Assembly: GCA_025360865.1 (NCBI GenBank)
Contig: JANYBG010000170.1
Coordinates: 1 to 56,492, forward strand
From: Pseudomonadota bacterium
GTDB taxonomy: Bacteria > Pseudomonadota > Gammaproteobacteria > Steroidobacterales > Steroidobacteraceae
Length of the DNA: 56,492 nucleotides
Direction: 5' to 3'
Part shown: in pieces, positions 1 to 56,492 of the stretch
Layout of the letters: every line of letters starts with the position of its first letter
Position numbering within the stretch: position 1 is the stretch's first letter
Program-made: the position numbers and the translations under genes
The notes under the pieces: model-generated
Told to the model about the DNA's origin: nothing
The model's input: the letters and a program-made list of their open reading frames with translations, nothing else
Database searches by the model: none

Positions 1-475
1 CGAGCGTCGAGCCCGTCATCGTGTTGACGAGAGTCACCTGGCCGTCGACCAGCTGCGCCATGTCCTTGTCGCCGGTCGATATCAGCACCGACTGCCCCGC
101 GCGCGCGGCGCGGCAGGCGAGCGTGCCGATCACATCGTCGGCCTCGACGCCTGGCACGCGCAGCAGCGGCAGCCCCTGCGCCTTGATGATCTGCATCAGC
201 GGCTCGATCTGCGTCCGCAGGTCATCGGGCATCGCCGGGCGGTGCGCCTTGTACTCGGCGAACAGGTCGTCGCGGAAAGTCCTGCCCGGCGCGTCGAAGA
301 CCACGGCGATGCGGCGCGGCTGATATTCCTTCATGAACTTCAGCAACATGTTGAGTACGCCCAGCACCGCCCCGGTGGGCTCACCCCGGGAATTGGACAG
401 TGGCGGCAGGGCGTGGAACGCCCGGTAGACATAAGAGGAGCCGTCAACGAGAACCAGGTCGGGAGAAGCGGGCAT
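1..475 (-). CDS. polA: DNA polymerase I, N-terminal 5'-3' exonuclease part (partial)
   Basis: Reverse-strand frame opening with ATG at 475 and running off the left edge, so only about 158 N-terminal residues are visible. They match the FEN-like 5' nuclease domain of Pol [21 protein letters not shown] at the N-terminus, [13 protein letters not shown] with metal-binding Asp, YKAHRP in the arch region, and [11 protein letters not shown] followed by [11 protein letters not shown], which carry further acidic active-site residues. The enzyme removes RNA primers and fills gaps in replication and excision repair. The 104 bp to the next gene, on the other strand, show no other feature. The polymerase half cannot be judged because it lies outside the window. 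Confidence 0.95.
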
Positions 476-579
476 GAAAGGTGTACCTGAGGCGGGCGGC
501 GAGTATAACGCGCAGATGTCACGGTCCCGCGGCGCGCCAGCGAGTCAACCCGGCTCTGGCTGGCGCGCTATAGGGGTAT

Positions 580-2019
580 GTGCGGCCTCATGGTGCGTTT
601 CGCATGCTCGACCCTTCAACTTCGGCCATCGCAGCCAATCGCTTCGGCCTCGGCGCCCGTCCGGGGGACTTGGCCGCGATCGGCGCGGACGGCCATGACT
701 GGTTGCGGGCGCAGCTTAAGGGCGCGCCACCCGTTCTCGCTGGTGCCGAGCTGCGCTCCTCAACCGAGATCCTCGCCCAGGGACTGAAGCTGCGCCGCGA
801 GTTCCAGGAGGCCAAGAAATCGGAGGCGCGCGCCAGCAGCGACGCCGGCGCGACCCAGAAGGGCGATCTCGAGAAGGTCGGGCAATATCTCAAGCCGATC
901 TACGTGAGCGAGGTGATCGCGCGTTTCCAGGAGGCCACCGCCACCGAGCGTCCCTTCGTCGAGCGCGTGACCCAGTTCTGGGCCAATCATTTCGCGGTCT
1001 CGATCGACAAACAGTTCCTCGCCGGTCTCGCCGGTTCCTTCGAGCGCGAGGCGATCCGGCCGCGTGTGCTCGGCAGCTTCTCCGAACTCCTGCTGGCGGT
1101 GGAAAGCCACCCCGCGATGCTGCTGTATCTGGACAACCACCTCTCGGTCGGCCCGAACTCGCTCGCGGCGCAACGCGGCGAGCGGCGCCAGGCACAGCGC
1201 AGGATCGGCATCAACGAGAACCTCGCGCGCGAGATCATGGAGCTGCACACCCTCGGAGTCGGCGGCGGCTACACGCAGACCGACGTCACCGCCTTCGCGG
1301 AGGTTCTCACCGGCTGGTCCATAGGCGATGACCGCGGTCGCTTCGCCGGGGGCGTGCCCGGACAATTCATGTTCCGCTCCGAGCTGCATGAGCCCGGCGC
1401 CCAGGGCGTCCTCAATACTCGCTATGCGGACACGGGCATCGGCCAGGGGATCGCGGTGCTGCGCGACCTCGCGCGCCAGCAGGCGACCGCGCGCTTCATC
1501 GCCACCAAGCTCGTGCGGCACTTCGTCGCCGACGATCCGCCGGCCGCGGTGGTCGGTCGTGTCGCCGGCGCCTTCACGGCGAGCGAGGGCGACCTGCCCA
1601 CCGTCTATCGCGCGCTGTTCGAGGCCTCCGAGTCGTGGTTGCAGCCGCTGTCGAAGTTCAAGACGCCGTCTGACTACATCGTCTCAGCCTACCGCGGCCT
1701 GTCGCTGCCGGTGGAGGCGGGCAAGGGACCGCTGCTGCCGTTCGAGCTGCTCGGCCAGCGGACCTGGGCGCCGGGTTCGCCCGCGGGTTGGCCGGATCGC
1801 GGCGCCGACTGGGACGGCGCCTCGGCGCTGATCAAGCGGATCGAGTGGGCGGACGCGGTCGGCGCGCGCGTCGGCAGCCGGCGCGATGCCGCCCAGCTCG
1901 CCCCGCAGTTGCTCGGCGCTAACCTGAGCGACGCGACCCGGACCGCGGTGGCGCGCGCGGCGAGCGCGGCGCAGGCATTGACGCTGCTGGTGGCTTCGCC
2001 GGAATTCATGCGGCGCTGA
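580..2019 (+). CDS. DUF1800 domain-containing protein
   Basis: A 479-residue protein of the DUF1800 family, recognised by the N-terminal NRFGLGARPGD-type motif, the RVTQFWANHFAVS block, the INENLAREIMELHTLGV block and the C-terminal LLVASPEFMRR ending. The biochemical function of the family is unknown. The listed start is GTG at 580, with AGGGG just upstream. An ATG at 604 (MLDPSTSAIAANRFG) is an equally possible start. The stop is followed 19 bp later by a DUF1501 gene with a good ribosome-binding site (AAGGAG). DUF1800 and DUF1501 genes are very commonly paired, so the two very likely form an operon and act together, probably outside the cytoplasm given the Tat signal on the partner. Confidence 0.9.
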   Translation: MRPHGAFRMLDPSTSAIAANRFGLGARPGDLAAIGADGHDWLRAQLKGAPPVLAGAELRSSTEILAQGLKLRREFQEAKKSEARASSDAGATQKGDLEKVGQYLKPIYVSEVIARFQEATATERPFVERVTQFWANHFAVSIDKQFLAGLAGSFEREAIRPRVLGSFSELLLAVESHPAMLLYLDNHLSVGPNSLAAQRGERRQAQRRIGINENLAREIMELHTLGVGGGYTQTDVTAFAEVLTGWSIGDDRGRFAGGVPGQFMFRSELHEPGAQGVLNTRYADTGIGQGIAVLRDLARQQATARFIATKLVRHFVADDPPAAVVGRVAGAFTASEGDLPTVYRALFEASESWLQPLSKFKTPSDYIVSAYRGLSLPVEAGKGPLLPFELLGQRTWAPGSPAGWPDRGADWDGASALIKRIEWADAVGARVGSRRDAAQLAPQLLGANLSDATRTAVARAASAAQALTLLVASPEFMRR

Positions 2020-2038
2020 GGATCAAGGAGAGAACCCA

Positions 2039-3313
2039 ATGGCACGAATGCGACGCCGCGATTTCCTCAACCTGACCGCCATGGCCGCCGGTGGGGCTTT
2101 CCTCACCGCGCGCGTCGCCTTCGGCAATGTCAGTGGGCGCAAGGCGCGCCTCGTGGTGGTGATCATGCGCGGCGCGCTCGACGGACTCGCGGCGGTCCCG
2201 CCGTACGCAGACTCTGACTACGCCGGCCTGCGCCGCGAGGTCGCGCTGCGTGCCGCGGGCGCCCCCGGCGGGGCGTTGCCGCTGAACGGATTCTTTGGAC
2301 TGCATCCCTCGCTCGCCTTCATGCAGCAGTGCTACGCCGCGCGCGAGCTCACCGTGTTCCACGCGGTGGCCAGTCCCTACCGCGACCGCTCGCACTTCGA
2401 CGGCCAGGACGTGCTCGAGAGCGGCTCGACGCGGGCACACGCGAGCCAGACCGGCTGGCTCAATCGCGCCCTCGCGCAGATTCCGGACCGCCGCTCGGGC
2501 GAACTCGGCGTGGCGCTGGGCCAGAACGTGCCCCTCCTCATGCGCGGTCCCGCCGGGGTCACCTCCTGGTCGCCGTCGAAGATGCCGGCGCTCGATGAGG
2601 ACACGCTCGCGCGTATCACCGATCTCTACGCGGGGGACAAGTTATTGTCAGCGCGCCTGGCGGATGCCCTGCAGGCGGACGCCATCGCCGCGGAGGACGC
2701 GGCGAGATCGCCGCCGTCGACGATGGTCGCCACCGCCGACACGAAAATGGAGGCGCCCGCGGCTAACCTGAAGGCGCCGCTTCCGCAGGCCTACAACGCC
2801 CGCTATGCGGAGATCACGCACGCGGCCGCGGGCTTCCTGCGCCAGGACGACGGTCCGAAAGTCGCTGTGTTCGACACTACCGGGTGGGACACCCATGCGA
2901 ACGAAGGCGGCGCGGAAGGCCAGCTCGCCGGACGGCTGGGCGCGCTGGATACCGGGCTTGCCACTCTCAAGCAGGAGCTCGGCCCGGCATGGACTGACAC
3001 CGCGGTGTTGCTCGTGACCGAGTTCGGGCGCACGGCCGCGGTCAATGGCACGCGCGGCACCGACCATGGCACGGGAGCGGCGGCGTTCTTGCTGGGCGGC
3101 GCGGTCGCGGGCGGTCGCGTGGTCGCTGACTGGCCGGGCTTGTCGTCTCGCGCGCTCTACCAGGGGCGGGACCTGGCGCCGACACTGGACCTGCGTTGCG
3201 TCTTCAAGGGCGTGCTCGAGGAGCACCTTGGGGTGCCCGCTCGCGCCCTCGACGCGAGCGTGTTCCCGGATAGCGCCGCGGCCAAGCCGCTGCGCGGCCT
3301 GATCCGCAGCTAG
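2039..3313 (+). CDS. DUF1501 domain-containing protein with Tat signal
   Basis: A 424-residue protein of the DUF1501 family (sulfatase/alkaline-phosphatase-like fold). The N-terminus MARMRRRDFLNLTAMAAGG is a twin-arginine signal (RRDFL) followed by a short hydrophobic stretch, so export in folded form is expected. Family landmarks are VVIMRGALDGLAAVPPY, RSHFDGQDVLESG, VAVFDTTGWDTHANEGG, VTEFGRTAAVNGTRGTDHGTG and a C-terminal RCVFKGVLEEHLG block. The conserved Asp and His residues suggest metal binding. Substrate and reaction are unknown. ATG at 2039 is preceded by AAGGAG. It directly follows the DUF1800 gene, the standard arrangement for these families. Confidence 0.92.
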   Translation: MARMRRRDFLNLTAMAAGGAFLTARVAFGNVSGRKARLVVVIMRGALDGLAAVPPYADSDYAGLRREVALRAAGAPGGALPLNGFFGLHPSLAFMQQCYAARELTVFHAVASPYRDRSHFDGQDVLESGSTRAHASQTGWLNRALAQIPDRRSGELGVALGQNVPLLMRGPAGVTSWSPSKMPALDEDTLARITDLYAGDKLLSARLADALQADAIAAEDAARSPPSTMVATADTKMEAPAANLKAPLPQAYNARYAEITHAAAGFLRQDDGPKVAVFDTTGWDTHANEGGAEGQLAGRLGALDTGLATLKQELGPAWTDTAVLLVTEFGRTAAVNGTRGTDHGTGAAAFLLGGAVAGGRVVADWPGLSSRALYQGRDLAPTLDLRCVFKGVLEEHLGVPARALDASVFPDSAAAKPLRGLIRS

Positions 3314-3319
3314 CCGCCG

Positions 3320-3511
3320 CTACTTCGGCGCCGGCGTCTGGCTCGTGTCCTCGTCAACGAGCTTCTTGGCGGGCGTGGCCGCCGGAGTCGCGACGGGCTG
3401 CGCCGGCGTCGTGACCACGGCGGGGTTCTTGTCCGGCAGGAACAACGGGCCCTTCTGGCCGCAGCCCGCGAGCAGGGACGTCATCAACAGCGGCAGCCAC
3501 GGATTCCTCAT
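3320..3511 (-). CDS. lptM: LptM-like small lipoprotein (YifL family)
   Basis: A 63-residue lipoprotein. The signal MRNPWLPLLMTSLLAGC ends in a lipobox with Cys17, followed directly by the diagnostic GQKGPLFLP stretch of LptM/YifL and a Pro/Thr/Ala-rich tail. In Escherichia coli LptM associates with the outer-membrane LPS translocon LptDE and helps oxidative maturation of LptD. The same role is inferred here from the short conserved core. Its ATG overlaps the stop of the upstream membrane-protein gene (ATGA), so the two are co-transcribed. In many gammaproteobacteria lptM sits by lysA and dapF. Those genes are not next to it here. Confidence 0.85.
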   Translation of the reverse strand: MRNPWLPLLMTSLLAGCGQKGPLFLPDKNPAVVTTPAQPVATPAATPAKKLVDEDTSQTPAPK

Positions 3512-3939
3512 ACGTACATCGGTCGCTTGTCACGCAGCGCGAGCCAGCCACGCACCACGCGGTAGGCGATCCAGATGCTCAGCGCGTACGTGCCCAGGAT
3601 GAACAGCGGTATGCCGATGATCACCAGCATCAGCGGCACCGCCACGACGCCGATGACGAGGGCCCACAGCAGCGCGAACCAGAAGGTGCGGATCTGCCAG
3701 CGGAAGTGCGACTCGAGGAAAGTGCCGATGGTCGCCGAGCGGCGCACGTAGTTCATGATCACCGCGATGATCGAGGGCGCGCCGCCGATGAAGCTGCCGA
3801 TGATCGTGTGCGCGCTGGTGAGTCCGATGATGACCGCCAGCGCATGCAGGGCGTAGATCACGTTGGTATAGGTGATCAGTGATTCATCGACGCGGGGCGG
3901 CTCGGCTGCCATCGGGGGAAGGGGATTCGGTGTGGCCAT
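3508..3939 (-). CDS. Predicted membrane protein, DUF4870/COG3671-like
   Basis: A 143-residue protein with a Pro-rich cytoplasmic N-terminus (about 20 residues), then three to four hydrophobic segments: YALHALAVIIGLTSAH, a Gly/Ile-rich segment near residue 50, and a long paired segment FWFALLWALVIGVVAVPLMLVIIGIP onward. The stretch ATIGTFLESHFRWQIRTFW between segments is typical of this uncharacterised inner-membrane family. The start ATG at 3939 has a strong ribosome-binding site (AGAGGAAAG). It overlaps lptM by four bases and is the first gene of that pair. The function is unknown. The LptM link suggests, but does not show, an envelope role. Confidence 0.8.
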   Translation of the reverse strand: MATPNPLPPMAAEPPRVDESLITYTNVIYALHALAVIIGLTSAHTIIGSFIGGAPSIIAVIMNYVRRSATIGTFLESHFRWQIRTFWFALLWALVIGVVAVPLMLVIIGIPLFILGTYALSIWIAYRVVRGWLALRDKRPMYV

Positions 3940-3957
3940 GACTTTCCTCTGGTTATT

Positions 3958-4389
3958 CTAGGTAGGTGCGCGGCGTTCGATGACGGCCATGGTCAGGCGC
4001 GAGACGCACACCAGTCGCTCACTCTCATCGCGGATCTCTATGTGCCAGACATGGCTGCGCGCGCCGATGTGGTAGGGGCGGGCGGTGGCGGTGACGGTGC
4101 CGGAGGAAATCGAGCGCAGGTGGTTCGCGTTGATCTCCTGGCCGAGCACGATGAACTGCGGGTCCACGCACAGCATGGCGGCCATGCTGCCGACGGTTTC
4201 CGCGAGGGCCACCGAGGCGCCCCCATGCAGCACGCCGAACGGCTGGTGCGTGCGTTCATCGACCGGCATGGTCGCGCGCACGTAGTTAGCGCCGATCTCG
4301 GTGATGCGGATCCCCAAGTGCCCGGGCAGGCTCCTGCTTGCCCGTTCCGTGAGCACCTCAGGGGTGGTCGTGACACGCCAAATTCCCAT
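3958..4389 (-). CDS. Hotdog-fold thioesterase, YdiI/PaaI family
   Basis: A 143-residue acyl-CoA thioesterase of the YdiI (1,4-dihydroxy-2-naphthoyl-CoA hydrolase-like) branch. Conserved elements are TMPVDERTHQPFGVLHGGAS, where His55-Gly-Gly starts the hotdog helix, catalytic Glu64 in ALAETVGS, EINANHLRSI, and the C-terminal LVCVSRLTMAVIE. ATG at 4389 was chosen because the family begins at this point (MGIWR...). The frame stays open further upstream but that sequence is unrelated and runs into the divergent gene at 4457. No menaquinone genes are visible, so the physiological acyl-CoA substrate cannot be named. Only about 67 bp separate this start from the divergent hydrolase gene, so the promoters share that space. 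Confidence 0.88.
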   Translation of the reverse strand: MGIWRVTTTPEVLTERASRSLPGHLGIRITEIGANYVRATMPVDERTHQPFGVLHGGASVALAETVGSMAAMLCVDPQFIVLGQEINANHLRSISSGTVTATARPYHIGARSHVWHIEIRDESERLVCVSRLTMAVIERRAPT

Positions 4390-4456
4390 GGCATCTAGTC
4401 TAGCCGTTTGGGTGGTGGCAATCTTCACCTCCACGTCCAGCAGCCGGAATGTCGCG

Positions 4457-5158
4457 ATGAATGACTTTATCTTCCCGCCGGAGCCCACCCCGGGTGTCGC
4501 CATAGCCGGCTCGCGATCGCGCTTCCCCGTCCACCGCATCTACTGTGTCGGGCGTAACTACGCCGACCACGTGCGCGAGATGGGCGCGGAACCTGAGCGC
4601 GCGCCGCCGATATTCTTCATGAAACCGGCGGACGCGGTCGTCGCCAACGGCGCCGCGGTTCCCTATCCATCGGCCACCGCGAACGCGCACCACGAAATCG
4701 AGCTCGTCGTCGCCCTGGGCGGGGGCGGCCGCGACATAAAGGCCAGTGTGGCCCTTGCCCATGTCTTCGGTTATGCGGCCGGGAACGATCTCACGCGACG
4801 TGACCTGCAATCCGCGGCGCGCGAACGCGGCCAGCCCTGGGACACCGCCAAGGGCTTCGACGCCTCCGCGCCGCTCGCCGCCATCCGCCCCGTGGTCCAG
4901 GGGCACGTGTCCAGGGGGCGGATCTGGCTCAAGGTGAACGACGTGTTGCGCCAGGAATCGGACATCGACCAGATGCTGCTGGATGTCCCCAGCATCATCG
5001 CCGAGCTCTCCAGGTTCTACGAGCTGCGCGCCGGGGATCTCATATTCACCGGCACGCCCGCGGGCATCGGAGCGCTCAAGGTGGGCGACCGCGTCGAGGG
5101 CGGCGTCGAGGGACTGGAGACCCTGCGCCACACCATGGCCCCGCCCGCGGGGAAATGA
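4457..5158 (+). CDS. Fumarylacetoacetate hydrolase-family protein (fumarylpyruvate hydrolase type)
   Basis: A 233-residue protein of the FAH superfamily. It has the characteristic RIYCVGRNYADHVREMG and PPIFFMKPADAVV blocks, metal ligands Glu80 and Glu82 (HEIEL) and Asp111 (AGNDLTRRDLQ), and a DLIFTGTPAGIGAL C-terminus. Its short length fits YcgM/NagK-type hydrolases, which cleave fumarylpyruvate or similar diketo acids in gentisate-type aromatic degradation. ATG at 4457 (MNDFIFPP) is the best start. The stop overlaps the ATG of a glutathione-dependent isomerase by ATGA. That pairing supports a cis-trans isomerase plus hydrolase module acting after ring cleavage. No ring-cleavage dioxygenase is present in the window. 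Confidence 0.88.
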   Translation: MNDFIFPPEPTPGVAIAGSRSRFPVHRIYCVGRNYADHVREMGAEPERAPPIFFMKPADAVVANGAAVPYPSATANAHHEIELVVALGGGGRDIKASVALAHVFGYAAGNDLTRRDLQSAARERGQPWDTAKGFDASAPLAAIRPVVQGHVSRGRIWLKVNDVLRQESDIDQMLLDVPSIIAELSRFYELRAGDLIFTGTPAGIGALKVGDRVEGGVEGLETLRHTMAPPAGK

Positions 5159-5811
5159 GCGTGAAGCTCTACGGATTCTTCCGCAGTTCCGCCTCCTACC
5201 GGGCCCGCATCGCGCTCAACTTCAAGGCCATCCCCTACGAGAGCGTCGCCGTCGACCTGCGCGTAGGCTCCAACGCGCAGCGCGGCGCCGAGTTCCTGGC
5301 GCTCAATCCCGAGGGACTCGTGCCGGTGCTGGTCGATGGCGCGCACGCCATCAGCCAGTCGATGGCGATCGTGGAGTACCTGGAGGAACGTTTTCCAGAG
5401 CCGCCGCTGCTGCCGCGCTCGCCGCAGGAGCGCGCGCGCGTGCGCGCGCTGACGCTCTTGATCGCCTGCGACATCCATCCGCTGAATAACCTGCGTGTCC
5501 TGAACTACCTGCGTTCCGGTCTTGGTCAGGACGACCAGGCGGTCGATCGCTGGTACGCGCACTGGATCGCGCAGGGACTCGGCGCGCTGGAGCAGCGGGT
5601 TCAGGCCACCAGTGGCGACGGCCGCCACATGTTTGGCACCGCGGTCACGCTCGCGGACGTGTTCGTGGTACCGCAGGTGTACAACGCCCGGCGCTTCAAG
5701 TGCGACACCACTCCCTACCCGAGCCTGACCTCGATCTGCGCGCACCTGGAGAAAATCCCCGCGTTCGCGGCCGCCGCGCCGGATGCGCAACCGGAGGCCC
5801 GCGCTTCCTAG
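5155..5811 (+). CDS. maiA: Maleylacetoacetate/maleylpyruvate isomerase (GST zeta class)
   Basis: A 218-residue zeta-class glutathione S-transferase. The N-terminal thioredoxin-like domain has the YGFFRSSASYRARIAL signature with the Ser-rich glutathione-activating motif (residues 11-16), then NPEGLVPVLVDG and ISQSMAIVEYLEE. The helical C-terminal domain has CDIHPLNNLRVLNYL and VTLADVFVVPQVYNARRF. It isomerises maleyl-acetoacetate or maleylpyruvate to the fumaryl form, which the co-transcribed FAH-family hydrolase then cleaves. The ATG overlaps the upstream stop by four bases. Whether tyrosine/homogentisate or gentisate breakdown is served cannot be decided from these two genes. It converges with, and overlaps by four bases, the FMN reductase gene. 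Confidence 0.92.
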   Translation: MSVKLYGFFRSSASYRARIALNFKAIPYESVAVDLRVGSNAQRGAEFLALNPEGLVPVLVDGAHAISQSMAIVEYLEERFPEPPLLPRSPQERARVRALTLLIACDIHPLNNLRVLNYLRSGLGQDDQAVDRWYAHWIAQGLGALEQRVQATSGDGRHMFGTAVTLADVFVVPQVYNARRFKCDTTPYPSLTSICAHLEKIPAFAAAAPDAQPEARAS

Positions 5812-6371
5812 CGCGGGGAGGGTGTCGGCCGCAGGAAGCTGACGTAGCCGGCGAGGAACTGCCGCAGCAATTCCTCCACGGTGGGATCTTTCAGCGTTCC
5901 GGACTCGTCGAAGACGTTGTTGGCGCGCGAGACCATCAGTCGCCCGCCGGACCAGACCTGCGCCCCGAGCGTGCGCATCACGGGCAGCCAGGCGGCCTGA
6001 CTCATGATCGTCCCGAAGCCCCCCGGGGATGCCCCGATGATCGCGAAGCGGCGACCGCCGAACACGCGGCGGCTGTCCGCGGCGGGGCGCGACAGCCAGT
6101 CGATGGTGTTCTTGAAGACCCCGGGAATGCCGTTGTTGTATTCCGGGGTGACCAGCAGCACGCCGTCAGCGGCGCTGATCGCCTCCTTGAGCTGGGATAC
6201 GGACGGCGGGATGCCCTGGGCCTCGACGTCGCCGTCATACAGCGGAATGCCGCGGATGTTGGCGATCTCGAGCGTCGCGTCCTCGGGCATCAGCTTCGTG
6301 GCCGCGCGCAGCAGCGCGCTGTTATAGGAAGCGCGGCGCAGGCTTCCGGAGATACCCAGGATCTTCGTCAT
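5808..6371 (-). CDS. NADPH-dependent FMN reductase family protein
   Basis: A 187-residue flavodoxin-like reductase. The N-terminal MTKILGISGSLRRASYNSAL contains the FMN phosphate-binding loop of the NADPH-dependent FMN/quinone/chromate reductase family. VTPEYNNGIPGVFKNTIDWL is the second family signature, and FGGRRFAIIGASPGGFGT follows. It probably reduces flavin, quinones or azo compounds in the cytoplasm as a detoxifying reductase. ATG at 6371 is preceded by AGGGAAG. It lies 70 bp after argH on the same strand and may be read through from the arginine operon, although nothing links it to arginine synthesis. Confidence 0.9.
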   Translation of the reverse strand: MTKILGISGSLRRASYNSALLRAATKLMPEDATLEIANIRGIPLYDGDVEAQGIPPSVSQLKEAISAADGVLLVTPEYNNGIPGVFKNTIDWLSRPAADSRRVFGGRRFAIIGASPGGFGTIMSQAAWLPVMRTLGAQVWSGGRLMVSRANNVFDESGTLKDPTVEELLRQFLAGYVSFLRPTPSPR

Positions 6372-6441
6372 GGAGCTTCCCTGTTTTCGGGCGGACAGCC
6401 TGCGCCCCGGGCCGCGGGCTTGCAACCGGCGAACGCGCGTT

Positions 6442-7626
6442 CTAGCGCTTGAGTTTCGCCGCGACGCGCCGGTACGCCTCGCGGAACGGAATCCCCTCGG
6501 CCACGACGAGGCGGTTGGCCTCCTCGGCGGCGTGGATCGAGTCATCGAGGCGGATGCGCTCGGGATGGAACGTAAGCGTCGCCACCGCCGGGGGCATGAT
6601 CGCAAGCGTCGCCAGCGCCAGATCAATGCCGCGGAAGAGCGGGAACTTCAGCAGCTGCAGGTCGCGGTGGTAGCCCGAGGGCAGCTTCGCGAACACCGCC
6701 AGCGCCTCCACCAGGCAGCCATGGGCCGTGGCGGTGCGTCCCCTGATCAGCTCGAAGACATCGGGGTTGCGCTTTTGCGGCATGATCGAGGAACCGGTGG
6801 TGAAGGCATCCCCGAGGGTGACGAAACCGAACTCCGAGGTCGCGAATAGCAGCACGTCGGCCGCGAATCGGCCCAGGTCCTGCATGAGCAGGGTGATCTC
6901 GAACAGCAGCTGGCTTTCGGCCTTGCCGCGGGAAAGCTGCACGGCCGTGACCGGCGCATGGACGGTGGCGAATTCAAGCGTCGCGCGTGTCAGCTCGCGA
7001 TCGATCGGCAGGGCCGGGGTGCCGTAGCCGGCCGCGGACCCCAGTGGATTTTGGTCGATGCGCCGCAGGACCTGTGAGATCCCCGCCGCGTCGTCGCGCA
7101 GCTCCGCCGCGAAGCCACCCGCCCAGAGCGCCACTGAGCTCGGCATCGCCTGCTGCAGGTGCGTGTATCCGGGTAGCGCGGTGGCGCGTTCACGCGCGCC
7201 CAGGTCATCGAGCGCGCGGGCCACTTGCGTGACACCGTCCGCGAGCGCGGCGACCGCATCGCGCAGGTACAGCCGCACCGCGGTGAGCACCTGGTCGTTG
7301 CGTGAGCGTCCGAGATGAATCCGCGCACCCGCGGCCCCGATCCGCTCGGTGAGCCTTCTTTCTAGGGCGCTCTGCCCGTCCTCGTCGGTGAGCTCGACGC
7401 GCCACTCCCCGCGCGCATGCTCGGCGGCGAGCGCGTTCAAACCCGCGCTGATGGCTTCGAGGTCCGCCAGCGCTAGCAGCTTCTGGGCGTGCAGCATGCG
7501 GGCATGGGCGATCGAGGCGCGGACGTCGTAGCGGACAAGGCGCTCGTCCAGCGCGTGGTCCTCGCCGGCGGTGTAGCGCAGCACGCGCTCATCCAGCGGC
7601 GCGCCCTTGTCCCACAGCCGGCTCAT
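6442..7626 (-). CDS. argH: Argininosuccinate lyase
   Basis: A 394-residue enzyme of the fumarase/aspartase superfamily that splits argininosuccinate into arginine and fumarate, the last step of arginine synthesis. Seen are HLGRSRNDQVLTA, GYTHLQQAMPSS, NPLGSAAGYG and the superfamily signature GSSIMPQKRNPDVFE with the catalytic Ser loop. It is about 60 residues shorter than E. coli ArgH at the C-terminus, ending soon after GIPFREAYR, as in the shorter Xanthomonas-type enzymes. Its ATG overlaps the argB stop by four bases, making it the last arginine gene of the operon. Confidence 0.95.
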   Translation of the reverse strand: MSRLWDKGAPLDERVLRYTAGEDHALDERLVRYDVRASIAHARMLHAQKLLALADLEAISAGLNALAAEHARGEWRVELTDEDGQSALERRLTERIGAAGARIHLGRSRNDQVLTAVRLYLRDAVAALADGVTQVARALDDLGARERATALPGYTHLQQAMPSSVALWAGGFAAELRDDAAGISQVLRRIDQNPLGSAAGYGTPALPIDRELTRATLEFATVHAPVTAVQLSRGKAESQLLFEITLLMQDLGRFAADVLLFATSEFGFVTLGDAFTTGSSIMPQKRNPDVFELIRGRTATAHGCLVEALAVFAKLPSGYHRDLQLLKFPLFRGIDLALATLAIMPPAVATLTFHPERIRLDDSIHAAEEANRLVVAEGIPFREAYRRVAAKLKR

Positions 7627-8555
7627 GTCGCGCTCAGCTGCTCGGCGGGGGTGAGCGCGTTGACGTCGGCGACGATGAGCGTGCCGGTGCCCTCGTTGGT
7701 GAACACCTCGCCGAGGATTCCTTCCGTGGACAGGTAGGAAACGACGTGCACGCGGCGTACGCCGCCACGAAGCGCATCCTCGATGGCCCGGGCCTTGGGC
7801 AGCATGCCATCGGCGATCTGGCCGGCGTCACGCAGGCGCTTGAGGCCGCTGACGTCCGTGAATGAGATGAGCGAGCGCGGGTCGTTGAGGTCGCCGAGGA
7901 TCCCGGCGGCACCCGTGCACAGGATCAGCTTCTCGGCGCCCAGCGCGGCGCCGATCGCCGCGGCGACCGTGTCCGCGTTGATGTTGAGCAGCGCGCCTGT
8001 CGCATCGGCCGACAGCGGGCTGACCACGGGCATCAGGCCGTTGTCGAGCAGCTTGCGCAGCACGGTCGCATCCACCGCGTCGATGTCGCCCACGAAGCCG
8101 TAATCGATCAGCTCGCCGGAGGCGAGCGTCACCGGGCCGCGGCGGTGCGCCCGAACCAGCCCCGCATCCACCCCGCTCACTCCGACCGCATCGACGTCCA
8201 GGTCCCGGCAGATGCCGAGGATGCGCGTGTTGATGAGGCCATTGAGGACCATCGCGGTGACGTCGATGGACTTCTGGTCCGTCACGCGACGTCCCTCCAC
8301 CATGCGTGTCATGACTCCAAGCTGGTTCGACAGCTCGGTCACCTGTGGGCCGCCGCCATGGACCAGCACGACGCGCACCCCGAAGTAATGCAGGATCGCG
8401 ATCTGCTCCAGCAGGACGCGCGTGGCGGCCGCCTCAGCGAACACTCCACCGCCGGCCTTCACGACGAAGGTCTTACCTTTGTACAGGCGGATATAGGGGG
8501 CGGCGCCGCGCAGCGCGCGGATGGCGAGGGTCGGGTCGCTTCTGTGCATGATCAT
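7623..8555 (-). CDS. argB: N-acetyl(acyl)glutamate kinase
   Basis: A 310-residue amino-acid kinase that phosphorylates N-acylglutamate. KTFVVKAGGG carries the ATP-binding Lys and Gly loop, VVLVHGGGPQVTELSNQLG binds the substrate, LNINADTVAAAIG follows, and Lys in DGMLPKARAIEDAL fits the C-terminal nucleotide site. There is no fused acetyltransferase (GNAT) domain, unlike the fused kinase-synthase found in some Xanthomonadales, so the operon has no classical N-acetylglutamate synthase. The start may be 8555 or the second ATG at 8549. AGGAATT upstream is a usable ribosome-binding site. It lies 19 bp after argF' and overlaps argH. Confidence 0.95.
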   Translation of the reverse strand: MIMHRSDPTLAIRALRGAAPYIRLYKGKTFVVKAGGGVFAEAAATRVLLEQIAILHYFGVRVVLVHGGGPQVTELSNQLGVMTRMVEGRRVTDQKSIDVTAMVLNGLINTRILGICRDLDVDAVGVSGVDAGLVRAHRRGPVTLASGELIDYGFVGDIDAVDATVLRKLLDNGLMPVVSPLSADATGALLNINADTVAAAIGAALGAEKLILCTGAAGILGDLNDPRSLISFTDVSGLKRLRDAGQIADGMLPKARAIEDALRGGVRRVHVVSYLSTEGILGEVFTNEGTGTLIVADVNALTPAEQLSAT

Positions 8556-8574
8556 GCGCTGGAATTCCTAGCTG

Positions 8575-9570
8575 TCAGGAGCTGAGCAATTTATGCAGGA
8601 CCGCCATCTGGGCCGGCAGGCGGTTGTAGGCTTCGCGCCGCACCACGCTGCGCGCCGAATCGAGGACCTCGTCGGCGATCGCGGTGTTGCGCCGGACGGG
8701 CAGGCAGTGCATGACGTGGCAGTCGGGGGAGGCGGCGAACCAGTCGTTGCGCACGCACCAGTTCGTGAGCGCGCCACGCAGACGCGCGTCCTCCCCGGCA
8801 TCGCCGTACGAGCCGGTGGCGCCCCATTCCTTCACGTAGAGGACGTGCGCGCCACGCAGCGCAGTGTCACGGTCGGTGGTCTCGCTGACCGAGCCGCCGG
8901 AGCAGGCAGCGGCGTCGCGCGCCCGCTGCATGATCGGCCCGGGCAGCGCGAAGCCTTCCGGCCGCAGCACGATGACTTCCATGCCGCGCATCGCCGCCAT
9001 GTGCAGCGCTGCGGCCGGCACCGCGAGCGGCAGCGCGCGCGGGTGATAGGCCCACGAGAGAACGAAGCGGCCGGCGCGGGGAACCTTCAGCTCGTCCATG
9101 GTTTTCCAGTCGGCGAGCGCCTGGCATGGATGGTTCACGGCGGACTCAAGGTTTATGAGCGGCTTGTCGATCAGCTGCGCCATGCCATTGAAGGCGATCT
9201 CGGCGAGATCACTCGCCAGTTCCTTGCCTTCCGCGAAGGCGCGGATACCCAGCGCGTCACAATAGGAAGCCAGCACCGGTATTCCCTCGCGCACGTGCTC
9301 GGCCGCGGCGCCGTCCATGACGACCCCGGTGCGCGTCTCCAGCTGCCAGGTTCCCTGGCCTGGGCTGATGACGAACGAGCTGCCGCCCAGGCGCGCCATC
9401 GCCGCCTGGAACGAGGCGAGCGTGCGCAGCGATGGATTGAAGAACACCAGCCCGAGGATCTTTCCCAGGAGCGCGCGCGGCTCGGGGTGCGCTTCCAGGC
9501 GGTGCGCGAGCTCCAGCAGTCCCAGCACCTCATCTCGGGTGAAGTCGGCGAGGTCCATGAAGCGTTTCAT
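8575..9570 (-). CDS. argF': N-acetylornithine/N-succinylornithine carbamoyltransferase
   Basis: A 331-residue transcarbamylase of the N-acylornithine branch, not the OTCase branch. FFNPSLRTLASF (43-54) is the carbamoyl-phosphate loop, with Leu51 where these enzymes usually have a second Arg. WAYHPRALPLAVP and HCLPVRRN are typical of AOTCase/SOTCase. In VMDGAAAEH, Ala90 aligns, from memory of those sequences, with Glu92 of Xanthomonas AOTCase and Pro90 of Bacteroides SOTCase, the residue reported to decide acetyl- versus succinyl-ornithine. LETxxGVxMDG and IPVLxxYCDxxGxRxFA also look Bacteroides-like. Succinylornithine is therefore a serious possibility. The start ATG at 9570 overlaps the argD stop by four bases. 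Confidence 0.88.
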   Translation of the reverse strand: MKRFMDLADFTRDEVLGLLELAHRLEAHPEPRALLGKILGLVFFNPSLRTLASFQAAMARLGGSSFVISPGQGTWQLETRTGVVMDGAAAEHVREGIPVLASYCDALGIRAFAEGKELASDLAEIAFNGMAQLIDKPLINLESAVNHPCQALADWKTMDELKVPRAGRFVLSWAYHPRALPLAVPAAALHMAAMRGMEVIVLRPEGFALPGPIMQRARDAAACSGGSVSETTDRDTALRGAHVLYVKEWGATGSYGDAGEDARLRGALTNWCVRNDWFAASPDCHVMHCLPVRRNTAIADEVLDSARSVVRREAYNRLPAQMAVLHKLLSS

Positions 9571-10733
9571 GGCGGCAAATCTTGGAGGGCGTCCGCCAGC
9601 ATGTCGACGTGCTCTTCCTCCAGGATGAACGGCGGCAGCAGCCGCAGCACCCGCGGATCGCTCGCCGTGCCGGTGAGGATGCCGCCCTCGAGCAGCTCGG
9701 CCTGGATATCTTTCGCCGGGCGGCTCGTGCGCAGCCCCACCAGAAGGCCCGCCCCCTGGTGGCCGGTGACGGGCCCGCGGACGCAGCGCTCGCGGATGTA
9801 GGCACCCACGCGCCGCACGCGCGACAGCAGGTCCTCGGTCTCGATGGCCTCGATGACCGCCTCGATCGCGGCGCACGCCATCGGCCCACCGCCGAAGGTC
9901 GTGCCGAGGGATTCGGGCTTGAGGGTCGCGGTCACCTGCGCGCCGCACATCAAGGCCGCGCACGGGAAGCCGTTGCCGAGGGCCTTCGCCGTGGTGAGCA
10001 TGTCGGGCATCATTCCGTGGAGATTGGCGGCGAAGGGGTGCCCGGTACGGCCGACGCCGCACTGCACCTCATCGAAAATCACGAGCGCCCCGACGTCATC
10101 GCAGCGACGGCGCAGCGCGCCCAGGAACCGCGTGCCCAGGTCCACCGCCCCGGCCAGGCCCTGCACCGGCTCAACGATCACCGCGGCGGTCGCCGAGGTG
10201 ACCTGCGCTTCGATGGCCGCCTCGTCGCCACGTGGGATGAAGCTCACGTCGAAGGGCGTGCGCGGGAAGCCATACCACTTCCGCATGGCGCCCCAAGTCA
10301 CGGCGCCGGCGGCGGCGGTGCGGCCGTGGAAGCCGCCCTCGATGGCCGCGACGTGCGGCCGGCCGGTGACGCGCAGGGCGATCTTCAGTGCGTTCTCATT
10401 GGCCTCCGCGCCGCTGTTGACGAAGAAGACACTCGTGAAGGGCAGCCGGGAGAACGCCACCAACCGCCTGGCGGCCCGCCCGCGCACCTGCATCGCGACG
10501 GCATTGGTCTGGAAGTTGCACTGCCGCGCCTGGATCGCGAGCGCGGAGGTGAAGCCCGGATGCGCGTACCCCAAGCCCACGACCGCGTGCCCGCCGTACA
10601 GGTCGAGCACCCGCTCGCCGCGGGCATTGGTCAGCCAAACGCCCTGAGCGGAGACCACCTCGAGTGGATACTGGTAGAAGACCGGCGCGAGGTAATCGGC
10701 CGGGTGATTCGTGGTTGCGCGCGTGGTTGGCAT
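9567..10733 (-). CDS. argD: N-acylornithine aminotransferase
   Basis: A class-III PLP aminotransferase of about 388 residues converting N-acylglutamate semialdehyde to N-acylornithine. Landmarks are YGGHAVVGLGYAHP, FVNSGAEANENALKIA (PLP phosphate site), GGFHGRTAAAGAVT, IFDEVQCGVGRTG and TTAKALGNGFP with the PLP-binding Lys. ATG at 10733 is preferred over a TTG one codon upstream. It sits 12 bp after argC and overlaps argF' by four bases. ArgD-type enzymes often accept both acetyl and succinyl substrates, so this gene does not settle which acyl group the pathway uses. Confidence 0.94.
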   Translation of the reverse strand: MPTTRATTNHPADYLAPVFYQYPLEVVSAQGVWLTNARGERVLDLYGGHAVVGLGYAHPGFTSALAIQARQCNFQTNAVAMQVRGRAARRLVAFSRLPFTSVFFVNSGAEANENALKIALRVTGRPHVAAIEGGFHGRTAAAGAVTWGAMRKWYGFPRTPFDVSFIPRGDEAAIEAQVTSATAAVIVEPVQGLAGAVDLGTRFLGALRRRCDDVGALVIFDEVQCGVGRTGHPFAANLHGMMPDMLTTAKALGNGFPCAALMCGAQVTATLKPESLGTTFGGGPMACAAIEAVIEAIETEDLLSRVRRVGAYIRERCVRGPVTGHQGAGLLVGLRTSRPAKDIQAELLEGGILTGTASDPRVLRLLPPFILEEEHVDMLADALQDLPP

Positions 10734-10745
10734 CAATGGCGGCCT

Positions 10746-11807
10746 TCAGGTCCAGCCCGGCGCGGTGGCCGTCAGGCCGGTGGTCTCGGGCAGTCCGAAG
10801 ATGCGGTTCATCCACTGCACCGCGCCGCCCGCGGCGCCCTTACTCAGGTTGTCGATCGCGCACAGCACCGCGACCGTGCCGTCCATGACGACCGCGGACA
10901 GGTGGGCGTAGTTACTGGCCACCACGTCCTTCACGCGTGGCGCACTCGGGCCGACCCGCACGAAGGGGGCGCTCGCGTAGAAGCCCTGCATCACTCTCAG
11001 CACAGTGTGTGTGTCGGTCGGCCGGCTCAGCTGCGCCTGCAGGGTCACGTGGATCCCGCGCGCGAAGGGGCCGGAATGCGGCACGAAGGCGAACTTCGCG
11101 GCCACACCCGAGGCCGCCTCGGCGCACGCGGCGACTTCCGGCACGTGCCGGTGCCGTAGGGCGCTGTAGCTGTACAGGTCCCCGTGGCGCAGCGGATGGT
11201 GGGTGCCGGGCACCGGCTTGCGGCCCGCGCCAGTGCTGCCGGTCACGCCGCTGACGAATACCGAGGGCGCGATTAGTCCGCTCGCCAGCAGCGGTACGCT
11301 CGCGAGCAGGATCGCGCTGGCGAAGCATCCCGGGTGAGCGACGTGCGTCGTCTTCAGCTCAGCGAGGTGTTCGGGCAGCGCGCACGTGAACTGCGCCAGC
11401 CGCGCCGGCGCGGCGTGCGGGTGTTGGTACACCCCCGTGTACGCCGCGGCGCTCGCGTAGCGGAAATCCGCGGAGAGGTCGACGACCCGAGGGTGGGTGC
11501 CGGCCTGTTCCGCGGCGCCGAGCAGCGCGTCGATGAGCCCCGCCGATACCCCGTGCGGGGCGGCCGAGAACAGCGCCGGCCGCGGCGCCTCGCACAGGAT
11601 GCTGCGCACCTGCGCCTGCGAGCTGAAAGTGAGGTCAGCGTACGCGCTGGCAAGGTGCGGGAAGGCCGCGGCGACCGACTCGCCCGGCTGGCTGTCGGAC
11701 ATCACCGCGGCGAGGCTGAAGCGCGGATGCGCATCAAGAAGGCGCAGCAGTTCACCCGCCACGTAGCCGGTGCCGCCGAGCACCACAGCGGGGATCGCCT
11801 CGGTCAT
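10746..11807 (-). CDS. argC: N-acyl-gamma-glutamyl-phosphate reductase
   Basis: A 353-residue NADPH-dependent reductase making N-acylglutamate semialdehyde. The N-terminal Rossmann motif is VVLGGTGYVAGELLRLL. The catalytic Cys lies in HVAHPGCFASAILL. GVTGSTGAGRKPVPGTHHP and HRHVPEVAA are conserved in the family, with a C-terminal NYAHLSAVVMDGTVAVLCAIDNL region. The length matches the family. Its ATG overlaps the stop of the DUF1611-like gene by four bases, so translation of the two is probably coupled. Confidence 0.95.
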   Translation of the reverse strand: MTEAIPAVVLGGTGYVAGELLRLLDAHPRFSLAAVMSDSQPGESVAAAFPHLASAYADLTFSSQAQVRSILCEAPRPALFSAAPHGVSAGLIDALLGAAEQAGTHPRVVDLSADFRYASAAAYTGVYQHPHAAPARLAQFTCALPEHLAELKTTHVAHPGCFASAILLASVPLLASGLIAPSVFVSGVTGSTGAGRKPVPGTHHPLRHGDLYSYSALRHRHVPEVAACAEAASGVAAKFAFVPHSGPFARGIHVTLQAQLSRPTDTHTVLRVMQGFYASAPFVRVGPSAPRVKDVVASNYAHLSAVVMDGTVAVLCAIDNLSKGAAGGAVQWMNRIFGLPETTGLTATAPGWT

Positions 11808-12868
11808 TGGGCGGGCATCGCCTCGAGGCCGAGGGCCTCGATGACCCGATCCCCGAGAGCCGCGCCGCTGCTGATGGCGTTGAAGGCCGGTACGCCCATC
11901 TGGCTGGTGATGATCTCGACGCCGACCTGGTTATCCGTCGCCGGTCCGGTCACGACGCATGGCTCGATGCGGAAGCGCTCGCGCAGCAGCTTGACGCCGC
12001 CCCAGGCGGCCACCGGGTCATTAGCCGAAAGGATCACCCCGCTCAGGGCCGCGCGGATGTCGGGACACTCGAGGATCGCATCGACGCCGTAAGTGCCGAG
12101 GAGGCCATCCCCAAGCTCGAACACCAAGACGTCGGGCTTGCGGGCGGCGAGTTCGGTGAGCATCGTGCGCGTGAGCGCCGGGCCATTGGCGCGAGTGGTG
12201 GTGACGATCCCAAGGTCGGTGAAGATGGAGCAGTGCCGGGCGCCTGCGTCCTCCATCGCCAGAATATCGCGCCGCAGTGACACACCGGTCGCCTTGAAGG
12301 CATCGACGGTGAGTCCGCGATGACGCATGCGCGAGATCACGGCGCAGGCAGCCGCGGTCTTGCCCGCCTCCATGCAGGTGCCCGCGAGGGCGACCACCGG
12401 CACGCGACCGGCGTCCAGCGTTGCGCCAAGGTCGAGGCGCTTGTGGCCGACGCGCGCCGGCACGCTGATTCGCTCGCCCAGGTACGGAAAGTTGAGCGCG
12501 ACGCCGAGCACCCGGCAGTCGAACGGCTCGCCCTTGTCCGGATTGATCGAATCGCAGATGCCCAGCACGCCGCCGATATTGAGCATCTGGATGATGTCGC
12601 CCGGCTTCGCCGCCTCGGGTACGTGACCGGAATAGCCAAACAGCGCCTTGCGATGCCCCAGCGCGCCGGCGACGATGTCGCCCTTGCTTACCTTTGCCAT
12701 GCGGCCGCTGGTGAGCTCCAGGGTGTTGTAGGTGGACTTGTTGCTCAGGACTTCGACCACCACGACCACGCCTTCCTCGGCGGGGATCTCCGCGGAGATG
12801 CGCACTTCATGGGACAGACCGCAGGCCTGAGTGACGGAGGCGAGCTTGTCGACGAGGACGCTGCGCAT
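11804..12868 (-). CDS. DUF1611/dethiobiotin-synthetase-like P-loop protein in the arginine operon
   Basis: A protein of about 354 residues with no confident name. Residues 1-150 are beta-rich (VVVVVEVL, MLNIGGVLGICDSINPDKG, VPARVGHKRLDL). A P-loop, AGTCMEAGKT (about 162-171), then opens a BioD/DUF1611-like nucleotide-binding domain with VDAFKATGVS, VLVFELGDGLLGTYG and VILSANDP. It sits inside the arginine operon between argG and argC and overlaps argC by ATGA. No GNAT-type ArgA or ornithine acetyltransferase is present nearby. DgcN, a DUF1611 member, has been reported as an acetyl-CoA-dependent D-glutamate N-acetyltransferase. A role as the missing N-acylglutamate synthase is therefore an attractive inference, not a demonstrated function. 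A GTG start at 12877 is possible. Confidence 0.75.
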   Translation of the reverse strand: MRSVLVDKLASVTQACGLSHEVRISAEIPAEEGVVVVVEVLSNKSTYNTLELTSGRMAKVSKGDIVAGALGHRKALFGYSGHVPEAAKPGDIIQMLNIGGVLGICDSINPDKGEPFDCRVLGVALNFPYLGERISVPARVGHKRLDLGATLDAGRVPVVALAGTCMEAGKTAAACAVISRMRHRGLTVDAFKATGVSLRRDILAMEDAGARHCSIFTDLGIVTTTRANGPALTRTMLTELAARKPDVLVFELGDGLLGTYGVDAILECPDIRAALSGVILSANDPVAAWGGVKLLRERFRIEPCVVTGPATDNQVGVEIITSQMGVPAFNAISSGAALGDRVIEALGLEAMPAQ

Positions 12869-12879
12869 CCCGAGCACCG

Positions 12880-14121
12880 CTATGGCTTCGCGGCGGCGGC
12901 CTGCTCGCCGGCGCGCGCGTGGAAGACCCCCGGCAGGGAGACGATCCTCGAGAAGCCCAGCGAATCAATCGCGGTCCACTCCCCGGCGGCCTCTCCGTAG
13001 ACGCCCTTCGAGGCGGACATCATCGAGTAGGGCGACTCGACTCCCTCGATGAAAAGGTTGCCGGTCTGCAGCAACACGCGCACATCGCCCGTGACGCGTT
13101 GCTGGGATGACAGGAGCAGCGCCTCGATGTCGCGGCACACCGGGTCGAGCAGCTGGCCCTCGTGCACGAGGTCCCCATAGGTCTGCGCGACCAGGTCCTT
13201 GGTCCGCTGCTGGCGCCCGGTCAGCACCAGTTTCTCGAGTTCGCGATGGGCGGTGAGCAGCACGTCCGCGGCGGGCGCCTCGAACGCCACACGTCCTTTT
13301 GTGCCGATGATCGTATCGCCCAGGTGAATGCCGCGGCCGATGCCAAACGGGGCGGCTAGCGCCTCGAGGGTCTCGATGATCTCCACCGGGGAGCCGGGGC
13401 GGCCATCGAGTCCGACCGGCTGGCCCTGACGGAAGCTGAGCACGTGGCGCTCGGGCGCGCGTGGCTTGTTGAAAGCATCGCGCGTGAGCAGCCAGGCCTC
13501 ATCGGGGATGCTGCCGGCGGAGGTGAGCGTTTCCCTGCCTCCGATCGTCACGCCCCAAAGGCCCCGGTTCACCGAGTACTGGGCGCCGGTTGGCGGCAGG
13601 GGCAGGCCGCGCCGCGTGAGATAGGCCAACTCGTCCTCGCGCCTGAAGGCCTGGTCCCGCACCGGTGCCAGCACCGTCAAGTCCGGGGCGAGGGTCCGCA
13701 GGGCGACTTCGAAGCGCACCTGGTCGTTGCCGGCCGCCGTGCAGCCATGGGCCACGACGTCAGTGCCCAGCCGGCGCGCCATGCGCGCGATGGTCTGCGC
13801 CTGCATCGCGCGCTCGGCGCCGACGCACAGCGGGTAGATCTGGCCGCGTCGCACGTTGCCCATGACCAGGAAGCGCAGCACCTGCGCGAAGTAGTCGGCG
13901 CGCGCATCGATCTGGTGGTGCTCGATCGCGCCCAGCGCGCGGGCGCGCTCCCCGAGCGTGCGCGTCGCGGCCGCATCAATGCCGCCGGTGTCCACCGTGA
14001 CCGTGATCACGGGCCGCTGGTGGTTCTCGGCGAGCCACGGCACCAGGAACGAGGTGTCCAGGCCACCGGAATATGCGAGGACGATGGGCCTGGCGCCCGC
14101 ACGCGGAGCGGTGGCTGACAT
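12880..14121 (-). CDS. argG: Argininosuccinate synthase
   Basis: A 413-residue ATP-dependent ligase joining citrulline and aspartate. The N-terminal ATP-PPase loop is PIVLAYSGGLDTSFLVPWL. AHGCTAAGNDQVRFE binds citrulline/aspartate, and NRGLWGVTIGGRE and GIGRGIHLGDTIIGTKGRVAFEAP are family blocks. The C-terminus ends in an Ala-rich tail. ATG at 14121 (MSATAPRAG) lies two bases after the argR stop (TAAACATG), so argR and argG are translated from one message. The reading frame is open further upstream, but that stretch overlaps argR out of frame and is not ArgG-like. Confidence 0.95.
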   Translation of the reverse strand: MSATAPRAGARPIVLAYSGGLDTSFLVPWLAENHQRPVITVTVDTGGIDAAATRTLGERARALGAIEHHQIDARADYFAQVLRFLVMGNVRRGQIYPLCVGAERAMQAQTIARMARRLGTDVVAHGCTAAGNDQVRFEVALRTLAPDLTVLAPVRDQAFRREDELAYLTRRGLPLPPTGAQYSVNRGLWGVTIGGRETLTSAGSIPDEAWLLTRDAFNKPRAPERHVLSFRQGQPVGLDGRPGSPVEIIETLEALAAPFGIGRGIHLGDTIIGTKGRVAFEAPAADVLLTAHRELEKLVLTGRQQRTKDLVAQTYGDLVHEGQLLDPVCRDIEALLLSSQQRVTGDVRVLLQTGNLFIEGVESPYSMMSASKGVYGEAAGEWTAIDSLGFSRIVSLPGVFHARAGEQAAAAKP

Positions 14122-14123
14122 GT

Positions 14124-14576
14124 TTAGACTCGGAAGAGCGCGCGCAGGCGCTCGATGAGCGCCTGCTGGCCGCGCCGGGTGGCGGTTGCGATGAATATGG
14201 TGTCGTCGCCTGAGATGGTGCCGGCGACTTCGGGCCACTGCGCCTTGTCGATCGCCACGGCCACGCTTTGCGCGGCTCCAATGGTGGTTCGCAGGACCGT
14301 GATCGCGCCGCCCGCGGAACGCAGCTCCCGCACAAAAGGGGCGAGGGACCCGAAGTCACCGTTGGCCCGGCTGACTTCTTCAGGCGGGAGCCCGTAGCGA
14401 CCGCTGGCCTTCAGCACGCCCAGATCCCTGAAGTCGCGGCTTATGGAGGACTGCGTGGCCTCAAAGCCTTCCTTCCTCAGGAGCCGCACTAGGTCCGACT
14501 GCTTGCGCACGAGGCCGCCGCGCAGGAGGCGCACGATCGCGCCGCGTCGATCCAGCTGGTGGGCGTCGCCGAGCAT
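14124..14576 (-). CDS. argR: Arginine repressor ArgR
   Basis: A 150-residue hexameric arginine-responsive repressor. The N-terminal winged helix contains GFEATQSSISRDFRDLGVLK, the ArgR DNA-recognition signature. The C-terminal oligomerisation and arginine-binding domain ends with VAGTISGDDTIFIATATRRG, including the GTISGDDT arginine-contacting motif. It is the first gene of the arginine operon, and tandem ARG boxes lie 11-49 bp upstream of its ATG, so autorepression together with repression of the whole arg cluster is expected. Having the regulator lead the operon it controls is unusual compared with E. coli, where argR is separate. Confidence 0.95.
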   Translation of the reverse strand: MLGDAHQLDRRGAIVRLLRGGLVRKQSDLVRLLRKEGFEATQSSISRDFRDLGVLKASGRYGLPPEEVSRANGDFGSLAPFVRELRSAGGAITVLRTTIGAAQSVAVAIDKAQWPEVAGTISGDDTIFIATATRRGQQALIERLRALFRV

Positions 14577-14586
14577 CAGATGGCTT

Positions 14587-14625
14587 CACGCATAAACATG
14601 CGCGCATTGTGCATTTTAATGCATG
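14587..14625 (-). promoter_or_regulatory. Tandem ARG boxes (ArgR operator)
   Basis: Two palindromes with the ArgR layout (5-bp arms, 4-bp centre): CGCATAAACATGCG at 14589-14602 and TGCATTTTAATGCA at 14610-14623. Their centres are exactly 21 bp apart, so the two 18-bp boxes (14587-14604 and 14608-14625) are separated by 3 bp, the canonical E. coli spacing for a hexamer binding one face of DNA. The arms differ from the E. coli consensus (TGAAT/ATTCA) by C for A at the third position. They lie immediately upstream of argR. Confidence 0.85.
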
Positions 14626-14687
14626 CAAGTCAAGTGATGGTTCCGTGCATGACGCGGCGCGGTCGCGCGCGACGCCGCGGCGGCCGG

Positions 14688-17600
14688 CTACTTGTCGATC
14701 GTATAGACCAGGTCGACCCCGGATATCTGCCCCGTCCGGCCCTGACCGACCTCGGTCTTCACCGTCCAGTGGTCGCCCAGGGTGTAGCGCAGCTTCAGGG
14801 TATTGATCTGCTCGGTGAGACTGATGCCATAGCTCACGTACAGCCGCGGCGACAGGTAGCGTCCCAGGACCAGAGAGGTGTCGTTGGTCACGTCCGACTC
14901 CAGGCTCACGTCCTGGATGCCGACGCGCGACCCGACCTGACTGGCGAGCAGCGCCGCCGCCTGCGCGAGGGCTGCATTGCCCGCGCCGCCCTTCTGGGTC
15001 GACTCCAGTGAGCCCCCAGCGAGGATGAGCGAGACGATCTGCGACTGAGTGAGCGGCGGGTCGGAGAAGAAGGACAGGCGTGGCTGAAGCAGCGTGCCGC
15101 GCACGTTCACCCCGGCGGTGACGTCTGGAAACACCTTGACCGCGCGCAGGTCGATCCCCGGGTTGTCGATGGGTCCACCGGTGAAGATGAGGCGGCCCTT
15201 CTGGATGTCGAGCTTGCGCGCGTACGCGGTGTAGCTGCCGCCGGCGACCGAGAGCTCGCCAGTGCCGCGTGTGATGGCATCGTAGCCGCTCTTGATCACG
15301 ATGCTGCCGGTGAGCCGGCCGGTCAGTCCCAGCGTCTCGATGCTGACCCGGTCTCCCAGGGAGAGCGTGATGTCGCTTATCACCTCGAAGTGGTTTTGCG
15401 GATCGTCCTCCTCGTGTCCAACGATCACCTCGTCGTCCGAGGGACGCACGGCGTTGGTGATGTCTTTGGGCGCGATCTTCGCGTAGGGGACGACGACCTT
15501 GCCGGTCACCTCGATCTTGTGGCCGTTGATATCGAACAGCAGGTCCGGCGAGGCGTCGATCTGCGCCTCGGGGACGTCGACGACGCGCAGGCCCGTGCCC
15601 TGCAGGTGGAACTTGCCGTACGGCACCAGGTTGCGCCACTCCATGTGGCCTTCGGCGCTCAGCGTGCCACCGCCGGCCTTGGCGCTGGTCTTGAGGTCGA
15701 CGCCGGAATCGCTCAGGCGCGCCTCCATCGCGATCTGGCGCAGCGCGAGGTTCACCTGGTAGGCGTCGATTTCGCCTTCGGTGACTCTGATGAATCCGGA
15801 CAGGCGGGGTCCGCCGATGGTCCCGGCCACGCCGATGTCGGCGGTGAACTGGCCGGCGGCGCGGTCGATCTGCGGGACGTACAGGGAAATGAGGTCGCAG
15901 TCGGCGCTGTGGGCGTGCAGCTCCCCGTTGACCGGCATGTCCTGCCAGCGCGGCGTGGTGCGCTGGATGATCAGTTTCGCCGTCATGGTCCCGACCTGGC
16001 CATCGCCCAGGTTCAGCTGCGCGTTCACCGTCGCAGGTGTCGCATCGATGCTGACCGTGCCCGAGCCTATCTTGGTGCGCTCGATCTTCTTGCTGGCCAG
16101 GCGGTGGGCGATCACCGCGTCTTCGAGCCGCGCGCGCAGGGCTCCCACCGTGGGGAGGCTCGCGCCACCGGACAGGTGCAGATGCGCGCCGCCGGTCCCC
16201 AGGTATTGCACCGACGGGGTCATGCCAGCGGTGAGAGTCGCCAGCGGCAGCTCCTCGGTCGAGGCGGTCGTGGACCATGCCGCGGGAGTCCAGTCCCCAT
16301 CCGCGCAGATGCTGCCGGGGGTGCCGTTCAGGCACAGCCACTCGATGCGCACGTGACTCGCGGATACCAGCAGGTCCACGGGGCGGTCCAGCGAGAGGCG
16401 CAGGGCGTCGTTGCCGCTCAGGGCAAGTGTCGTGAGCTGCCCCTTGAAGGTCGCGTTCGCATAGGCGCCGCGCGCCTGGAGACTGGCCGCGAGCCCGGGC
16501 GCGCTGGCGCTCACGTGCACGTCGTACGCACTGGGAAGTCCCTGCAGGGTGAAGGTCGCCGCATCGAGAGTGCGGGTCTGGTAGCTGAGCTTGTGCACGC
16601 CGATGTCGACGTGGGACTCCTGGTCGGTCGCGGCCGGGTCGAAGTTGATGTTGGCGTCGAAGCTGGCGACCTTGAGTCCTTGGTAGTCGACGTCGTGACC
16701 ATGCGCGACCGCCATGATGGCCGGAACCGCCAGCGTCCCGGCGATGGTCCCGGAGCCCTTCATCTGTCCGTGGCTACTGGCGAACAGCAGGCCCAGGTCC
16801 TGCGTGGCGAGCGCAAACCGCAGGTTGAGGCGCTCGTTCACCTGTCCGTCGAGGGCGACGTTGGTGCCCCCCGCGTTCACGCGCACGTTCGTGAATTCGA
16901 ACGTCTTGCCGCTGTGGGAGATCGTGCCGCCGCCGCTCACGGCCGCCCCCCGCAGCTTGCCGGAGAGTTCGCTGAACGAGGCGGTCAGGTTGTCCTGGGT
17001 TGAGAAGCCGCGCCCCGAGGTGATGAAGTTGACGTTCAGGCTGCCGGGCAGGTCCGCTCGTAACAGCCCGGGATTGATGCCCGTGGCGCGCCCTTTCACG
17101 TCCCAGAACCCCGCCCCGCTCCAGATCACCTCACCGCTGGCGCTCGCGTGCCCGCCATACAGGTCGACCTCCGCGCGGCTGAAGCTGAAGCGGTCCTTGG
17201 CAAGAGCGCCATCGACGTCCACGGGCATCGCCGGCAGTCCACCCGGCCGGATGTCGCCCACGGCGTGCACCGAGTAGGGCAGGACTCCCTGCAGCGTGAA
17301 GGTACCCGAGGCGCTGCGCACGGGGACGTCGCGGCCCACGAGCGGCCAGCGGAACTGCTCCCAGCGACCCGCCAGGTCGAGCTTCGGGCCGTGCTCGATG
17401 ACCGTGACCGTGCCGGAGGCACTGGCGTGTGCTCCCGATTCGACGTGCGTGGCCTCCGCTTGCTTCGCGGTCAGGACGTGATCGGCGTAGCTCCCCTCGA
17501 ACCGCACCTCGAAAACCCCGGCGCGCAGCCCGGAAGGGTTCACCGGGCCATGAGCGGCGAACCTGCTGAGGTCGCCCGCGCCGGTGAGTCGCCCGGTGAT

Positions 17601-18419
17601 GTGGCCGAGCGGCCCTGAGATCCCCCAGGCATCGAGGTCGAGGTCCCGCAGGAGCGCATCTCCCGCCCAGTGGAAATGGTTGGTGAGATCAAGCAGCCGT
17701 CCCGTGACGTCCGCGCGGAATGGGCTCGCCGCGTGCGCCACGATGTTGATGACGTTGAGGTCACCGAGCGCGTTGCCATCGACGGTCCAGGAGGGCTGCC
17801 CTTGCGGATGCCAGTCGAGGTGGTACTCCCCGGCTATGCCGACCGGATCAGTGGCGCGCAGCAGGCCGCTGAATCCGACGCTGGCGCCGTCCAGCTGCCC
17901 GGTGAGGCCGAAGACGCGGATGCTGTGGCGGCGCACGACGGCGGCGCTGGTGAGCTCGCTGACCACCAGCTCGAAGCCGTTGTAGACGGTCAGTGTGGTG
18001 GTGCCGACGTGCAGCTGGTCCGCGTTGATCAGGAGCCAGCGCGGCAGGAAACCGAGCGGCGAGGGGGTCGGGGGGTGCGCGCGCCTCTTGACCTGGATCA
18101 CCGCGTTGCGCGCGGAGGCCGAAGGTGAGCGGATCGTCTGCAGCAACAGCGGCGCGACCGCCACGCGCGCCTCGACGTCATCGAAGCGCAGGTGCACCAG
18201 TTCCTGGTCGATCTCCACGCGCTGCGCATGCAGGCCGCCCGCGACTGTGCCGGTGAGGCCCGCGATCTCGAACTCGACGCCGCCGACATGGTGGGGCAGG
18301 TGGCGGACCACGAACTGCGCGCCGCTGGTGGTGAATAGCACCGACCAGAGCGCTACGAACGGCGTGGCGCTGAGCGTCACGATCAGGAGGCCGGCGAGGA
18401 TGAGGAGTATGCGGCGCAT
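14688..18419 (-). CDS. tamB: Translocation and assembly module subunit TamB
   Basis: A 1243-residue protein anchored by one N-terminal membrane segment (MRRILLILAGLLIVTLSATPFVALW), followed by a very long repetitive beta-rich periplasmic region typical of TamB/AsmA-like proteins, which form a hydrophobic groove between the membranes. The last 250 residues match the DUF490/TamB domain, including LSFFSDPPLTQSQIVSLILAG and a C-terminal RLYVSYGISLTEQINTLKLRY block. It works with TamA in outer-membrane protein assembly and phospholipid transport. ATG at 18419 was chosen because the membrane anchor starts there. It begins 5 bp after the tamA stop, so the two form an operon. Confidence 0.95.
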   Translation of the reverse strand: MRRILLILAGLLIVTLSATPFVALWSVLFTTSGAQFVVRHLPHHVGGVEFEIAGLTGTVAGGLHAQRVEIDQELVHLRFDDVEARVAVAPLLLQTIRSPSASARNAVIQVKRRAHPPTPSPLGFLPRWLLINADQLHVGTTTLTVYNGFELVVSELTSAAVVRRHSIRVFGLTGQLDGASVGFSGLLRATDPVGIAGEYHLDWHPQGQPSWTVDGNALGDLNVINIVAHAASPFRADVTGRLLDLTNHFHWAGDALLRDLDLDAWGISGPLGHITGRLTGAGDLSRFAAHGPVNPSGLRAGVFEVRFEGSYADHVLTAKQAEATHVESGAHASASGTVTVIEHGPKLDLAGRWEQFRWPLVGRDVPVRSASGTFTLQGVLPYSVHAVGDIRPGGLPAMPVDVDGALAKDRFSFSRAEVDLYGGHASASGEVIWSGAGFWDVKGRATGINPGLLRADLPGSLNVNFITSGRGFSTQDNLTASFSELSGKLRGAAVSGGGTISHSGKTFEFTNVRVNAGGTNVALDGQVNERLNLRFALATQDLGLLFASSHGQMKGSGTIAGTLAVPAIMAVAHGHDVDYQGLKVASFDANINFDPAATDQESHVDIGVHKLSYQTRTLDAATFTLQGLPSAYDVHVSASAPGLAASLQARGAYANATFKGQLTTLALSGNDALRLSLDRPVDLLVSASHVRIEWLCLNGTPGSICADGDWTPAAWSTTASTEELPLATLTAGMTPSVQYLGTGGAHLHLSGGASLPTVGALRARLEDAVIAHRLASKKIERTKIGSGTVSIDATPATVNAQLNLGDGQVGTMTAKLIIQRTTPRWQDMPVNGELHAHSADCDLISLYVPQIDRAAGQFTADIGVAGTIGGPRLSGFIRVTEGEIDAYQVNLALRQIAMEARLSDSGVDLKTSAKAGGGTLSAEGHMEWRNLVPYGKFHLQGTGLRVVDVPEAQIDASPDLLFDINGHKIEVTGKVVVPYAKIAPKDITNAVRPSDDEVIVGHEEDDPQNHFEVISDITLSLGDRVSIETLGLTGRLTGSIVIKSGYDAITRGTGELSVAGGSYTAYARKLDIQKGRLIFTGGPIDNPGIDLRAVKVFPDVTAGVNVRGTLLQPRLSFFSDPPLTQSQIVSLILAGGSLESTQKGGAGNAALAQAAALLASQVGSRVGIQDVSLESDVTNDTSLVLGRYLSPRLYVSYGISLTEQINTLKLRYTLGDHWTVKTEVGQGRTGQISGVDLVYTIDK

Positions 18420-18424
18420 GGCGG

Positions 18425-20320
18425 CTACAACTTCGGCGAGAAGTTGATGTGCAGGCGCAGCCCACCGGGGGTGCAACCGGAGCGGCCGACGTCGATGGGT
18501 TGCGTGCACGGCTCGTACAGCGGCTTGGCGATGTCGAGGCCGAGTGTCAGCACCGACAGGCGCAGGCGCAGCCCGACACCTACGGAGTAGGCCAGCCGCG
18601 TGGCATCCGACCAGCTGTCAAAGGCATTGCCGTAGTCGAAGAAGGTCGCGATGGCGAGGCTCTTGGGGAGGTCGCGCACGATCTCGATGGTGCCGGTGAT
18701 GAGGTCCTTGCCACCCACCCTGCTGTACACGTTTTGGTACCCTGGGCAGACCGCGGGCACCGGTTGGGCCGTGCAGACGGTGGTGAGCTGCTTCGGCGAC
18801 AGGTCCGCGTAGCCGAAGCCGCGCACGCTGTTGTCGCCGCCAGCGAACAAGCGGAACACGGTTGGCAGCTGGCTGAACTGGGAAACGAACGTCGCGCCCA
18901 CTTCCCCGCGCAACAGCAGGTGCCACTTCCTGGCGATGGGCAGCACGCGCTCGGCCTGCGCGTGTGCCTGGAAGAAGTTGGAGTCCGACCCGAGCGAGGC
19001 ATGTGAACCGCGGATCTCTATGAACAGCGGCCGCTCGAACAACGGTTCGCCCAGATAGCCCTTGGGAACTGAGGCGAGGTCGAGCTCTGGCACCAGCAAC
19101 TGGGCGGTCAGCGGGGGGCGCAGCGCCTCCACCGCCGAATTGTTATCCCGGCTCGTCGTGTGCACCGCGTTCACCAGCCAGACGTGCTGCCAGCTGCCGG
19201 TGACCGCAGTGAACGCCGGGCCGACGGAGGTCGTGTTGGTCGTGACGTCGCCCCAGTTGCGCTGCTCGATGCTGCCGCGCAATGAGAGGCTCTCGACCGC
19301 CGGGTCGCCGACCGGGATGGTGTAGCGCGCCTGCAGGCTGTACTTGGTGACCTGGGCGGCCTGGACCGCAACGCTGAAGGTATGCCCGCTGGAGTTGATG
19401 CGGTGGTCGTCGAAGCCGAGCGTGCCGCGCGCTCCGGTGTCGGTCGCGTAGCCCGCGCCCAACGAGTAGCGGTGGCGGCGGCTGGCATCGGCGCTGATGT
19501 TGACGGGGACGGTGTGCGCCACGGGGTCCGGCGCCCCGGGCAGCACCTCCAGGTTCGCGAAGTACTGCGCGTCATCGAGCGCGAACTGCGTGCGCAACAC
19601 CTGGGTAAGGTCGAACGGCTCACCGTCGTGGTAGCGCAGGTAGCGGCGCACCAAGCTCTCCCGTATCACTCTTTGCTTGATCGTCGTCGCGCCGAAGCGA
19701 TAACGCTCGCCGGTATCCATCTCCAGACTGATGTTGGCCTTGTGGTTCGGCGGGTCGACGACGAGTTCGTTGCGGATCAGCTTCGCGTCGAAGTAGCCGT
19801 ACGTGGCCGCCGTGCGCTGCAGGTCGTTCTTGATGTTCTCGTAGCTCTTGTGGCTCAGCCGCTGGCCGGGTTGCAGGGGCAGGTGCGTGAGGATGCGCTG
19901 AAACAGCGGATCGCTCTCCCCTGGGCCGTCAACATGCACGCCGATATGGTCGACCAGCACGGGAGTCCCCGGATTGATGTCCAGGTTCAGCTTCCAGGTG
20001 CCGTTGGCTTCCTGAGTGACCGTGGACTGCACCTGCGGCTCGTAGTAGCCGAAGGGGCGCAGGGCCGCGTCCACCTCGCGCTCGACGCGCTCGTGCAGGC
20101 GCTCGACCGTGTCGGGAGAAAGGTCCGCGCCGCCTTTCTTGTAGCGCTCGAAGCTCAGGTAGGCGAGCACGTTATCGCGCAGCTCGTCGTCGACGCCGTG
20201 GATGTCGACATCCACCGCGGAGGCCGCCCGGGCGAACGGCCCCACGAGCAAGCTCAGGAACACCGCCGGGGTGAGCGTGAGCCATCGACGAGCCCCCCGC
20301 GGGTGTATGCGCTGCGCCAT
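18425..20320 (-). CDS. tamA: Translocation and assembly module subunit TamA
   Basis: A 631-residue Omp85-family outer-membrane protein. It has a signal peptide (WLTLTPAVFLSLLVGPFARAASA) and about three POTRA domains to roughly residue 275, for example NIKNDLQRTAATYGYFDAKLI. The C-terminal beta-barrel carries FAGGDNSVRGFGYADLSP, the Omp85 loop-6 VRGF/VRGY motif, and ends LRLHINFSPKL with a terminal hydrophobic barrel strand. It is slightly longer than E. coli TamA (about 577). ATG at 20320 is the start that yields a proper signal peptide. It is the first gene of the tamA-tamB pair, and the 107 bp upstream show no strong regulatory signal. Confidence 0.95.
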   Translation of the reverse strand: MAQRIHPRGARRWLTLTPAVFLSLLVGPFARAASAVDVDIHGVDDELRDNVLAYLSFERYKKGGADLSPDTVERLHERVEREVDAALRPFGYYEPQVQSTVTQEANGTWKLNLDINPGTPVLVDHIGVHVDGPGESDPLFQRILTHLPLQPGQRLSHKSYENIKNDLQRTAATYGYFDAKLIRNELVVDPPNHKANISLEMDTGERYRFGATTIKQRVIRESLVRRYLRYHDGEPFDLTQVLRTQFALDDAQYFANLEVLPGAPDPVAHTVPVNISADASRRHRYSLGAGYATDTGARGTLGFDDHRINSSGHTFSVAVQAAQVTKYSLQARYTIPVGDPAVESLSLRGSIEQRNWGDVTTNTTSVGPAFTAVTGSWQHVWLVNAVHTTSRDNNSAVEALRPPLTAQLLVPELDLASVPKGYLGEPLFERPLFIEIRGSHASLGSDSNFFQAHAQAERVLPIARKWHLLLRGEVGATFVSQFSQLPTVFRLFAGGDNSVRGFGYADLSPKQLTTVCTAQPVPAVCPGYQNVYSRVGGKDLITGTIEIVRDLPKSLAIATFFDYGNAFDSWSDATRLAYSVGVGLRLRLSVLTLGLDIAKPLYEPCTQPIDVGRSGCTPGGLRLHINFSPKL

Positions 20321-20427
20321 CTCAACGTGTGCCTGGAGAAAGTCCCGGAATTCTAGAGCCTTAAGGGCGCAACCGCTCGCCGCCGTGCGGGTGAGACTGC
20401 CAAGGCGTGGCGTGGGTTCCGCGCGGC

Positions 20428-21210
20428 TCAGGGCCACTCGCCGGCGTTCAGGCTGTATTCAGTCTCGCCCTGCTGGATTCCCCGCGCGTCGAAGCGCCGC
20501 TCGCCCAGATGGAAGCCGCCACCGGACTCGAGCATCAGGACCGTGGAACAGCGCGTGCCGTAGTTTGGGTCGTGCACGAACGGCGAGGAGAGCACGCGTT
20601 CCCACTCGAGCGTGAGGCCGGTCTTGGGCAGCTGCGACTCCTCGCTCACCCGGGCGCGGTCACCCAGCAGGGTGAACAGCGTCTCGGGCGCGGCGTAAGA
20701 CGCCGCCCCCAGCCACTCCTCGAAGCCGCGGCGCACGCGCTGAAGTTTCGGCCACGGGCTATCAAGGGACTGGTTCGACAGCCCGTACACCCCCGGCGCG
20801 AGGGCGCGCGCGAACGGCGTGGCCCGATTGGAGCCGTACCACAATGAATCGCGGTCGGCGAGCAGCAGGTTGAAGCCCGAATATTCCGCCACGCGCGCGT
20901 CGAGGGCGGCGAGGAATTCCCCTGGGCCCGCGGGGGAGCTCAGGTATGCCGGGATCAGCTCCCCACGCGAGGGGGCCGCCGCCTGTGGCCGCTGCAGCTC
21001 ACGGAAGTTGGTGACGACGCCGAAACGGCGCCCACGATCAAGGGCGAGCCAGGTCCCGTTGGCGCGCAGGTCGCGACCGGCGAGTATCTCCCCGGGCCCG
21101 GGCCACTTGGCGAGCCCCGCCGCCGGACGTTCGTGGAACTCGTCGCGATTGGCGGCGACCACGAGGCGGTAGCGCGGGTGCGCCCGCCACGCCAGCACGA
21201 GCAGGCACAT
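20428..21210 (-). CDS. NRDE family protein (TANGO2-like)
   Basis: A 260-residue member of the NRDE/TANGO2 family, named for the Asn-Arg-Asp-Glu motif seen in LVVAANRDEFHERPAA at the N-terminus. Other family features are ILAGRDLRANGTWLAL, FGVVTNFRE, GVYGLSNQSLDSPWPK and YGTRCSTVLML. The starting MCL is usual for the family, with Cys2 as a possible Ntn-like nucleophile (inference). Eukaryotic TANGO2 has been tied to heme or lipid handling; the bacterial role is unsettled. It lies 3 bp downstream of nudC on the same strand, so the two probably form an operon. Confidence 0.9.
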   Translation of the reverse strand: MCLLVLAWRAHPRYRLVVAANRDEFHERPAAGLAKWPGPGEILAGRDLRANGTWLALDRGRRFGVVTNFRELQRPQAAAPSRGELIPAYLSSPAGPGEFLAALDARVAEYSGFNLLLADRDSLWYGSNRATPFARALAPGVYGLSNQSLDSPWPKLQRVRRGFEEWLGAASYAAPETLFTLLGDRARVSEESQLPKTGLTLEWERVLSSPFVHDPNYGTRCSTVLMLESGGGFHLGERRFDARGIQQGETEYSLNAGEWP

Positions 21211-21213
21211 CGC

Positions 21214-22113
21214 CTAGCAGCCGCCCTGGAGCCAGGTTTCGATGAGGCGCCAGGAAATCGACTGGGTGGGGGGAGCGAGCGCCTCCCCGGAAGTCACCTG
21301 CGCGCGCGCGTACCAGCGCGCGTCCTCGAGCTCACCGCTCAGGCGGATCTGGCTCCCCGGCGCGGCGCTCGCCAGGAAGCCGAGCATGAGGGAGGAAGGG
21401 AACGGCCAAGGCTGTGAGGAGTGGTAGCGCACGTTGTGCACCAGCACACCTGTCTCCTCGGCGACTTCGCGGGCCACCGCATCCTCCAGACTCTCCCCGG
21501 GCTCGACGAATCCCGCGAGGGTGGATACCCGGCGCCGCGGCCAGCTCGCCTGGCGACCGAGCAGCGCTCGCTCGCCGTCGCTGACCAGAACGATGATCGC
21601 CGGATCGATGCGGGGAAAATACTGCTGGGCGCAGGCCGGATCGGGGCACACCAGGCAGTGACCCGCGTGGGATACGACCGTCGGGGCGCCGCATGCGCCG
21701 CAGAATCGCTGGCGCGCACGCCAGGTCGAGAGCGCGCGCGCATAGGCGAGCAGCCCGGCGTGCTCCGCATCGAGCACGGGGGCGAGCGGCCGAAGCTCCT
21801 CGAACCGGCTATCCGGCGGCAGCTCGACGGCGGTGTCTTGCGGCAGGTCGACGAGTACGACCCGCGCGCCGCGAAACCATCCGAGCAGGATCAGGTCCCT
21901 CGGCCGCACCGCGGCCAGTTGTGGCGCGTCGCCCTCCAGGAAGGCGATGGCCGGCTCAGGACCGGTGCGCAGGAGTTGTTCACTGCCGCGCCCAAGCAGG
22001 TATCGCGTGGTCGCATCCCCGCGCGCCGCCTGGATCCAGTTCTCGTCATCGCGAAGTTCGGCGCGGCGCTCCAGGTAAGGCCCGGCGAAAAAATTCGGCC
22101 GATCGTGACTCAT
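21214..22113 (-). CDS. nudC: NAD(+) diphosphatase NudC
   Basis: A 299-residue Nudix hydrolase. The central zinc ribbon is RQRFCGACGAPTVV...CLVCPDPAC. The Nudix box GFVEPGESLEDAVAREVAEETGV is complete, and the NudC-specific SQPWPFPSSLMLGF follows. The enzyme hydrolyses NADH/NAD+ and removes NAD caps from RNA 5' ends. ATG at 22113 (MSHDRPNFFAG) is the natural start; the only codon upstream in frame is a TTG. It is followed after 3 bp by the NRDE gene. Upstream lies the FlhC-like gene on the same strand, 39 bp away, so readthrough is possible. Confidence 0.93.
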   Translation of the reverse strand: MSHDRPNFFAGPYLERRAELRDDENWIQAARGDATTRYLLGRGSEQLLRTGPEPAIAFLEGDAPQLAAVRPRDLILLGWFRGARVVLVDLPQDTAVELPPDSRFEELRPLAPVLDAEHAGLLAYARALSTWRARQRFCGACGAPTVVSHAGHCLVCPDPACAQQYFPRIDPAIIVLVSDGERALLGRQASWPRRRVSTLAGFVEPGESLEDAVAREVAEETGVLVHNVRYHSSQPWPFPSSLMLGFLASAAPGSQIRLSGELEDARWYARAQVTSGEALAPPTQSISWRLIETWLQGGC

Positions 22114-22152
22114 GAACCGCGCCCGCCCGCCCGAAGGCAATGGCGGCGGATT

Positions 22153-22701
22153 CTAGCAGCGCGCGGCCCCGGTACAGTGGGGGCAGCGCGTCACCCGCAG
22201 AGAAAACGGCTCGAAAACCATGAGGCCCTCGCAGCAGCCACACCAGCCAACGCGAAGTTGCTCGCCCCGCGACAGGGTGCTCACCAGGAACACCGCATGC
22301 TCGAAGGTGATCTGTCCCCCTGGGCGCGCCATGCGGTATGCCTCGAAGGCGTTGCACAGCAGCGCGCCACGGGCCAAAGCGGCCAGCGAGCCAGGCTCCT
22401 CCGGCGCGCAGGTCGCGGCGAGGACACCGAGCATCCACAAGGGCGTGGCGAGCGCGAGGGTTTCCTCCTGCAGCCGCACGGAGCGGGTGAAGTACGCGAC
22501 CTGGTGCGGTGACTTGCCCCGGTGTCGCGGCAGCTTGTCGCGCGCGTCCTCCAGATACGAGCGGTAGAGCTTGCGGATGCGGTCGTCGCTGAGGCCAGTC
22601 CAGCCGCGGATCGTCTGCGTGCGCGCCTCGTGGCGTAGGAAGCGCAGCGCGAGCTCCATGCGCAGGCGTTCACGGTGATAGCGGTCGTCGGTGATGCGCA
22701 T
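22153..22701 (-). CDS. flhC: FlhC-like flagellar transcriptional activator
   Basis: A 182-residue protein matching FlhC over its length: an N-terminal helical region (MELALRFLRHEARTQTIRGWTGLSDDRIRKLYRSY), a middle region with ALLCNAFEAYRMARPG, and a C-terminal zinc site WCGCCEGLMVF...RCPHC (Cys154, 156, 157, 173, 176) with the spacing of the enteric FlhC zinc cluster. FlhC binds DNA with FlhD and activates class-II flagellar promoters with sigma-70. ATG at 22701 has GAGGAG at the right distance, while the GTG at 22710 overlaps that sequence. An FlhD-like gene is divergent rather than upstream in an operon. No flagellar genes are in the window, so the target may be something else. Confidence 0.85.
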   Translation of the reverse strand: MRITDDRYHRERLRMELALRFLRHEARTQTIRGWTGLSDDRIRKLYRSYLEDARDKLPRHRGKSPHQVAYFTRSVRLQEETLALATPLWMLGVLAATCAPEEPGSLAALARGALLCNAFEAYRMARPGGQITFEHAVFLVSTLSRGEQLRVGWCGCCEGLMVFEPFSLRVTRCPHCTGAARC

Positions 22702-22767
22702 CGCCAGCACTCCTCACGTATCGGACGGGTTATTTTGTGAGCGCCGTCTGGAATTGCAAGCACACAA

Positions 22768-22789
22768 ATTTGGTTAAAAATCACCAAAT
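22768..22789. repeat. Inverted repeat between the FlhC-like and FlhD-like genes
   Basis: ATTTGGT (22768-22774) and ACCAAAT (22783-22789) form a perfect 7-bp inverted repeat around an 8-bp AT-rich centre. It lies in the only AT-rich patch of the 149-bp space between the two divergent regulator genes, about 60 bp upstream of the FlhD-like start and 65 bp upstream of the FlhC-like start. Position and symmetry fit an operator for a dimeric regulator or a shared promoter core. It does not match the longer FlhDC box as I know it. Confidence 0.45.
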
Positions 22790-22850
22790 CGGTGGATTGC
22801 ATTCATCCGATGCGCGGCTAGTATGACCGTCCGCTGACAAGGAGTGAGCC

Positions 22851-23582
22851 ATGCTGCTGCAGTGCGAGATGCAAGACGGCGATGACACCGGGGGTGCGAC
22901 CGAGGCCGGCTGGCTTAAGGCGAACACCCTAGAGTCCCTCACCGAATTGAACGAAAACTGCCTCGCCCTGCTCGCGGAGCAGGCGCGGTCGAATGCCGCG
23001 GAGCCCCTGTTCGGCCAGTTCTGCGACACGTGGCGCTCGCTGGACGCCGGTGGTCGCCGCCGCGCGGCCGCATGCATGTACCTGCTGGTCGATGCGGGCT
23101 TCGCCGACTCGTCGCGCTGGCAACGGCCGGTTCCGACCGAGCCCGCCCACGTCGCCCCCGCGCCCTTCTTCACGGTGCCGGGTACCGTCGCGCTCACCCA
23201 GTCCGTATTCGTCTTCGGCTGGCACCTCGCGCGCTGCCAGAGCACCGCGGCGCGCTTGCTGCTCGGGATGTCCGCGCCGAGCGTGGCTGTCATCGGGCGG
23301 CGCACGCTCGGGCAGGTCCGGGCGCTTGCCGCGGTACATCCGGAATGGCTGCGGCCCCGCTGGCTGAGGCAGCCTAGGGTTTGGCGCGAACTCCTGGCCG
23401 CGGCCCGCGCTGATGACGACCTCGCCCTGTGGCGGGCGCGACTGCGGGGACAGACCCTGCTCGCCGCGGAGACGCGGGCGCACAACCTCGAGCGCGGCCG
23501 CCGCGGGCCTGCCCCGGCCCCCCGTCCGGACCCAGTGTCCAAACCGCGGCGGGCGGAGCCGGCAGCAGCCGGTCACCCCTGA
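22851..23582 (+). CDS. FlhD-like protein with N-terminal extension
   Basis: A 243-residue protein. Residues about 118-205 follow the FlhD pattern: a helix like FGWHLARCQSTAARLLLGMS aligns with the FlhD LAQRLIVQDKASAMFRLGI stretch, then IGRRTLGQVRALA with TLGALTLPQMVKLAE, then RPRWLRQPRVWRELL and ALWRARLRGQ with the FlhD C-terminal helices. The alignment was made by eye from memory. The first 110 residues (with FGQFCDTWRSLDAGGRRRAAACMYLLVDAGF) and the basic Pro-rich tail are absent from enteric FlhD, which is about 115 residues. ATG at 22851 follows AAGGAG. It is divergent from the FlhC-like gene, which supports a partner role. Confidence 0.6.
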   Translation: MLLQCEMQDGDDTGGATEAGWLKANTLESLTELNENCLALLAEQARSNAAEPLFGQFCDTWRSLDAGGRRRAAACMYLLVDAGFADSSRWQRPVPTEPAHVAPAPFFTVPGTVALTQSVFVFGWHLARCQSTAARLLLGMSAPSVAVIGRRTLGQVRALAAVHPEWLRPRWLRQPRVWRELLAAARADDDLALWRARLRGQTLLAAETRAHNLERGRRGPAPAPRPDPVSKPRRAEPAAAGHP

Positions 23583-23696
23583 GCGTGTGTGCGGACCGAT
23601 GACCGTTTTTGACCGATTCCCGTCCCATTGACCTATAGCAAGAGTTAAAAGACTGAGAGAGAATATCGTCCGAATATAAACTCAGGTACCCCGCTC

Positions 23697-24257
23697 ATGA
23701 AACAGGCGCTGCTGGTCATTGACGCCCAGGAATCCTTCCGCGCGCGGCCTTACTTCCGCACCGACGAACTGCCTGGTTTCCTGGGCAACACGCAATCGCT
23801 CATCGACCGTTGTCAGGGGGGCGACATCCCCGTCGTGCAGGTTTTACACCGCGAGCCCGGGAATGACGTATCGAATCCGTTCACCGCGGCGTCTGGCCAG
23901 GTGCGCGCGCTGCGCGAGCTGTCGCTGCGCCCGGACGTGGTGGTCCACAAGGAGGTGCACTCGGCGATGTTCGCCCGTGAGGCCGACGGCACCACGCTTG
24001 AAAGCTGGCTGCGGGAGCGCGGCATCCAGAGACTGCTGGTCACCGGCATCCGCACGGAGCAATGCTGCGAGACCACCACCCGGCACGCCTCGGACCTGGG
24101 GTTCGTGGTTCGCTACGTCACCGATGCGACGCTCACCTTCCCCATGCGCACGCGCGCCGGCCGCGAGGTCAGTCCAGCGGAGATCCGCGAGCGCACGGAA
24201 CTGGTGCTCGAGGATCGCTTCGCGCAGATCGTCTCGACGGCAGGGGCGCTGGCCTAG
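23697..24257 (+). CDS. Isochorismatase-family cysteine hydrolase
   Basis: A 186-residue cysteine hydrolase with the family triad: Asp9 in LLVIDAQESF, Lys85 in VVVHKEVHSAMF and nucleophile Cys123 in GIRTEQCCETTTRHASDLGF. Members hydrolyse amides such as nicotinamide, ureidoacrylate or carbamoylsarcosine. The sequence does not show which. It is followed 15 bp later by a GlxA-type regulator on the same strand, a common arrangement in which the regulator controls the hydrolase. The 114 bp upstream (23583-23696) are AT-richer than the surroundings and include TTGACC (23609-23614) and TATAGC (23634-23639), but at a poor 19-bp spacing. Confidence 0.9.
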   Translation: MKQALLVIDAQESFRARPYFRTDELPGFLGNTQSLIDRCQGGDIPVVQVLHREPGNDVSNPFTAASGQVRALRELSLRPDVVVHKEVHSAMFAREADGTTLESWLRERGIQRLLVTGIRTEQCCETTTRHASDLGFVVRYVTDATLTFPMRTRAGREVSPAEIRERTELVLEDRFAQIVSTAGALA

Positions 24258-24272
24258 CGCCGGGCGCAACCG

Positions 24273-25244
24273 ATGGACGGGCCACGCGATGTGTTGTTCG
24301 TGCTGCTGCCCAGCGTCGTACTGCTGGACGTGGCAGGTCCGGCGGACGCGTTTCGCAACGCGGAGACGCAACGGCCCGGCAGCTACCGGCTGCGCTTCGT
24401 CGGGGCGCGGCCGCGGCTGAACTCCGCGGTTGGCCTCGGTCTGTGTGACCTTGAGCCATTGCCCAGCCAGCCAGCGGCCGGCTCGATCGTGGTGCTCACC
24501 GGGACCACCGGTAAGCGCATCGATCCGGACGACCCGGACATCCAGTGCGTATTGCAGTGGCTCAGGTCAGGGGCTGTGGCCGGGTCACTGCTGATGTGCG
24601 TGTGCGCGGGGAGCGTCCTCGCGGCGCATGGCGGGCTCCTGGAGGGGCGCGCGTGCACGACCCACCACGACTTCCTCGAGGAACTGCGGCAGGTTGAGCC
24701 CCGGGCCCGCGTGCTCGACAACCGCATTTTCGTCGAGGACGGCACGGTGTTCACCAGCGCCGGCGTGACGGCGGGTCTCGATCTCGCGCTGCACCTCATC
24801 GGGCGGCAGCTGGGCGCGCGCGTGGCCGCGGATGTCGCGCGTGACCTGGTTGTCTACCTGCGCCGCGCGGGCAGTGATCCCGCGCTCTCGCCCTGGGTCA
24901 TGCACCGCAACCACCTGCACCCAGCCGTGCATCGCGTGCAGGACGCGGTGGCGCGCGACCCGGCCGCGCGCTGGGGAGCGCGTGAGCTGTCCGCCGTGGC
25001 GTGCACGAGCGCGCGCAACCTCGCGCGCCTGTTCGCGGAACACGCCGGTTGCTCGCCACTGGACTACGTGCAGCTGATCCGCTTCGCCCTCGCCCGGCAG
25101 ATGGTGACGCAGGGCCGCCTGGATCTGGAGCGCGTGGCGTTGCGCGCGGGCTTCCGCTCGGCGCAGCACTTGCGCCGCGTCTGGTCGCGCTGGGAGGCGC
25201 GGCCGCCGAGCGCGCTGCGCGGCCGCGACCTGCGGGCGGCCTAA
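24273..25244 (+). CDS. GlxA family AraC-type transcriptional regulator
   Basis: A 323-residue regulator with an N-terminal DJ-1/PfpI-like domain (about 5-185) and a C-terminal AraC helix-turn-helix domain (about 215-320). The first domain shows LLPSVVLLDVAGPADAFRN, the nucleophile-elbow-like MCVCAGSVLAAHGGLLEGR and TSAGVTAGLDLALHLI. The second shows the two AraC helices around LSAVACTSARNLARLFAEHAG and DLERVALRAGFRSAQHLRRVW. Such proteins usually activate genes for amide or amine catabolism. The adjacent cysteine hydrolase, 15 bp upstream, is the likely partner. It converges with an asparaginase-type gene. Confidence 0.92.
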   Translation: MDGPRDVLFVLLPSVVLLDVAGPADAFRNAETQRPGSYRLRFVGARPRLNSAVGLGLCDLEPLPSQPAAGSIVVLTGTTGKRIDPDDPDIQCVLQWLRSGAVAGSLLMCVCAGSVLAAHGGLLEGRACTTHHDFLEELRQVEPRARVLDNRIFVEDGTVFTSAGVTAGLDLALHLIGRQLGARVAADVARDLVVYLRRAGSDPALSPWVMHRNHLHPAVHRVQDAVARDPAARWGARELSAVACTSARNLARLFAEHAGCSPLDYVQLIRFALARQMVTQGRLDLERVALRAGFRSAQHLRRVWSRWEARPPSALRGRDLRAA

Positions 25245-25251
25245 AAGCGCC

Positions 25252-26163
25252 CTAGTAGATCGCGATCTCGCGCCGGCCGCCAGAGTCGCGGGCCCCGCGG
25301 AACATCCCGTCGCTGCTGAAGTCCATGACGATGCCACCGGCGCCATCGATGGCGATGATGCCGCCATCACCGCCGAGCTTGCGCAGGATCTCATGCAGCA
25401 TCTCGCGCACCGCCTGCTCAAGACTGATGCCCCGGTATTCCACCGCGGCGCAGACGTGGTGCGCCGCCACGGCGCGGATGAAGTACTCGCCGTGGCCGGT
25501 CGCGGACACCGCGCACACGCCATTCTTGGCGTAGGTGCCCGCGCCGATGATCGGCGAGTCGCCGACCCTGCCCGGGCGCTTGTTGGTCATCCCCCCCGTG
25601 GAGGTCGCCGCGGCGAGATTGCCGGCCTCATCACGCGCCACGGCGCCGACGGTGCCGCGCGGGGACGGCGGCATGATCTCCGACACCGTCTCGCCGCGCT
25701 GCTCGGCCCGCAGTTGCTCGACGCGCTCCGCGGTGCGGAAGTAGTGGTTTGGCACCAGCGTCATGCCTTCCTCGAGCGCGAATTCCTCGGCGCCGGCGCC
25801 CACCAGCAACACGTGGCGCGACTTCTGCATGATGCGGCGAGCGAGCTCAATGGGGTTGCGCACGTGCCGCACTGAGGCGACGGCGCCGGCCCGCAGTTCC
25901 AGCCCCTCCATGATGGCGGCGTCCAGTTCCGCGGCGCCATCGCGGGTCAGCGCCGCGCCGTGCCCGGCGTTGAACATCGGGTCGTCCTCGAGGATGCGCA
26001 CCGCCGCAGTTACCGCGTCGAGGCTCGAGCCGCCGCGCTCCAGGATGGCGTGACCGGCGTCGAGGGAAGCCTCGAGACCTGCGCGGTAGCGCTGCTCGCG
26101 CTCGGGGGAGAGGGCGGCGCGCGGTACCGCGCCGGCCCCACCGTGAATGGCGATGGCGTGCAT
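25252..26163 (-). CDS. Isoaspartyl peptidase/L-asparaginase, cytoplasmic (Ntn hydrolase)
   Basis: A 303-residue plant-type asparaginase/isoaspartyl aminopeptidase. The N-terminal IAIHGGAGAVPR, ERGGSSLDAVTAAVRILEDDPMFNAGHGAALT and the autocleavage site SPRGTVGAVARD with nucleophile Thr171 are typical. GRVGDSPIIGAGTYA and GHGEYFIRAVAAHHVCA line the active site in the beta chain. The precursor self-cleaves before Thr171. There is no signal peptide. It lies 12 bp downstream of a close paralogue that does carry a signal peptide, so the pair looks like a tandem duplication with one cytoplasmic and one exported copy. It probably breaks down isoaspartyl dipeptides or asparagine. Confidence 0.93.
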   Translation of the reverse strand: MHAIAIHGGAGAVPRAALSPEREQRYRAGLEASLDAGHAILERGGSSLDAVTAAVRILEDDPMFNAGHGAALTRDGAAELDAAIMEGLELRAGAVASVRHVRNPIELARRIMQKSRHVLLVGAGAEEFALEEGMTLVPNHYFRTAERVEQLRAEQRGETVSEIMPPSPRGTVGAVARDEAGNLAAATSTGGMTNKRPGRVGDSPIIGAGTYAKNGVCAVSATGHGEYFIRAVAAHHVCAAVEYRGISLEQAVREMLHEILRKLGGDGGIIAIDGAGGIVMDFSSDGMFRGARDSGGRREIAIY

Positions 26164-26175
26164 CTTCGTTCCTGA

Positions 26176-27165
26176 TTACTTGTCGTGGTAGATGGCGATC
26201 TCGCGCCGGCCATGTCCGTCACGGGCCGCGCGGAACATGCCCGCGGTATTGAAGTCCATCGCGATGTTGCCGGCCGGGTCGATCGCGATGACGCCCCCCT
26301 CGCCGCCGGTGGCGCGCAGCTTCTCGTGGACAACCTCGCTGACCGCCCGCTCGAGTGTCAGGTGGCCATAGGCGACCAGGGCGCAGATGTCGTAGGCGAC
26401 CAGCTGGCGCATGAAGTACTCCCCGGCCCCGGTGCCGGAGACGGCGCAGGACTGGTTGTTGGCGTAGGTGCCGGCGCCGATGATCGGCGAGTCGCCGACC
26501 CGCCCGGCGTGCTTGTTGGCGAGCCCGCCGGTGGAGGTCGCGGCGGCGAGGTTGCCGGCGCGGTCCAGCGCCACCGCGCCCACGGTACCCTTGGGGTTCT
26601 GGATCCTCGCCTTGTCCTCCGCGGCCTGCTGCTCCTCGGCAAGCTCCGCGATGCGCGCGCGCGTGCGGAAATAGCTGCGCGGCACCAGCACGACGCCCTG
26701 TTCCAGCGCGAATTCCTCGGCGCCGCCGGCGACCAGCAGCACGTGCGGGCTCCTGTCCATCACCAGACGCGCGAGGTCCACGGGATTCTTCACGTGCCAG
26801 ACACCGGCGATGGCCCCGGCGCGTGGGCCGTTGCCATCCATGATCGCCGAGTCAAGCTCCGCGTCCCCGTCGTGGTTGAGCGCGGCTCCCCGCCCGGCGT
26901 TGAACTGCGGGTCGTCCTCCATCATGCGCACCGCCGCGCCCACCGCGTCCAGGCTCGAGCCACCGCGCTCGAGGATGGCGTAGCCGGCGTCGACCGCCGC
27001 GGCGAGGCCGGCGCGGTAGGAGGCCTCGCGTTCTGGGGTCATCCGCGCCCGGTCGATCACGCCTGCGCCGCCGTGGATGACGAGGGCGATGGGTGGCTCG
27101 GCCGCCAGCGCGGTCGCGGACAGCAGCATCAGGCACAAGACGGCGGACAGGTTGCGATGCGACAT
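26176..27165 (-). CDS. Isoaspartyl peptidase/L-asparaginase, exported paralogue
   Basis: A 329-residue paralogue of the downstream gene with an extra N-terminal signal peptide (MSHRNLSAVLCLMLLSATALA, cleavage expected after ALA-AE). The mature part shows ALVIHGGAGVIDRA, ERGGSSLDAVGAAVRMMEDDPQFNAGRGAAL, the autoprocessing site NPKGTVGAVALD with Thr194, and GRVGDSPIIGAGTYANN. It should act in the periplasm, perhaps on peptidoglycan- or protein-derived isoaspartyl peptides or asparagine. ATG at 27165 has GGGGGA upstream. It is divergent from pyruvate carboxylase. Many stretches are identical to the paralogue, supporting a fairly recent duplication. Confidence 0.92.
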   Translation of the reverse strand: MSHRNLSAVLCLMLLSATALAAEPPIALVIHGGAGVIDRARMTPEREASYRAGLAAAVDAGYAILERGGSSLDAVGAAVRMMEDDPQFNAGRGAALNHDGDAELDSAIMDGNGPRAGAIAGVWHVKNPVDLARLVMDRSPHVLLVAGGAEEFALEQGVVLVPRSYFRTRARIAELAEEQQAAEDKARIQNPKGTVGAVALDRAGNLAAATSTGGLANKHAGRVGDSPIIGAGTYANNQSCAVSGTGAGEYFMRQLVAYDICALVAYGHLTLERAVSEVVHEKLRATGGEGGVIAIDPAGNIAMDFNTAGMFRAARDGHGRREIAIYHDK

Positions 27166-27218
27166 GGTTTCCCCCAAAGCGGCTATCATCGAAGACGCCG
27201 CCGCGGCACGGCCTGTGC

Positions 27219-30200
27219 ATGCCATTCCCGGGCTGGTCTCACGTTCAGACGCTAAATACTAAAGTGAAATCCGACCCGTCGCAGCGGATCCGCAGCCTGC
27301 TCGTCGCCAATCGCGGCGAGATCGCCATTCGTGTCATGCGCGCGGCCAGCGAACTGGGCCTGCGCACGGTGGCGATTTATTCGCAGGAGGACCGCTTCTC
27401 GCTGCACCGTACCAAGGCCGACGAGGCCTATCTGGTCGGGCGCGACCGGGGCCCGGTCGAGGCCTACCTGGACATCGCCGACATCCTGCGCGTCGCGCGG
27501 GAAGCGCGCGTGGAGGCCATCCATCCAGGCTACGGCTTCCTCGCGGAGAACCCGGACTTCGCGCGCGCCTGCGCCGCGAGCGGCATCATATTCATCGGCC
27601 CGGAACCTCAGACCCTGCGGGTCCTGGGGAACAAGGTCACCGCGCGCGAACTCGCCGTGAGCGCCGGCGTCCCCGTGATGCCCGCCAGTGGCGCCCTGCC
27701 GGCGGAACTCGATGCCTGCGCCCGGATGGCCGCCGGCATCGGTTACCCGGTGATGCTCAAGGCGAGCTGGGGCGGGGGTGGCCGCGGCATGCGCGTCATC
27801 GAGGGCGAGCCGGCGCTGCGCGAGCTGCTCCCGGTGGCGCGGCGCGAGGCCCAGGCGGCCTTCGGCAACGACGAGATGTACCTCGAGAAGCTGGTGCGCC
27901 GCGCGCGCCACGTCGAGGTGCAGATCCTGGGCGACCAGCACGGCACGCTGGTGCATCTGTTCGAGCGCGACTGCACCGCGCAGCGGCGCAACCAGAAGGT
28001 GGTGGAGCGCGCGCCGGCGGTTTTCCTGAGCGATGCGCAGCGTGCCCGCCTGTGCGCGGCGGCGCTTGCGATCGGGCGTGCCGCCTCCTATCACAACGCC
28101 GGCACCGTCGAGTTCCTGCAGGACGCGGACAGCGGGGACTTCTACTTCATCGAGGTCAACCCGCGCATCCAGGTCGAGCACACGGTCACCGAGTGCGCCA
28201 CGGGCATCGACCTGGTGAAGGCGCAGATCCGCATCGCCGGCGGCGCCCGCATCGGCAGTCCGGAAAGCGGCGTGCCGGCGCAGGCGGACATCCACATCAG
28301 CGCGCACGCGCTGCAGTGCCGCATCACGACCGAGGACCCGGAAAACAACTTCATCCCCGACTACGGCACGATCACCGCCTATCGCAGCCCCGCGGGCTTC
28401 GGCGTGCGCCTGGACGCCGGCACCGCCTACACCGGCGCGATCATCTCGCGCTCCTACGACTCGTTGCTCGTGAAGGTGACGGCATGGGCGCCGACCCCCG
28501 AGGAGACCATTGCGCGCATGCACCGGGCGCTGTGGGAGTTCCGCATCCGTGGCGTCGTCTCCAACCTGCGCTTCCTCGACCAGCTGATCACGCATCCGCG
28601 CTTCGCCAGCGGCGACTACACCACGCGTTTCATCGAGGAAACGCCCGAACTGTTCCAGTGGCAACGCAAGCGCGACCGCGCGAGCCGCATCCTCGGCTTC
28701 ATCGGCACGACAATCGTCAACGGGCACCCGGAGACGCGCGGTCGCCCGCGACCAGCCAACTTCGCGCCCGCGAAGCTGCCGCCCGGTCCGCTGCCAGCCA
28801 TTGTTCCTGGCACCAAGCAGAAGCTCGACGAGCTGGGGCCGGAGGGCTTCGCGAAGTGGATGCTCGCCCAGGAGCGCGTGCTGGTCACCGACACCAGCAT
28901 GCGCGATGCGCACCAGTCGCTGCTGGCGACCCGTCTGCGCACGCTCGACATGAGCGCCATCGCGCCGTACTACGCGGCTTTGCTGCCGCAGCTGTTCTCG
29001 GTGGAATGCTGGGGCGGTGCGACCTTCGATGTCGCCATGCGGTTCCTGCGTGAGGACCCGTGGCGGCGCCTCACGCTGTTGCGTGAGCGGATGCCGAACC
29101 TGCTGCTGCAGATGCTGCTGCGCTCGGCCAACGCGGTCGGCTACGCCAACTATCCGGACAACGTGGTGCGCTTCTTCGTGGCGAGGGCGGCCGCGAACGG
29201 CGTGGACGTGTTCCGCGTGTTCGACTCGCTCAATTGGGTCGAGAACATGCGCGTGGCGATCGACGCGGTGCGCGCGAGCGGCAAGCTATGCGAGGCGGCG
29301 ATCTGCTACACGGGCAACCTGAGCGACCCGCATGAGACGAAGTACACGCTCGATTACTACCTGAAGCTCGGTCGGGATCTGAAGGCCGCCGGCACTCATG
29401 CGCTGGCGATTAAGGACATGGCGGGCCTGTGCCGGCCGCGCGCCGCCTATAGCCTCGTCAAGGCGCTGAAGGACGAGGTCGGCCTGCCGGTGCACTTCCA
29501 CACGCACGACACCAGCGGCATCGCCGCGGCGAGCGTGCTCGCCGCGGTCGCCGCCGGGGCGGACGCGATCGACGGGGCGATCGACGCCATGAGCGGACTT
29601 ACCTCGCAGCCTAACCTCGGCTCGATCATCGAGGCGCTGCGCTATGGCGAGCGTGACCCGGGCATCGACGCTGGCAAGCTGCGCGCGATCTCGGCGTACT
29701 GGGAGCAGGTGCGGCGCCATTACTCCGCCTTCGAGAGCGACATGCGCGCTGGTGCCTCGGAGGTCTACGTGCACGGCATGCCGGGCGGCCAGTACACCAA
29801 CCTGCGGGAGCAGGCGCGGTCGCTCGGCATCGAGGATGCGCGCTGGCCGGAGGTCTCCGCGGCCTACGCGGCGGTGAACGAGATGTTCGGCGACATCGTC
29901 AAGGTGACGCCCACTTCGAAGGTGGTGGGGGACCTTGCGATCCTCATGGTGAGCTCCGGGATGAGCCGCGAGCAGGTGCTTGATCCGGATACCGAGGTCG
30001 CGTTCCCGGAATCGGTGGTGCAGCTGTTCCGCGGCGACCTCGGGCAACCCCACGGTGGCTTCCCGCCGCAACTGCAGCGCAAGGTCCTCAAGGGCGAGCC
30101 GCCGCGCTCCGAGCGCCCAGGGGAGAGGCTGCCACCGGCGGACCTGGCGGCCGAGCGCGCCCGTGTCCAGCAGCACCTGCCGCGCCCCGTGACGGACGAG

Positions 30201-30722
30201 GACCTCGCCTCTTACCTCATGTACCCGCGGGTTTGGCTTGACTACGCGCGCGAGCGCGCGCTGTACGGGGATCCGGCGATCCTGCCGACGCCGGTGTTCT
30301 TCTACGGCATGGAGCCGGGGCAGGAGATCAGCGTGGATCTTGAGCGCGGCAAGACGCTCATCGTGCGCTACCTGGCCGCGAGCGAGCCCCACGAGGATGG
30401 CACGCGCACGGTGTTCTTCGAACTTAACGGCCAGCCGCGCTCGGTGCGCGTGGCCGATCGCGGACAGGTGGCCAAGCGACCGCCGGCGCGCAAGGCCGAG
30501 CCGGGCAACCTTGGCCACGTCGGCGCGCCCATGCCCGGCACCGTCGTGAGCGTCGCGGCGGTGGTCGGCGCGAAGGTGTCACGCGGAGACCTGCTGGTGA
30601 GCCTCGAGGCGATGAAGATGGAGACCGCCGTGCGCGCGGAGGCCGCCGGCGAGGTCATCGAGATGCTGGTGCGGCCCGGCCAGGCGGTCGACGTGAAGGA
30701 CTTGCTGGTGGTCGTACGGTAA
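27219..30722 (+). CDS. pyc: Pyruvate carboxylase, single chain
   Basis: About 1167 residues, the full single-chain biotin enzyme making oxaloacetate from pyruvate. The biotin carboxylase domain has LLVANRGEIAIRVMRAA, ASWGGGGRGMRV and FIEVNPRIQVEHTVTE. The carboxyltransferase domain begins near VTDTSMRDAHQSLLATR, with VECWGGATFDVAMRFL, FRVFDSLNW and the metal-site HFHTHDTSGIA. The C-terminal biotinyl domain holds SLEAMKMETA, with the biotin-accepting Lys near residue 1133. The start is uncertain: ATG at 27219 gives a 20-residue unconserved leader, while GTG at 27264 (VKSDPSQRIRS) would leave 98 bp for a promoter against the divergent gene. The enzyme is an anaplerotic link feeding aspartate and arginine synthesis. 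Confidence 0.95.
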   Translation: MPFPGWSHVQTLNTKVKSDPSQRIRSLLVANRGEIAIRVMRAASELGLRTVAIYSQEDRFSLHRTKADEAYLVGRDRGPVEAYLDIADILRVAREARVEAIHPGYGFLAENPDFARACAASGIIFIGPEPQTLRVLGNKVTARELAVSAGVPVMPASGALPAELDACARMAAGIGYPVMLKASWGGGGRGMRVIEGEPALRELLPVARREAQAAFGNDEMYLEKLVRRARHVEVQILGDQHGTLVHLFERDCTAQRRNQKVVERAPAVFLSDAQRARLCAAALAIGRAASYHNAGTVEFLQDADSGDFYFIEVNPRIQVEHTVTECATGIDLVKAQIRIAGGARIGSPESGVPAQADIHISAHALQCRITTEDPENNFIPDYGTITAYRSPAGFGVRLDAGTAYTGAIISRSYDSLLVKVTAWAPTPEETIARMHRALWEFRIRGVVSNLRFLDQLITHPRFASGDYTTRFIEETPELFQWQRKRDRASRILGFIGTTIVNGHPETRGRPRPANFAPAKLPPGPLPAIVPGTKQKLDELGPEGFAKWMLAQERVLVTDTSMRDAHQSLLATRLRTLDMSAIAPYYAALLPQLFSVECWGGATFDVAMRFLREDPWRRLTLLRERMPNLLLQMLLRSANAVGYANYPDNVVRFFVARAAANGVDVFRVFDSLNWVENMRVAIDAVRASGKLCEAAICYTGNLSDPHETKYTLDYYLKLGRDLKAAGTHALAIKDMAGLCRPRAAYSLVKALKDEVGLPVHFHTHDTSGIAAASVLAAVAAGADAIDGAIDAMSGLTSQPNLGSIIEALRYGERDPGIDAGKLRAISAYWEQVRRHYSAFESDMRAGASEVYVHGMPGGQYTNLREQARSLGIEDARWPEVSAAYAAVNEMFGDIVKVTPTSKVVGDLAILMVSSGMSREQVLDPDTEVAFPESVVQLFRGDLGQPHGGFPPQLQRKVLKGEPPRSERPGERLPPADLAAERARVQQHLPRPVTDEDLASYLMYPRVWLDYARERALYGDPAILPTPVFFYGMEPGQEISVDLERGKTLIVRYLAASEPHEDGTRTVFFELNGQPRSVRVADRGQVAKRPPARKAEPGNLGHVGAPMPGTVVSVAAVVGAKVSRGDLLVSLEAMKMETAVRAEAAGEVIEMLVRPGQAVDVKDLLVVVR

Positions 30723-30731
30723 GAAGGCTGG

Positions 30732-31955
30732 CTAGAGCGCATCCTTCAGGGCGATCGCCGGATTGGCGAGCTTGGCCGGATCGGGCCGGGCGTGGGCGGC
30801 GATGAGCTTGCGCGCGGCCATCTGGTCTTTCGCCGCGTTGATGCTGTCGATCGCCACCAGTTCCCCGCCGCGCAGGTAGCAGGCACTGAAGCTGCGCGTA
30901 CCCGGATCCCCGCGCATCACCACCGTGTCGTGACCGAAGCCGACACCGACGATCACCAGTTTCAGATCGAACTGGTCCGACCAGAACCATGGAACCTTGT
31001 CGTGTGGTGTAGGTACGCCCAGCAGGTTGAGCGCCACCGTCGTGCCTTGCTCGAAGGCGTTGTCCACCGATTCCAGGCGCATGTGGCGCCCGTACTGGCG
31101 ATTGAGGTGGCTCGCGCAGTCACCGGCGGCGTAGATGTGTTGCGCGGAGGTGCGGCAATGCGCATCGGTGCGCACGCCGTTCTCGCAGTCCAGTCCCGCC
31201 GCTTTGGCCAGTTCGTCCGCCGGCGCGACGCCGACGCCGACGATGACAAGGTCGGCGGGGAACTCGCGCGCGCCCTCCGTGACGACCGTGCGCACGCGCC
31301 CGGTGACCGCGTCCCCGCGCAGCGCCCGGACCTGGGCGCCGCAATGGATGTGCACGCCCTGGCGGGCATGCTCGGCGGCGTAGAAGGCGGAGACTTCCGG
31401 ACAGGTCACCCGGTTCATGAGGCGCTCGGCCATCTCCAGCACGGTCACGTCCAAGCCCAGTTCGCGCGCGGTGGCGGCGACCTCGAGCCCGATGTAGCCG
31501 CCACCGATGATCACCGCCCGTCCGCCCGGTGCGCAGGCGGCGCGGATGATGTCGGCGTCGTCGATGCCGCGCAGGTAGTGGACACCGGGAAGGTCGGCGC
31601 CCGGGGCGAGGAGCCTGCGGGGACGGCTGCCGGTGGCCAGCACCAGGGCATCGAAGGGCAGCACGGTCGAGTCGTCGAGCCGCACGTTGCCCGGGGCCGG
31701 GGCGATTTCCACGACGCGCCGCCCGAGGTGGAGGGTGACCTTGTGGTCGGCGAAGAACTGCGTGGGACGGATGAGCAGGCGGTCGCGCTCCAGGGTACCG
31801 GCCAGGTACTTCTTGGAGAGCGGGGGACGTTGGTAGGGGAGGTAAGGTTCGTCGCCGACCACGGTGAGTTGCCCGGTGAAGCCCTTGCGGCGCAGGGTGT
31901 CGATGGTCTGCACCGCGGCCTGCCCCGCCCCCACGATCACGATGCGCTGGTACAT
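30732..31955 (-). CDS. FAD-dependent ferredoxin/rubredoxin reductase-like protein
   Basis: A 407-residue pyridine-nucleotide-disulfide-type flavoprotein. The N-terminal FAD motif is RIVIVGAGQAAVQTIDTLR, PYQRPPLSKKYLAG is typical of ferredoxin-NAD(P) reductases of oxygenase systems, GGRAVIIGGGYIGLEVAATA is the NAD(P)-binding Rossmann fold, and HIYAAGDCASH binds the flavin. The C-terminal about 80 residues form the reductase C-domain with FWSDQFDLKLVIVG. It lacks a redox-active CxxC pair. It probably passes electrons from NAD(P)H to a ferredoxin or rubredoxin feeding a P450 or dioxygenase, none of which is in the window. ATG at 31955 was chosen. It converges with pyc. Confidence 0.9.
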   Translation of the reverse strand: MYQRIVIVGAGQAAVQTIDTLRRKGFTGQLTVVGDEPYLPYQRPPLSKKYLAGTLERDRLLIRPTQFFADHKVTLHLGRRVVEIAPAPGNVRLDDSTVLPFDALVLATGSRPRRLLAPGADLPGVHYLRGIDDADIIRAACAPGGRAVIIGGGYIGLEVAATARELGLDVTVLEMAERLMNRVTCPEVSAFYAAEHARQGVHIHCGAQVRALRGDAVTGRVRTVVTEGAREFPADLVIVGVGVAPADELAKAAGLDCENGVRTDAHCRTSAQHIYAAGDCASHLNRQYGRHMRLESVDNAFEQGTTVALNLLGVPTPHDKVPWFWSDQFDLKLVIVGVGFGHDTVVMRGDPGTRSFSACYLRGGELVAIDSINAAKDQMAARKLIAAHARPDPAKLANPAIALKDAL

Positions 31956-31991
31956 GACGGCGCAGCATAGACGATGGATTGAACAGGAAAG

Positions 31992-32039
31992 GCGCACCAG
32001 ATCGGGGCAGGGGCGACATCACGCCCCACCCTGGTGCGC
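31992..32039. repeat. Long inverted repeat upstream of the P-II gene
   Basis: GCGCACCAG (31992-32000) and CTGGTGCGC (32031-32039) are perfect 9-bp inverted arms 30 bp apart. Inside lies a second pair, GGGGCG (32010-32015) and CGCCCC (32022-32027). The outer arms contain GCACCA/TGGTGC, resembling NtrC half-sites. They lie 60-110 bp upstream of the sigma-54 promoter, where enhancer sites are expected. The arm separation is much wider than a normal NtrC box, so this could also be an RNA hairpin. Confidence 0.5.
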
Positions 32040-32086
32040 GGGCGTGGGGGGCAGGAGGCCGTAAACCCTGTAACCTGCCGTTTTAG

Positions 32087-32494
<408 letters not shown>

Positions 32495-32801
32495 CGGCTG
32501 AGCGCCACCATGGGCTGGCGGCTTGGCCGCGGCCGAGCGCGCCGGTTCTCAACCGCGCTGTTCAACGACATCGCCTCGCCCGGGCCACGCGTCGCCGGCG
32601 CACGCGAGCTGTTCGCGTCGTGTGTTCGAGGAAGGTGAAAGCTCTTATCGCCCCGCGCTGTCCGTTCGCGCAGACAGCGGACGCGCATCGCGATCTCTGG
32701 GCCCGCGCGCCGCAGGCGCCAGCGCGTTGTCGCCGTGAGGCTCGCGGGAAACAAACCGGGAGAGCATTGGCTCCCCCGGTGAGTCAGCGTTTTGTCCGCG
32801 G
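32495..32801. other. Gene-free stretch between two convergent genes, with hairpins
   Basis: These 307 bp between the ends of the P-II gene and the YXWGXW gene contain no frame I can support. Two hairpins are visible: CGCTGTC/GACAGCG (32656-32679, 10-base loop) and CCGGGAGAGC...GCTCCCCCGG (32756-32779). Neither is followed by a clear T-run on the plus strand, so they may be weak or rho-assisted terminators of the two converging genes. Confidence 0.5.
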
Positions 32802-33797
32802 TTACTTTTCTTCGTGCTTCGCTTGACCGGGCTCCCTGGGCGGGTGCTTCGGCTTGGCGGCGGCTTTGGGCTTCCCCTGCGCGCGCTGCGCCGGGGCTGG
32901 CGTCGCCACCTTCGCCGGCGGCTGGTTGGCGGAGTTCATCGCCTGCGGCGGCGTTGTGTGCGGCAGCGCGCCCGGAGCACCAGGGGCGGCTGCGGACGGA
33001 TGGGCGGCGGGCGGATGCGCCGCCACGACGCCGGGGGCGTTGAACGCGCCCGGGCGCGGCGTCGCCGCGATGGGCGGGTGACCCTGGTTCACGCTCGCCT
33101 GCAGCGAGCGGTTCTGGCTCGCCGCCTGGAAGTGCTGGACCTGGGCGGTCGTCGGGGCGGCGTGCGGCTCGGTCGCCGCCGCCGATTCCGCTGGTGTGGC
33201 CACCGCGTGCACGCCAGTGGCACCGCCGTTGTAGCTCACGCGGTTTATGGTGGTGTTGTTGATCACCGTCTCGTTGTAGGTGTTGTGCACGACCGTCGTG
33301 TTCACGTTCGTCACGGAGGTGTTATAGGCGAAGCTGTTGTTCACCCACCGTCCGCCAGCGTAGCCATTGCCGAAGTAGCCGCCGCCGTAGTTCACGCCAC
33401 CGTAGAAGCCGATGTGCAGACCCCAGTAGCCGGCATGGAAGACGTACACGCCACCGCCGTACCCCCAGTAGCCGGGGGTCCACAGGACCCCGACGCGCGG
33501 GGGCATGACCCATGTGCCAGGAACCCAGAAGTACCCCGCGGCGCCGTAGTGCCAGTAGCCGGGCGTCCAGAGGTAACCCGGCTCGGGCAGTGGGGGCTGT
33601 TCATAGATGGGCAGCGGCGGTGGCGGCAGCTCCGCGGTCACGACAGCGGGACCTTCGACGACAATCGCGGCGCGCGGCGCGGGCACGCCAACGGTGGCCA
33701 CGCAGCCCCCGAGGAGCGGCAGCACGAGACCCGCGGCCCACAGGAGGCGCACACGGGCGAAATTAGATCCGGACAAGTACCTGAATTTGTTCATCAT
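32802..33797 (-). CDS. YXWGXW repeat-containing lipoprotein
   Basis: A 331-residue secreted protein. The N-terminus has a lipoprotein signal (LLWAAGLVLPLLGGC, with the acceptor Cys in LGGC). Residues 70-160 hold a run of aromatic repeats (GYLWTPGYWHYG, GYFWVPGTW, GVLWTPGYWGYGGG, HAGYWGLHIGFYGG) defining the YXWGXW family. A Thr/Asn-rich NTTVVHNTYNETVINNTTIN segment and a long Pro/Ala/Lys-rich disordered tail follow. The family role is unknown, and surface or outer-membrane anchoring is likely. The start is either of two adjacent ATGs (33797 or 33794) behind AGGAA. It is 163 bp downstream of ilvN on the same strand and probably has its own promoter in that gap (33798-33960), which contains no gene. 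Confidence 0.88.
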   Translation of the reverse strand: MMNKFRYLSGSNFARVRLLWAAGLVLPLLGGCVATVGVPAPRAAIVVEGPAVVTAELPPPPLPIYEQPPLPEPGYLWTPGYWHYGAAGYFWVPGTWVMPPRVGVLWTPGYWGYGGGVYVFHAGYWGLHIGFYGGVNYGGGYFGNGYAGGRWVNNSFAYNTSVTNVNTTVVHNTYNETVINNTTINRVSYNGGATGVHAVATPAESAAATEPHAAPTTAQVQHFQAASQNRSLQASVNQGHPPIAATPRPGAFNAPGVVAAHPPAAHPSAAAPGAPGALPHTTPPQAMNSANQPPAKVATPAPAQRAQGKPKAAAKPKHPPREPGQAKHEEK

Positions 33798-33960
33798 CGG
33801 TGGTTCCTGTAGCCGCAGCGGTCATCATATGTAACGAGGCTAGTCAGCCAGACCGCCTCCTGCCCACTACAACGTCACAGTTCCGCTTCCGACGACCCAC
33901 ATGAAACATTCTTAATTGGGGGAGGCCGGGCGCTCGGATGAGAGGGCAGTCCCCGGTGAC

Positions 33961-34476
33961 TCAGGCCGTGGCGGGGGTCGCGCGCGCGCGCAGCGGCCGG
34001 GCACTCCGGCTGATCCCCAGGGCGCCGCTGCGCACCACCTCCAGCAACTCGGCCTGGCGACCGAGGCTTTTCACGAAGGCGTTCACTTCCGCCTCGCTGG
34101 CCGTGAGTTCCACGATGAATCCCTCCACAGCCGGGTCCAGCACGCGCCCGCCGCTGCGCACCACCTGGCCCCTGACGGTATCGGTCTGCGAGGGCTCAAG
34201 CCGCATCTTCAGCAGCACGAGCTCGCGCTCCAGGTGCTCGCCCTTGGTCATATCCAGAACGTTGACGACGTCGACCAGCTTGTTCAGCTGGTTGGCGATC
34301 TGCTGGATGACCTGGTCTGAACCGGAGGTCACCAGCGTGATGCGCGACACGGTGGGGTCGTCGGTCGGGGCGACCGAGAGGGATTCGATGTTGTAGCCCC
34401 GGGTGGAGAACAGCCCGGCGACGCGGGTCAGGGCCCCGGCCTCGTTCTGCAGCAGGATCGCGATGATGTGACGCAT
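33961..34476 (-). CDS. ilvN: Acetolactate synthase small (regulatory) subunit
   Basis: A 171-residue regulatory subunit. The N-terminal ACT domain [33 protein letters not shown] and the following [10 protein letters not shown] and [13 protein letters not shown] are the IlvH/IlvN signature. The C-terminal domain has RELVLLKM and [17 protein letters not shown]. It binds valine and tunes the catalytic subunit. It is transcribed divergently from the catalytic ilvB, 146 bp away, whereas the two are normally consecutive in one operon. ATG at 34476 is the family start. The C-terminal ten or so residues ([14 protein letters not shown]) are unconserved. Confidence 0.95.
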
Positions 34477-34522
34477 GGTGAGAACAGCGGCCGAGGAGGG
34501 TGGTGGGGCGTCGCAGAATAAA

Positions 34523-34604
34523 GGATCGGCGCGAGTTTGCACCACGGAAGCAAGCTGCTAGGCTCGCCGATCCCTGCGAGTTTCCCGAAGCGCAGCGCAT
34601 TTTA
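34523..34604 (+). promoter_or_regulatory. Possible leader hairpins ahead of ilvB
   Basis: GGATCGGCG (34523-34531) pairs with CGCCGATCC (34565-34573), extended by GAG/CTC with one bulged base. It is followed at once by CTGCG/CGCAG (34574-34578 and 34591-34595), with a TTTT run at 34600-34603. The order, stem then GC stem then T-run, resembles an attenuator or terminator on the ilvB side. I could not find a leader peptide rich in Ile, Val or Leu codons, so classical attenuation is not supported. Confidence 0.35.
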
Positions 34605-34622
34605 AGGCCAAGAAGCGCGTCC

Positions 34623-36470
34623 ATGACCGACACAGTTATCCAGCCCCGGCCGGCGGGCCATCCGCTTGCCGGGGAGACCATGGACGGCGCCCGCATGATC
34701 ATGCAGGTGGTGGCCGATGAAGGGGTGACCACCATCTTCGGGTACAGCGGTGGGGCGATCCTGCCGACCTTCGATGCGGTGTTCCTCTACAACGAGGAAG
34801 CCAAGAGGGCCGGCGCGCGGCAGATCCCATTGATCGTGCCGGCGAACGAGCAGGGGGCCGGGTTCATGGCCGCGGGTTACGCGCGGGCCAGCGGAAAGGT
34901 CGGCGTATGTATCGTGACCTCCGGTCCGGGAGCCACGAACACTGTTACGCCAGTGCGCGATTGCATGGCGGATTCGATACCCATTGTCGTGATCTGCGGC
35001 CAGGTGCCCCGGCCGTCGATCGGTACCGATGCCTTCCAGGAAGCCCCCATCCCCTCCCTCATGGGTGCTGTCGCGAAGCACATTTTTCTGGTCACCGATC
35101 CTGCGAAGCTTGAGCCCACGGTGCGTACCGCGTTCGAGATCGCCCGCACCGGAAGACCCGGGCCGGTCGTCATCGACGTCCCGAAGGACGTCCAGAACTG
35201 GGAAGGCGTCTTCGCTGGCGAGGGCGTGCTGCCGATCCCCGGCTACCGGCGCCGCATGCACGAGCTGACCCAGTCGAACCTGGACCCGGGCGCCGCGGCG
35301 CGCTTCTTCGCGATGCTCGAGGAATCCAGCCGGCCGCTGATCTACGCCGGCGGCGGCGTCATCAACGGCGAAGCGGCCGATTCGCTGACCCGTTTCGCCA
35401 AGGCCTTTGGCATCCCCGTCGTTACCACGCTCATGGGCATCGGGGCGTACGACACCACGGAGCCGCTGGCGATGCGCATGCTGGGCATGCACGGGGCCGC
35501 CTTCGCCAACTACGCGGTCGATGATTGCGACTTCCTGATCGCCGTCGGCGCGCGCTTCGATGATCGCGTCGCGGGTGTGCCGGATAAGTTCGCGCGCAAC
35601 GCCCGGCGCGTCGCGCACCTGGACGTCGACCGGGCCGAGATCGGCAAGGTCAAGCGCGCGCACTGGAGCCACGTGGGCCAGCTCCGGCCTGCGCTTGAGG
35701 CCCTGACGGCGTACGGGCGCGGCGGGCGGTTCCAGCGCGACTTTGGCCCATGGGCGGTCGAGCTCGCCGAGCTGAAGAACCTGCACGCGATGAACTATGA
35801 CCGGGACAGCGCGCTGATCCAGCCGTACTACGTGATCGAGGAGATCAACCGCCACACCCGTGGGGAGGCGATCATCAGTACCGGCGTCGGCCAGCACCAG
35901 ATGTGGGCGGCGCAGTATTTTGACTTCCGGTGGCCGCGGCTGTGGCTCACCTCAGGGAGCATGGGGACGATGGGCTTCGGCCTGCCGGCGGCGATTGGCG
36001 CGCAGTTCGCCCAGCCCAAGCGCATGGTCATCGACATCGACGGTGACTCCAGCATCCGCATGAACTTCGGCGATCTCGAGACCGTCACCACCTACGACCT
36101 GCCCGTGAAGGTCGTCGTGCTGAACAACTTCGGCGACGGCATGGTCAAGCAATGGCAGAAGCTCTTCTTCCAGGGCCGCCTGTCGGCGAGCGACCGGTCG
36201 CTGCATAAGAAGGACTTCGTCAAGGCGGCGCAGGCGGATGGCTTCCGCTACGCGGCGCGCCTCGACAAGAAGGAAGACGTGCCGCGGGTCATCGCCGAGT
36301 TCATCGCCTTCAAGGGGCCAGCGTTCCTCGAGGTGGTGATCGACCCGGACGCGGGCGTGTATCCGATGGTGGGTCCGGGCCAGACCTACGATGAGATGAT
36401 CACCGGGGACTTCATCCGCTCGCGGCACAAGGTGCGGATAAAGACTCCTGGGCCGTCGGAGATGTTCTGA
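34623..36470 (+). CDS. ilvB: Acetolactate synthase large (catalytic) subunit, atypical sequence
   Basis: A 615-residue ThDP enzyme condensing two pyruvates (or pyruvate and 2-ketobutyrate) for valine/leucine or isoleucine synthesis. Domains: an N-terminal pyrimidine-binding domain with ANEQGAGFMAAGYARASG (catalytic Glu) and VTSGPGATNTVTPV; a central FAD-linked domain with YAGGGVINGEA and GARFDDRVAGVPDKFA; and a C-terminal ThDP domain with MVIDIDGDSSIRMNFGDLETV. Departures from the usual pattern are Asn where His precedes the catalytic Glu and GDSSIRMN instead of GDGSFQMN. It is longer than E. coli IlvB/IlvI. ATG at 34623 was chosen. ilvN is divergent, and gloA follows 11 bp downstream. Confidence 0.93.
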   Translation: MTDTVIQPRPAGHPLAGETMDGARMIMQVVADEGVTTIFGYSGGAILPTFDAVFLYNEEAKRAGARQIPLIVPANEQGAGFMAAGYARASGKVGVCIVTSGPGATNTVTPVRDCMADSIPIVVICGQVPRPSIGTDAFQEAPIPSLMGAVAKHIFLVTDPAKLEPTVRTAFEIARTGRPGPVVIDVPKDVQNWEGVFAGEGVLPIPGYRRRMHELTQSNLDPGAAARFFAMLEESSRPLIYAGGGVINGEAADSLTRFAKAFGIPVVTTLMGIGAYDTTEPLAMRMLGMHGAAFANYAVDDCDFLIAVGARFDDRVAGVPDKFARNARRVAHLDVDRAEIGKVKRAHWSHVGQLRPALEALTAYGRGGRFQRDFGPWAVELAELKNLHAMNYDRDSALIQPYYVIEEINRHTRGEAIISTGVGQHQMWAAQYFDFRWPRLWLTSGSMGTMGFGLPAAIGAQFAQPKRMVIDIDGDSSIRMNFGDLETVTTYDLPVKVVVLNNFGDGMVKQWQKLFFQGRLSASDRSLHKKDFVKAAQADGFRYAARLDKKEDVPRVIAEFIAFKGPAFLEVVIDPDAGVYPMVGPGQTYDEMITGDFIRSRHKVRIKTPGPSEMF

Positions 36471-36481
36471 AGAGGAATGCG

Positions 36482-36901
36482 ATGAAGTACCTGCACACCA
36501 TGGTGCGCGTTACCGACGTGCAAGCCTCGGTACGCTTCTACTGCGAGGCGCTTGGGCTGCGCGAGCTGTCGCGCCAGGACTATCCGCAGGGTCGCTACAC
36601 GCTCGTGTTCCTCGCCGCCCCGGGTGATGAGGACGCACAGGTGGAGCTGACCCACAACTGGGATGCACAGCCCTATGACGGGGGGCGCAACTTCGGTCAC
36701 CTCGCCTACGCGGTCGATGACATCTACGCGGCCTGCGAGCGCCTTGCCGGGCATGGCGTGACCATCCTGCGGCCGCCGCGCGATGGCCGCATGGCCTTCG
36801 TGCGCTCACCGGACAACATCTCCATCGAGCTTCTGCAGAAGGGCGCGGCGCTGGCGCCCGCCGAGCCGTGGAAGTCCATGCAGAACACCGGCTCCTGGTA
36901 G
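36482..36901 (+). CDS. gloA: Lactoylglutathione lyase (glyoxalase I)
   Basis: A 139-residue VOC-fold enzyme converting the methylglyoxal-glutathione hemithioacetal to lactoylglutathione. Metal ligands are visible in order: His5 in MKYLHTMVRVTD, Glu in QVELTHNWD, His in NFGHLAYAVDD and Glu in ISIELLQKG. The two half-domains follow the GloA pattern, with VRFYCEALGL in the first. The ribosome-binding site AGAGG precedes ATG at 36482. It is 11 bp downstream of ilvB and 16 bp upstream of the glucan synthase gene, so co-transcription is likely although the functions are unrelated. Confidence 0.93.
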   Translation: MKYLHTMVRVTDVQASVRFYCEALGLRELSRQDYPQGRYTLVFLAAPGDEDAQVELTHNWDAQPYDGGRNFGHLAYAVDDIYAACERLAGHGVTILRPPRDGRMAFVRSPDNISIELLQKGAALAPAEPWKSMQNTGSW

Positions 36902-36917
36902 CCCCGTCGCGCCAGCC

Positions 36918-39581
36918 ATGAAATCGATCCCGAGCCTGCTGATCGCGGCGGTGTTCGCCACGATCACCTTCGCGGTGTGGGCCTACCTCAACAAGCCCAC
37001 GCGCGAGCCGCCCTGGCCGGCACTCATCCAGGGACTGACGTTTTCCCCGTTCCGCGCCGGCGAGGACCCGACCCACGGGCAGTTTCCCACCGATGCCGAG
37101 ATCGACGCGGACCTCGCGCTGCTGCAGGGCAAGGTGAAGGCGGTGCGCACCTACAGCGTCGAGTCGACGCTGGCGCACATCCCGGACCTCGCCGCGAATC
37201 ACGACCTGAACGTGAATCTCGGCGCCTGGATCGACGACCATCGCGACAAGAACGAGCAGCAACTGCAGACCGCGATCGAGCTGGCCGGCACGCACATCAA
37301 CGTGGCACGCGTCATCGTCGGCAACGAGGTGGTGCTGCGTGGTGACCTGCCCATCGAGGAGCTCGAGGGCTACCTCGACCGCGCGCGCGGGGCGATCGAG
37401 CAACCGGTGAGCACCGCGGAGCCCTGGCACGTGTGGTTCGCGCACCCGGATCTCGCGCGGCACGTGGACTTCATCGCCGTGCATCTGCTGCCGTACTGGG
37501 AGGGCGCCTCGGTCGATGTCGCCGTGGACTACTCGCTGGCGCTGTTCAAGCGACTGCAGAAGGCGTTCCCAGGCAAGCCGATCGTGGTGGCCGAGATCGG
37601 CTGGCCGAGCCGCGGCCGCACGCGCGAATCCGCCGTCGCCTCGGAGGCGAACGAGGCGCTGTTCCTGCGCCGCTTCCTCGCGCAGGCGCACAAGCTGCAG
37701 ATCAACTACTACGTGGTGGAGGCCTTCGACCAGCCCTGGAAGGCGTACCAGGAGGGCGCGGTGGGTTCCTACTGGGGCGTGTACGACGTCAACCGGCAGC
37801 CGAAGTTCGAGTTCACCGCCCCGATCGTGCGCATCCCGGAGTGGCACATCCTCGCGGCCGTCTCGGTGGCGGTCGCGTTGCTGCTGCTGGGCGTCCTGTA
37901 CCTCAACAGCGACGCGCTACGTAACCGCGGGCGCAGCTTCCTCGCGATCGTCGTGTACGCGGCCGCGACGCTCGCGGTGTGGGTGATCTACGACTTCACG
38001 CAGCAGTACATGACGGTCTCGAGCGTGATCTCCGGCGTATTGCTGCTGTTGGGCATGCTCGGCGTGCTGCTGGTACTGCTTGCCGAGGCGCACGAGTGGG
38101 CCGAGGCGCACTGGGTCAGCTACCGGCGGCGCCTCGGCGCGCCGATCCTGAGCGATGGCAGGAAGTACCCGAAGGTCTCCGTGCACGTGCCGGCCTACAA
38201 CGAGCCGCCGGCAATGCTGATCGAGACGCTGGACGCGCTCGCTCGCCTGGATTACCCGGACTTCGAAGTGCTGGTCATCGACAACAACACCAAGGATGAG
38301 GCGGTATGGCGCCCGGTGGAGGCGCACTGCGCCACGCTCGGTCCCCGGTTCCGCTTTTTCCACGTGGCGCCGCTGGCGGGCTTTAAGGCCGGCGCGCTCA
38401 ACTTCGCGCTCGAGCGCACCGTCGCGGATGCGGAGGTCGTGGCGGTCATTGACAGCGACTACATCGTCGAGCCCAACTGGCTGCGCGAGCTGACGCCCGG
38501 GTTCCAGGACCAGCGCGTCGCGATCGTGCAGGCGCCGCAGGATTATCGTGACGCGGACCAGAGCGCCTTCAAGGCGATGTGCTACGCGGAGTACCGCGGC
38601 TTCTTCCACATCGGCATGATCACGCGCAACGAGCGCAACGCGATCATCCAGCACGGCACCATGACCATGGTGCGCCGCACGCAGCTGGACAATTGTCGCT
38701 GGGCGGAGTGGAACATCACCGAGGACGCCGAACTCGGGCTGCGCATCTTCGAGCGCGGCTTCGATGCGAGTTACGTTCCCACTAGCTATGGCCGCGGGCT
38801 GATGCCCGATACCTTCATCGACTTCAAGAAACAGCGCTTCCGCTGGGCCTACGGGGCGATGCAGATCATCAAGGCGCACGGGCGCGCACTATTCCTCGAG
38901 GGCGGCCCGCTGTCTCCCGGCCAGCGCTACCACTTCGTCGCCGGCTGGCTGCCGTGGGTCGCCGACGGCTGCAACATGCTGTTCAACTTGGCCGCTCTTG
39001 GCTGGTCGGCCGCCATGGTCTGGGCGCCCGCGCAGATCGACCCGCCGCTGGTCATGTACTCCGTGCTGCCTCTGTCGCTGTTCACCTTCAAGCTCGCCAA
39101 GCTCGTGCACCTGTATCGGGTGCGAGTGGGCGCGGGCGCGCGCCAGACGATCGCCGCGGCGATCGCCGGCCTCGCCCTGACGCACACCATCGGCATGGCG
39201 GCTATCAAGGGCCTGGTCACCAAGGGCGAGCCGTTCTTCCGCACGCCGAAGCAGGGCGGGACCTCGGGTTTCTGGAGCGCGCTCGGCGCGGCGCGCGAGG
39301 AGTCGCTGATGATGGTGGGACTGCTGCTGTCCGCGTGGGCCGTGGCCCATACAACCTCGTCCGATCACGCGCGCGGCGCGGCCGCGGGTCCCGACCGGCT
39401 CGCGTGGATCATCGTGCTGTGCATCCAGGCGGTCCCGTACGCCTCCTCGCTCATCGTCTCGCTTGCCAGCGCGTTCAAGCTGCCGGCGAGCCTGCTCGGC
39501 ACCACCTATCGTCCGATGAGCTCTCCGGGCAAGCCCGCGGATGGGAGGCCCGGCAAGCCGGAGGCGGACCCGGTGGGCTGA
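36918..39581 (+). CDS. ndvB: GH17-GT2 fusion beta-(1,3)-glucan synthase, NdvB type
   Basis: An 887-residue membrane protein. A signal anchor (7-24) is followed by a GH17-type domain (about 35-305) with proton donor Glu137 in RVIVGNEVV and nucleophile Glu226 in PIVVAEIGWPS. Membrane segments lie around 310-390. A GT2 processive glycosyltransferase domain (about 415-660) has VHVPAYNEPP, DSD (512-514), TED (601-603) and QRFRW (639-643), followed by several more membrane segments. This order matches Pseudomonas NdvB and rhizobial NdvB/NdvC, which make periplasmic or cyclic beta-1,3-glucans tied to biofilm antibiotic tolerance. Export and glucan-ring closure by the GH17 part are inferred. ATG at 36918. 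Confidence 0.88.
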   Translation: MKSIPSLLIAAVFATITFAVWAYLNKPTREPPWPALIQGLTFSPFRAGEDPTHGQFPTDAEIDADLALLQGKVKAVRTYSVESTLAHIPDLAANHDLNVNLGAWIDDHRDKNEQQLQTAIELAGTHINVARVIVGNEVVLRGDLPIEELEGYLDRARGAIEQPVSTAEPWHVWFAHPDLARHVDFIAVHLLPYWEGASVDVAVDYSLALFKRLQKAFPGKPIVVAEIGWPSRGRTRESAVASEANEALFLRRFLAQAHKLQINYYVVEAFDQPWKAYQEGAVGSYWGVYDVNRQPKFEFTAPIVRIPEWHILAAVSVAVALLLLGVLYLNSDALRNRGRSFLAIVVYAAATLAVWVIYDFTQQYMTVSSVISGVLLLLGMLGVLLVLLAEAHEWAEAHWVSYRRRLGAPILSDGRKYPKVSVHVPAYNEPPAMLIETLDALARLDYPDFEVLVIDNNTKDEAVWRPVEAHCATLGPRFRFFHVAPLAGFKAGALNFALERTVADAEVVAVIDSDYIVEPNWLRELTPGFQDQRVAIVQAPQDYRDADQSAFKAMCYAEYRGFFHIGMITRNERNAIIQHGTMTMVRRTQLDNCRWAEWNITEDAELGLRIFERGFDASYVPTSYGRGLMPDTFIDFKKQRFRWAYGAMQIIKAHGRALFLEGGPLSPGQRYHFVAGWLPWVADGCNMLFNLAALGWSAAMVWAPAQIDPPLVMYSVLPLSLFTFKLAKLVHLYRVRVGAGARQTIAAAIAGLALTHTIGMAAIKGLVTKGEPFFRTPKQGGTSGFWSALGAAREESLMMVGLLLSAWAVAHTTSSDHARGAAAGPDRLAWIIVLCIQAVPYASSLIVSLASAFKLPASLLGTTYRPMSSPGKPADGRPGKPEADPVG

Positions 39582-39585
39582 AGCG

Positions 39586-40485
39586 GTGCGCCAGGGCAGG
39601 CTTCGCGCGATCGCCTCCATGCTCACGGCGGTCGTGGCTTTCTCGGGCATGGACACGCTGCTGAAGCTCCTGTCGGCCACCTATCCACCGATGGAGGTTG
39701 CCGTGCTGCGCGGAGCGTGTTCGTTGCCCTTCATGCTCCTGCCGGTGCTGGTCGCCGGGAGCTGGCGTTCGCTCTACCCGCGCCGGTGGCCCACGCACCT
39801 GCTGCGCGGCGCGCTCAGCGTCGTCGTGCTCGGCGGCTTCATCTTCGCAGTGCGCGAGCTGTCCCTGGCCAACGCTTACGCGGTTTTCCTGTCGGCGCCA
39901 CTCATCATCACCGCGCTGTCCGTGCCGATGCTCAAGGAGCGCACCGAGAGAGGCAACTGGATCGCGATCGCGGTGGGGCTCGCCGGGGTGCTCATCATTC
40001 TTCGCCCTAATGTCTCAGGACTCGCCACCCTGGGATCCCTTGCCGCGTTGCTGGCCGCGGTAGCCTATGCGCTGAGCGCGATCACGCTGCGTATGCTGAC
40101 GCGTACCGACACCACCGCCAGCGTGGTGGTGTGGACCATCAGCGTGATGACCGTGATAGCGGGAATCATCGCCGCTCCCCACTGGGTGAGCATTCATTCC
40201 GAGCACTACGGCTGGCTTGTCGGCCTGGGCGTGCTCGCGGCCATCGGTTCGTACCTGCTCACCGAGGCGTTCCGGTCCGCGCCCGCCTCGGTCGTGGCAC
40301 CGCTTGAGTACACGGCGCTCCTGTGGGGAATCGCCATTGACCGGATCATCTGGAACGTGCTGCCCTCGGCGCGCGTGTGCTGGGGTGGGGCCGTGGTCAT
40401 CGGCAGCGGGCTGTACCTGATCTGGCGCGAGCGCAGTCACATCAGCCGCGAGCTGGCCGCGCAGTCGTGGCAGCCGTTGCCCTAG
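39586..40485 (+). CDS. DMT-family (EamA) transporter
   Basis: A polytopic membrane protein of about 299 residues with roughly ten hydrophobic helices in two EamA repeats. Segments include MLTAVVAFSGMDTLLKLL, GALSVVVLGGFIFAVREL, IAVGLAGVLIIL, LAALLAAVAYALSAITLRML and a C-terminal GGAVVIGSGLYLIW. The pattern FSGMDTLLKLL near the start and PLIITALSVPMLKER in the middle fits drug/metabolite exporters. The substrate is unknown. The start is uncertain: GTG at 39586, 4 bp after the glucan synthase stop, or ATG at 39619. The tight spacing suggests co-transcription with the glucan synthase. Confidence 0.85.
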   Translation: MRQGRLRAIASMLTAVVAFSGMDTLLKLLSATYPPMEVAVLRGACSLPFMLLPVLVAGSWRSLYPRRWPTHLLRGALSVVVLGGFIFAVRELSLANAYAVFLSAPLIITALSVPMLKERTERGNWIAIAVGLAGVLIILRPNVSGLATLGSLAALLAAVAYALSAITLRMLTRTDTTASVVVWTISVMTVIAGIIAAPHWVSIHSEHYGWLVGLGVLAAIGSYLLTEAFRSAPASVVAPLEYTALLWGIAIDRIIWNVLPSARVCWGGAVVIGSGLYLIWRERSHISRELAAQSWQPLP

Positions 40486-40547
40486 CGGCGCAGAATGTCG
40501 CTGCGGGCCGTGTGACTGTGGCAGATGGGCAGAAGGGAAGACTCACC

Positions 40548-41588
40548 ATGAGCAACGCCGAAGTCCGTGGACGATTTGTCTGGCACGAGTTGTTGACGAC
40601 TGACACCGCGGCGGCCGCCTCCTTCTACTCGAGGATCGTGCCGTGGCGCAGCCAGCCGGCGAACATGCCCGGCTACACCATATTCATGTCTGGGCCGTCG
40701 CAGGTGGCCGGCCTGATGACGCTGCCACCCCGGGCGGTTGAGGTCCCGGCGCACTGGCGCATATATGTTGGCACGGCGGACGTGGATGCCACGTGCTCCC
40801 AGGCGCAGTCGCTGGGTGGGCGCGTGAGTAAGGCTCCCGCCGAGATCCCGGGCGTCGGGCGCTTCGCGGTGCTGGCGGATCCACAGGGAGCGACCTTCGC
40901 GGTCTTCACCCCGGGCAGCGGATCGCCGCCCGCGGCGCCCGCTTTCGGTGGCTTCTCGTGGCACGAACTGGCCACGACTGACATGCCCGGCGCGGTGCGC
41001 TTCTACGGCGAGCTCTTCGGCTGGAAGAAGGGCGTGACCCATGACATGGGCGCCTTGGGAATCTACCAACTGTTCGAGCACAGCGGAGCGGTTGTCGGCG
41101 GCATATGCGGCACGCAGGTTCCCGCAACGCCGCCATCCTGGCTGAGCTACGTGCACGTCGCGGATTCCAGCCGCGCGGTCAGCGCGGTCAAGTCCGCGGG
41201 CGGACGGCTGTTGCATGGCCCGGTGGAAGTTCCCGGCGGCAGCTGGATCGCGCTGTTCATGGATCCGCAGGGCGGCGCCTTCGCGGTGCATGAAATGCCG
41301 CGCGTGCTGAGCCCGCCGGCACCTGCCCACATCCCGACTCCCACGGCGCGCAAGCCGCCGATGAAGGCGCGGCCGCCGCGCGAGGCAGCGGTCAAGGCGA
41401 GGAGGTTCGCGGCCAAAAAAGTCGGCAGGAGGGCGCCAGCCAGGAAAAAGCCCGCCAGGAAAGCGGCGGCCGTGAAAGCGTCGGCCAGGAAAGTTCCGGC
41501 AAGGAAGCAGGGCCGGGCCAGGGGAGCCACGAAGAGGTCGAGCCGTGGCGGCGTGAAGAACAAGGCCGCCAGAGGCGGCCGGCGCTGA
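40548..41588 (+). CDS. Double VOC-domain protein with histone-H1-like basic tail
   Basis: A 346-residue protein. Two glyoxalase/bleomycin-resistance (VOC) domains lie at about 8-122 (GRFVWHELLTTDTAAAASFY...DPQGATFAVF) and 135-250 (GFSWHELATTDMPGAVRFYGELFGW...DPQGGAFAVHEM), the layout of small two-domain VOC proteins of about 260 residues. From about 266 to 346 a Lys/Arg/Ala/Pro-rich tail repeats ARK, PARK and KKPARKAA-type units, like bacterial histone-H1-like proteins. The tail is disordered and could bind DNA or RNA. No frameshift is needed, since one frame covers both parts. The role is unknown. It starts at ATG 40548, after AGAAGGGAAG. Confidence 0.85.
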   Translation: MSNAEVRGRFVWHELLTTDTAAAASFYSRIVPWRSQPANMPGYTIFMSGPSQVAGLMTLPPRAVEVPAHWRIYVGTADVDATCSQAQSLGGRVSKAPAEIPGVGRFAVLADPQGATFAVFTPGSGSPPAAPAFGGFSWHELATTDMPGAVRFYGELFGWKKGVTHDMGALGIYQLFEHSGAVVGGICGTQVPATPPSWLSYVHVADSSRAVSAVKSAGGRLLHGPVEVPGGSWIALFMDPQGGAFAVHEMPRVLSPPAPAHIPTPTARKPPMKARPPREAAVKARRFAAKKVGRRAPARKKPARKAAAVKASARKVPARKQGRARGATKRSSRGGVKNKAARGGRR

Positions 41589-41612
41589 ACCAGCGCGCGG
41601 CCCGGCGCGAAG

Positions 41613-41825
41613 CTATTGGTTCTGCTTCTCGGCGTCGTCACGCTGCCGCGCCGCCTGCTGCTGGGCGGCGTCCAGCTGCTGACGTACGTGCTCCTCGGTC
41701 TCCTTGGCCTGCTGCGCCTCCTGCACCTCCGAGACGCCGCCTGCGGCTGCCGCGGCTCCGGTGCCGGCGATTCCGCAGCCGGTCAGGCTCGACAGCAGCG
41801 CTATCGAAATAAAGATCCGATTCAT
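41613..41825 (-). CDS. Small lipoprotein with Gln/Ala-rich helical tail
   Basis: A 70-residue protein. The signal MNRIFISIALLSSLTGC ends in a lipobox with Cys17, then comes a short Gly/Ala linker (GIAGTGAAAAAGG) and a charged Gln-rich amphipathic helix (VSEVQEAQQAKETEEHVRQQLDAAQ onward). The architecture recalls small outer-membrane lipoproteins of the Lpp/OsmE size class, but there is no clear family match. ATG at 41825 was chosen over the longer frame because the signal peptide starts there. It is convergent with the VOC gene (24 bp) and divergent from the hydrolase-fold gene (94 bp). Confidence 0.7.
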   Translation of the reverse strand: MNRIFISIALLSSLTGCGIAGTGAAAAAGGVSEVQEAQQAKETEEHVRQQLDAAQQQAARQRDDAEKQNQ

Positions 41826-41919
41826 ATGAGTGCCCTTGCGTAAAGGGGTGGGTTTCCGGAACCGGAACCAATCTACGCCGCCGGCTCCCCGGCGCAAGTG
41901 TGGCCGCGGTCATGGCACT

Positions 41920-42648
41920 ATGTTGACCATGCCAAAGATCACCAAGACCTCACCACCTTCGGAGCCCGCGCGAGTGCGCCGTGGTTACTTCGAATGCCGT
42001 TTTGGCCAGCTCCACCTGCGCAACTCAATGCCGCCCGGCGGTGGCTTCGAGGAGGGCGTGCCGATTCTGTGCATTCAGGACCATGAAGGCACTGGCCGCG
42101 CCTTCGCCCCGTTCATGGCGCTCGCCGGGCGTGATCGCTCCGTATACGCGCCGGACCTGCCTGGCCTCGGCGAGTCAGATCCACCATCCGCCCATCCCGC
42201 GCTGGCCGACTACGTTGGCGCCCTCGGGGACTTTCTGGACACCATGCGCATACGCAAGCTCGATGTGGTGGCCAACCGGGCGGGCTCACTCATCGCCGCG
42301 GAGCTGGCGTTGACGCGTGGTGATCAGGTCAGCCGGCTGATCATGGTGTCGGTACCCGTCCCGGCCCAGGGACAGCCTCGTCACGCGCGGGATGATTCGC
42401 GCCTGAGTGAGCCGCAGCGTGGGCTGGTGGAGGCGCTTGCGCAGTACCCGGTTCGCGAGCGCCTCGCGCGCCTGACCCAGAAACCGCTGGTACTGCGGCC
42501 CAAGGATGACCTCTGGGAGGCCTCCGGGCGCATACGCGACGTGCTGCCCGCGGCCCGGGTGGTGGACCTGGATCTCCCCGGTCGGGACCTGTTCGCGGCC
42601 GCTCCGGCGCGGCTGTTCGAGGCGGTTCGCGACTTCCTGCGCGGTTAA
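41920..42648 (+). CDS. Alpha/beta-hydrolase-fold protein lacking catalytic Ser and His
   Basis: About 242 residues with clear alpha/beta-hydrolase topology: ILCIQDHEGTGRAFAPFMALAGRDRSVYAPDLPGLGESD, then ADYVGALGDFLDTMRIRKLDVVANRAGSLIAAELAL, and a C-terminal lid and helix. Where active enzymes have G-x-S-x-G, this protein has A-N-R-A-G (118-122), so Arg120 replaces the nucleophile. Where the catalytic His is expected near the end (usually GH...P), it reads PGRDLFAAAP. The acid residue region (LRPKDDLW) is present. It is probably a non-catalytic binding protein or one with altered chemistry. The start may be ATG 41920 or 41929. The frame is intact. Confidence 0.75.
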   Translation: MLTMPKITKTSPPSEPARVRRGYFECRFGQLHLRNSMPPGGGFEEGVPILCIQDHEGTGRAFAPFMALAGRDRSVYAPDLPGLGESDPPSAHPALADYVGALGDFLDTMRIRKLDVVANRAGSLIAAELALTRGDQVSRLIMVSVPVPAQGQPRHARDDSRLSEPQRGLVEALAQYPVRERLARLTQKPLVLRPKDDLWEASGRIRDVLPAARVVDLDLPGRDLFAAAPARLFEAVRDFLRG

Positions 42649-42755
42649 GGACGGATTTTCGGGATTCCTTTCACATATTTACAGGGCGACGGGGGGAGGG
42701 CAGCCGCCGCGGCGCTACACTTTTTCGCCGCTGAAGAGGGGAGTTACCGATCTCG

Positions 42756-44897
42756 ATGAGTTCGCGTTCCATGTCGCCGCCGCCTGTCGACTCAGATTCG
42801 GACCTGGATAGCACCGCGGAATTGCCGGTGCTTGATCCGGTGAGTCCGCGCGAGCCCGCGGACGACCATTCCAGTACCGACACTTGGGCGGCGCTGCCGC
42901 AGCCGCGTCACGAGCATGCCCTGGCCGCGGACGCGACGATCGAAGCAGTGCGCGTGGAACTGGATGCCGCGCTCCAGCGTCTCACGAGCCAGGCGGAGCG
43001 CCTAGCGGAGCTGGAGAAAGATCGCGAACAGCTGCGCTCGGGCAGGATCGCCGCCGAGGGACTTGTCACGACGCTTAGCGCCGAGCTCGCCCGACTCGAG
43101 GCCGCGGGCGCCCAGCACGACTCACAGATCCGCGAAGCGACCCAGGCACAGCTCGCGGCCGAGCGGCGCGCCGAGAGCGCGACCACGGAGCTCACGCAGC
43201 TGCACAGCGGCGGGGATGCGGAGGCGGCGCGCGAACTCGTGCGGCAGCGCCAGGCCGCCGAAGAGCGGGCCAACGCGCTGGATGCGGAACTGTCCCGGCT
43301 GCGCGAGGCCGCCGTGCGGCATAACTCACAGTTCACCGAGCTTAACGGCGCGCGCGCGGCCGCTGAGCTGCGTGTCGATCGGCTCGAGGGCGAGCTGCAG
43401 GCCGCACGCGCCCAGCGCGACGAGTCCGCGCAGCTGGGGGCCCAGCTGCAGGAAAAACTCGCCGAGCGCGAGAGGGCCCACGCGGCGGCGCAGGCGTGGC
43501 AGGCCGCGGATGAACTCGCCCGCGCCGAGCGCGACCGGCTGCACGCAGCGCACGCCGCTAGCATCATGGGTGATCTGCACGCCGAGCGGGCGCGGGCGAT
43601 GAGTTACTTCGAGTCCGTGCAGACGCTCGAGGGTGGCCGCGGGATATTCGAAGCCCTCGTGACCGATCAGCATCACGAGGCACAGGTACGGGAAGCGGAC
43701 CTCGCGCGGGTGACCGCGGAACTCGCCAACCGCGAGTCGCGCCTGCGTGAGCGGGAAGCCGAGCTTGCCGAGGCCGGTGCGCGCGTCGCGACGCTCGAAC
43801 AGCAGGTGGCGGCCTTTGGCGCGGCGATCGCCGAGCGTGACACCCAGTTGCGCGACGCGCGCCGCGAATCGCAGGGCCTGCAGGCGGGCATCGGCCGCAT
43901 GCAGGCGCAGCTTGAGGCGAGCGCCGAGCGCGTGCGCGCGCTCGGGGCCGTCAGCGCGCAGCACAACACCTCCGAATCGCAGCGCAAGAGCGAACTGAGC
44001 CGCTTGCTCATCGAGCGCGTAGACCTCACCGCCGCTCTGGAGGCGGCGCGGGCGACGGCGGCCTCGGCGACAGCATCCGCGGTTGAACACGAGGCGGCGA
44101 TCACCAAGCGCCGCGCCCACGATGCCGAGGTGGCGGCCGCCCTGAGCGCTGAGCGCAAGCGCGCGGCGGAGCTGGACGCTGAAGTCACCACGGTGCGTGG
44201 GGAGATGGAGGACTGGGCAACCGCGGTCAAGGCCGCGCACCACGAGCGCGCCGCCCTGCAGGCGGCGCAGGCGCGCGTCAAGGAGCTCGAACGCGCGGAG
44301 TTCGAGCACGCCGCGGAGATGCTCAAGGTACAGACGCAGGCACAGGGATCGCCCTCGCGGCTGCGCGAACTGGAGGCCGACCTGGTGGCGGCGGAGGAAG
44401 CGGTCAACCGCCTGGAATCCGAGGCGCGCGCCCGCAACGCGCGGATCGAGGAACTGGAGAAGTCGGCCCAGCAGCTCCGGGCCACACTCGAGGACGCCGC
44501 GCGCGCCCCCCCGGCGGCGGCCACCGAAGGCGCGTCCGCAGGCGCGCGGCGCGAGGCTGAGGTGGAGCGCACGGTGAATCCCGCGCCCGATGGGGCGACG
44601 CGCCTGCTCATCCGCACCGACCAGGGGCGCGAAATCGTATACGTGCTAGGTCGCAAGACCAGTGTCGGGCGCACGCCCGACAACGACCTGCAGATCGACG
44701 CCAAGTTCATCAGCCGCCATCACGCGGTGATCCTCGCGGGGCCCACGCAGACGATCATCGAGGACCTCAACAGCACCAATGGCGTGCAGGTCAATGGCCG
44801 TCGGGTGACACGCCAGACGCTGCAGGACGGGGACTCGGTGTTCATCGGTCGCCAGCTGTACCGCTTCGCGGTGCGCAAGAGCAACGACAGGCGCTGA
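42756..44897 (+). CDS. Long coiled-coil protein with C-terminal FHA domain
   Basis: A 713-residue protein. Residues 1-55 are acidic and disordered. About 55-590 form an almost unbroken Ala/Glu/Arg/Gln coiled coil (AELARLEAAGAQHDSQIREA and similar). A short linker is followed by an FHA phosphothreonine-binding domain (about 600-705) with TSVGRTPDNDLQID, FISRHHAVI and EDLNSTNGVQVNGRRV, all the conserved FHA residues. No membrane segment is visible, so it is cytosolic. It could scaffold Ser/Thr-kinase signalling. A transmembrane Ser/Thr kinase lies 6.1 kb downstream on the same strand. ATG at 42756 follows AGAGGGGAG. Confidence 0.88.
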   Translation: MSSRSMSPPPVDSDSDLDSTAELPVLDPVSPREPADDHSSTDTWAALPQPRHEHALAADATIEAVRVELDAALQRLTSQAERLAELEKDREQLRSGRIAAEGLVTTLSAELARLEAAGAQHDSQIREATQAQLAAERRAESATTELTQLHSGGDAEAARELVRQRQAAEERANALDAELSRLREAAVRHNSQFTELNGARAAAELRVDRLEGELQAARAQRDESAQLGAQLQEKLAERERAHAAAQAWQAADELARAERDRLHAAHAASIMGDLHAERARAMSYFESVQTLEGGRGIFEALVTDQHHEAQVREADLARVTAELANRESRLREREAELAEAGARVATLEQQVAAFGAAIAERDTQLRDARRESQGLQAGIGRMQAQLEASAERVRALGAVSAQHNTSESQRKSELSRLLIERVDLTAALEAARATAASATASAVEHEAAITKRRAHDAEVAAALSAERKRAAELDAEVTTVRGEMEDWATAVKAAHHERAALQAAQARVKELERAEFEHAAEMLKVQTQAQGSPSRLRELEADLVAAEEAVNRLESEARARNARIEELEKSAQQLRATLEDAARAPPAAATEGASAGARREAEVERTVNPAPDGATRLLIRTDQGREIVYVLGRKTSVGRTPDNDLQIDAKFISRHHAVILAGPTQTIIEDLNSTNGVQVNGRRVTRQTLQDGDSVFIGRQLYRFAVRKSNDRR

Positions 44898-44961
44898 CAG
44901 CACGCGCCATCACCCGCTAAGCTCCCGAGCTGTACGTGACGGCAACAGGCGCAGGCACCCC

Positions 44962-46479
44962 GTGGCGAACCCTTACATCGAGAAAATCCTCAAGGCACGT
45001 GTCTATGACGTGGCCGTGGAGTCGCCGCTGGAAGAGGCCCCGCGCCTGTCACGGCGCCTGGGAAACCAGGTGCTGCTCAAGCGCGAGGACCTTCAGCCGA
45101 TCTTCTCGTTCAAGCTGCGCGGTGCCTACAATCGCATCGCTCACCTGTCCGATGCGACCGCCAAGCGCGGAGTGGTATGCGCCTCGGCCGGGAACCACGC
45201 CCAAGGCGTGGCGCTCGCCGCGCGGCGCCGCGGGATCATCGCGGTGGTGGTCATGCCGCAGACCACCCCGTACATCAAGGTTCAGGCGGTGCTGGATCTC
45301 GGTGCCGAGCTGGTGCTCCACGGCGATGACTACGACAGCGCGTTCGAGCATGCGCTGACGCTCGCGCGCGAGCGCGGCCTGGTGTTCGTGCACCCCTTCG
45401 ACGACCCCGACGTCATCGCCGGCCAGGGGACGATCGCGGTCGAGATCGCACGCCAGTCCGGCGGCAACATCGACGCGGTCTTCGTGCCGGTCGGCGGCGG
45501 CGGCCTTATCTCCGGCATCGCGGTCTACATGAAATACCTGTACCCGGCCGTGAAGATCATCGGCGTCGAGCCGCTGGACGCGGCGAGCATGCACGATTCA
45601 CTGAAGGCGGGTAAGCGCATCACCCTGGAGCGGGTCGGCATCTTCGCCGACGGCGTCGCCGTCAAGCGCGTCGGCGAGGAGACCTTCGCGCTCTGCCGCG
45701 CGCACGTCGATGAGATCGTGCTCCTCACCACGGATGAGATCTGCGCGGGCATCCAGGACGTTTTCGAGGACACCCGCTCGATCGTGGAGCCGGCCGGCGC
45801 GCTCGCGGTCGCGGGCATGAAGAAGTACTTGGCGCGCGAGGGTTGGCGGGATCGCCGCGTGGTCGCGATCAACAGTGGCGCCAATATGAATTTCGACCGG
45901 CTGCGCCACGTCGCCGAGCGCGCCGACCTGGGCGGCGAGCGCGAGGCGCTGCTGGCGGTGGTGATCCCCGAGCAGCCGGGCAGCTTCCTGCGCTTCTGCG
46001 AACAGTTGGGGCGGCGCAGCGTCACCGAGTTCAACTATCGCTACGCCGGGGCTGGCAGCGCGCAGATCTTCGTGGGGCTCGCGCTCACACAGGGTCGCGC
46101 GGAGAAGGACCTGGTGCTGCGCGGCTTGCGCGAGGCGCAGTACACCGTCACCGACATGACCGATGACGAGATGGCCAAGCTGCACGTGCGCTACATGGTC
46201 GGCGGCCACGCGGGTGGCCTTGGAGACGAGGTCCTCTACCGGTTCGAGTTCCCGGAGAAGCCCGGTGCGCTGCATCGCTTCCTGCAGTCGATCGGCACCC
46301 GCTGGAACATCAGCCTGTTCCACTACCGCAATCACGGCTCCGACTATGGGCGTGTCCTGGCGGGCATCCAGGTGCCTCCCGCGGACCGCCCTGATTTCCT
46401 GCAACACCTGCACGAGCTGCATTACGCGTACGTCGAGGAGACACGCAACCCGGCGTACCGGATGTTCCTCGGTGCCTGA
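44962..46479 (+). CDS. ilvA: Threonine ammonia-lyase, biosynthetic
   Basis: A 505-residue PLP enzyme deaminating threonine to 2-ketobutyrate, the committed step to isoleucine. The catalytic domain (about 1-325) has LLKREDLQPIFSFKLRGAYN with PLP-binding Lys51, CASAGNHAQGVALAA and PVGGGGLISGIAVYMK. The C-terminal part (about 330-505) contains two ACT-like regulatory modules (LLAVVIPEQPGSFLRFCEQLG and YRFEFPEKPGALHRFLQSIG) for isoleucine feedback, so this is the regulated biosynthetic form. The start is GTG at 44962 (MANPYIEKIL). It feeds the acetolactate synthase encoded 10 kb upstream. The 64 bp upstream show no attenuator. Confidence 0.95.
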   Translation: MANPYIEKILKARVYDVAVESPLEEAPRLSRRLGNQVLLKREDLQPIFSFKLRGAYNRIAHLSDATAKRGVVCASAGNHAQGVALAARRRGIIAVVVMPQTTPYIKVQAVLDLGAELVLHGDDYDSAFEHALTLARERGLVFVHPFDDPDVIAGQGTIAVEIARQSGGNIDAVFVPVGGGGLISGIAVYMKYLYPAVKIIGVEPLDAASMHDSLKAGKRITLERVGIFADGVAVKRVGEETFALCRAHVDEIVLLTTDEICAGIQDVFEDTRSIVEPAGALAVAGMKKYLAREGWRDRRVVAINSGANMNFDRLRHVAERADLGGEREALLAVVIPEQPGSFLRFCEQLGRRSVTEFNYRYAGAGSAQIFVGLALTQGRAEKDLVLRGLREAQYTVTDMTDDEMAKLHVRYMVGGHAGGLGDEVLYRFEFPEKPGALHRFLQSIGTRWNISLFHYRNHGSDYGRVLAGIQVPPADRPDFLQHLHELHYAYVEETRNPAYRMFLGA

Positions 46480-46535
46480 GGAAGCTCTGAGAAAGGCCTG
46501 AGGAGGCGCGAGCCTTCGCACCATCCGTTGGTGGG

Positions 46536-47585
46536 CTAGCCGCTCTCCAGTAGCCATTCGCGCCAGATCGCCAGCAGGATCGCGAGGATCACCGGGCCGA
46601 TGAACAGACCCACGAGCCCGAAGGCGGCGAGTCCTCCCAGCACCCCGAACAGCACGATCAGAAAGGGAATGCTGGCTCCCCGGCTGATCAGCAGCGGGCG
46701 CACGTAGTGGTCGCTCAGGCCGATGACCAGCGCCCCCCACACCCCCAGGCTGACTCCCGCGACCGTGTGCCCGGTGATGACCAGCCACAGGCTGATGCCG
46801 CCCCACAGGATGGGCACCGCGAAGGGGATGATCCCGAGGACGGTCGTGACCGCGGCGAGGAAGATCGGCGCGCCGAGTCCCGCGGCCCAGTAACCAAGTC
46901 CAGCGAGGACTCCCTGGACCAGCGCTGCGAGGCCGAGCCCGTAGACGACCGCTTTCACGGTCTGCCCGATGGCGGTGAGGTAATTGTCGACACGCGGGCC
47001 AAGCACCCGGCCCAGCGCGCGCGCGACCTGCCCGGCGAAGCTCTGGCCACCGCGGTAAAGGAAGAACAGCGTGAGCACCGCGAAGGCCAGTTTCACCGCG
47101 TTACGGCTGATGTCGCCGATGATGTGCGCGATCTGGTCGAAGGAACGGTCGGTGAGCTTGCGCAGCTCCAGACCCAGCGCGTGCGGATCCTGCGCGATGC
47201 GCGTCGTAAGGTCGCGCAACTGGTCGCCGATCCAGGGCAGCTTTAGCAGCGCGGGTGGCAGCTGCACGCCGCCCGCGAGCACGTCCTGCATCTCGTGATA
47301 CGCCCGGACGAGGTCTATGCGCAACACGACGGCGAGCCAGGCGATGGGCACGATCACCGCGGCGGACACCGCGATGGTCATCAGGATACCGGCCAGGTGG
47401 GCCCGTCCGCCGAGCTTGCGCACGAGCCAGGTGTACGCGGGCCAGCTCACGTAGGCCAGGATGGATGCCCAGACCACTGGCACGATGAAAGGGGCGACGA
47501 CCCGGTACCCCAGCAGTACCAGGACCGCGAGCAGCGCCACGCTCATGAGACGGCGCAGCCACTGGACGGATACGAGATCTTCCAT
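46536..47585 (-). CDS. AI-2E family transporter (PerM/YdiK-like)
   Basis: A 349-residue inner-membrane protein with about eight hydrophobic helices: ALLAVLVLLGYRVVAPFIVPVVWASILAYV at the N-terminus, a large periplasmic or cytosolic domain from about 100 to 150, and a C-terminal half with the family signature GIIPFAVPILWGGI and the final GLFIGPVILAILLAIWREWL. Members include TqsA (AI-2 export) and Na+/H+-antiporter-like proteins, so the substrate is unknown. It converges with ilvA, and the 56 bp between have only a weak repeat. It lies 40 bp downstream of a DUF3429 gene on the same strand. Confidence 0.9.
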   Translation of the reverse strand: MEDLVSVQWLRRLMSVALLAVLVLLGYRVVAPFIVPVVWASILAYVSWPAYTWLVRKLGGRAHLAGILMTIAVSAAVIVPIAWLAVVLRIDLVRAYHEMQDVLAGGVQLPPALLKLPWIGDQLRDLTTRIAQDPHALGLELRKLTDRSFDQIAHIIGDISRNAVKLAFAVLTLFFLYRGGQSFAGQVARALGRVLGPRVDNYLTAIGQTVKAVVYGLGLAALVQGVLAGLGYWAAGLGAPIFLAAVTTVLGIIPFAVPILWGGISLWLVITGHTVAGVSLGVWGALVIGLSDHYVRPLLISRGASIPFLIVLFGVLGGLAAFGLVGLFIGPVILAILLAIWREWLLESG

Positions 47586-47625
47586 CGCTCGCGATTTCCC
47601 TTCTTAGTCCCGGTTCACGCCAGGA

Positions 47626-48108
47626 TCACGACAAGCCGTTCGCATCCGATATAAACATCGTCACTGCCAGCAGGACGCAAATCGCCACGGACAGATGCCG
47701 CCGCAGACTCAGATACGCGGCGGGCAGGTACTCGCCGAGCACGCGGTGCTCATACAACCAGAACATGCCAAAGCCAACAGTGAGCAAGGCAAGTCCCCGC
47801 TGGCCGCCGATCATCGCCGCCGGGGCGGCACACGCGGCAGGCGCAAGCGCTCCGCAGATCCACGTGGTTCGCCACGGCAATCGTCCGCCCAGCGCCAGCC
47901 CCCAATGCACCCCGCCGGTGAATGCGAGCAGCACGCCGCCCCAGGCCAAGGTACCGCGCAGCGCCAGCTCACGCGAAGCATACTCGGGCAGCAGCCCAAC
48001 CCCGGCAAGCCCCAGGAGAAGGGGGGCCACGCAGGCGTAGCTGGCCCACTCGAGCGCTGTAGGCACATGCGTTAACACGGCCACGCCGGGTGTTTCCTCG
48101 GTTGCCAT
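47626..48108 (-). CDS. DUF3429 family membrane protein
   Basis: A 160-residue protein with about four to five hydrophobic segments. The conserved core GTLAWGGVLLAFTGGVHWGLALGG, with its buried His-Trp pair, is the DUF3429 hallmark, preceded by PLLLGLAGVGLLP and followed by GFGMFWLYEHRVLGEYLPAAYLSLR. Inner-membrane location and unknown function. ATG at 48108 (MATEETPGVAVL) is preferred because longer starts add only unconserved residues. It is divergent from the DUF4870 gene and upstream of the AI-2E transporter, with which it may be co-transcribed. Confidence 0.85.
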   Translation of the reverse strand: MATEETPGVAVLTHVPTALEWASYACVAPLLLGLAGVGLLPEYASRELALRGTLAWGGVLLAFTGGVHWGLALGGRLPWRTTWICGALAPAACAAPAAMIGGQRGLALLTVGFGMFWLYEHRVLGEYLPAAYLSLRRHLSVAICVLLAVTMFISDANGLS

Positions 48109-48230
48109 TGCCGCTGATGATGCCACGGGGACCGGTTTCCACGCCGTCCGTCGGCAAGTCACGCAGTCAGCCCGGTTCGCCGTCACTCACGGTCTTCGCC
48201 TTGGCGTCGAAATGTTATTCTCACGCCGTC

Positions 48231-48611
48231 ATGACGGACGCGAACACGCCCCCCGGCGCCGGATCCACGCTCACTGAAAACGAGCGTACGTGGGGGATGT
48301 TGGCGCACCTCGCGGCACTCGCAGGCGTGGTGGTGCCCATGCTCGGCGGCGTGCTGGGACCGCTCGCCGTATGGCTCGCCCGGCGTGACCAGTCCGCGTT
48401 CGTCGACAGTCAGGCCAAGGAAGCGCTGAACTTCAACATCTCGGTGTTTCTGGCCTCGATCGTCTGCCTGACGCTGATGCTGGTGTTCATCGGCGTCATC
48501 CTCGGAGCCGCGCTCTTTATCGCGTGGCTCGTGATGACGCTCACCGCCGCCATCCGGGCGAGCGAGGGCGTCGCCTACCGCTATCCGCTCTCACTGCGCC
48601 TGGTGAAATAG
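48231..48611 (+). CDS. DUF4870 domain-containing membrane protein
   Basis: A 126-residue protein of the DUF4870 (Tic20-like) family. After a 20-residue polar N-terminus comes WGMLAHLAALAGVVVPMLGGVLGPLAVWL, then the diagnostic RRDQSAFVDSQAKEALNFNISV linker, and two more hydrophobic helices ending in LSLRLVK. It should be an inner-membrane protein with three helices. The function is not known. ATG at 48231 matches the family start. It is followed by 69 bp containing the LexA box of the next gene, so it is not simply co-transcribed with it. Confidence 0.88.
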   Translation: MTDANTPPGAGSTLTENERTWGMLAHLAALAGVVVPMLGGVLGPLAVWLARRDQSAFVDSQAKEALNFNISVFLASIVCLTLMLVFIGVILGAALFIAWLVMTLTAAIRASEGVAYRYPLSLRLVK

Positions 48612-48656
48612 CGGGCATTCCGCCTGTTTTACGCCGTAACCGCACTTTACCGGGAT

Positions 48657-48674
48657 ACTGTATGGGCGTACAGT
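48657..48674 (+). promoter_or_regulatory. LexA (SOS) box upstream of the radical SAM gene
   Basis: ACTGTATGGGCGTACAGT fits the gammaproteobacterial LexA operator CTGT-N8-ACAG exactly, with both outer A/T positions matching and an 8-base centre. It ends 6 bp before the ATG, so LexA bound here would block initiation or early elongation. PA0069 of Pseudomonas and Rv2578c of Mycobacterium, members of the same protein family, are also reported SOS genes. Confidence 0.88.
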
Positions 48675-48680
48675 CTTTTC

Positions 48681-50804
48681 ATGCGGCGCACCATCACTGG
48701 AAAGCAAAACCTGAGCGGACGGGGTGCGCTGTCCAATCCCTCGGGCCGCTTCGACCTGCGGCAGCTGGCTCCCGTCGATGATGGCTGGTACGTCGAGGAA
48801 TCCCCCGACAGCGTCGCCACGACGCTCGAGCCGGAAACCGCACGCAGCATCATCAGCCACAACGACTCGCCGGACGTTCCGTTCGAGTCCTCGATCAATC
48901 CTTATCGCGGATGCGAGTCGGGCTGTGTGTATTGCGTCAGCGGCGACACACCCGTGCTCATGGCTGACGGCGTCACACGCGAGATCGCGCACCTCAAAGT
49001 GGGCGATGAGATCTACGGGACCGAGCGTCGTGGCTGGTATCGCCGCTACGTGAAGACGCGCGTACTCGCTCACTGGAGTGTCATCAAGCCCGCCTATCGG
49101 GTCAAGCTGGAGGACGGAACGGAACTGGTGGCGGGTGCGGATCATCGTTGGCTGACGCGGCGCGGCTGGAAATACACAACTGATACGCAACAAGGCCAGC
49201 AACGCGCGTATCTGAGGCACGGCGACAAACTCATGGGAGTCGGCGCGTTCGCGCGCGCGGAAGAGAAAAATGACGAATACCGGAGGGGCTACCTGTGCGG
49301 AATGATCCGCGGTGACGGCATGCTTACCCCCCGGCGTTTGGTGAATGCCCACGGCGGCGTCGCGCAGCGCGGAGTTTTCCGGCTGCCGGTGTGCGCTACG
49401 CAAGGTCTGGATCGCTCGCAGATTAATCCGCAGGGCTGGTACAGCCAAACGCGCCCGCTTCTTTTTAGCCTCGCGACCGAGCGAGGCCGGACGATGCCGG
49501 CGTTCCAGGGCACATCGCGCGCGCCGGTCGAACACAGCCCCGAGCTGATTGCGTGGCCGGAAACACCCAGCCGCTCATGGCACACCGGGTTTCTCGCGGG
49601 AATCTTCGACGCCGATGGCAGTTACAGCGGCGGGATGATCCGCATTCGCAGCTCCGAGAACGCCATCATCACGCGAATTCGCGCCGCGCTGCGCACGCTG
49701 GATTTCAAGTTCAGCGTCGAACACCCGCCGTTCGCGCACCCCAGGCCGATGGCCGTCGTGCGACTCCTCGGCGGTCTGCGCGAGCTCCTGCGATTCTTCC
49801 ATTCCGTCGATCCGGCGATTGGCGGAAAGCTGGATATTTCCGGTCAAGTCGTGCCGAGCTCCGCGAAATTGGGAGTCGTTTCCATTGAGCCGGTGGGGCG
49901 CGCGATGCGCCTCTACGACGTCACTACGGGCAGCGAGGATTTCATCGCCAACGGTGTTGTCAGCCACAACTGCTATGCCCGACCGAGCCATGCCTATGTA
50001 GGGCTCTCACCGGGTCTCGATTTCGAGACCCGGCTTTTTTATAAGGCGGACGCGGCGAAGGTACTCGAAGCGGAATTGGCCAAGCCAGGGTACGTGTGCA
50101 AACCCATTACGGTTGGCGCCAACACAGACCCTTATCAGCCTGTCGAGCGACGCATGAGGATCACTCGCTCCATTCTCGAGGTATTCGCTCGCACGCGCCA
50201 CCCGGTCACGGTCATCACAAAGCACGCGCTGGTGCTGAGAGACATTGATCTGCTCGCCGATTTGGCGCGAGACGGACTGGCGAGTGTCGCGGTGAGCGTC
50301 ACCAGCCTCGATGCCGAACTGAAGCGCGCTCTTGAGCCGCGCGCGGCATCGCCGCTTGCGCGGTTGCGCGCCGTGAAGGAACTCAATGCGGCGGGTATAC
50401 CGAGCGGAGTTCTGGTCGCCCCCGTCATCCCTGCGCTCACCGACCATGAACTCGAGGCGATCCTGGAGGCGGCCGCTGAAGTCGGAGCGCCGTGGGCTGG
50501 TTACGTGTTGCTGCGTTTGCCATATGAGATCAAGGATCTCTTCTATGAGTGGCTGACGGAGCACTACCCACAACGTGCCGCTCACGTGATGTCCGTCATC
50601 CGCAGCATGCGCGGCGGTCGTGAGAACGACCCGCGCTTCGGAACGCGCATGCGCGGCACGGGCCCCTTCGCGGAGCTGCTGCGGAATCGGTTCCGCATCG
50701 CCTGCAGGCGCCTGAACCTGAATGCCTCAACGCGGGGGCCGCTGAGCACCGCGTTGTTCCGGCCACCGACGCCGCCGGGCTCACAGCTGGGCCTCGGGTT
50801 CTAG
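48681..50804 (+). CDS. PA0069/Rv2578c-family radical SAM protein precursor with intein
   Basis: A 707-residue precursor. Residues 1-84 and 431-707 are a radical SAM protein of the PA0069/Rv2578c (SplB-like) family: NPYRGCESGCVY joins CYARPSHAYVGLSPGLDFE after splicing, giving the CxxxCxxC iron-sulfur motif (Cys78, Cys82 and Cys431 of the precursor). Then come KPITVGANTDPYQPVERR, TVITKHALVLRD and GVLVAPVIPALTDHE. The spliced protein would be about 361 residues, the usual family length. The SAM enzyme probably acts in DNA-damage response; its substrate is unknown. A LexA box directly precedes the ATG. The intein is listed separately. Confidence 0.93.
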   Translation: MRRTITGKQNLSGRGALSNPSGRFDLRQLAPVDDGWYVEESPDSVATTLEPETARSIISHNDSPDVPFESSINPYRGCESGCVYCVSGDTPVLMADGVTREIAHLKVGDEIYGTERRGWYRRYVKTRVLAHWSVIKPAYRVKLEDGTELVAGADHRWLTRRGWKYTTDTQQGQQRAYLRHGDKLMGVGAFARAEEKNDEYRRGYLCGMIRGDGMLTPRRLVNAHGGVAQRGVFRLPVCATQGLDRSQINPQGWYSQTRPLLFSLATERGRTMPAFQGTSRAPVEHSPELIAWPETPSRSWHTGFLAGIFDADGSYSGGMIRIRSSENAIITRIRAALRTLDFKFSVEHPPFAHPRPMAVVRLLGGLRELLRFFHSVDPAIGGKLDISGQVVPSSAKLGVVSIEPVGRAMRLYDVTTGSEDFIANGVVSHNCYARPSHAYVGLSPGLDFETRLFYKADAAKVLEAELAKPGYVCKPITVGANTDPYQPVERRMRITRSILEVFARTRHPVTVITKHALVLRDIDLLADLARDGLASVAVSVTSLDAELKRALEPRAASPLARLRAVKELNAAGIPSGVLVAPVIPALTDHELEAILEAAAEVGAPWAGYVLLRLPYEIKDLFYEWLTEHYPQRAAHVMSVIRSMRGGRENDPRFGTRMRGTGPFAELLRNRFRIACRRLNLNASTRGPLSTALFRPPTPPGSQLGLGF
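48933..49970 (+). other. Intein with LAGLIDADG homing endonuclease (346 aa)
   Basis: An in-frame insertion of 346 residues (85-430 of the precursor). It starts with Cys85 in CVSGDTPVLMADG (block A), has block B GTELVAGADHRWLTRRG with His155, and ends in DFIANGVVSHN (blocks F/G), with the extein +1 residue Cys431. The central part holds two DOD endonuclease motifs, YLCGMIRGDG (204-213) and GFLAGIFDADG (303-313), with their acidic residues, so the endonuclease may be active. In block B the usual Thr of TxxH is Gly152. The first and last nucleophiles and the terminal His-Asn are present, so splicing competence is expected. Confidence 0.93.
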
Positions 50805-51034
50805 CAGCCCCTCCCGGGCCGGTAGCGGCGCCGTGGCAGGGGTAACCGCAGGCATATTTCAGATTGTGGCGCCGTTGGCGTTGACGTCGCAGGTCGCACG
50901 CTTAAACTCGTCGGTCCTGTCGCAGTTGGAGTGGCGCGAGTTGCAACGTGAGGGTTGTCCCGGAAGGAGCGTTATCGCGGTGCGCGCGGAGGCGGCGTGC
51001 CCGCGCTCGGCGATGCTTACGGAACGTCCCGGTC

Positions 51035-53383
51035 ATGAGTGAGGCGGCGAAGAACAACGGCCAGGCGATCAAGGGTCGCTATGTCCTTCGCGAACGCCTC
51101 GGTATCGGCGGCCAGGGCGAGGTCTGGAGGGCGTTTGATCCCCAGACAGGAGTCGACATCGCCCTGAAGATCATGCAGCCGGCCTCCGGCCGCAGCGCCG
51201 CAGCGTGGGTGGCTCTCGTGCACGAGCACGAGAGCTCAGGGCGACTGGACCACGCGGGCATCCTTCACGTGTACGCGCCCGAGCGCGACGGGGCCAGCTT
51301 CATCCTGCCCATGGAACTCGCGGCAGGCGGAGATCTGCGCCGGCTGCGCGGTGCCAACTACCTCACGATCATTCCGATACTGCTCGAGGTGGCGAAGGCG
51401 CTTGCGCACGCGCACGAGCGGGGAATCATTCACCGCGACCTGAAACCAGGCAACGTGCTCTTTGACGCACAGGGTCGCGTGAAGCTCGCGGACTTCGGCG
51501 TCTCTGGCCGCTCAGCGGATTCCGGCACCGGTTCGATGCGCGGCCTCTCGCCCTTCACGGCGAGTCCCGAGCAGCTGCGCGGTGAGGCCCCGATGATCGG
51601 TGACGACATCTACGGACTCGGTGCCCTCGCTTACGAACTGCTGTCGCGCAATCCGCCGCACTACCCGCATTTCGATGCGGAGCGGATGCAGAACGAGCCG
51701 GTGCCCCCGCTGGTTCCCGCGCAGCAGATACCACCCCAGCTCGCGGCCCTGGTGACCGCCATGCTCGACAAGGATCCGCGCAAGCGTCCGGCGAGCATGC
51801 GCGACGTGATCGACGAACTCGACGCGGCCCTTAACGACACACTCACCTTCGATTTCGACCCTACGGAGCCAGAGTACGCGAGCGAGCCGATGAACCGCCC
51901 CGCGTCGCCGCCGGAGCCATTCGCATTGCCGCCCGCGAGGGTTGATGTCGCGCCAGCCGAAGCCGCGCAACCCGTTCCGCTGGTCGCCGTTGAAGTCGAG
52001 ACCGTCACTCCATTGCGCGGCGCGGTCGATGGCGAGGCGCTGTGGCGGGAAGTGAAGCAGGTGCCCATCCCGCGACCGCCGCCACTGGAGCCGATTAGCA
52101 GTGGCGTGCCACGCGCTCTGCTGGTGATCACGGCACTGGCCGCCGTCGCGGCCGCGGTGTACTTCGGGCTGCCGCGCTCGGCGCCCGGCACCGCCCCGGG
52201 CAACGCGAGTCCCTCGATACCCGTGCTCCCATCGGCCGATTCGCAGGCGCAGGCTCGGTTCATGACGGACCACGCTCTGCTCGAGCAGCGCGCCAGCGCG
52301 CTCGAGGCGCGCGGGGCGGCCATCTGGGGGGGCGGCGCGTTCATGACCGCCAAGACGCGCGTCGCCGAGGGATTGGGTGCTCAGGCCACCGGAAACGCCG
52401 ACCTCGCCCGGCAGGACCTCGCCGAAGCCACCCAGTTGCTGAATGCCGTGGACGAGGCCGCGCCAGGGGCGCTTGCGGCGGAACTCTCCGCTGGGGACCA
52501 GGCGATCGCCGCCGGCCAGCTGGCGCTCGCCACGCAGGCTTACGACCTCGCGGTACGGATCGCGCCGCAGGATGAGCGAGCACTCGCCGGCCAGGCTCAA
52601 GCGCGGCAGCGCACCGCGGCCGCTTACCCCGGCGAACAAGGGCCCGCGGCGCCGCCGCCCCAGACGGATGCCGTCTTCGGCGAGGACCGCTACGCGAAGA
52701 ACGCGGGCGAGGGTTTCGCGGCGCTCGGCGCCGGGCGCCTCGCGGAGGCGCGCGCGGCGTTCGAGCGGGCCCGCGCCCTGCGCCCCGATGGGGCGGAGGC
52801 CATCGACGGGCTCAAACGCGTCGACTCGGCCGAGCACGCGCACGGCACAAGCACTGTGCAGACGCGCGCCGAGGACCTCGAAGCGGACGAGCACTGGGAC
52901 GAGGCGCTCGCCCTGTACAGCTCAGCGCTGCGCCAGAATCCCTCGCTGGCGTTCGCGCAGGAGGGCAAGGCACGCACGCAGGCGCGCGTCGAGCTCAGCG
53001 AATCGCTCCAGGGGTTCATCGATCGGCCGGATCTGCTGGCGACACCGGCGGCCCGCGAGCAGGCGAACAACGCGCTGAGGAGCGCCGAGGCGATCAGCTC
53101 GCCCGGACCGGTGCTGCGCCTGCAGATGGCGCGGGTCTCCGCGCTGCTGCCCGAGTTCGACAAGACAGTACGCCTGTCGCTGGTGTCCGATGGCCTGACG
53201 CAGGTGAGCATCGCGGGGATCGGCAGCTTCGGGGGCTTCTCCCATCGGGACGTGGAACTGAAACCCGGTCGCTACACGGTGCTCGGTACGCGCGAGGGCT
53301 ACCGTGAGGTGCGCCGCGACCTCACCGTCACTCCTGGGCAGCCGCCCCAGACGATCAACGTGACCTGCTACGACCCTTCCTGA
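51035..53383 (+). CDS. Transmembrane Ser/Thr protein kinase with TPR-like and PEGA-like C-terminus
   Basis: A 782-residue Hanks-type kinase. The N-lobe has the Gly loop RLGIGGQGEVW (21-31) and ATP Lys45. The catalytic loop is HRDLKPGN with Asp135, and the DFG is at 153-155, so the kinase should be active. A Pro-rich juxtamembrane stretch (about 265-355) is followed by one membrane helix at about 360-378 (ALLVITALAAVAAAVYFGL). The outer region has helical TPR-like repeats (about 405-705) and ends with a beta-rich PEGA-like module containing DVELKPGRYTVLGTREGY. It could phosphorylate ligands of the FHA protein encoded upstream (inference). The start is ATG 51035. The 230 bp before it (50805-51034) contain nothing I can support. 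Confidence 0.92.
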   Translation: MSEAAKNNGQAIKGRYVLRERLGIGGQGEVWRAFDPQTGVDIALKIMQPASGRSAAAWVALVHEHESSGRLDHAGILHVYAPERDGASFILPMELAAGGDLRRLRGANYLTIIPILLEVAKALAHAHERGIIHRDLKPGNVLFDAQGRVKLADFGVSGRSADSGTGSMRGLSPFTASPEQLRGEAPMIGDDIYGLGALAYELLSRNPPHYPHFDAERMQNEPVPPLVPAQQIPPQLAALVTAMLDKDPRKRPASMRDVIDELDAALNDTLTFDFDPTEPEYASEPMNRPASPPEPFALPPARVDVAPAEAAQPVPLVAVEVETVTPLRGAVDGEALWREVKQVPIPRPPPLEPISSGVPRALLVITALAAVAAAVYFGLPRSAPGTAPGNASPSIPVLPSADSQAQARFMTDHALLEQRASALEARGAAIWGGGAFMTAKTRVAEGLGAQATGNADLARQDLAEATQLLNAVDEAAPGALAAELSAGDQAIAAGQLALATQAYDLAVRIAPQDERALAGQAQARQRTAAAYPGEQGPAAPPPQTDAVFGEDRYAKNAGEGFAALGAGRLAEARAAFERARALRPDGAEAIDGLKRVDSAEHAHGTSTVQTRAEDLEADEHWDEALALYSSALRQNPSLAFAQEGKARTQARVELSESLQGFIDRPDLLATPAAREQANNALRSAEAISSPGPVLRLQMARVSALLPEFDKTVRLSLVSDGLTQVSIAGIGSFGGFSHRDVELKPGRYTVLGTREGYREVRRDLTVTPGQPPQTINVTCYDPS

Positions 53384-53462
53384 AGTCCGCGCGCTTGCCG
53401 CAGGACGTGCGCGCTCCTAAGCTGGCGAAAAGAAACATCCGCCCATGGCGGACGAGGCAGTG

Positions 53463-54188
53463 ATGAGCGAGGAGGCGAAGATAGTGCTGCTGGCCGGCGC
53501 CAGCGGGCTCACCGGTACCCGCACGCTCGATGCGCTCCTCGATGCCCCCGACGTCGCCCGCGTGCTGGCCGTCTCACGCCGGCCGCTCGGTCGCGAGCAT
53601 CCGCGCCTCGCCAACCGCATCGTCCAGTTCGCGAAGATGGAGACGCAGCTGAAAGGCATCAGCTGCGACGCGGCGCTGTGCTGCCTCGGCACGACGATCC
53701 GTCAGGCCGGCTCCCAGCAGGCGTTCCGGGCCGTCGACATCGACTGCGTGCTCAACTTCGCGCGCGCCGCGCAGGCAGCGAACGCCAGGCGCTTCGTGGT
53801 GATCTCGGCGGTCGGCGCGGATTCAGGCTCGAAGAACTTCTACATGCGCACCAAGGGCGAGATGGAGGAGCAGCTCGAGGCTCTCCGCTTCGAGTCCCTC
53901 GATATCCTGCAGCCCTCGATGCTGCTGGGGTGGCGCAAGGAGATGCGCCCGCTTGAATTGCTCGCCTGCGCGTTCATGCCGCTGGTGAATCCGCTGCTTC
54001 CCGGAAAATACGTTTCCTATCGCGGCGTGCCCGCGACGACCATTGGCAAGGCCATGCTCGGGGCCACCCGTTCCGGTCGCCGCGGCGTCCAGCGCTACAC
54101 CTACGCTGGCATCGAGGCGCTCTCGCGCATGACCTCCGCGCGCGCCCGCCCACCACCGCCGGCCAAGGCCGCCAGCCGCGCGCGCTAG
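53463..54188 (+). CDS. NAD(P)-binding oxidoreductase, HTATIP2/atypical SDR-like
   Basis: About 241 residues. The N-terminal dinucleotide-binding motif KIVLLAGASGLTGTRTLDALL is followed by VLAVSRRPLG, DAALCCLGTTIRQAGSQQAFRAVDIDCVLNFARAA, VVISAVGADSGSKNFYMRTKGEMEEQL (YxxxK-like position) and LDILQPSMLLGWRKEMRP. This is the pattern of atypical short-chain dehydrogenases related to HTATIP2/NmrA. No substrate is known. The listed start (ATG 53463) is preceded by GAGG at good spacing, and ATG 53445 would add six residues. The C-terminal tail is Ala/Pro/Arg-rich and unconserved. It is 8 bp upstream of the NlpC/P60 gene. Confidence 0.87.
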   Translation: MSEEAKIVLLAGASGLTGTRTLDALLDAPDVARVLAVSRRPLGREHPRLANRIVQFAKMETQLKGISCDAALCCLGTTIRQAGSQQAFRAVDIDCVLNFARAAQAANARRFVVISAVGADSGSKNFYMRTKGEMEEQLEALRFESLDILQPSMLLGWRKEMRPLELLACAFMPLVNPLLPGKYVSYRGVPATTIGKAMLGATRSGRRGVQRYTYAGIEALSRMTSARARPPPPAKAASRAR

Positions 54189-54196
54189 ACGCTCCG

Positions 54197-54775
54197 GTGC
54201 GCACGTCATGGCGCCTGCGCGTCGCGATCGCGATCGGTATCTGCGCATTGCTCAGCGCCTGCGGACTTTCGCCGTCACGCCCGCAAGCGCTCCAGGGCAG
54301 CGGCATCCCGGCCGCGGGCGCCAACCCCGACCGGCAGCCTCCGCCCGCGCCGCCCGCGAGCGAGTCACCACCACCTGAGCAGATTCAGCAGGGGGCCGCG
54401 ATCGCCAGCGCCGCGACCGCGCTCATCGGCAGCCCGTATCACTTCGGCGGAGCCGATGAAGGCGGGTTCGACTGCAGTGGGCTTGCGCTTTTCGCGCATG
54501 AGCGGGTCGGCATTGACATCCCGCGCACCGCGGCTGAGCAGCAGCACGCGGCCCGTCCCGTGCCGATCTCGCAAATTCTTCCAGGCGATCTGGTGTTTTT
54601 TCGCATACGTAAGCGTGGGGTTGACCACGTGGGCGTGTACGTCGGCGACGGGCGCTTCGTCCATGCGCCCCGCGCCGGTGTTGCGGTGTCCGCAGCGGAC
54701 TTAAGTGGCGAATACTACGCACGACATATCGTCGGCGCGGGCCGTTTCTGGCGGCAAAACGCGCCACCGCGATGA
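54197..54775 (+). CDS. NlpC/P60 family lipoprotein (peptidoglycan endopeptidase)
   Basis: A 192-residue cell-wall hydrolase. The signal peptide ends at a lipobox (ALLSAC, Cys22), a Pro-rich linker spans 28-62, and the NlpC/P60 domain runs from about 65 to 185. Catalytic Cys93 lies in EGGFDCSGLALFA, His144 in RGVDHVGVYVGDGRF, and His156 in FVHAPRAGV serves as the third polar residue. It probably cleaves stem-peptide bonds as an outer-membrane-anchored endopeptidase of the Spr type. The start is GTG at 54197, 8 bp after the upstream stop. It is followed by 294 bp holding a c-di-GMP riboswitch for the next gene. Confidence 0.93.
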   Translation: MRTSWRLRVAIAIGICALLSACGLSPSRPQALQGSGIPAAGANPDRQPPPAPPASESPPPEQIQQGAAIASAATALIGSPYHFGGADEGGFDCSGLALFAHERVGIDIPRTAAEQQHAARPVPISQILPGDLVFFRIRKRGVDHVGVYVGDGRFVHAPRAGVAVSAADLSGEYYARHIVGAGRFWRQNAPPR

Positions 54776-54884
54776 AACATAAAGTGGCGCGAGAGGAATA
54801 GTCGCGCATATGTCACAGCACTTGAGAGTCACGACACATTTCGTCGCTTGACTCCAATCCGCGACGCTTTGACACTGAGAACTC

Positions 54885-54968
54885 AGTGATAAGGGCAAAC
54901 CCGTTGAAAGACGGGGACGCAAAGCCACCGGTCTAAAGGAACATTCCTACGACGGCGGGGCTGCCACG
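54885..54968 (+). promoter_or_regulatory. Cyclic di-GMP-I riboswitch (GEMM-I)
   Basis: The conserved GEMM-I core is present in order: GGGCAAACC, a P2 stem closed by a GAAA tetraloop (CCCGTTGAAAGACGGG), GGACGCAAAGCC, CCGGTCTAAAGG as the start of the P3 arm, and GGCGGGGCTGCC closing P1. The layout closely parallels the Vibrio Vc2 riboswitch. A perfect hairpin CACTGAG-AA-CTCAGTG (54873-54888) abuts its 5' side. About 100 bp separate it from the ATG at 55070; this stretch holds GC-rich sequence and a TTCG hairpin (TCCTTCGGGA) that could form the expression platform. No U-run terminator is obvious, so control may act on translation. Confidence 0.93.
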
Positions 54969-55069
54969 ATCGCGCGACACGCGCGGCCGCTCGCACTCCC
55001 GCCCCCCGTCGCCAGGAATCAGTGTCCTTCGGGATCACGGCCGCGCAGGGTTTCGTTTCGGGGAAGTCT

Positions 55070-56492
55070 ATGAAAGCAACTCCCAACTTCGCTTCCGACG
55101 CTCCCGCAGAGTTCGGCGCACGGGATGCGACCACACCCGTCGCCAGCACGGGTCCCTTTGTCCTGAATCTGTGTTCGTCGACCACGCCCATGGCTCTTGC
55201 GCAGACCGACCTGCCTGAGCTTAAGCGCTTCACCTTTTTCGTGAGCCGGCGCTTCGAGGAAGGCCGAGAACGTTTTCGTCTGCACATGGGATATTTCGCG
55301 ACGCTCGCGGAGGCCGAGGAATGGCTGAACGTCGTGCGCGAGATCTATCCCGGCGCGTGGGCTGGCGAAGCACCCGGCCGCAAACTGCGCGAGCGCGCCG
55401 CCGCGGCCGCCGCGGCCCAGGTGGCGCAACAGGGCGCGGGCCCCCCGCAGCAAAGCAGCGCGCCGCCCGCGGACGCGCCGCATCCTTTCGCCGCCGCGCC
55501 GCCCCCGCCGCCGCTGGTACCCGATCCGATTCCCGTGCTGCTGTCGATTCTGCAGGCCGCTCCCAGCCTGCCGCCAGCGGTTGTCCAGCCGCCTAAGGTT
55601 CCCGTCGCCCGCAAGGCCGCCCCCGTGCCGCCGCCGCCCTCAGCACCCGCGGCCGCCGCCGCGCGCAAGCCAGCCGCACCGGCGGTGCGCAAGCCACTCG
55701 CCGCGCAGGGGATCACCCCCGCGCAGGCGCGGGTGGCCCGGGTGGGAGGCGACATCAGTGCCCCGCTCGCGATGGCGCCGAACGTGCCCGGCCCCGCTCA
55801 CCCCGAGCCGCCGATGGCCGTCACCCCGCCGCCGCCGCCCGCCACGGGAGCGTTCGGCGATTCAAACGTGCGTGAGGTATTGAAGGCGCTGGCTGATGCG
55901 AGTGCCACGGGTGAGACACGCATCATGCGTGCGCCACTCCCGCCGCCCGAACCTCCGGCCCCGCCGGCCAAGGAAGATCTCAGTGACACCCAGGTGCTCA
56001 AGCTGCTAGAGGTGCGTCGTCCCCAGGGGAGCGCGGAGCTAGCGGTACAGCCGAGTTCGGATCCGGCTCAGAGCGGCATCCCGATGCTCAAGCCTGACGA
56101 TACAGGGACGCGCGAAGCCCTGAAGGTTGCCGTGGCGAGCAACGCAGCGGTGCACTTCGCCGTGCAGTTGCAGTGGTCGGTGAGGGCGATCGAGCTGGAC
56201 AAGGTGCCGCCGCTCGCCATCTTCAGCGCCTACACCCTTTACACCGTCGAGGGCAGTCGTGGCGGGCGCACGTGGTTCGGGCTGAGACTGGGGTTCTTCA
56301 GCGACGCGATCTCGGCGAAGCAGGTTGCCCAGTACGTGCGCTCGGAGTTCGCAGCCGTCGCCGTGGTACCCGTCAGCGGGCAGGAGAAGTCCCGCGCCAC
56401 TGACCAGGACAAGCAGGTCGCCACGCTCGGCTCCGCGCCGGCCGTCCGCACGGGTCGCGGCGACGAGTTCAAGCTGATCGACGATGGCGCGG
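55070..56492 (+). CDS. Proline/alanine-rich protein with two SPOR-like domains (partial)
   Basis: The frame from ATG 55070 (after GGGGAAG) stays open to the right edge (474 codons visible). Residues about 30-105 (FVLNLCSSTTPMALAQ, FRLHMGYFATLAEAEEWLNVV) and about 365-440 (VHFAVQLQWSV, WFGLRLGFFSDAISAKQVAQYV) both read like SPOR-type modules. They are joined by a long disordered Pro/Ala linker with two similar short motifs, DSNVREVLKALADAS and LSDTQVLKLLEVRR. No signal peptide is visible. SPOR domains bind denuded peptidoglycan, but here the modules may act in the cytoplasm. The c-di-GMP riboswitch directly upstream suggests control by that second messenger. Confidence 0.75.
   Translation, partial: MKATPNFASDAPAEFGARDATTPVASTGPFVLNLCSSTTPMALAQTDLPELKRFTFFVSRRFEEGRERFRLHMGYFATLAEAEEWLNVVREIYPGAWAGEAPGRKLRERAAAAAAAQVAQQGAGPPQQSSAPPADAPHPFAAAPPPPPLVPDPIPVLLSILQAAPSLPPAVVQPPKVPVARKAAPVPPPPSAPAAAAARKPAAPAVRKPLAAQGITPAQARVARVGGDISAPLAMAPNVPGPAHPEPPMAVTPPPPPATGAFGDSNVREVLKALADASATGETRIMRAPLPPPEPPAPPAKEDLSDTQVLKLLEVRRPQGSAELAVQPSSDPAQSGIPMLKPDDTGTREALKVAVASNAAVHFAVQLQWSVRAIELDKVPPLAIFSAYTLYTVEGSRGGRTWFGLRLGFFSDAISAKQVAQYVRSEFAAVAVVPVSGQEKSRATDQDKQVATLGSAPAVRTGRGDEFKLIDDGA

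What the first reader, a model, noticed from the sequence alone, without database searches (positions are those of the whole stretch)
48933..49970. Intein inserted exactly at an iron-sulfur cysteine of a radical SAM enzyme
The insertion begins with Cys85 and ends in His-Asn before Cys431. Splicing recreates GCVY-CYARPSH, so the +1 nucleophile is also the third ligand of the CxxxCxxC cluster. The intein's own first Cys occupies the same place in the precursor, giving CESGCVYC before splicing. The precursor could therefore transiently bind a cluster, and cluster formation or redox state could influence splicing. This fits the idea of inteins as redox or metal sensors. Inteins are known, to my knowledge, in some Rv2578c-family proteins, but this host, its SOS control and the intact endonuclease motifs make the case attractive.
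Basis: partly seen in the sequence, partly recalled or inferred. Interest (0 to 1): 0.85.

Follow-up and report, generated by a model that had tools for sequence, protein, structure and literature searches.

The report
Intein at radical-SAM cluster cysteine
A self-splicing protein insert (intein) sits exactly at one of the three cysteines that should hold the iron-sulfur cluster of a probable DNA-repair enzyme; it belongs to an already known, widespread kind of mobile element, and the idea that it senses oxidation remains untested.

Summary
Window 48933-49970 (+) encodes a 346-residue intein, Cys85-Asn430 of a 707-residue ORF. Cys431 is the +1 nucleophile and third cysteine of the host's CxxxCxxC motif. 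The host is a PA0069-family radical SAM protein, not Rv2578c itself. Of 37 same-genus genomes, 12 carry the insert and 18 have the empty site; the 17 empty sites I read show the predicted junction. NCBI already models an intein at this site in Rv2578c proteins, and a genome scan found 550 related stretches (80 fetched). So this is a homing intein, in a genus showing two-acid, decayed and deleted endonucleases. The window's endonuclease keeps both acidic residues but departs from 10 of 57 conserved positions (median 2), so it may be decaying. The SOS box is real and lies upstream of most genus copies with or without intein: it belongs to the host gene. The sensor idea is untested here and not original: the Cys-3/Cys1 pair is a reported redox trap in the Pyrococcus abyssi MoaA intein. 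The extein cysteines are fixed by the host enzyme, and the patchy distribution argues against a required regulatory role.

The parts
48658..48673 (.). SOS (LexA-type) box CTGT-N8-ACAG before the gene
   Evidence: Sequence; one of three TACTGTN8ACAG sites in the genome, another lies 11 bases before the lexA ORF; same position in 27 of 29 genus copies with at most 1 mismatch (18 of 29 exact), 0 of 1890 control windows exact
48681..50804 (+). Whole gene: PA0069-family radical SAM precursor, 707 aa
   Evidence: NF033668 480.4 bits, cut-off 360
48681..48932 (+). N-extein, 84 aa, with cluster ligands Cys78 (-7) and Cys82 (-3)
   Evidence: both invariant in the 67-row alignment, whose rows were picked by a pattern that asked for the motif
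48933..49970 (+). Intein, 346 aa, Cys1 to His-Asn
48933..49253 (+). N-terminal splicing part (blocks A and B; Cys1, His71), boundary approximate
   Evidence: conserved columns; TIGR01445
49254..49808 (+). LAGLIDADG homing endonuclease part, boundaries approximate
   Evidence: PF14528; profile match to I-DmoI chains; Foldseek
49287..49319 (+). First LAGLIDADG motif GYLCGMIRGDG, acid Asp at 49314-49316
49587..49619 (+). Second LAGLIDADG motif GFLAGIFDADG, acid Asp at 49614-49616
49809..49970 (+). C-terminal splicing part (blocks F and G; Asp329, His345, Asn346), boundary approximate
   Evidence: invariant columns; TIGR01443 on the whole protein
49971..50801 (+). C-extein, 277 aa; starts with Cys431, +1 nucleophile and third cluster ligand
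   Evidence: PF04055

Best explanation
This is a Cys1/Cys+1 (class 1 type) homing intein carrying a LAGLIDADG endonuclease part, inserted just before the third cysteine of the CxxxCxxC motif of a PA0069-family radical SAM enzyme with an SOS box. Translation gives an inactive 707-residue precursor; the intein excises itself by Cys1 acyl shift, transfer to Cys431, Asn346 cyclisation and ligation, giving a 361-residue enzyme whose regained third cysteine completes the cluster motif. The site was chosen because it is a highly conserved stretch of the gene and offers a nucleophile at +1: a homing endonuclease keeps its target and the host cannot lose the insert without an exact deletion. The intein spreads laterally between alleles and then decays. 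Shown by sequence: site, motifs, empty alleles, patchy distribution, signs of lateral movement, decay of the endonuclease with retention of splicing residues. Inferred: that splicing occurs, that the precursor is inactive, that the endonuclease ever cut this site, and why this site was chosen.
For: Family models and same-site match. 18 of 30 genus genes found are empty by coordinates, 17 of them read. Presence/absence needs at least 7 changes on a tree of 28 genus exteins. Splicing residues invariant in the 12 genus inteins; same junction in 78 of 80 fetched genome loci. Holding 14 inteins (11 of the genus and three near relatives) together is rejected (AU p 0.0007) while their exteins are one side of a branch (support 85). 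L060/L069: extein dS 0.45 but intein dS 0.14-0.16, with high identity reaching into the N flank. In L024/L027 the endonuclease has omega 1.01 and the splicing part 0.37; mini-intein L028. Fold matches: PI-SceI, PI-PfuI, TliVMA inteins, I-DmoI; spore photoproduct lyase for the host.
Against: No splicing experiment. PF14890 is below its cut-off. Block B has Gly, not the usual Thr, three residues before His71 (consensus recalled). The splicing part alone does not reject the 14-row group (p 0.25), and that group was named after seeing the trees. The 11 genus rows alone are rejected as one clade by inteins (p 3.7e-15), but they are not one clade on the extein tree either (4 changes vs 6). Phylum labels change only slightly more often on the intein tree than on the extein tree (12 vs 10), so most movement is within phyla. 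High endonuclease omega is not confined to decayed copies (0.72 in L098/L118, 0.76 in L113/L107). The precursor model has pTM 0.53.
Confidence: 0.94

Rival explanations
1. Redox-gated intein: under oxidising conditions Cys82 (-3) and Cys85 (1) form a disulfide that blocks the first splicing step, so the oxygen-sensitive enzyme is made only when the cell is reducing. The intein is then kept partly because it helps the host.
For: Cys-3 and Cys1 are both present in the 12 genus inteins and the 78 parsed genome loci (my pattern asked for the motif, and 78 of 80 loci met it). The same pair is reported as a native disulfide that controls splicing in the Pab MoaA intein (passages). AlphaFold gives confidence below 50 to residues 77-82, so the loop may be flexible.
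Against: Cys-3 is a host ligand and would be kept anyway. 18 of 30 genus genes do without the intein. No other intein cysteine is invariant. Bacterial cytosol is reducing (recalled). The distribution fits lateral spread and loss.
Confidence: 0.12
2. Cluster-gated intein: Cys78, Cys82 and Cys85 of the precursor bind an iron-sulfur cluster or metal before splicing, blocking Cys1 until the cluster is lost or moved to the spliced enzyme.
For: The precursor does read CESGCVYC, and Cys1 is Cys in 90 of 90 aligned inteins, three of them duplicates.
Against: Follows trivially from any Cys1 intein before Cys+1. Most of the barrel expected to hold the cluster lies in the C-extein, and both flanks of the motif (77-82, 432-441) have low model confidence in the precursor. 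Cys1 must lie in the intein active site to react (recalled).
Confidence: 0.03
3. Purely selfish, still actively homing intein whose endonuclease is made only in the SOS response, when RecA-dependent repair is also on, so that homing is timed to recombination.
For: SOS box before the gene and before lexA; box conserved in the genus; recent lateral transfer in L060/L069.
Against: With at most one mismatch the box is as common at empty alleles (16 of 17) as at intein alleles (11 of 12). No exact box was found before 12 of 16 intein-bearing betaproteobacterial copies, one of them with only 112 bases searched. Class-wide it is exact in 1 of 25 scored PA0069 loci and within one mismatch in 3 of 25. 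The window's endonuclease departs from 10 of 57 conserved positions.
Confidence: 0.15
4. Dead intein or assembly artefact: the insert no longer splices and the host gene is silent.
For: The window intein is among the more diverged (9 of 74 conserved splicing columns changed, median 3); some relatives are broken (L010).
Against: Frame open; splicing residues intact; host family score 480 bits; box kept; nine other genus genes with the intein align over at least 686 of 707 query residues without stops.
Confidence: 0.05

Closest known systems
NF038136, intein-containing Rv2578c family radical SAM protein (NCBIfam)
   Same: Intein at the identical position (profile 76-334), E 5.9e-68 for the insert alone
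   Different: Host extein here is PA0069 family; whole protein scores 474.3 against a cut-off of 700
Pyrococcus abyssi MoaA intein (Callahan et al. 2011; seen only through passages of PMC3922620 and PMC10663303; the paper itself is not held)
   Same: Radical SAM host (recalled), Cys-3 and Cys1; -3 implies the third cysteine of a CxxxCxxC motif (inference)
   Different: Different host enzyme and organism; there the disulfide was reported, here nothing was measured; intein sequences were not compared
Mycobacterium smegmatis DnaBi1 intein as oxidative stress sensor (PMC6195587, passages)
   Same: Cysteine-based redox control of an intein
   Different: Class 3 intein with an internal Cys48-Cys118 disulfide; DnaB helicase host
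LAGLIDADG inteins PI-SceI, PI-PfuI, TliVMA and the endonuclease I-DmoI
   Same: Fold matches of the precursor model, profile match to I-DmoI
   Different: About 13-17% identity in these structure matches, other hosts and sites

Membership tests
Intein (class 1 type) | Nucleophile at position 1 (Cys) in block A | tested here: met
   Cys85; 90 of 90 aligned inteins, 3 duplicates
Intein (class 1 type) | Block B with His (TxxH in the recalled consensus) | tested here: inconclusive
   His71 of the intein invariant in 12 of 12; the Thr is Gly in the window
Intein (class 1 type) | Penultimate His, terminal Asn, +1 Cys/Ser/Thr | tested here: met
   HN|C; same in 12 of 12 genus inteins
Intein (class 1 type) | Homologues without insert have the exact joined sequence | tested here: met
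   17 same-genus empty sites read
Intein (class 1 type) | Curated splicing-domain models over cut-off | tested here: inconclusive
   TIGR01445 met by the insert alone, TIGR01443 by the whole protein alone; PF14890 not met
Intein (class 1 type) | Splicing activity | not testable with these tools
   needs expression
LAGLIDADG homing endonuclease | Two LAGLIDADG motifs each with an acidic residue | tested here: met
   GYLCGMIRGDG and GFLAGIFDADG; both acids in 83 of 87 unique inteins
LAGLIDADG homing endonuclease | Other conserved endonuclease positions kept | tested here: inconclusive
   10 of 57 changed in the window, median 2 among 82 inteins not set aside as decayed
PA0069 family radical SAM protein (NF033668) | Score over curated cut-off | tested here: met
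   480.4 vs 360
Intein-containing Rv2578c family (NF038136) | Score over curated cut-off | tested here: not met
   474.3 vs 700
Redox-trap intein (Pab MoaA type) | Cys at -3 and Cys at 1 | tested here: met
   Cys82 and Cys85
Redox-trap intein (Pab MoaA type) | Cys-3/Cys1 disulfide that stops splicing | not testable with these tools
   needs biochemistry; the model's coordinates were not among the files listed, so no distance was measured

The most novel reading that the evidence does not exclude
A widely mobile intein has settled at a cluster cysteine of an SOS-controlled, spore-photoproduct-lyase-like enzyme, so that assembly of the enzyme's iron-sulfur site is gated twice: LexA decides when the precursor is made, and the Cys-3/Cys1 pair (possibly with Cys-7) lets it splice only when the cytosol is reducing enough for the cluster to survive.
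Probability: 0.08. Interest if true: 0.7.

Novelty: new member of a known kind. Interest (0 to 1): 0.34.

Why it matters
Its use is as a natural experiment: one genus holds empty alleles, two-acid inteins, decayed-endonuclease inteins and a mini-intein at the same cluster cysteine, most of them behind the same SOS box, so the claim that inteins at metal-site cysteines are redox sensors can be tested against matched empty alleles. The PA0069 host itself looks like a damage-inducible relative of spore photoproduct lyase and deserves study on its own.

Tried and rejected
Considered that the insert might be a non-intein domain or an assembly join: rejected by the same-genus empty sites and the 12 genus inteins. 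Considered that the intein brought the SOS box: rejected, since empty alleles carry it. Considered rampant transfer between phyla, suggested by pairs with about 60% intein and 29% extein identity: weakened, because the 80 loci were the best by intein similarity and because phylum labels change nearly as seldom on the intein tree as on the extein tree (12 vs 10). Considered a second conserved metal-binding cysteine inside the intein: none is invariant besides Cys1 (position 122 is Cys in 77 of 90). Searched phage and plasmid collections for carriers: 2 and 2 records, all under 60% identity; viral contigs gave 92 relatives, 80 kept, the best 29% identical and in another gene (the other 79 were not examined). 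PADLOC: no family. Literature: no paper held with both 'intein' and 'Rv2578c'; 'PA0069' with 'LexA' none; 'PA0069' three papers, listing only; other intein searches seen as listings only, with passages read of PMC10663303, PMC3922620 and PMC6195587. That PA0069 is SOS-regulated in Pseudomonas aeruginosa is recalled, not seen.

Rows dropped: of 80 genome loci, L126 (contig starts inside the intein) and L072 (penultimate His reads Leu; my pattern missed it) were left out of the 78. L066, L075 and L097 have the same intein DNA as L018, L021 and L022 and were removed from the counts but not. (and so the AlphaFold job) used the window and 66 of the 68 references listed, without L060 and L109. L028 was left out of the trees (short), L053 and L058 out (short exteins), L045 (frameshift) out. 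In one search, 5 of 30 class loci were not scored because my motif pattern failed. Only 30 loci were fetched, where 89 genomes have a match over the cut-off. My junction pattern itself asked for the cluster motif, so '78 of 80' is the informative figure.

Full report
OBSERVATION. The window holds an ORF at 48681-50804 (+), 707 aa. Reading the DNA, codon 85 is TGC at 48933 and begins CVSGDTPVLMADG; the insert ends with His-Asn at 49970; TGC at 49971 begins CYARPSH. The insert is 346 aa and the joined protein would be 361 aa. The precursor motif reads GCESGCVYC and the joined motif GCESGCVY-CYARPSH.

IDENTITY. The insert alone matches NF038136 (intein-containing Rv2578c family radical SAM protein), E 5.9e-68, from profile position 76 to 334, so an intein at this exact site is already part of a named NCBI family. 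TIGR01445 passes its cut-off on the insert alone (and falls just below on the whole protein), TIGR01443 passes on the whole protein, LAGLIDADG_3 passes, PF14890 does not. The host is PA0069 family (NF033668, 480.4 bits, cut-off 360) and fails both Rv2578c models. A profile of 67 precursors finds I-DmoI and other inteins in the insert and, weakly, NifB in the host. An AlphaFold model of the precursor (mean pLDDT 81.4, pTM 0.53) matches LAGLIDADG inteins (TliVMA, PI-SceI, PI-PfuI), I-DmoI, and spore photoproduct lyase, the last from rank 45 at E about 1e-5.

EMPTY SITES. Among 60 relatives searched, 37 are of the window's genus, the window included. Twelve carry the intein, 18 have two extein matches that abut, 6 have no match and 1 (G276) has only a weak partial match; several genomes are incomplete. 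I read 17 of the 18 empty sites: each has GCxxxCxx-C followed by Y or F, A or S, R at the junction. On a tree of 28 genus exteins (12 with, 16 without) presence needs at least 7 changes. In a class-wide draw, 89 of 274 genomes have a PA0069-family match over the cut-off, while close relatives of the intein appear in 2 of 274, the window's own and G040; the other six matches are weak (E 1.7e-6 to 9.5e-6) and lie in open frames of 1096-1370 aa.

DISTRIBUTION. 78 of 80 could be parsed and these have Cys1 right after C-x3-C-x2 and His-Asn before a +1 Cys; I did not look at the other 470. By record title they come from Pseudomonadota, Actinomycetota, Omnitrophota, Myxococcota, Planctomycetota, Gemmatimonadota, Rhodothermota and Elusimicrobiota. 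Phages, plasmids and viral contigs gave only distant ones.

MOBILITY AND DECAY. The 11 full-length genus rows and three near relatives (L054, L063, L074) are one side of a branch on the extein tree (support 85), but their inteins fall in several places, and holding the 14 together is rejected for the inteins (AU p 0.0007). Against this: the splicing part alone does not reject it (p 0.25); the 14-row group was named after seeing the trees; the stronger figure for the 11 genus rows (p 3.7e-15) is not a fair contrast, since these 11 are not one clade on the extein tree either (4 changes vs 6); and phylum labels change 12 times on the intein tree against 10 on the extein tree, so movement is mostly local. 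L060 and L069 have extein dS 0.45 but intein dS 0.14-0.16, and the high-identity tract runs through the N flank and drops soon after the C junction, as expected of recent homing with co-conversion. In 83 of 87 unique inteins both acids of the LAGLIDADG motifs are present; both are lost in L026 and L027, one in L070, and L028 is a 158-aa mini-intein. In L024/L027 the endonuclease has omega 1.01 and the splicing part 0.37; in L024/L025 0.68 and 0.38, extein 0.26. Two pairs that keep both acids also have high endonuclease omega (0.72, 0.76), and many pairs are near saturation, so these ratios are rough. The window keeps both acids but departs from 10 of 57 conserved endonuclease columns, tied highest among the 82 inteins not set aside as decayed (median 2), and from 9 of 74 splicing columns (median 3). 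Its endonuclease may be losing function.

SOS CONTROL. CTGTATGGGCGTACAG lies at 48658-48673, 7 bp before the ATG. The longer form TACTGTN8ACAG occurs three times in the genome (the pattern read backwards once): here; 11 bases before the lexA ORF; and abutting the start codon of the longest ORF of a rSAM_link_UDG gene, another putative DNA modification/repair radical SAM protein. The shorter form is not specific (15 places vs 12 for the control). At 274-281 bases before the junction, 18 of 29 genus genes have the exact box (9 of 12 with intein, 9 of 17 without) and 27 of 29 at most one mismatch (11 of 12 and 16 of 17); 0 of 1890 control windows are exact and 1.6% have at most one mismatch. In the wider class 1 of 25 scored loci is exact and 3 of 25 have at most one mismatch. 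So SOS control, as far as a box shows it, belongs to the host gene in this genus.

SENSOR IDEA. What speaks for it is Cys-3 with Cys1 and the Pab MoaA precedent: two reviews describe a Cys-3/Cys1 (or N-extein/Cys1) disulfide that controls or blocks splicing (passages; the original is not held). What speaks against: the extein cysteines are fixed by catalysis, a Cys1 intein before a Cys+1 always duplicates the cysteine, no further intein cysteine is invariant, and 18 of 30 genus genes live without the intein. The model gives residues 77-82 and 432-441 confidence under 50, which fits a disordered cluster loop in the precursor but is weak. I rate physiological redox gating at about 0.1 and cluster binding by the precursor lower.

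VERDICT.

Noticed in passing
L028:1174-1647 (G309): 158-residue mini-intein at the same site, with no endonuclease part but the splicing residues kept.
   Followed up: yes
L060 and L069: Two Betaproteobacteria bins with the same sample label (FW602) share a nearly identical intein and N flank while the C-extein is more diverged: a probable recent homing event with co-conversion.
   Followed up: yes
L010:1438-2229 (G040): The related intein gene is cut after about 163 intein residues; the overlapping ORF 732-1619 looks like a REP-type transposase (label recalled), so the host gene is broken.
   Followed up: partly
L072, C-terminal intein junction near 4038: Penultimate His of the intein reads Leu (GVISLN|C), which should impair Asn cyclisation.
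   Followed up: no
L045 (G296), about 12-18 bases after the empty site: An empty allele has a frameshift within about 18 bases of the insertion point; assembly error, or misrepair of an endonuclease cut.
   Followed up: partly
G000:C40:22516-22533 (L208:1501-1518): SOS box abutting a rSAM_link_UDG gene (TIGR03916, 566 bits): two radical SAM genes of probable DNA repair function in one predicted LexA regulon.
   Followed up: partly
L210:177-803 and 866-1489: The lexA ORF is followed by an ORF that looks like ImuA (label recalled), i.e. a lexA-imuA type mutagenesis operon.
   Followed up: no
L127:3001-4050: Viral contig with a full-length 29%-identical intein in a protein that looks like a RecB-type PD-(D/E)XK nuclease (label recalled).
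   Followed up: no
NZ_CP129127.1:81504-82508: Streptomyces plasmid encodes a full-length 28%-identical relative of the intein where the (incomplete) PLSDB gene table lists nothing.
   Followed up: no
L063 and L074: Two contigs of one metagenome bin (JANWKL01) each carry this gene with a different intein, suggesting a mixed bin.
   Followed up: no
L056: The bin titled Bordetella parapertussis groups with uncultured Betaproteobacteria bins on both trees; the title may be a misnomer.
   Followed up: no
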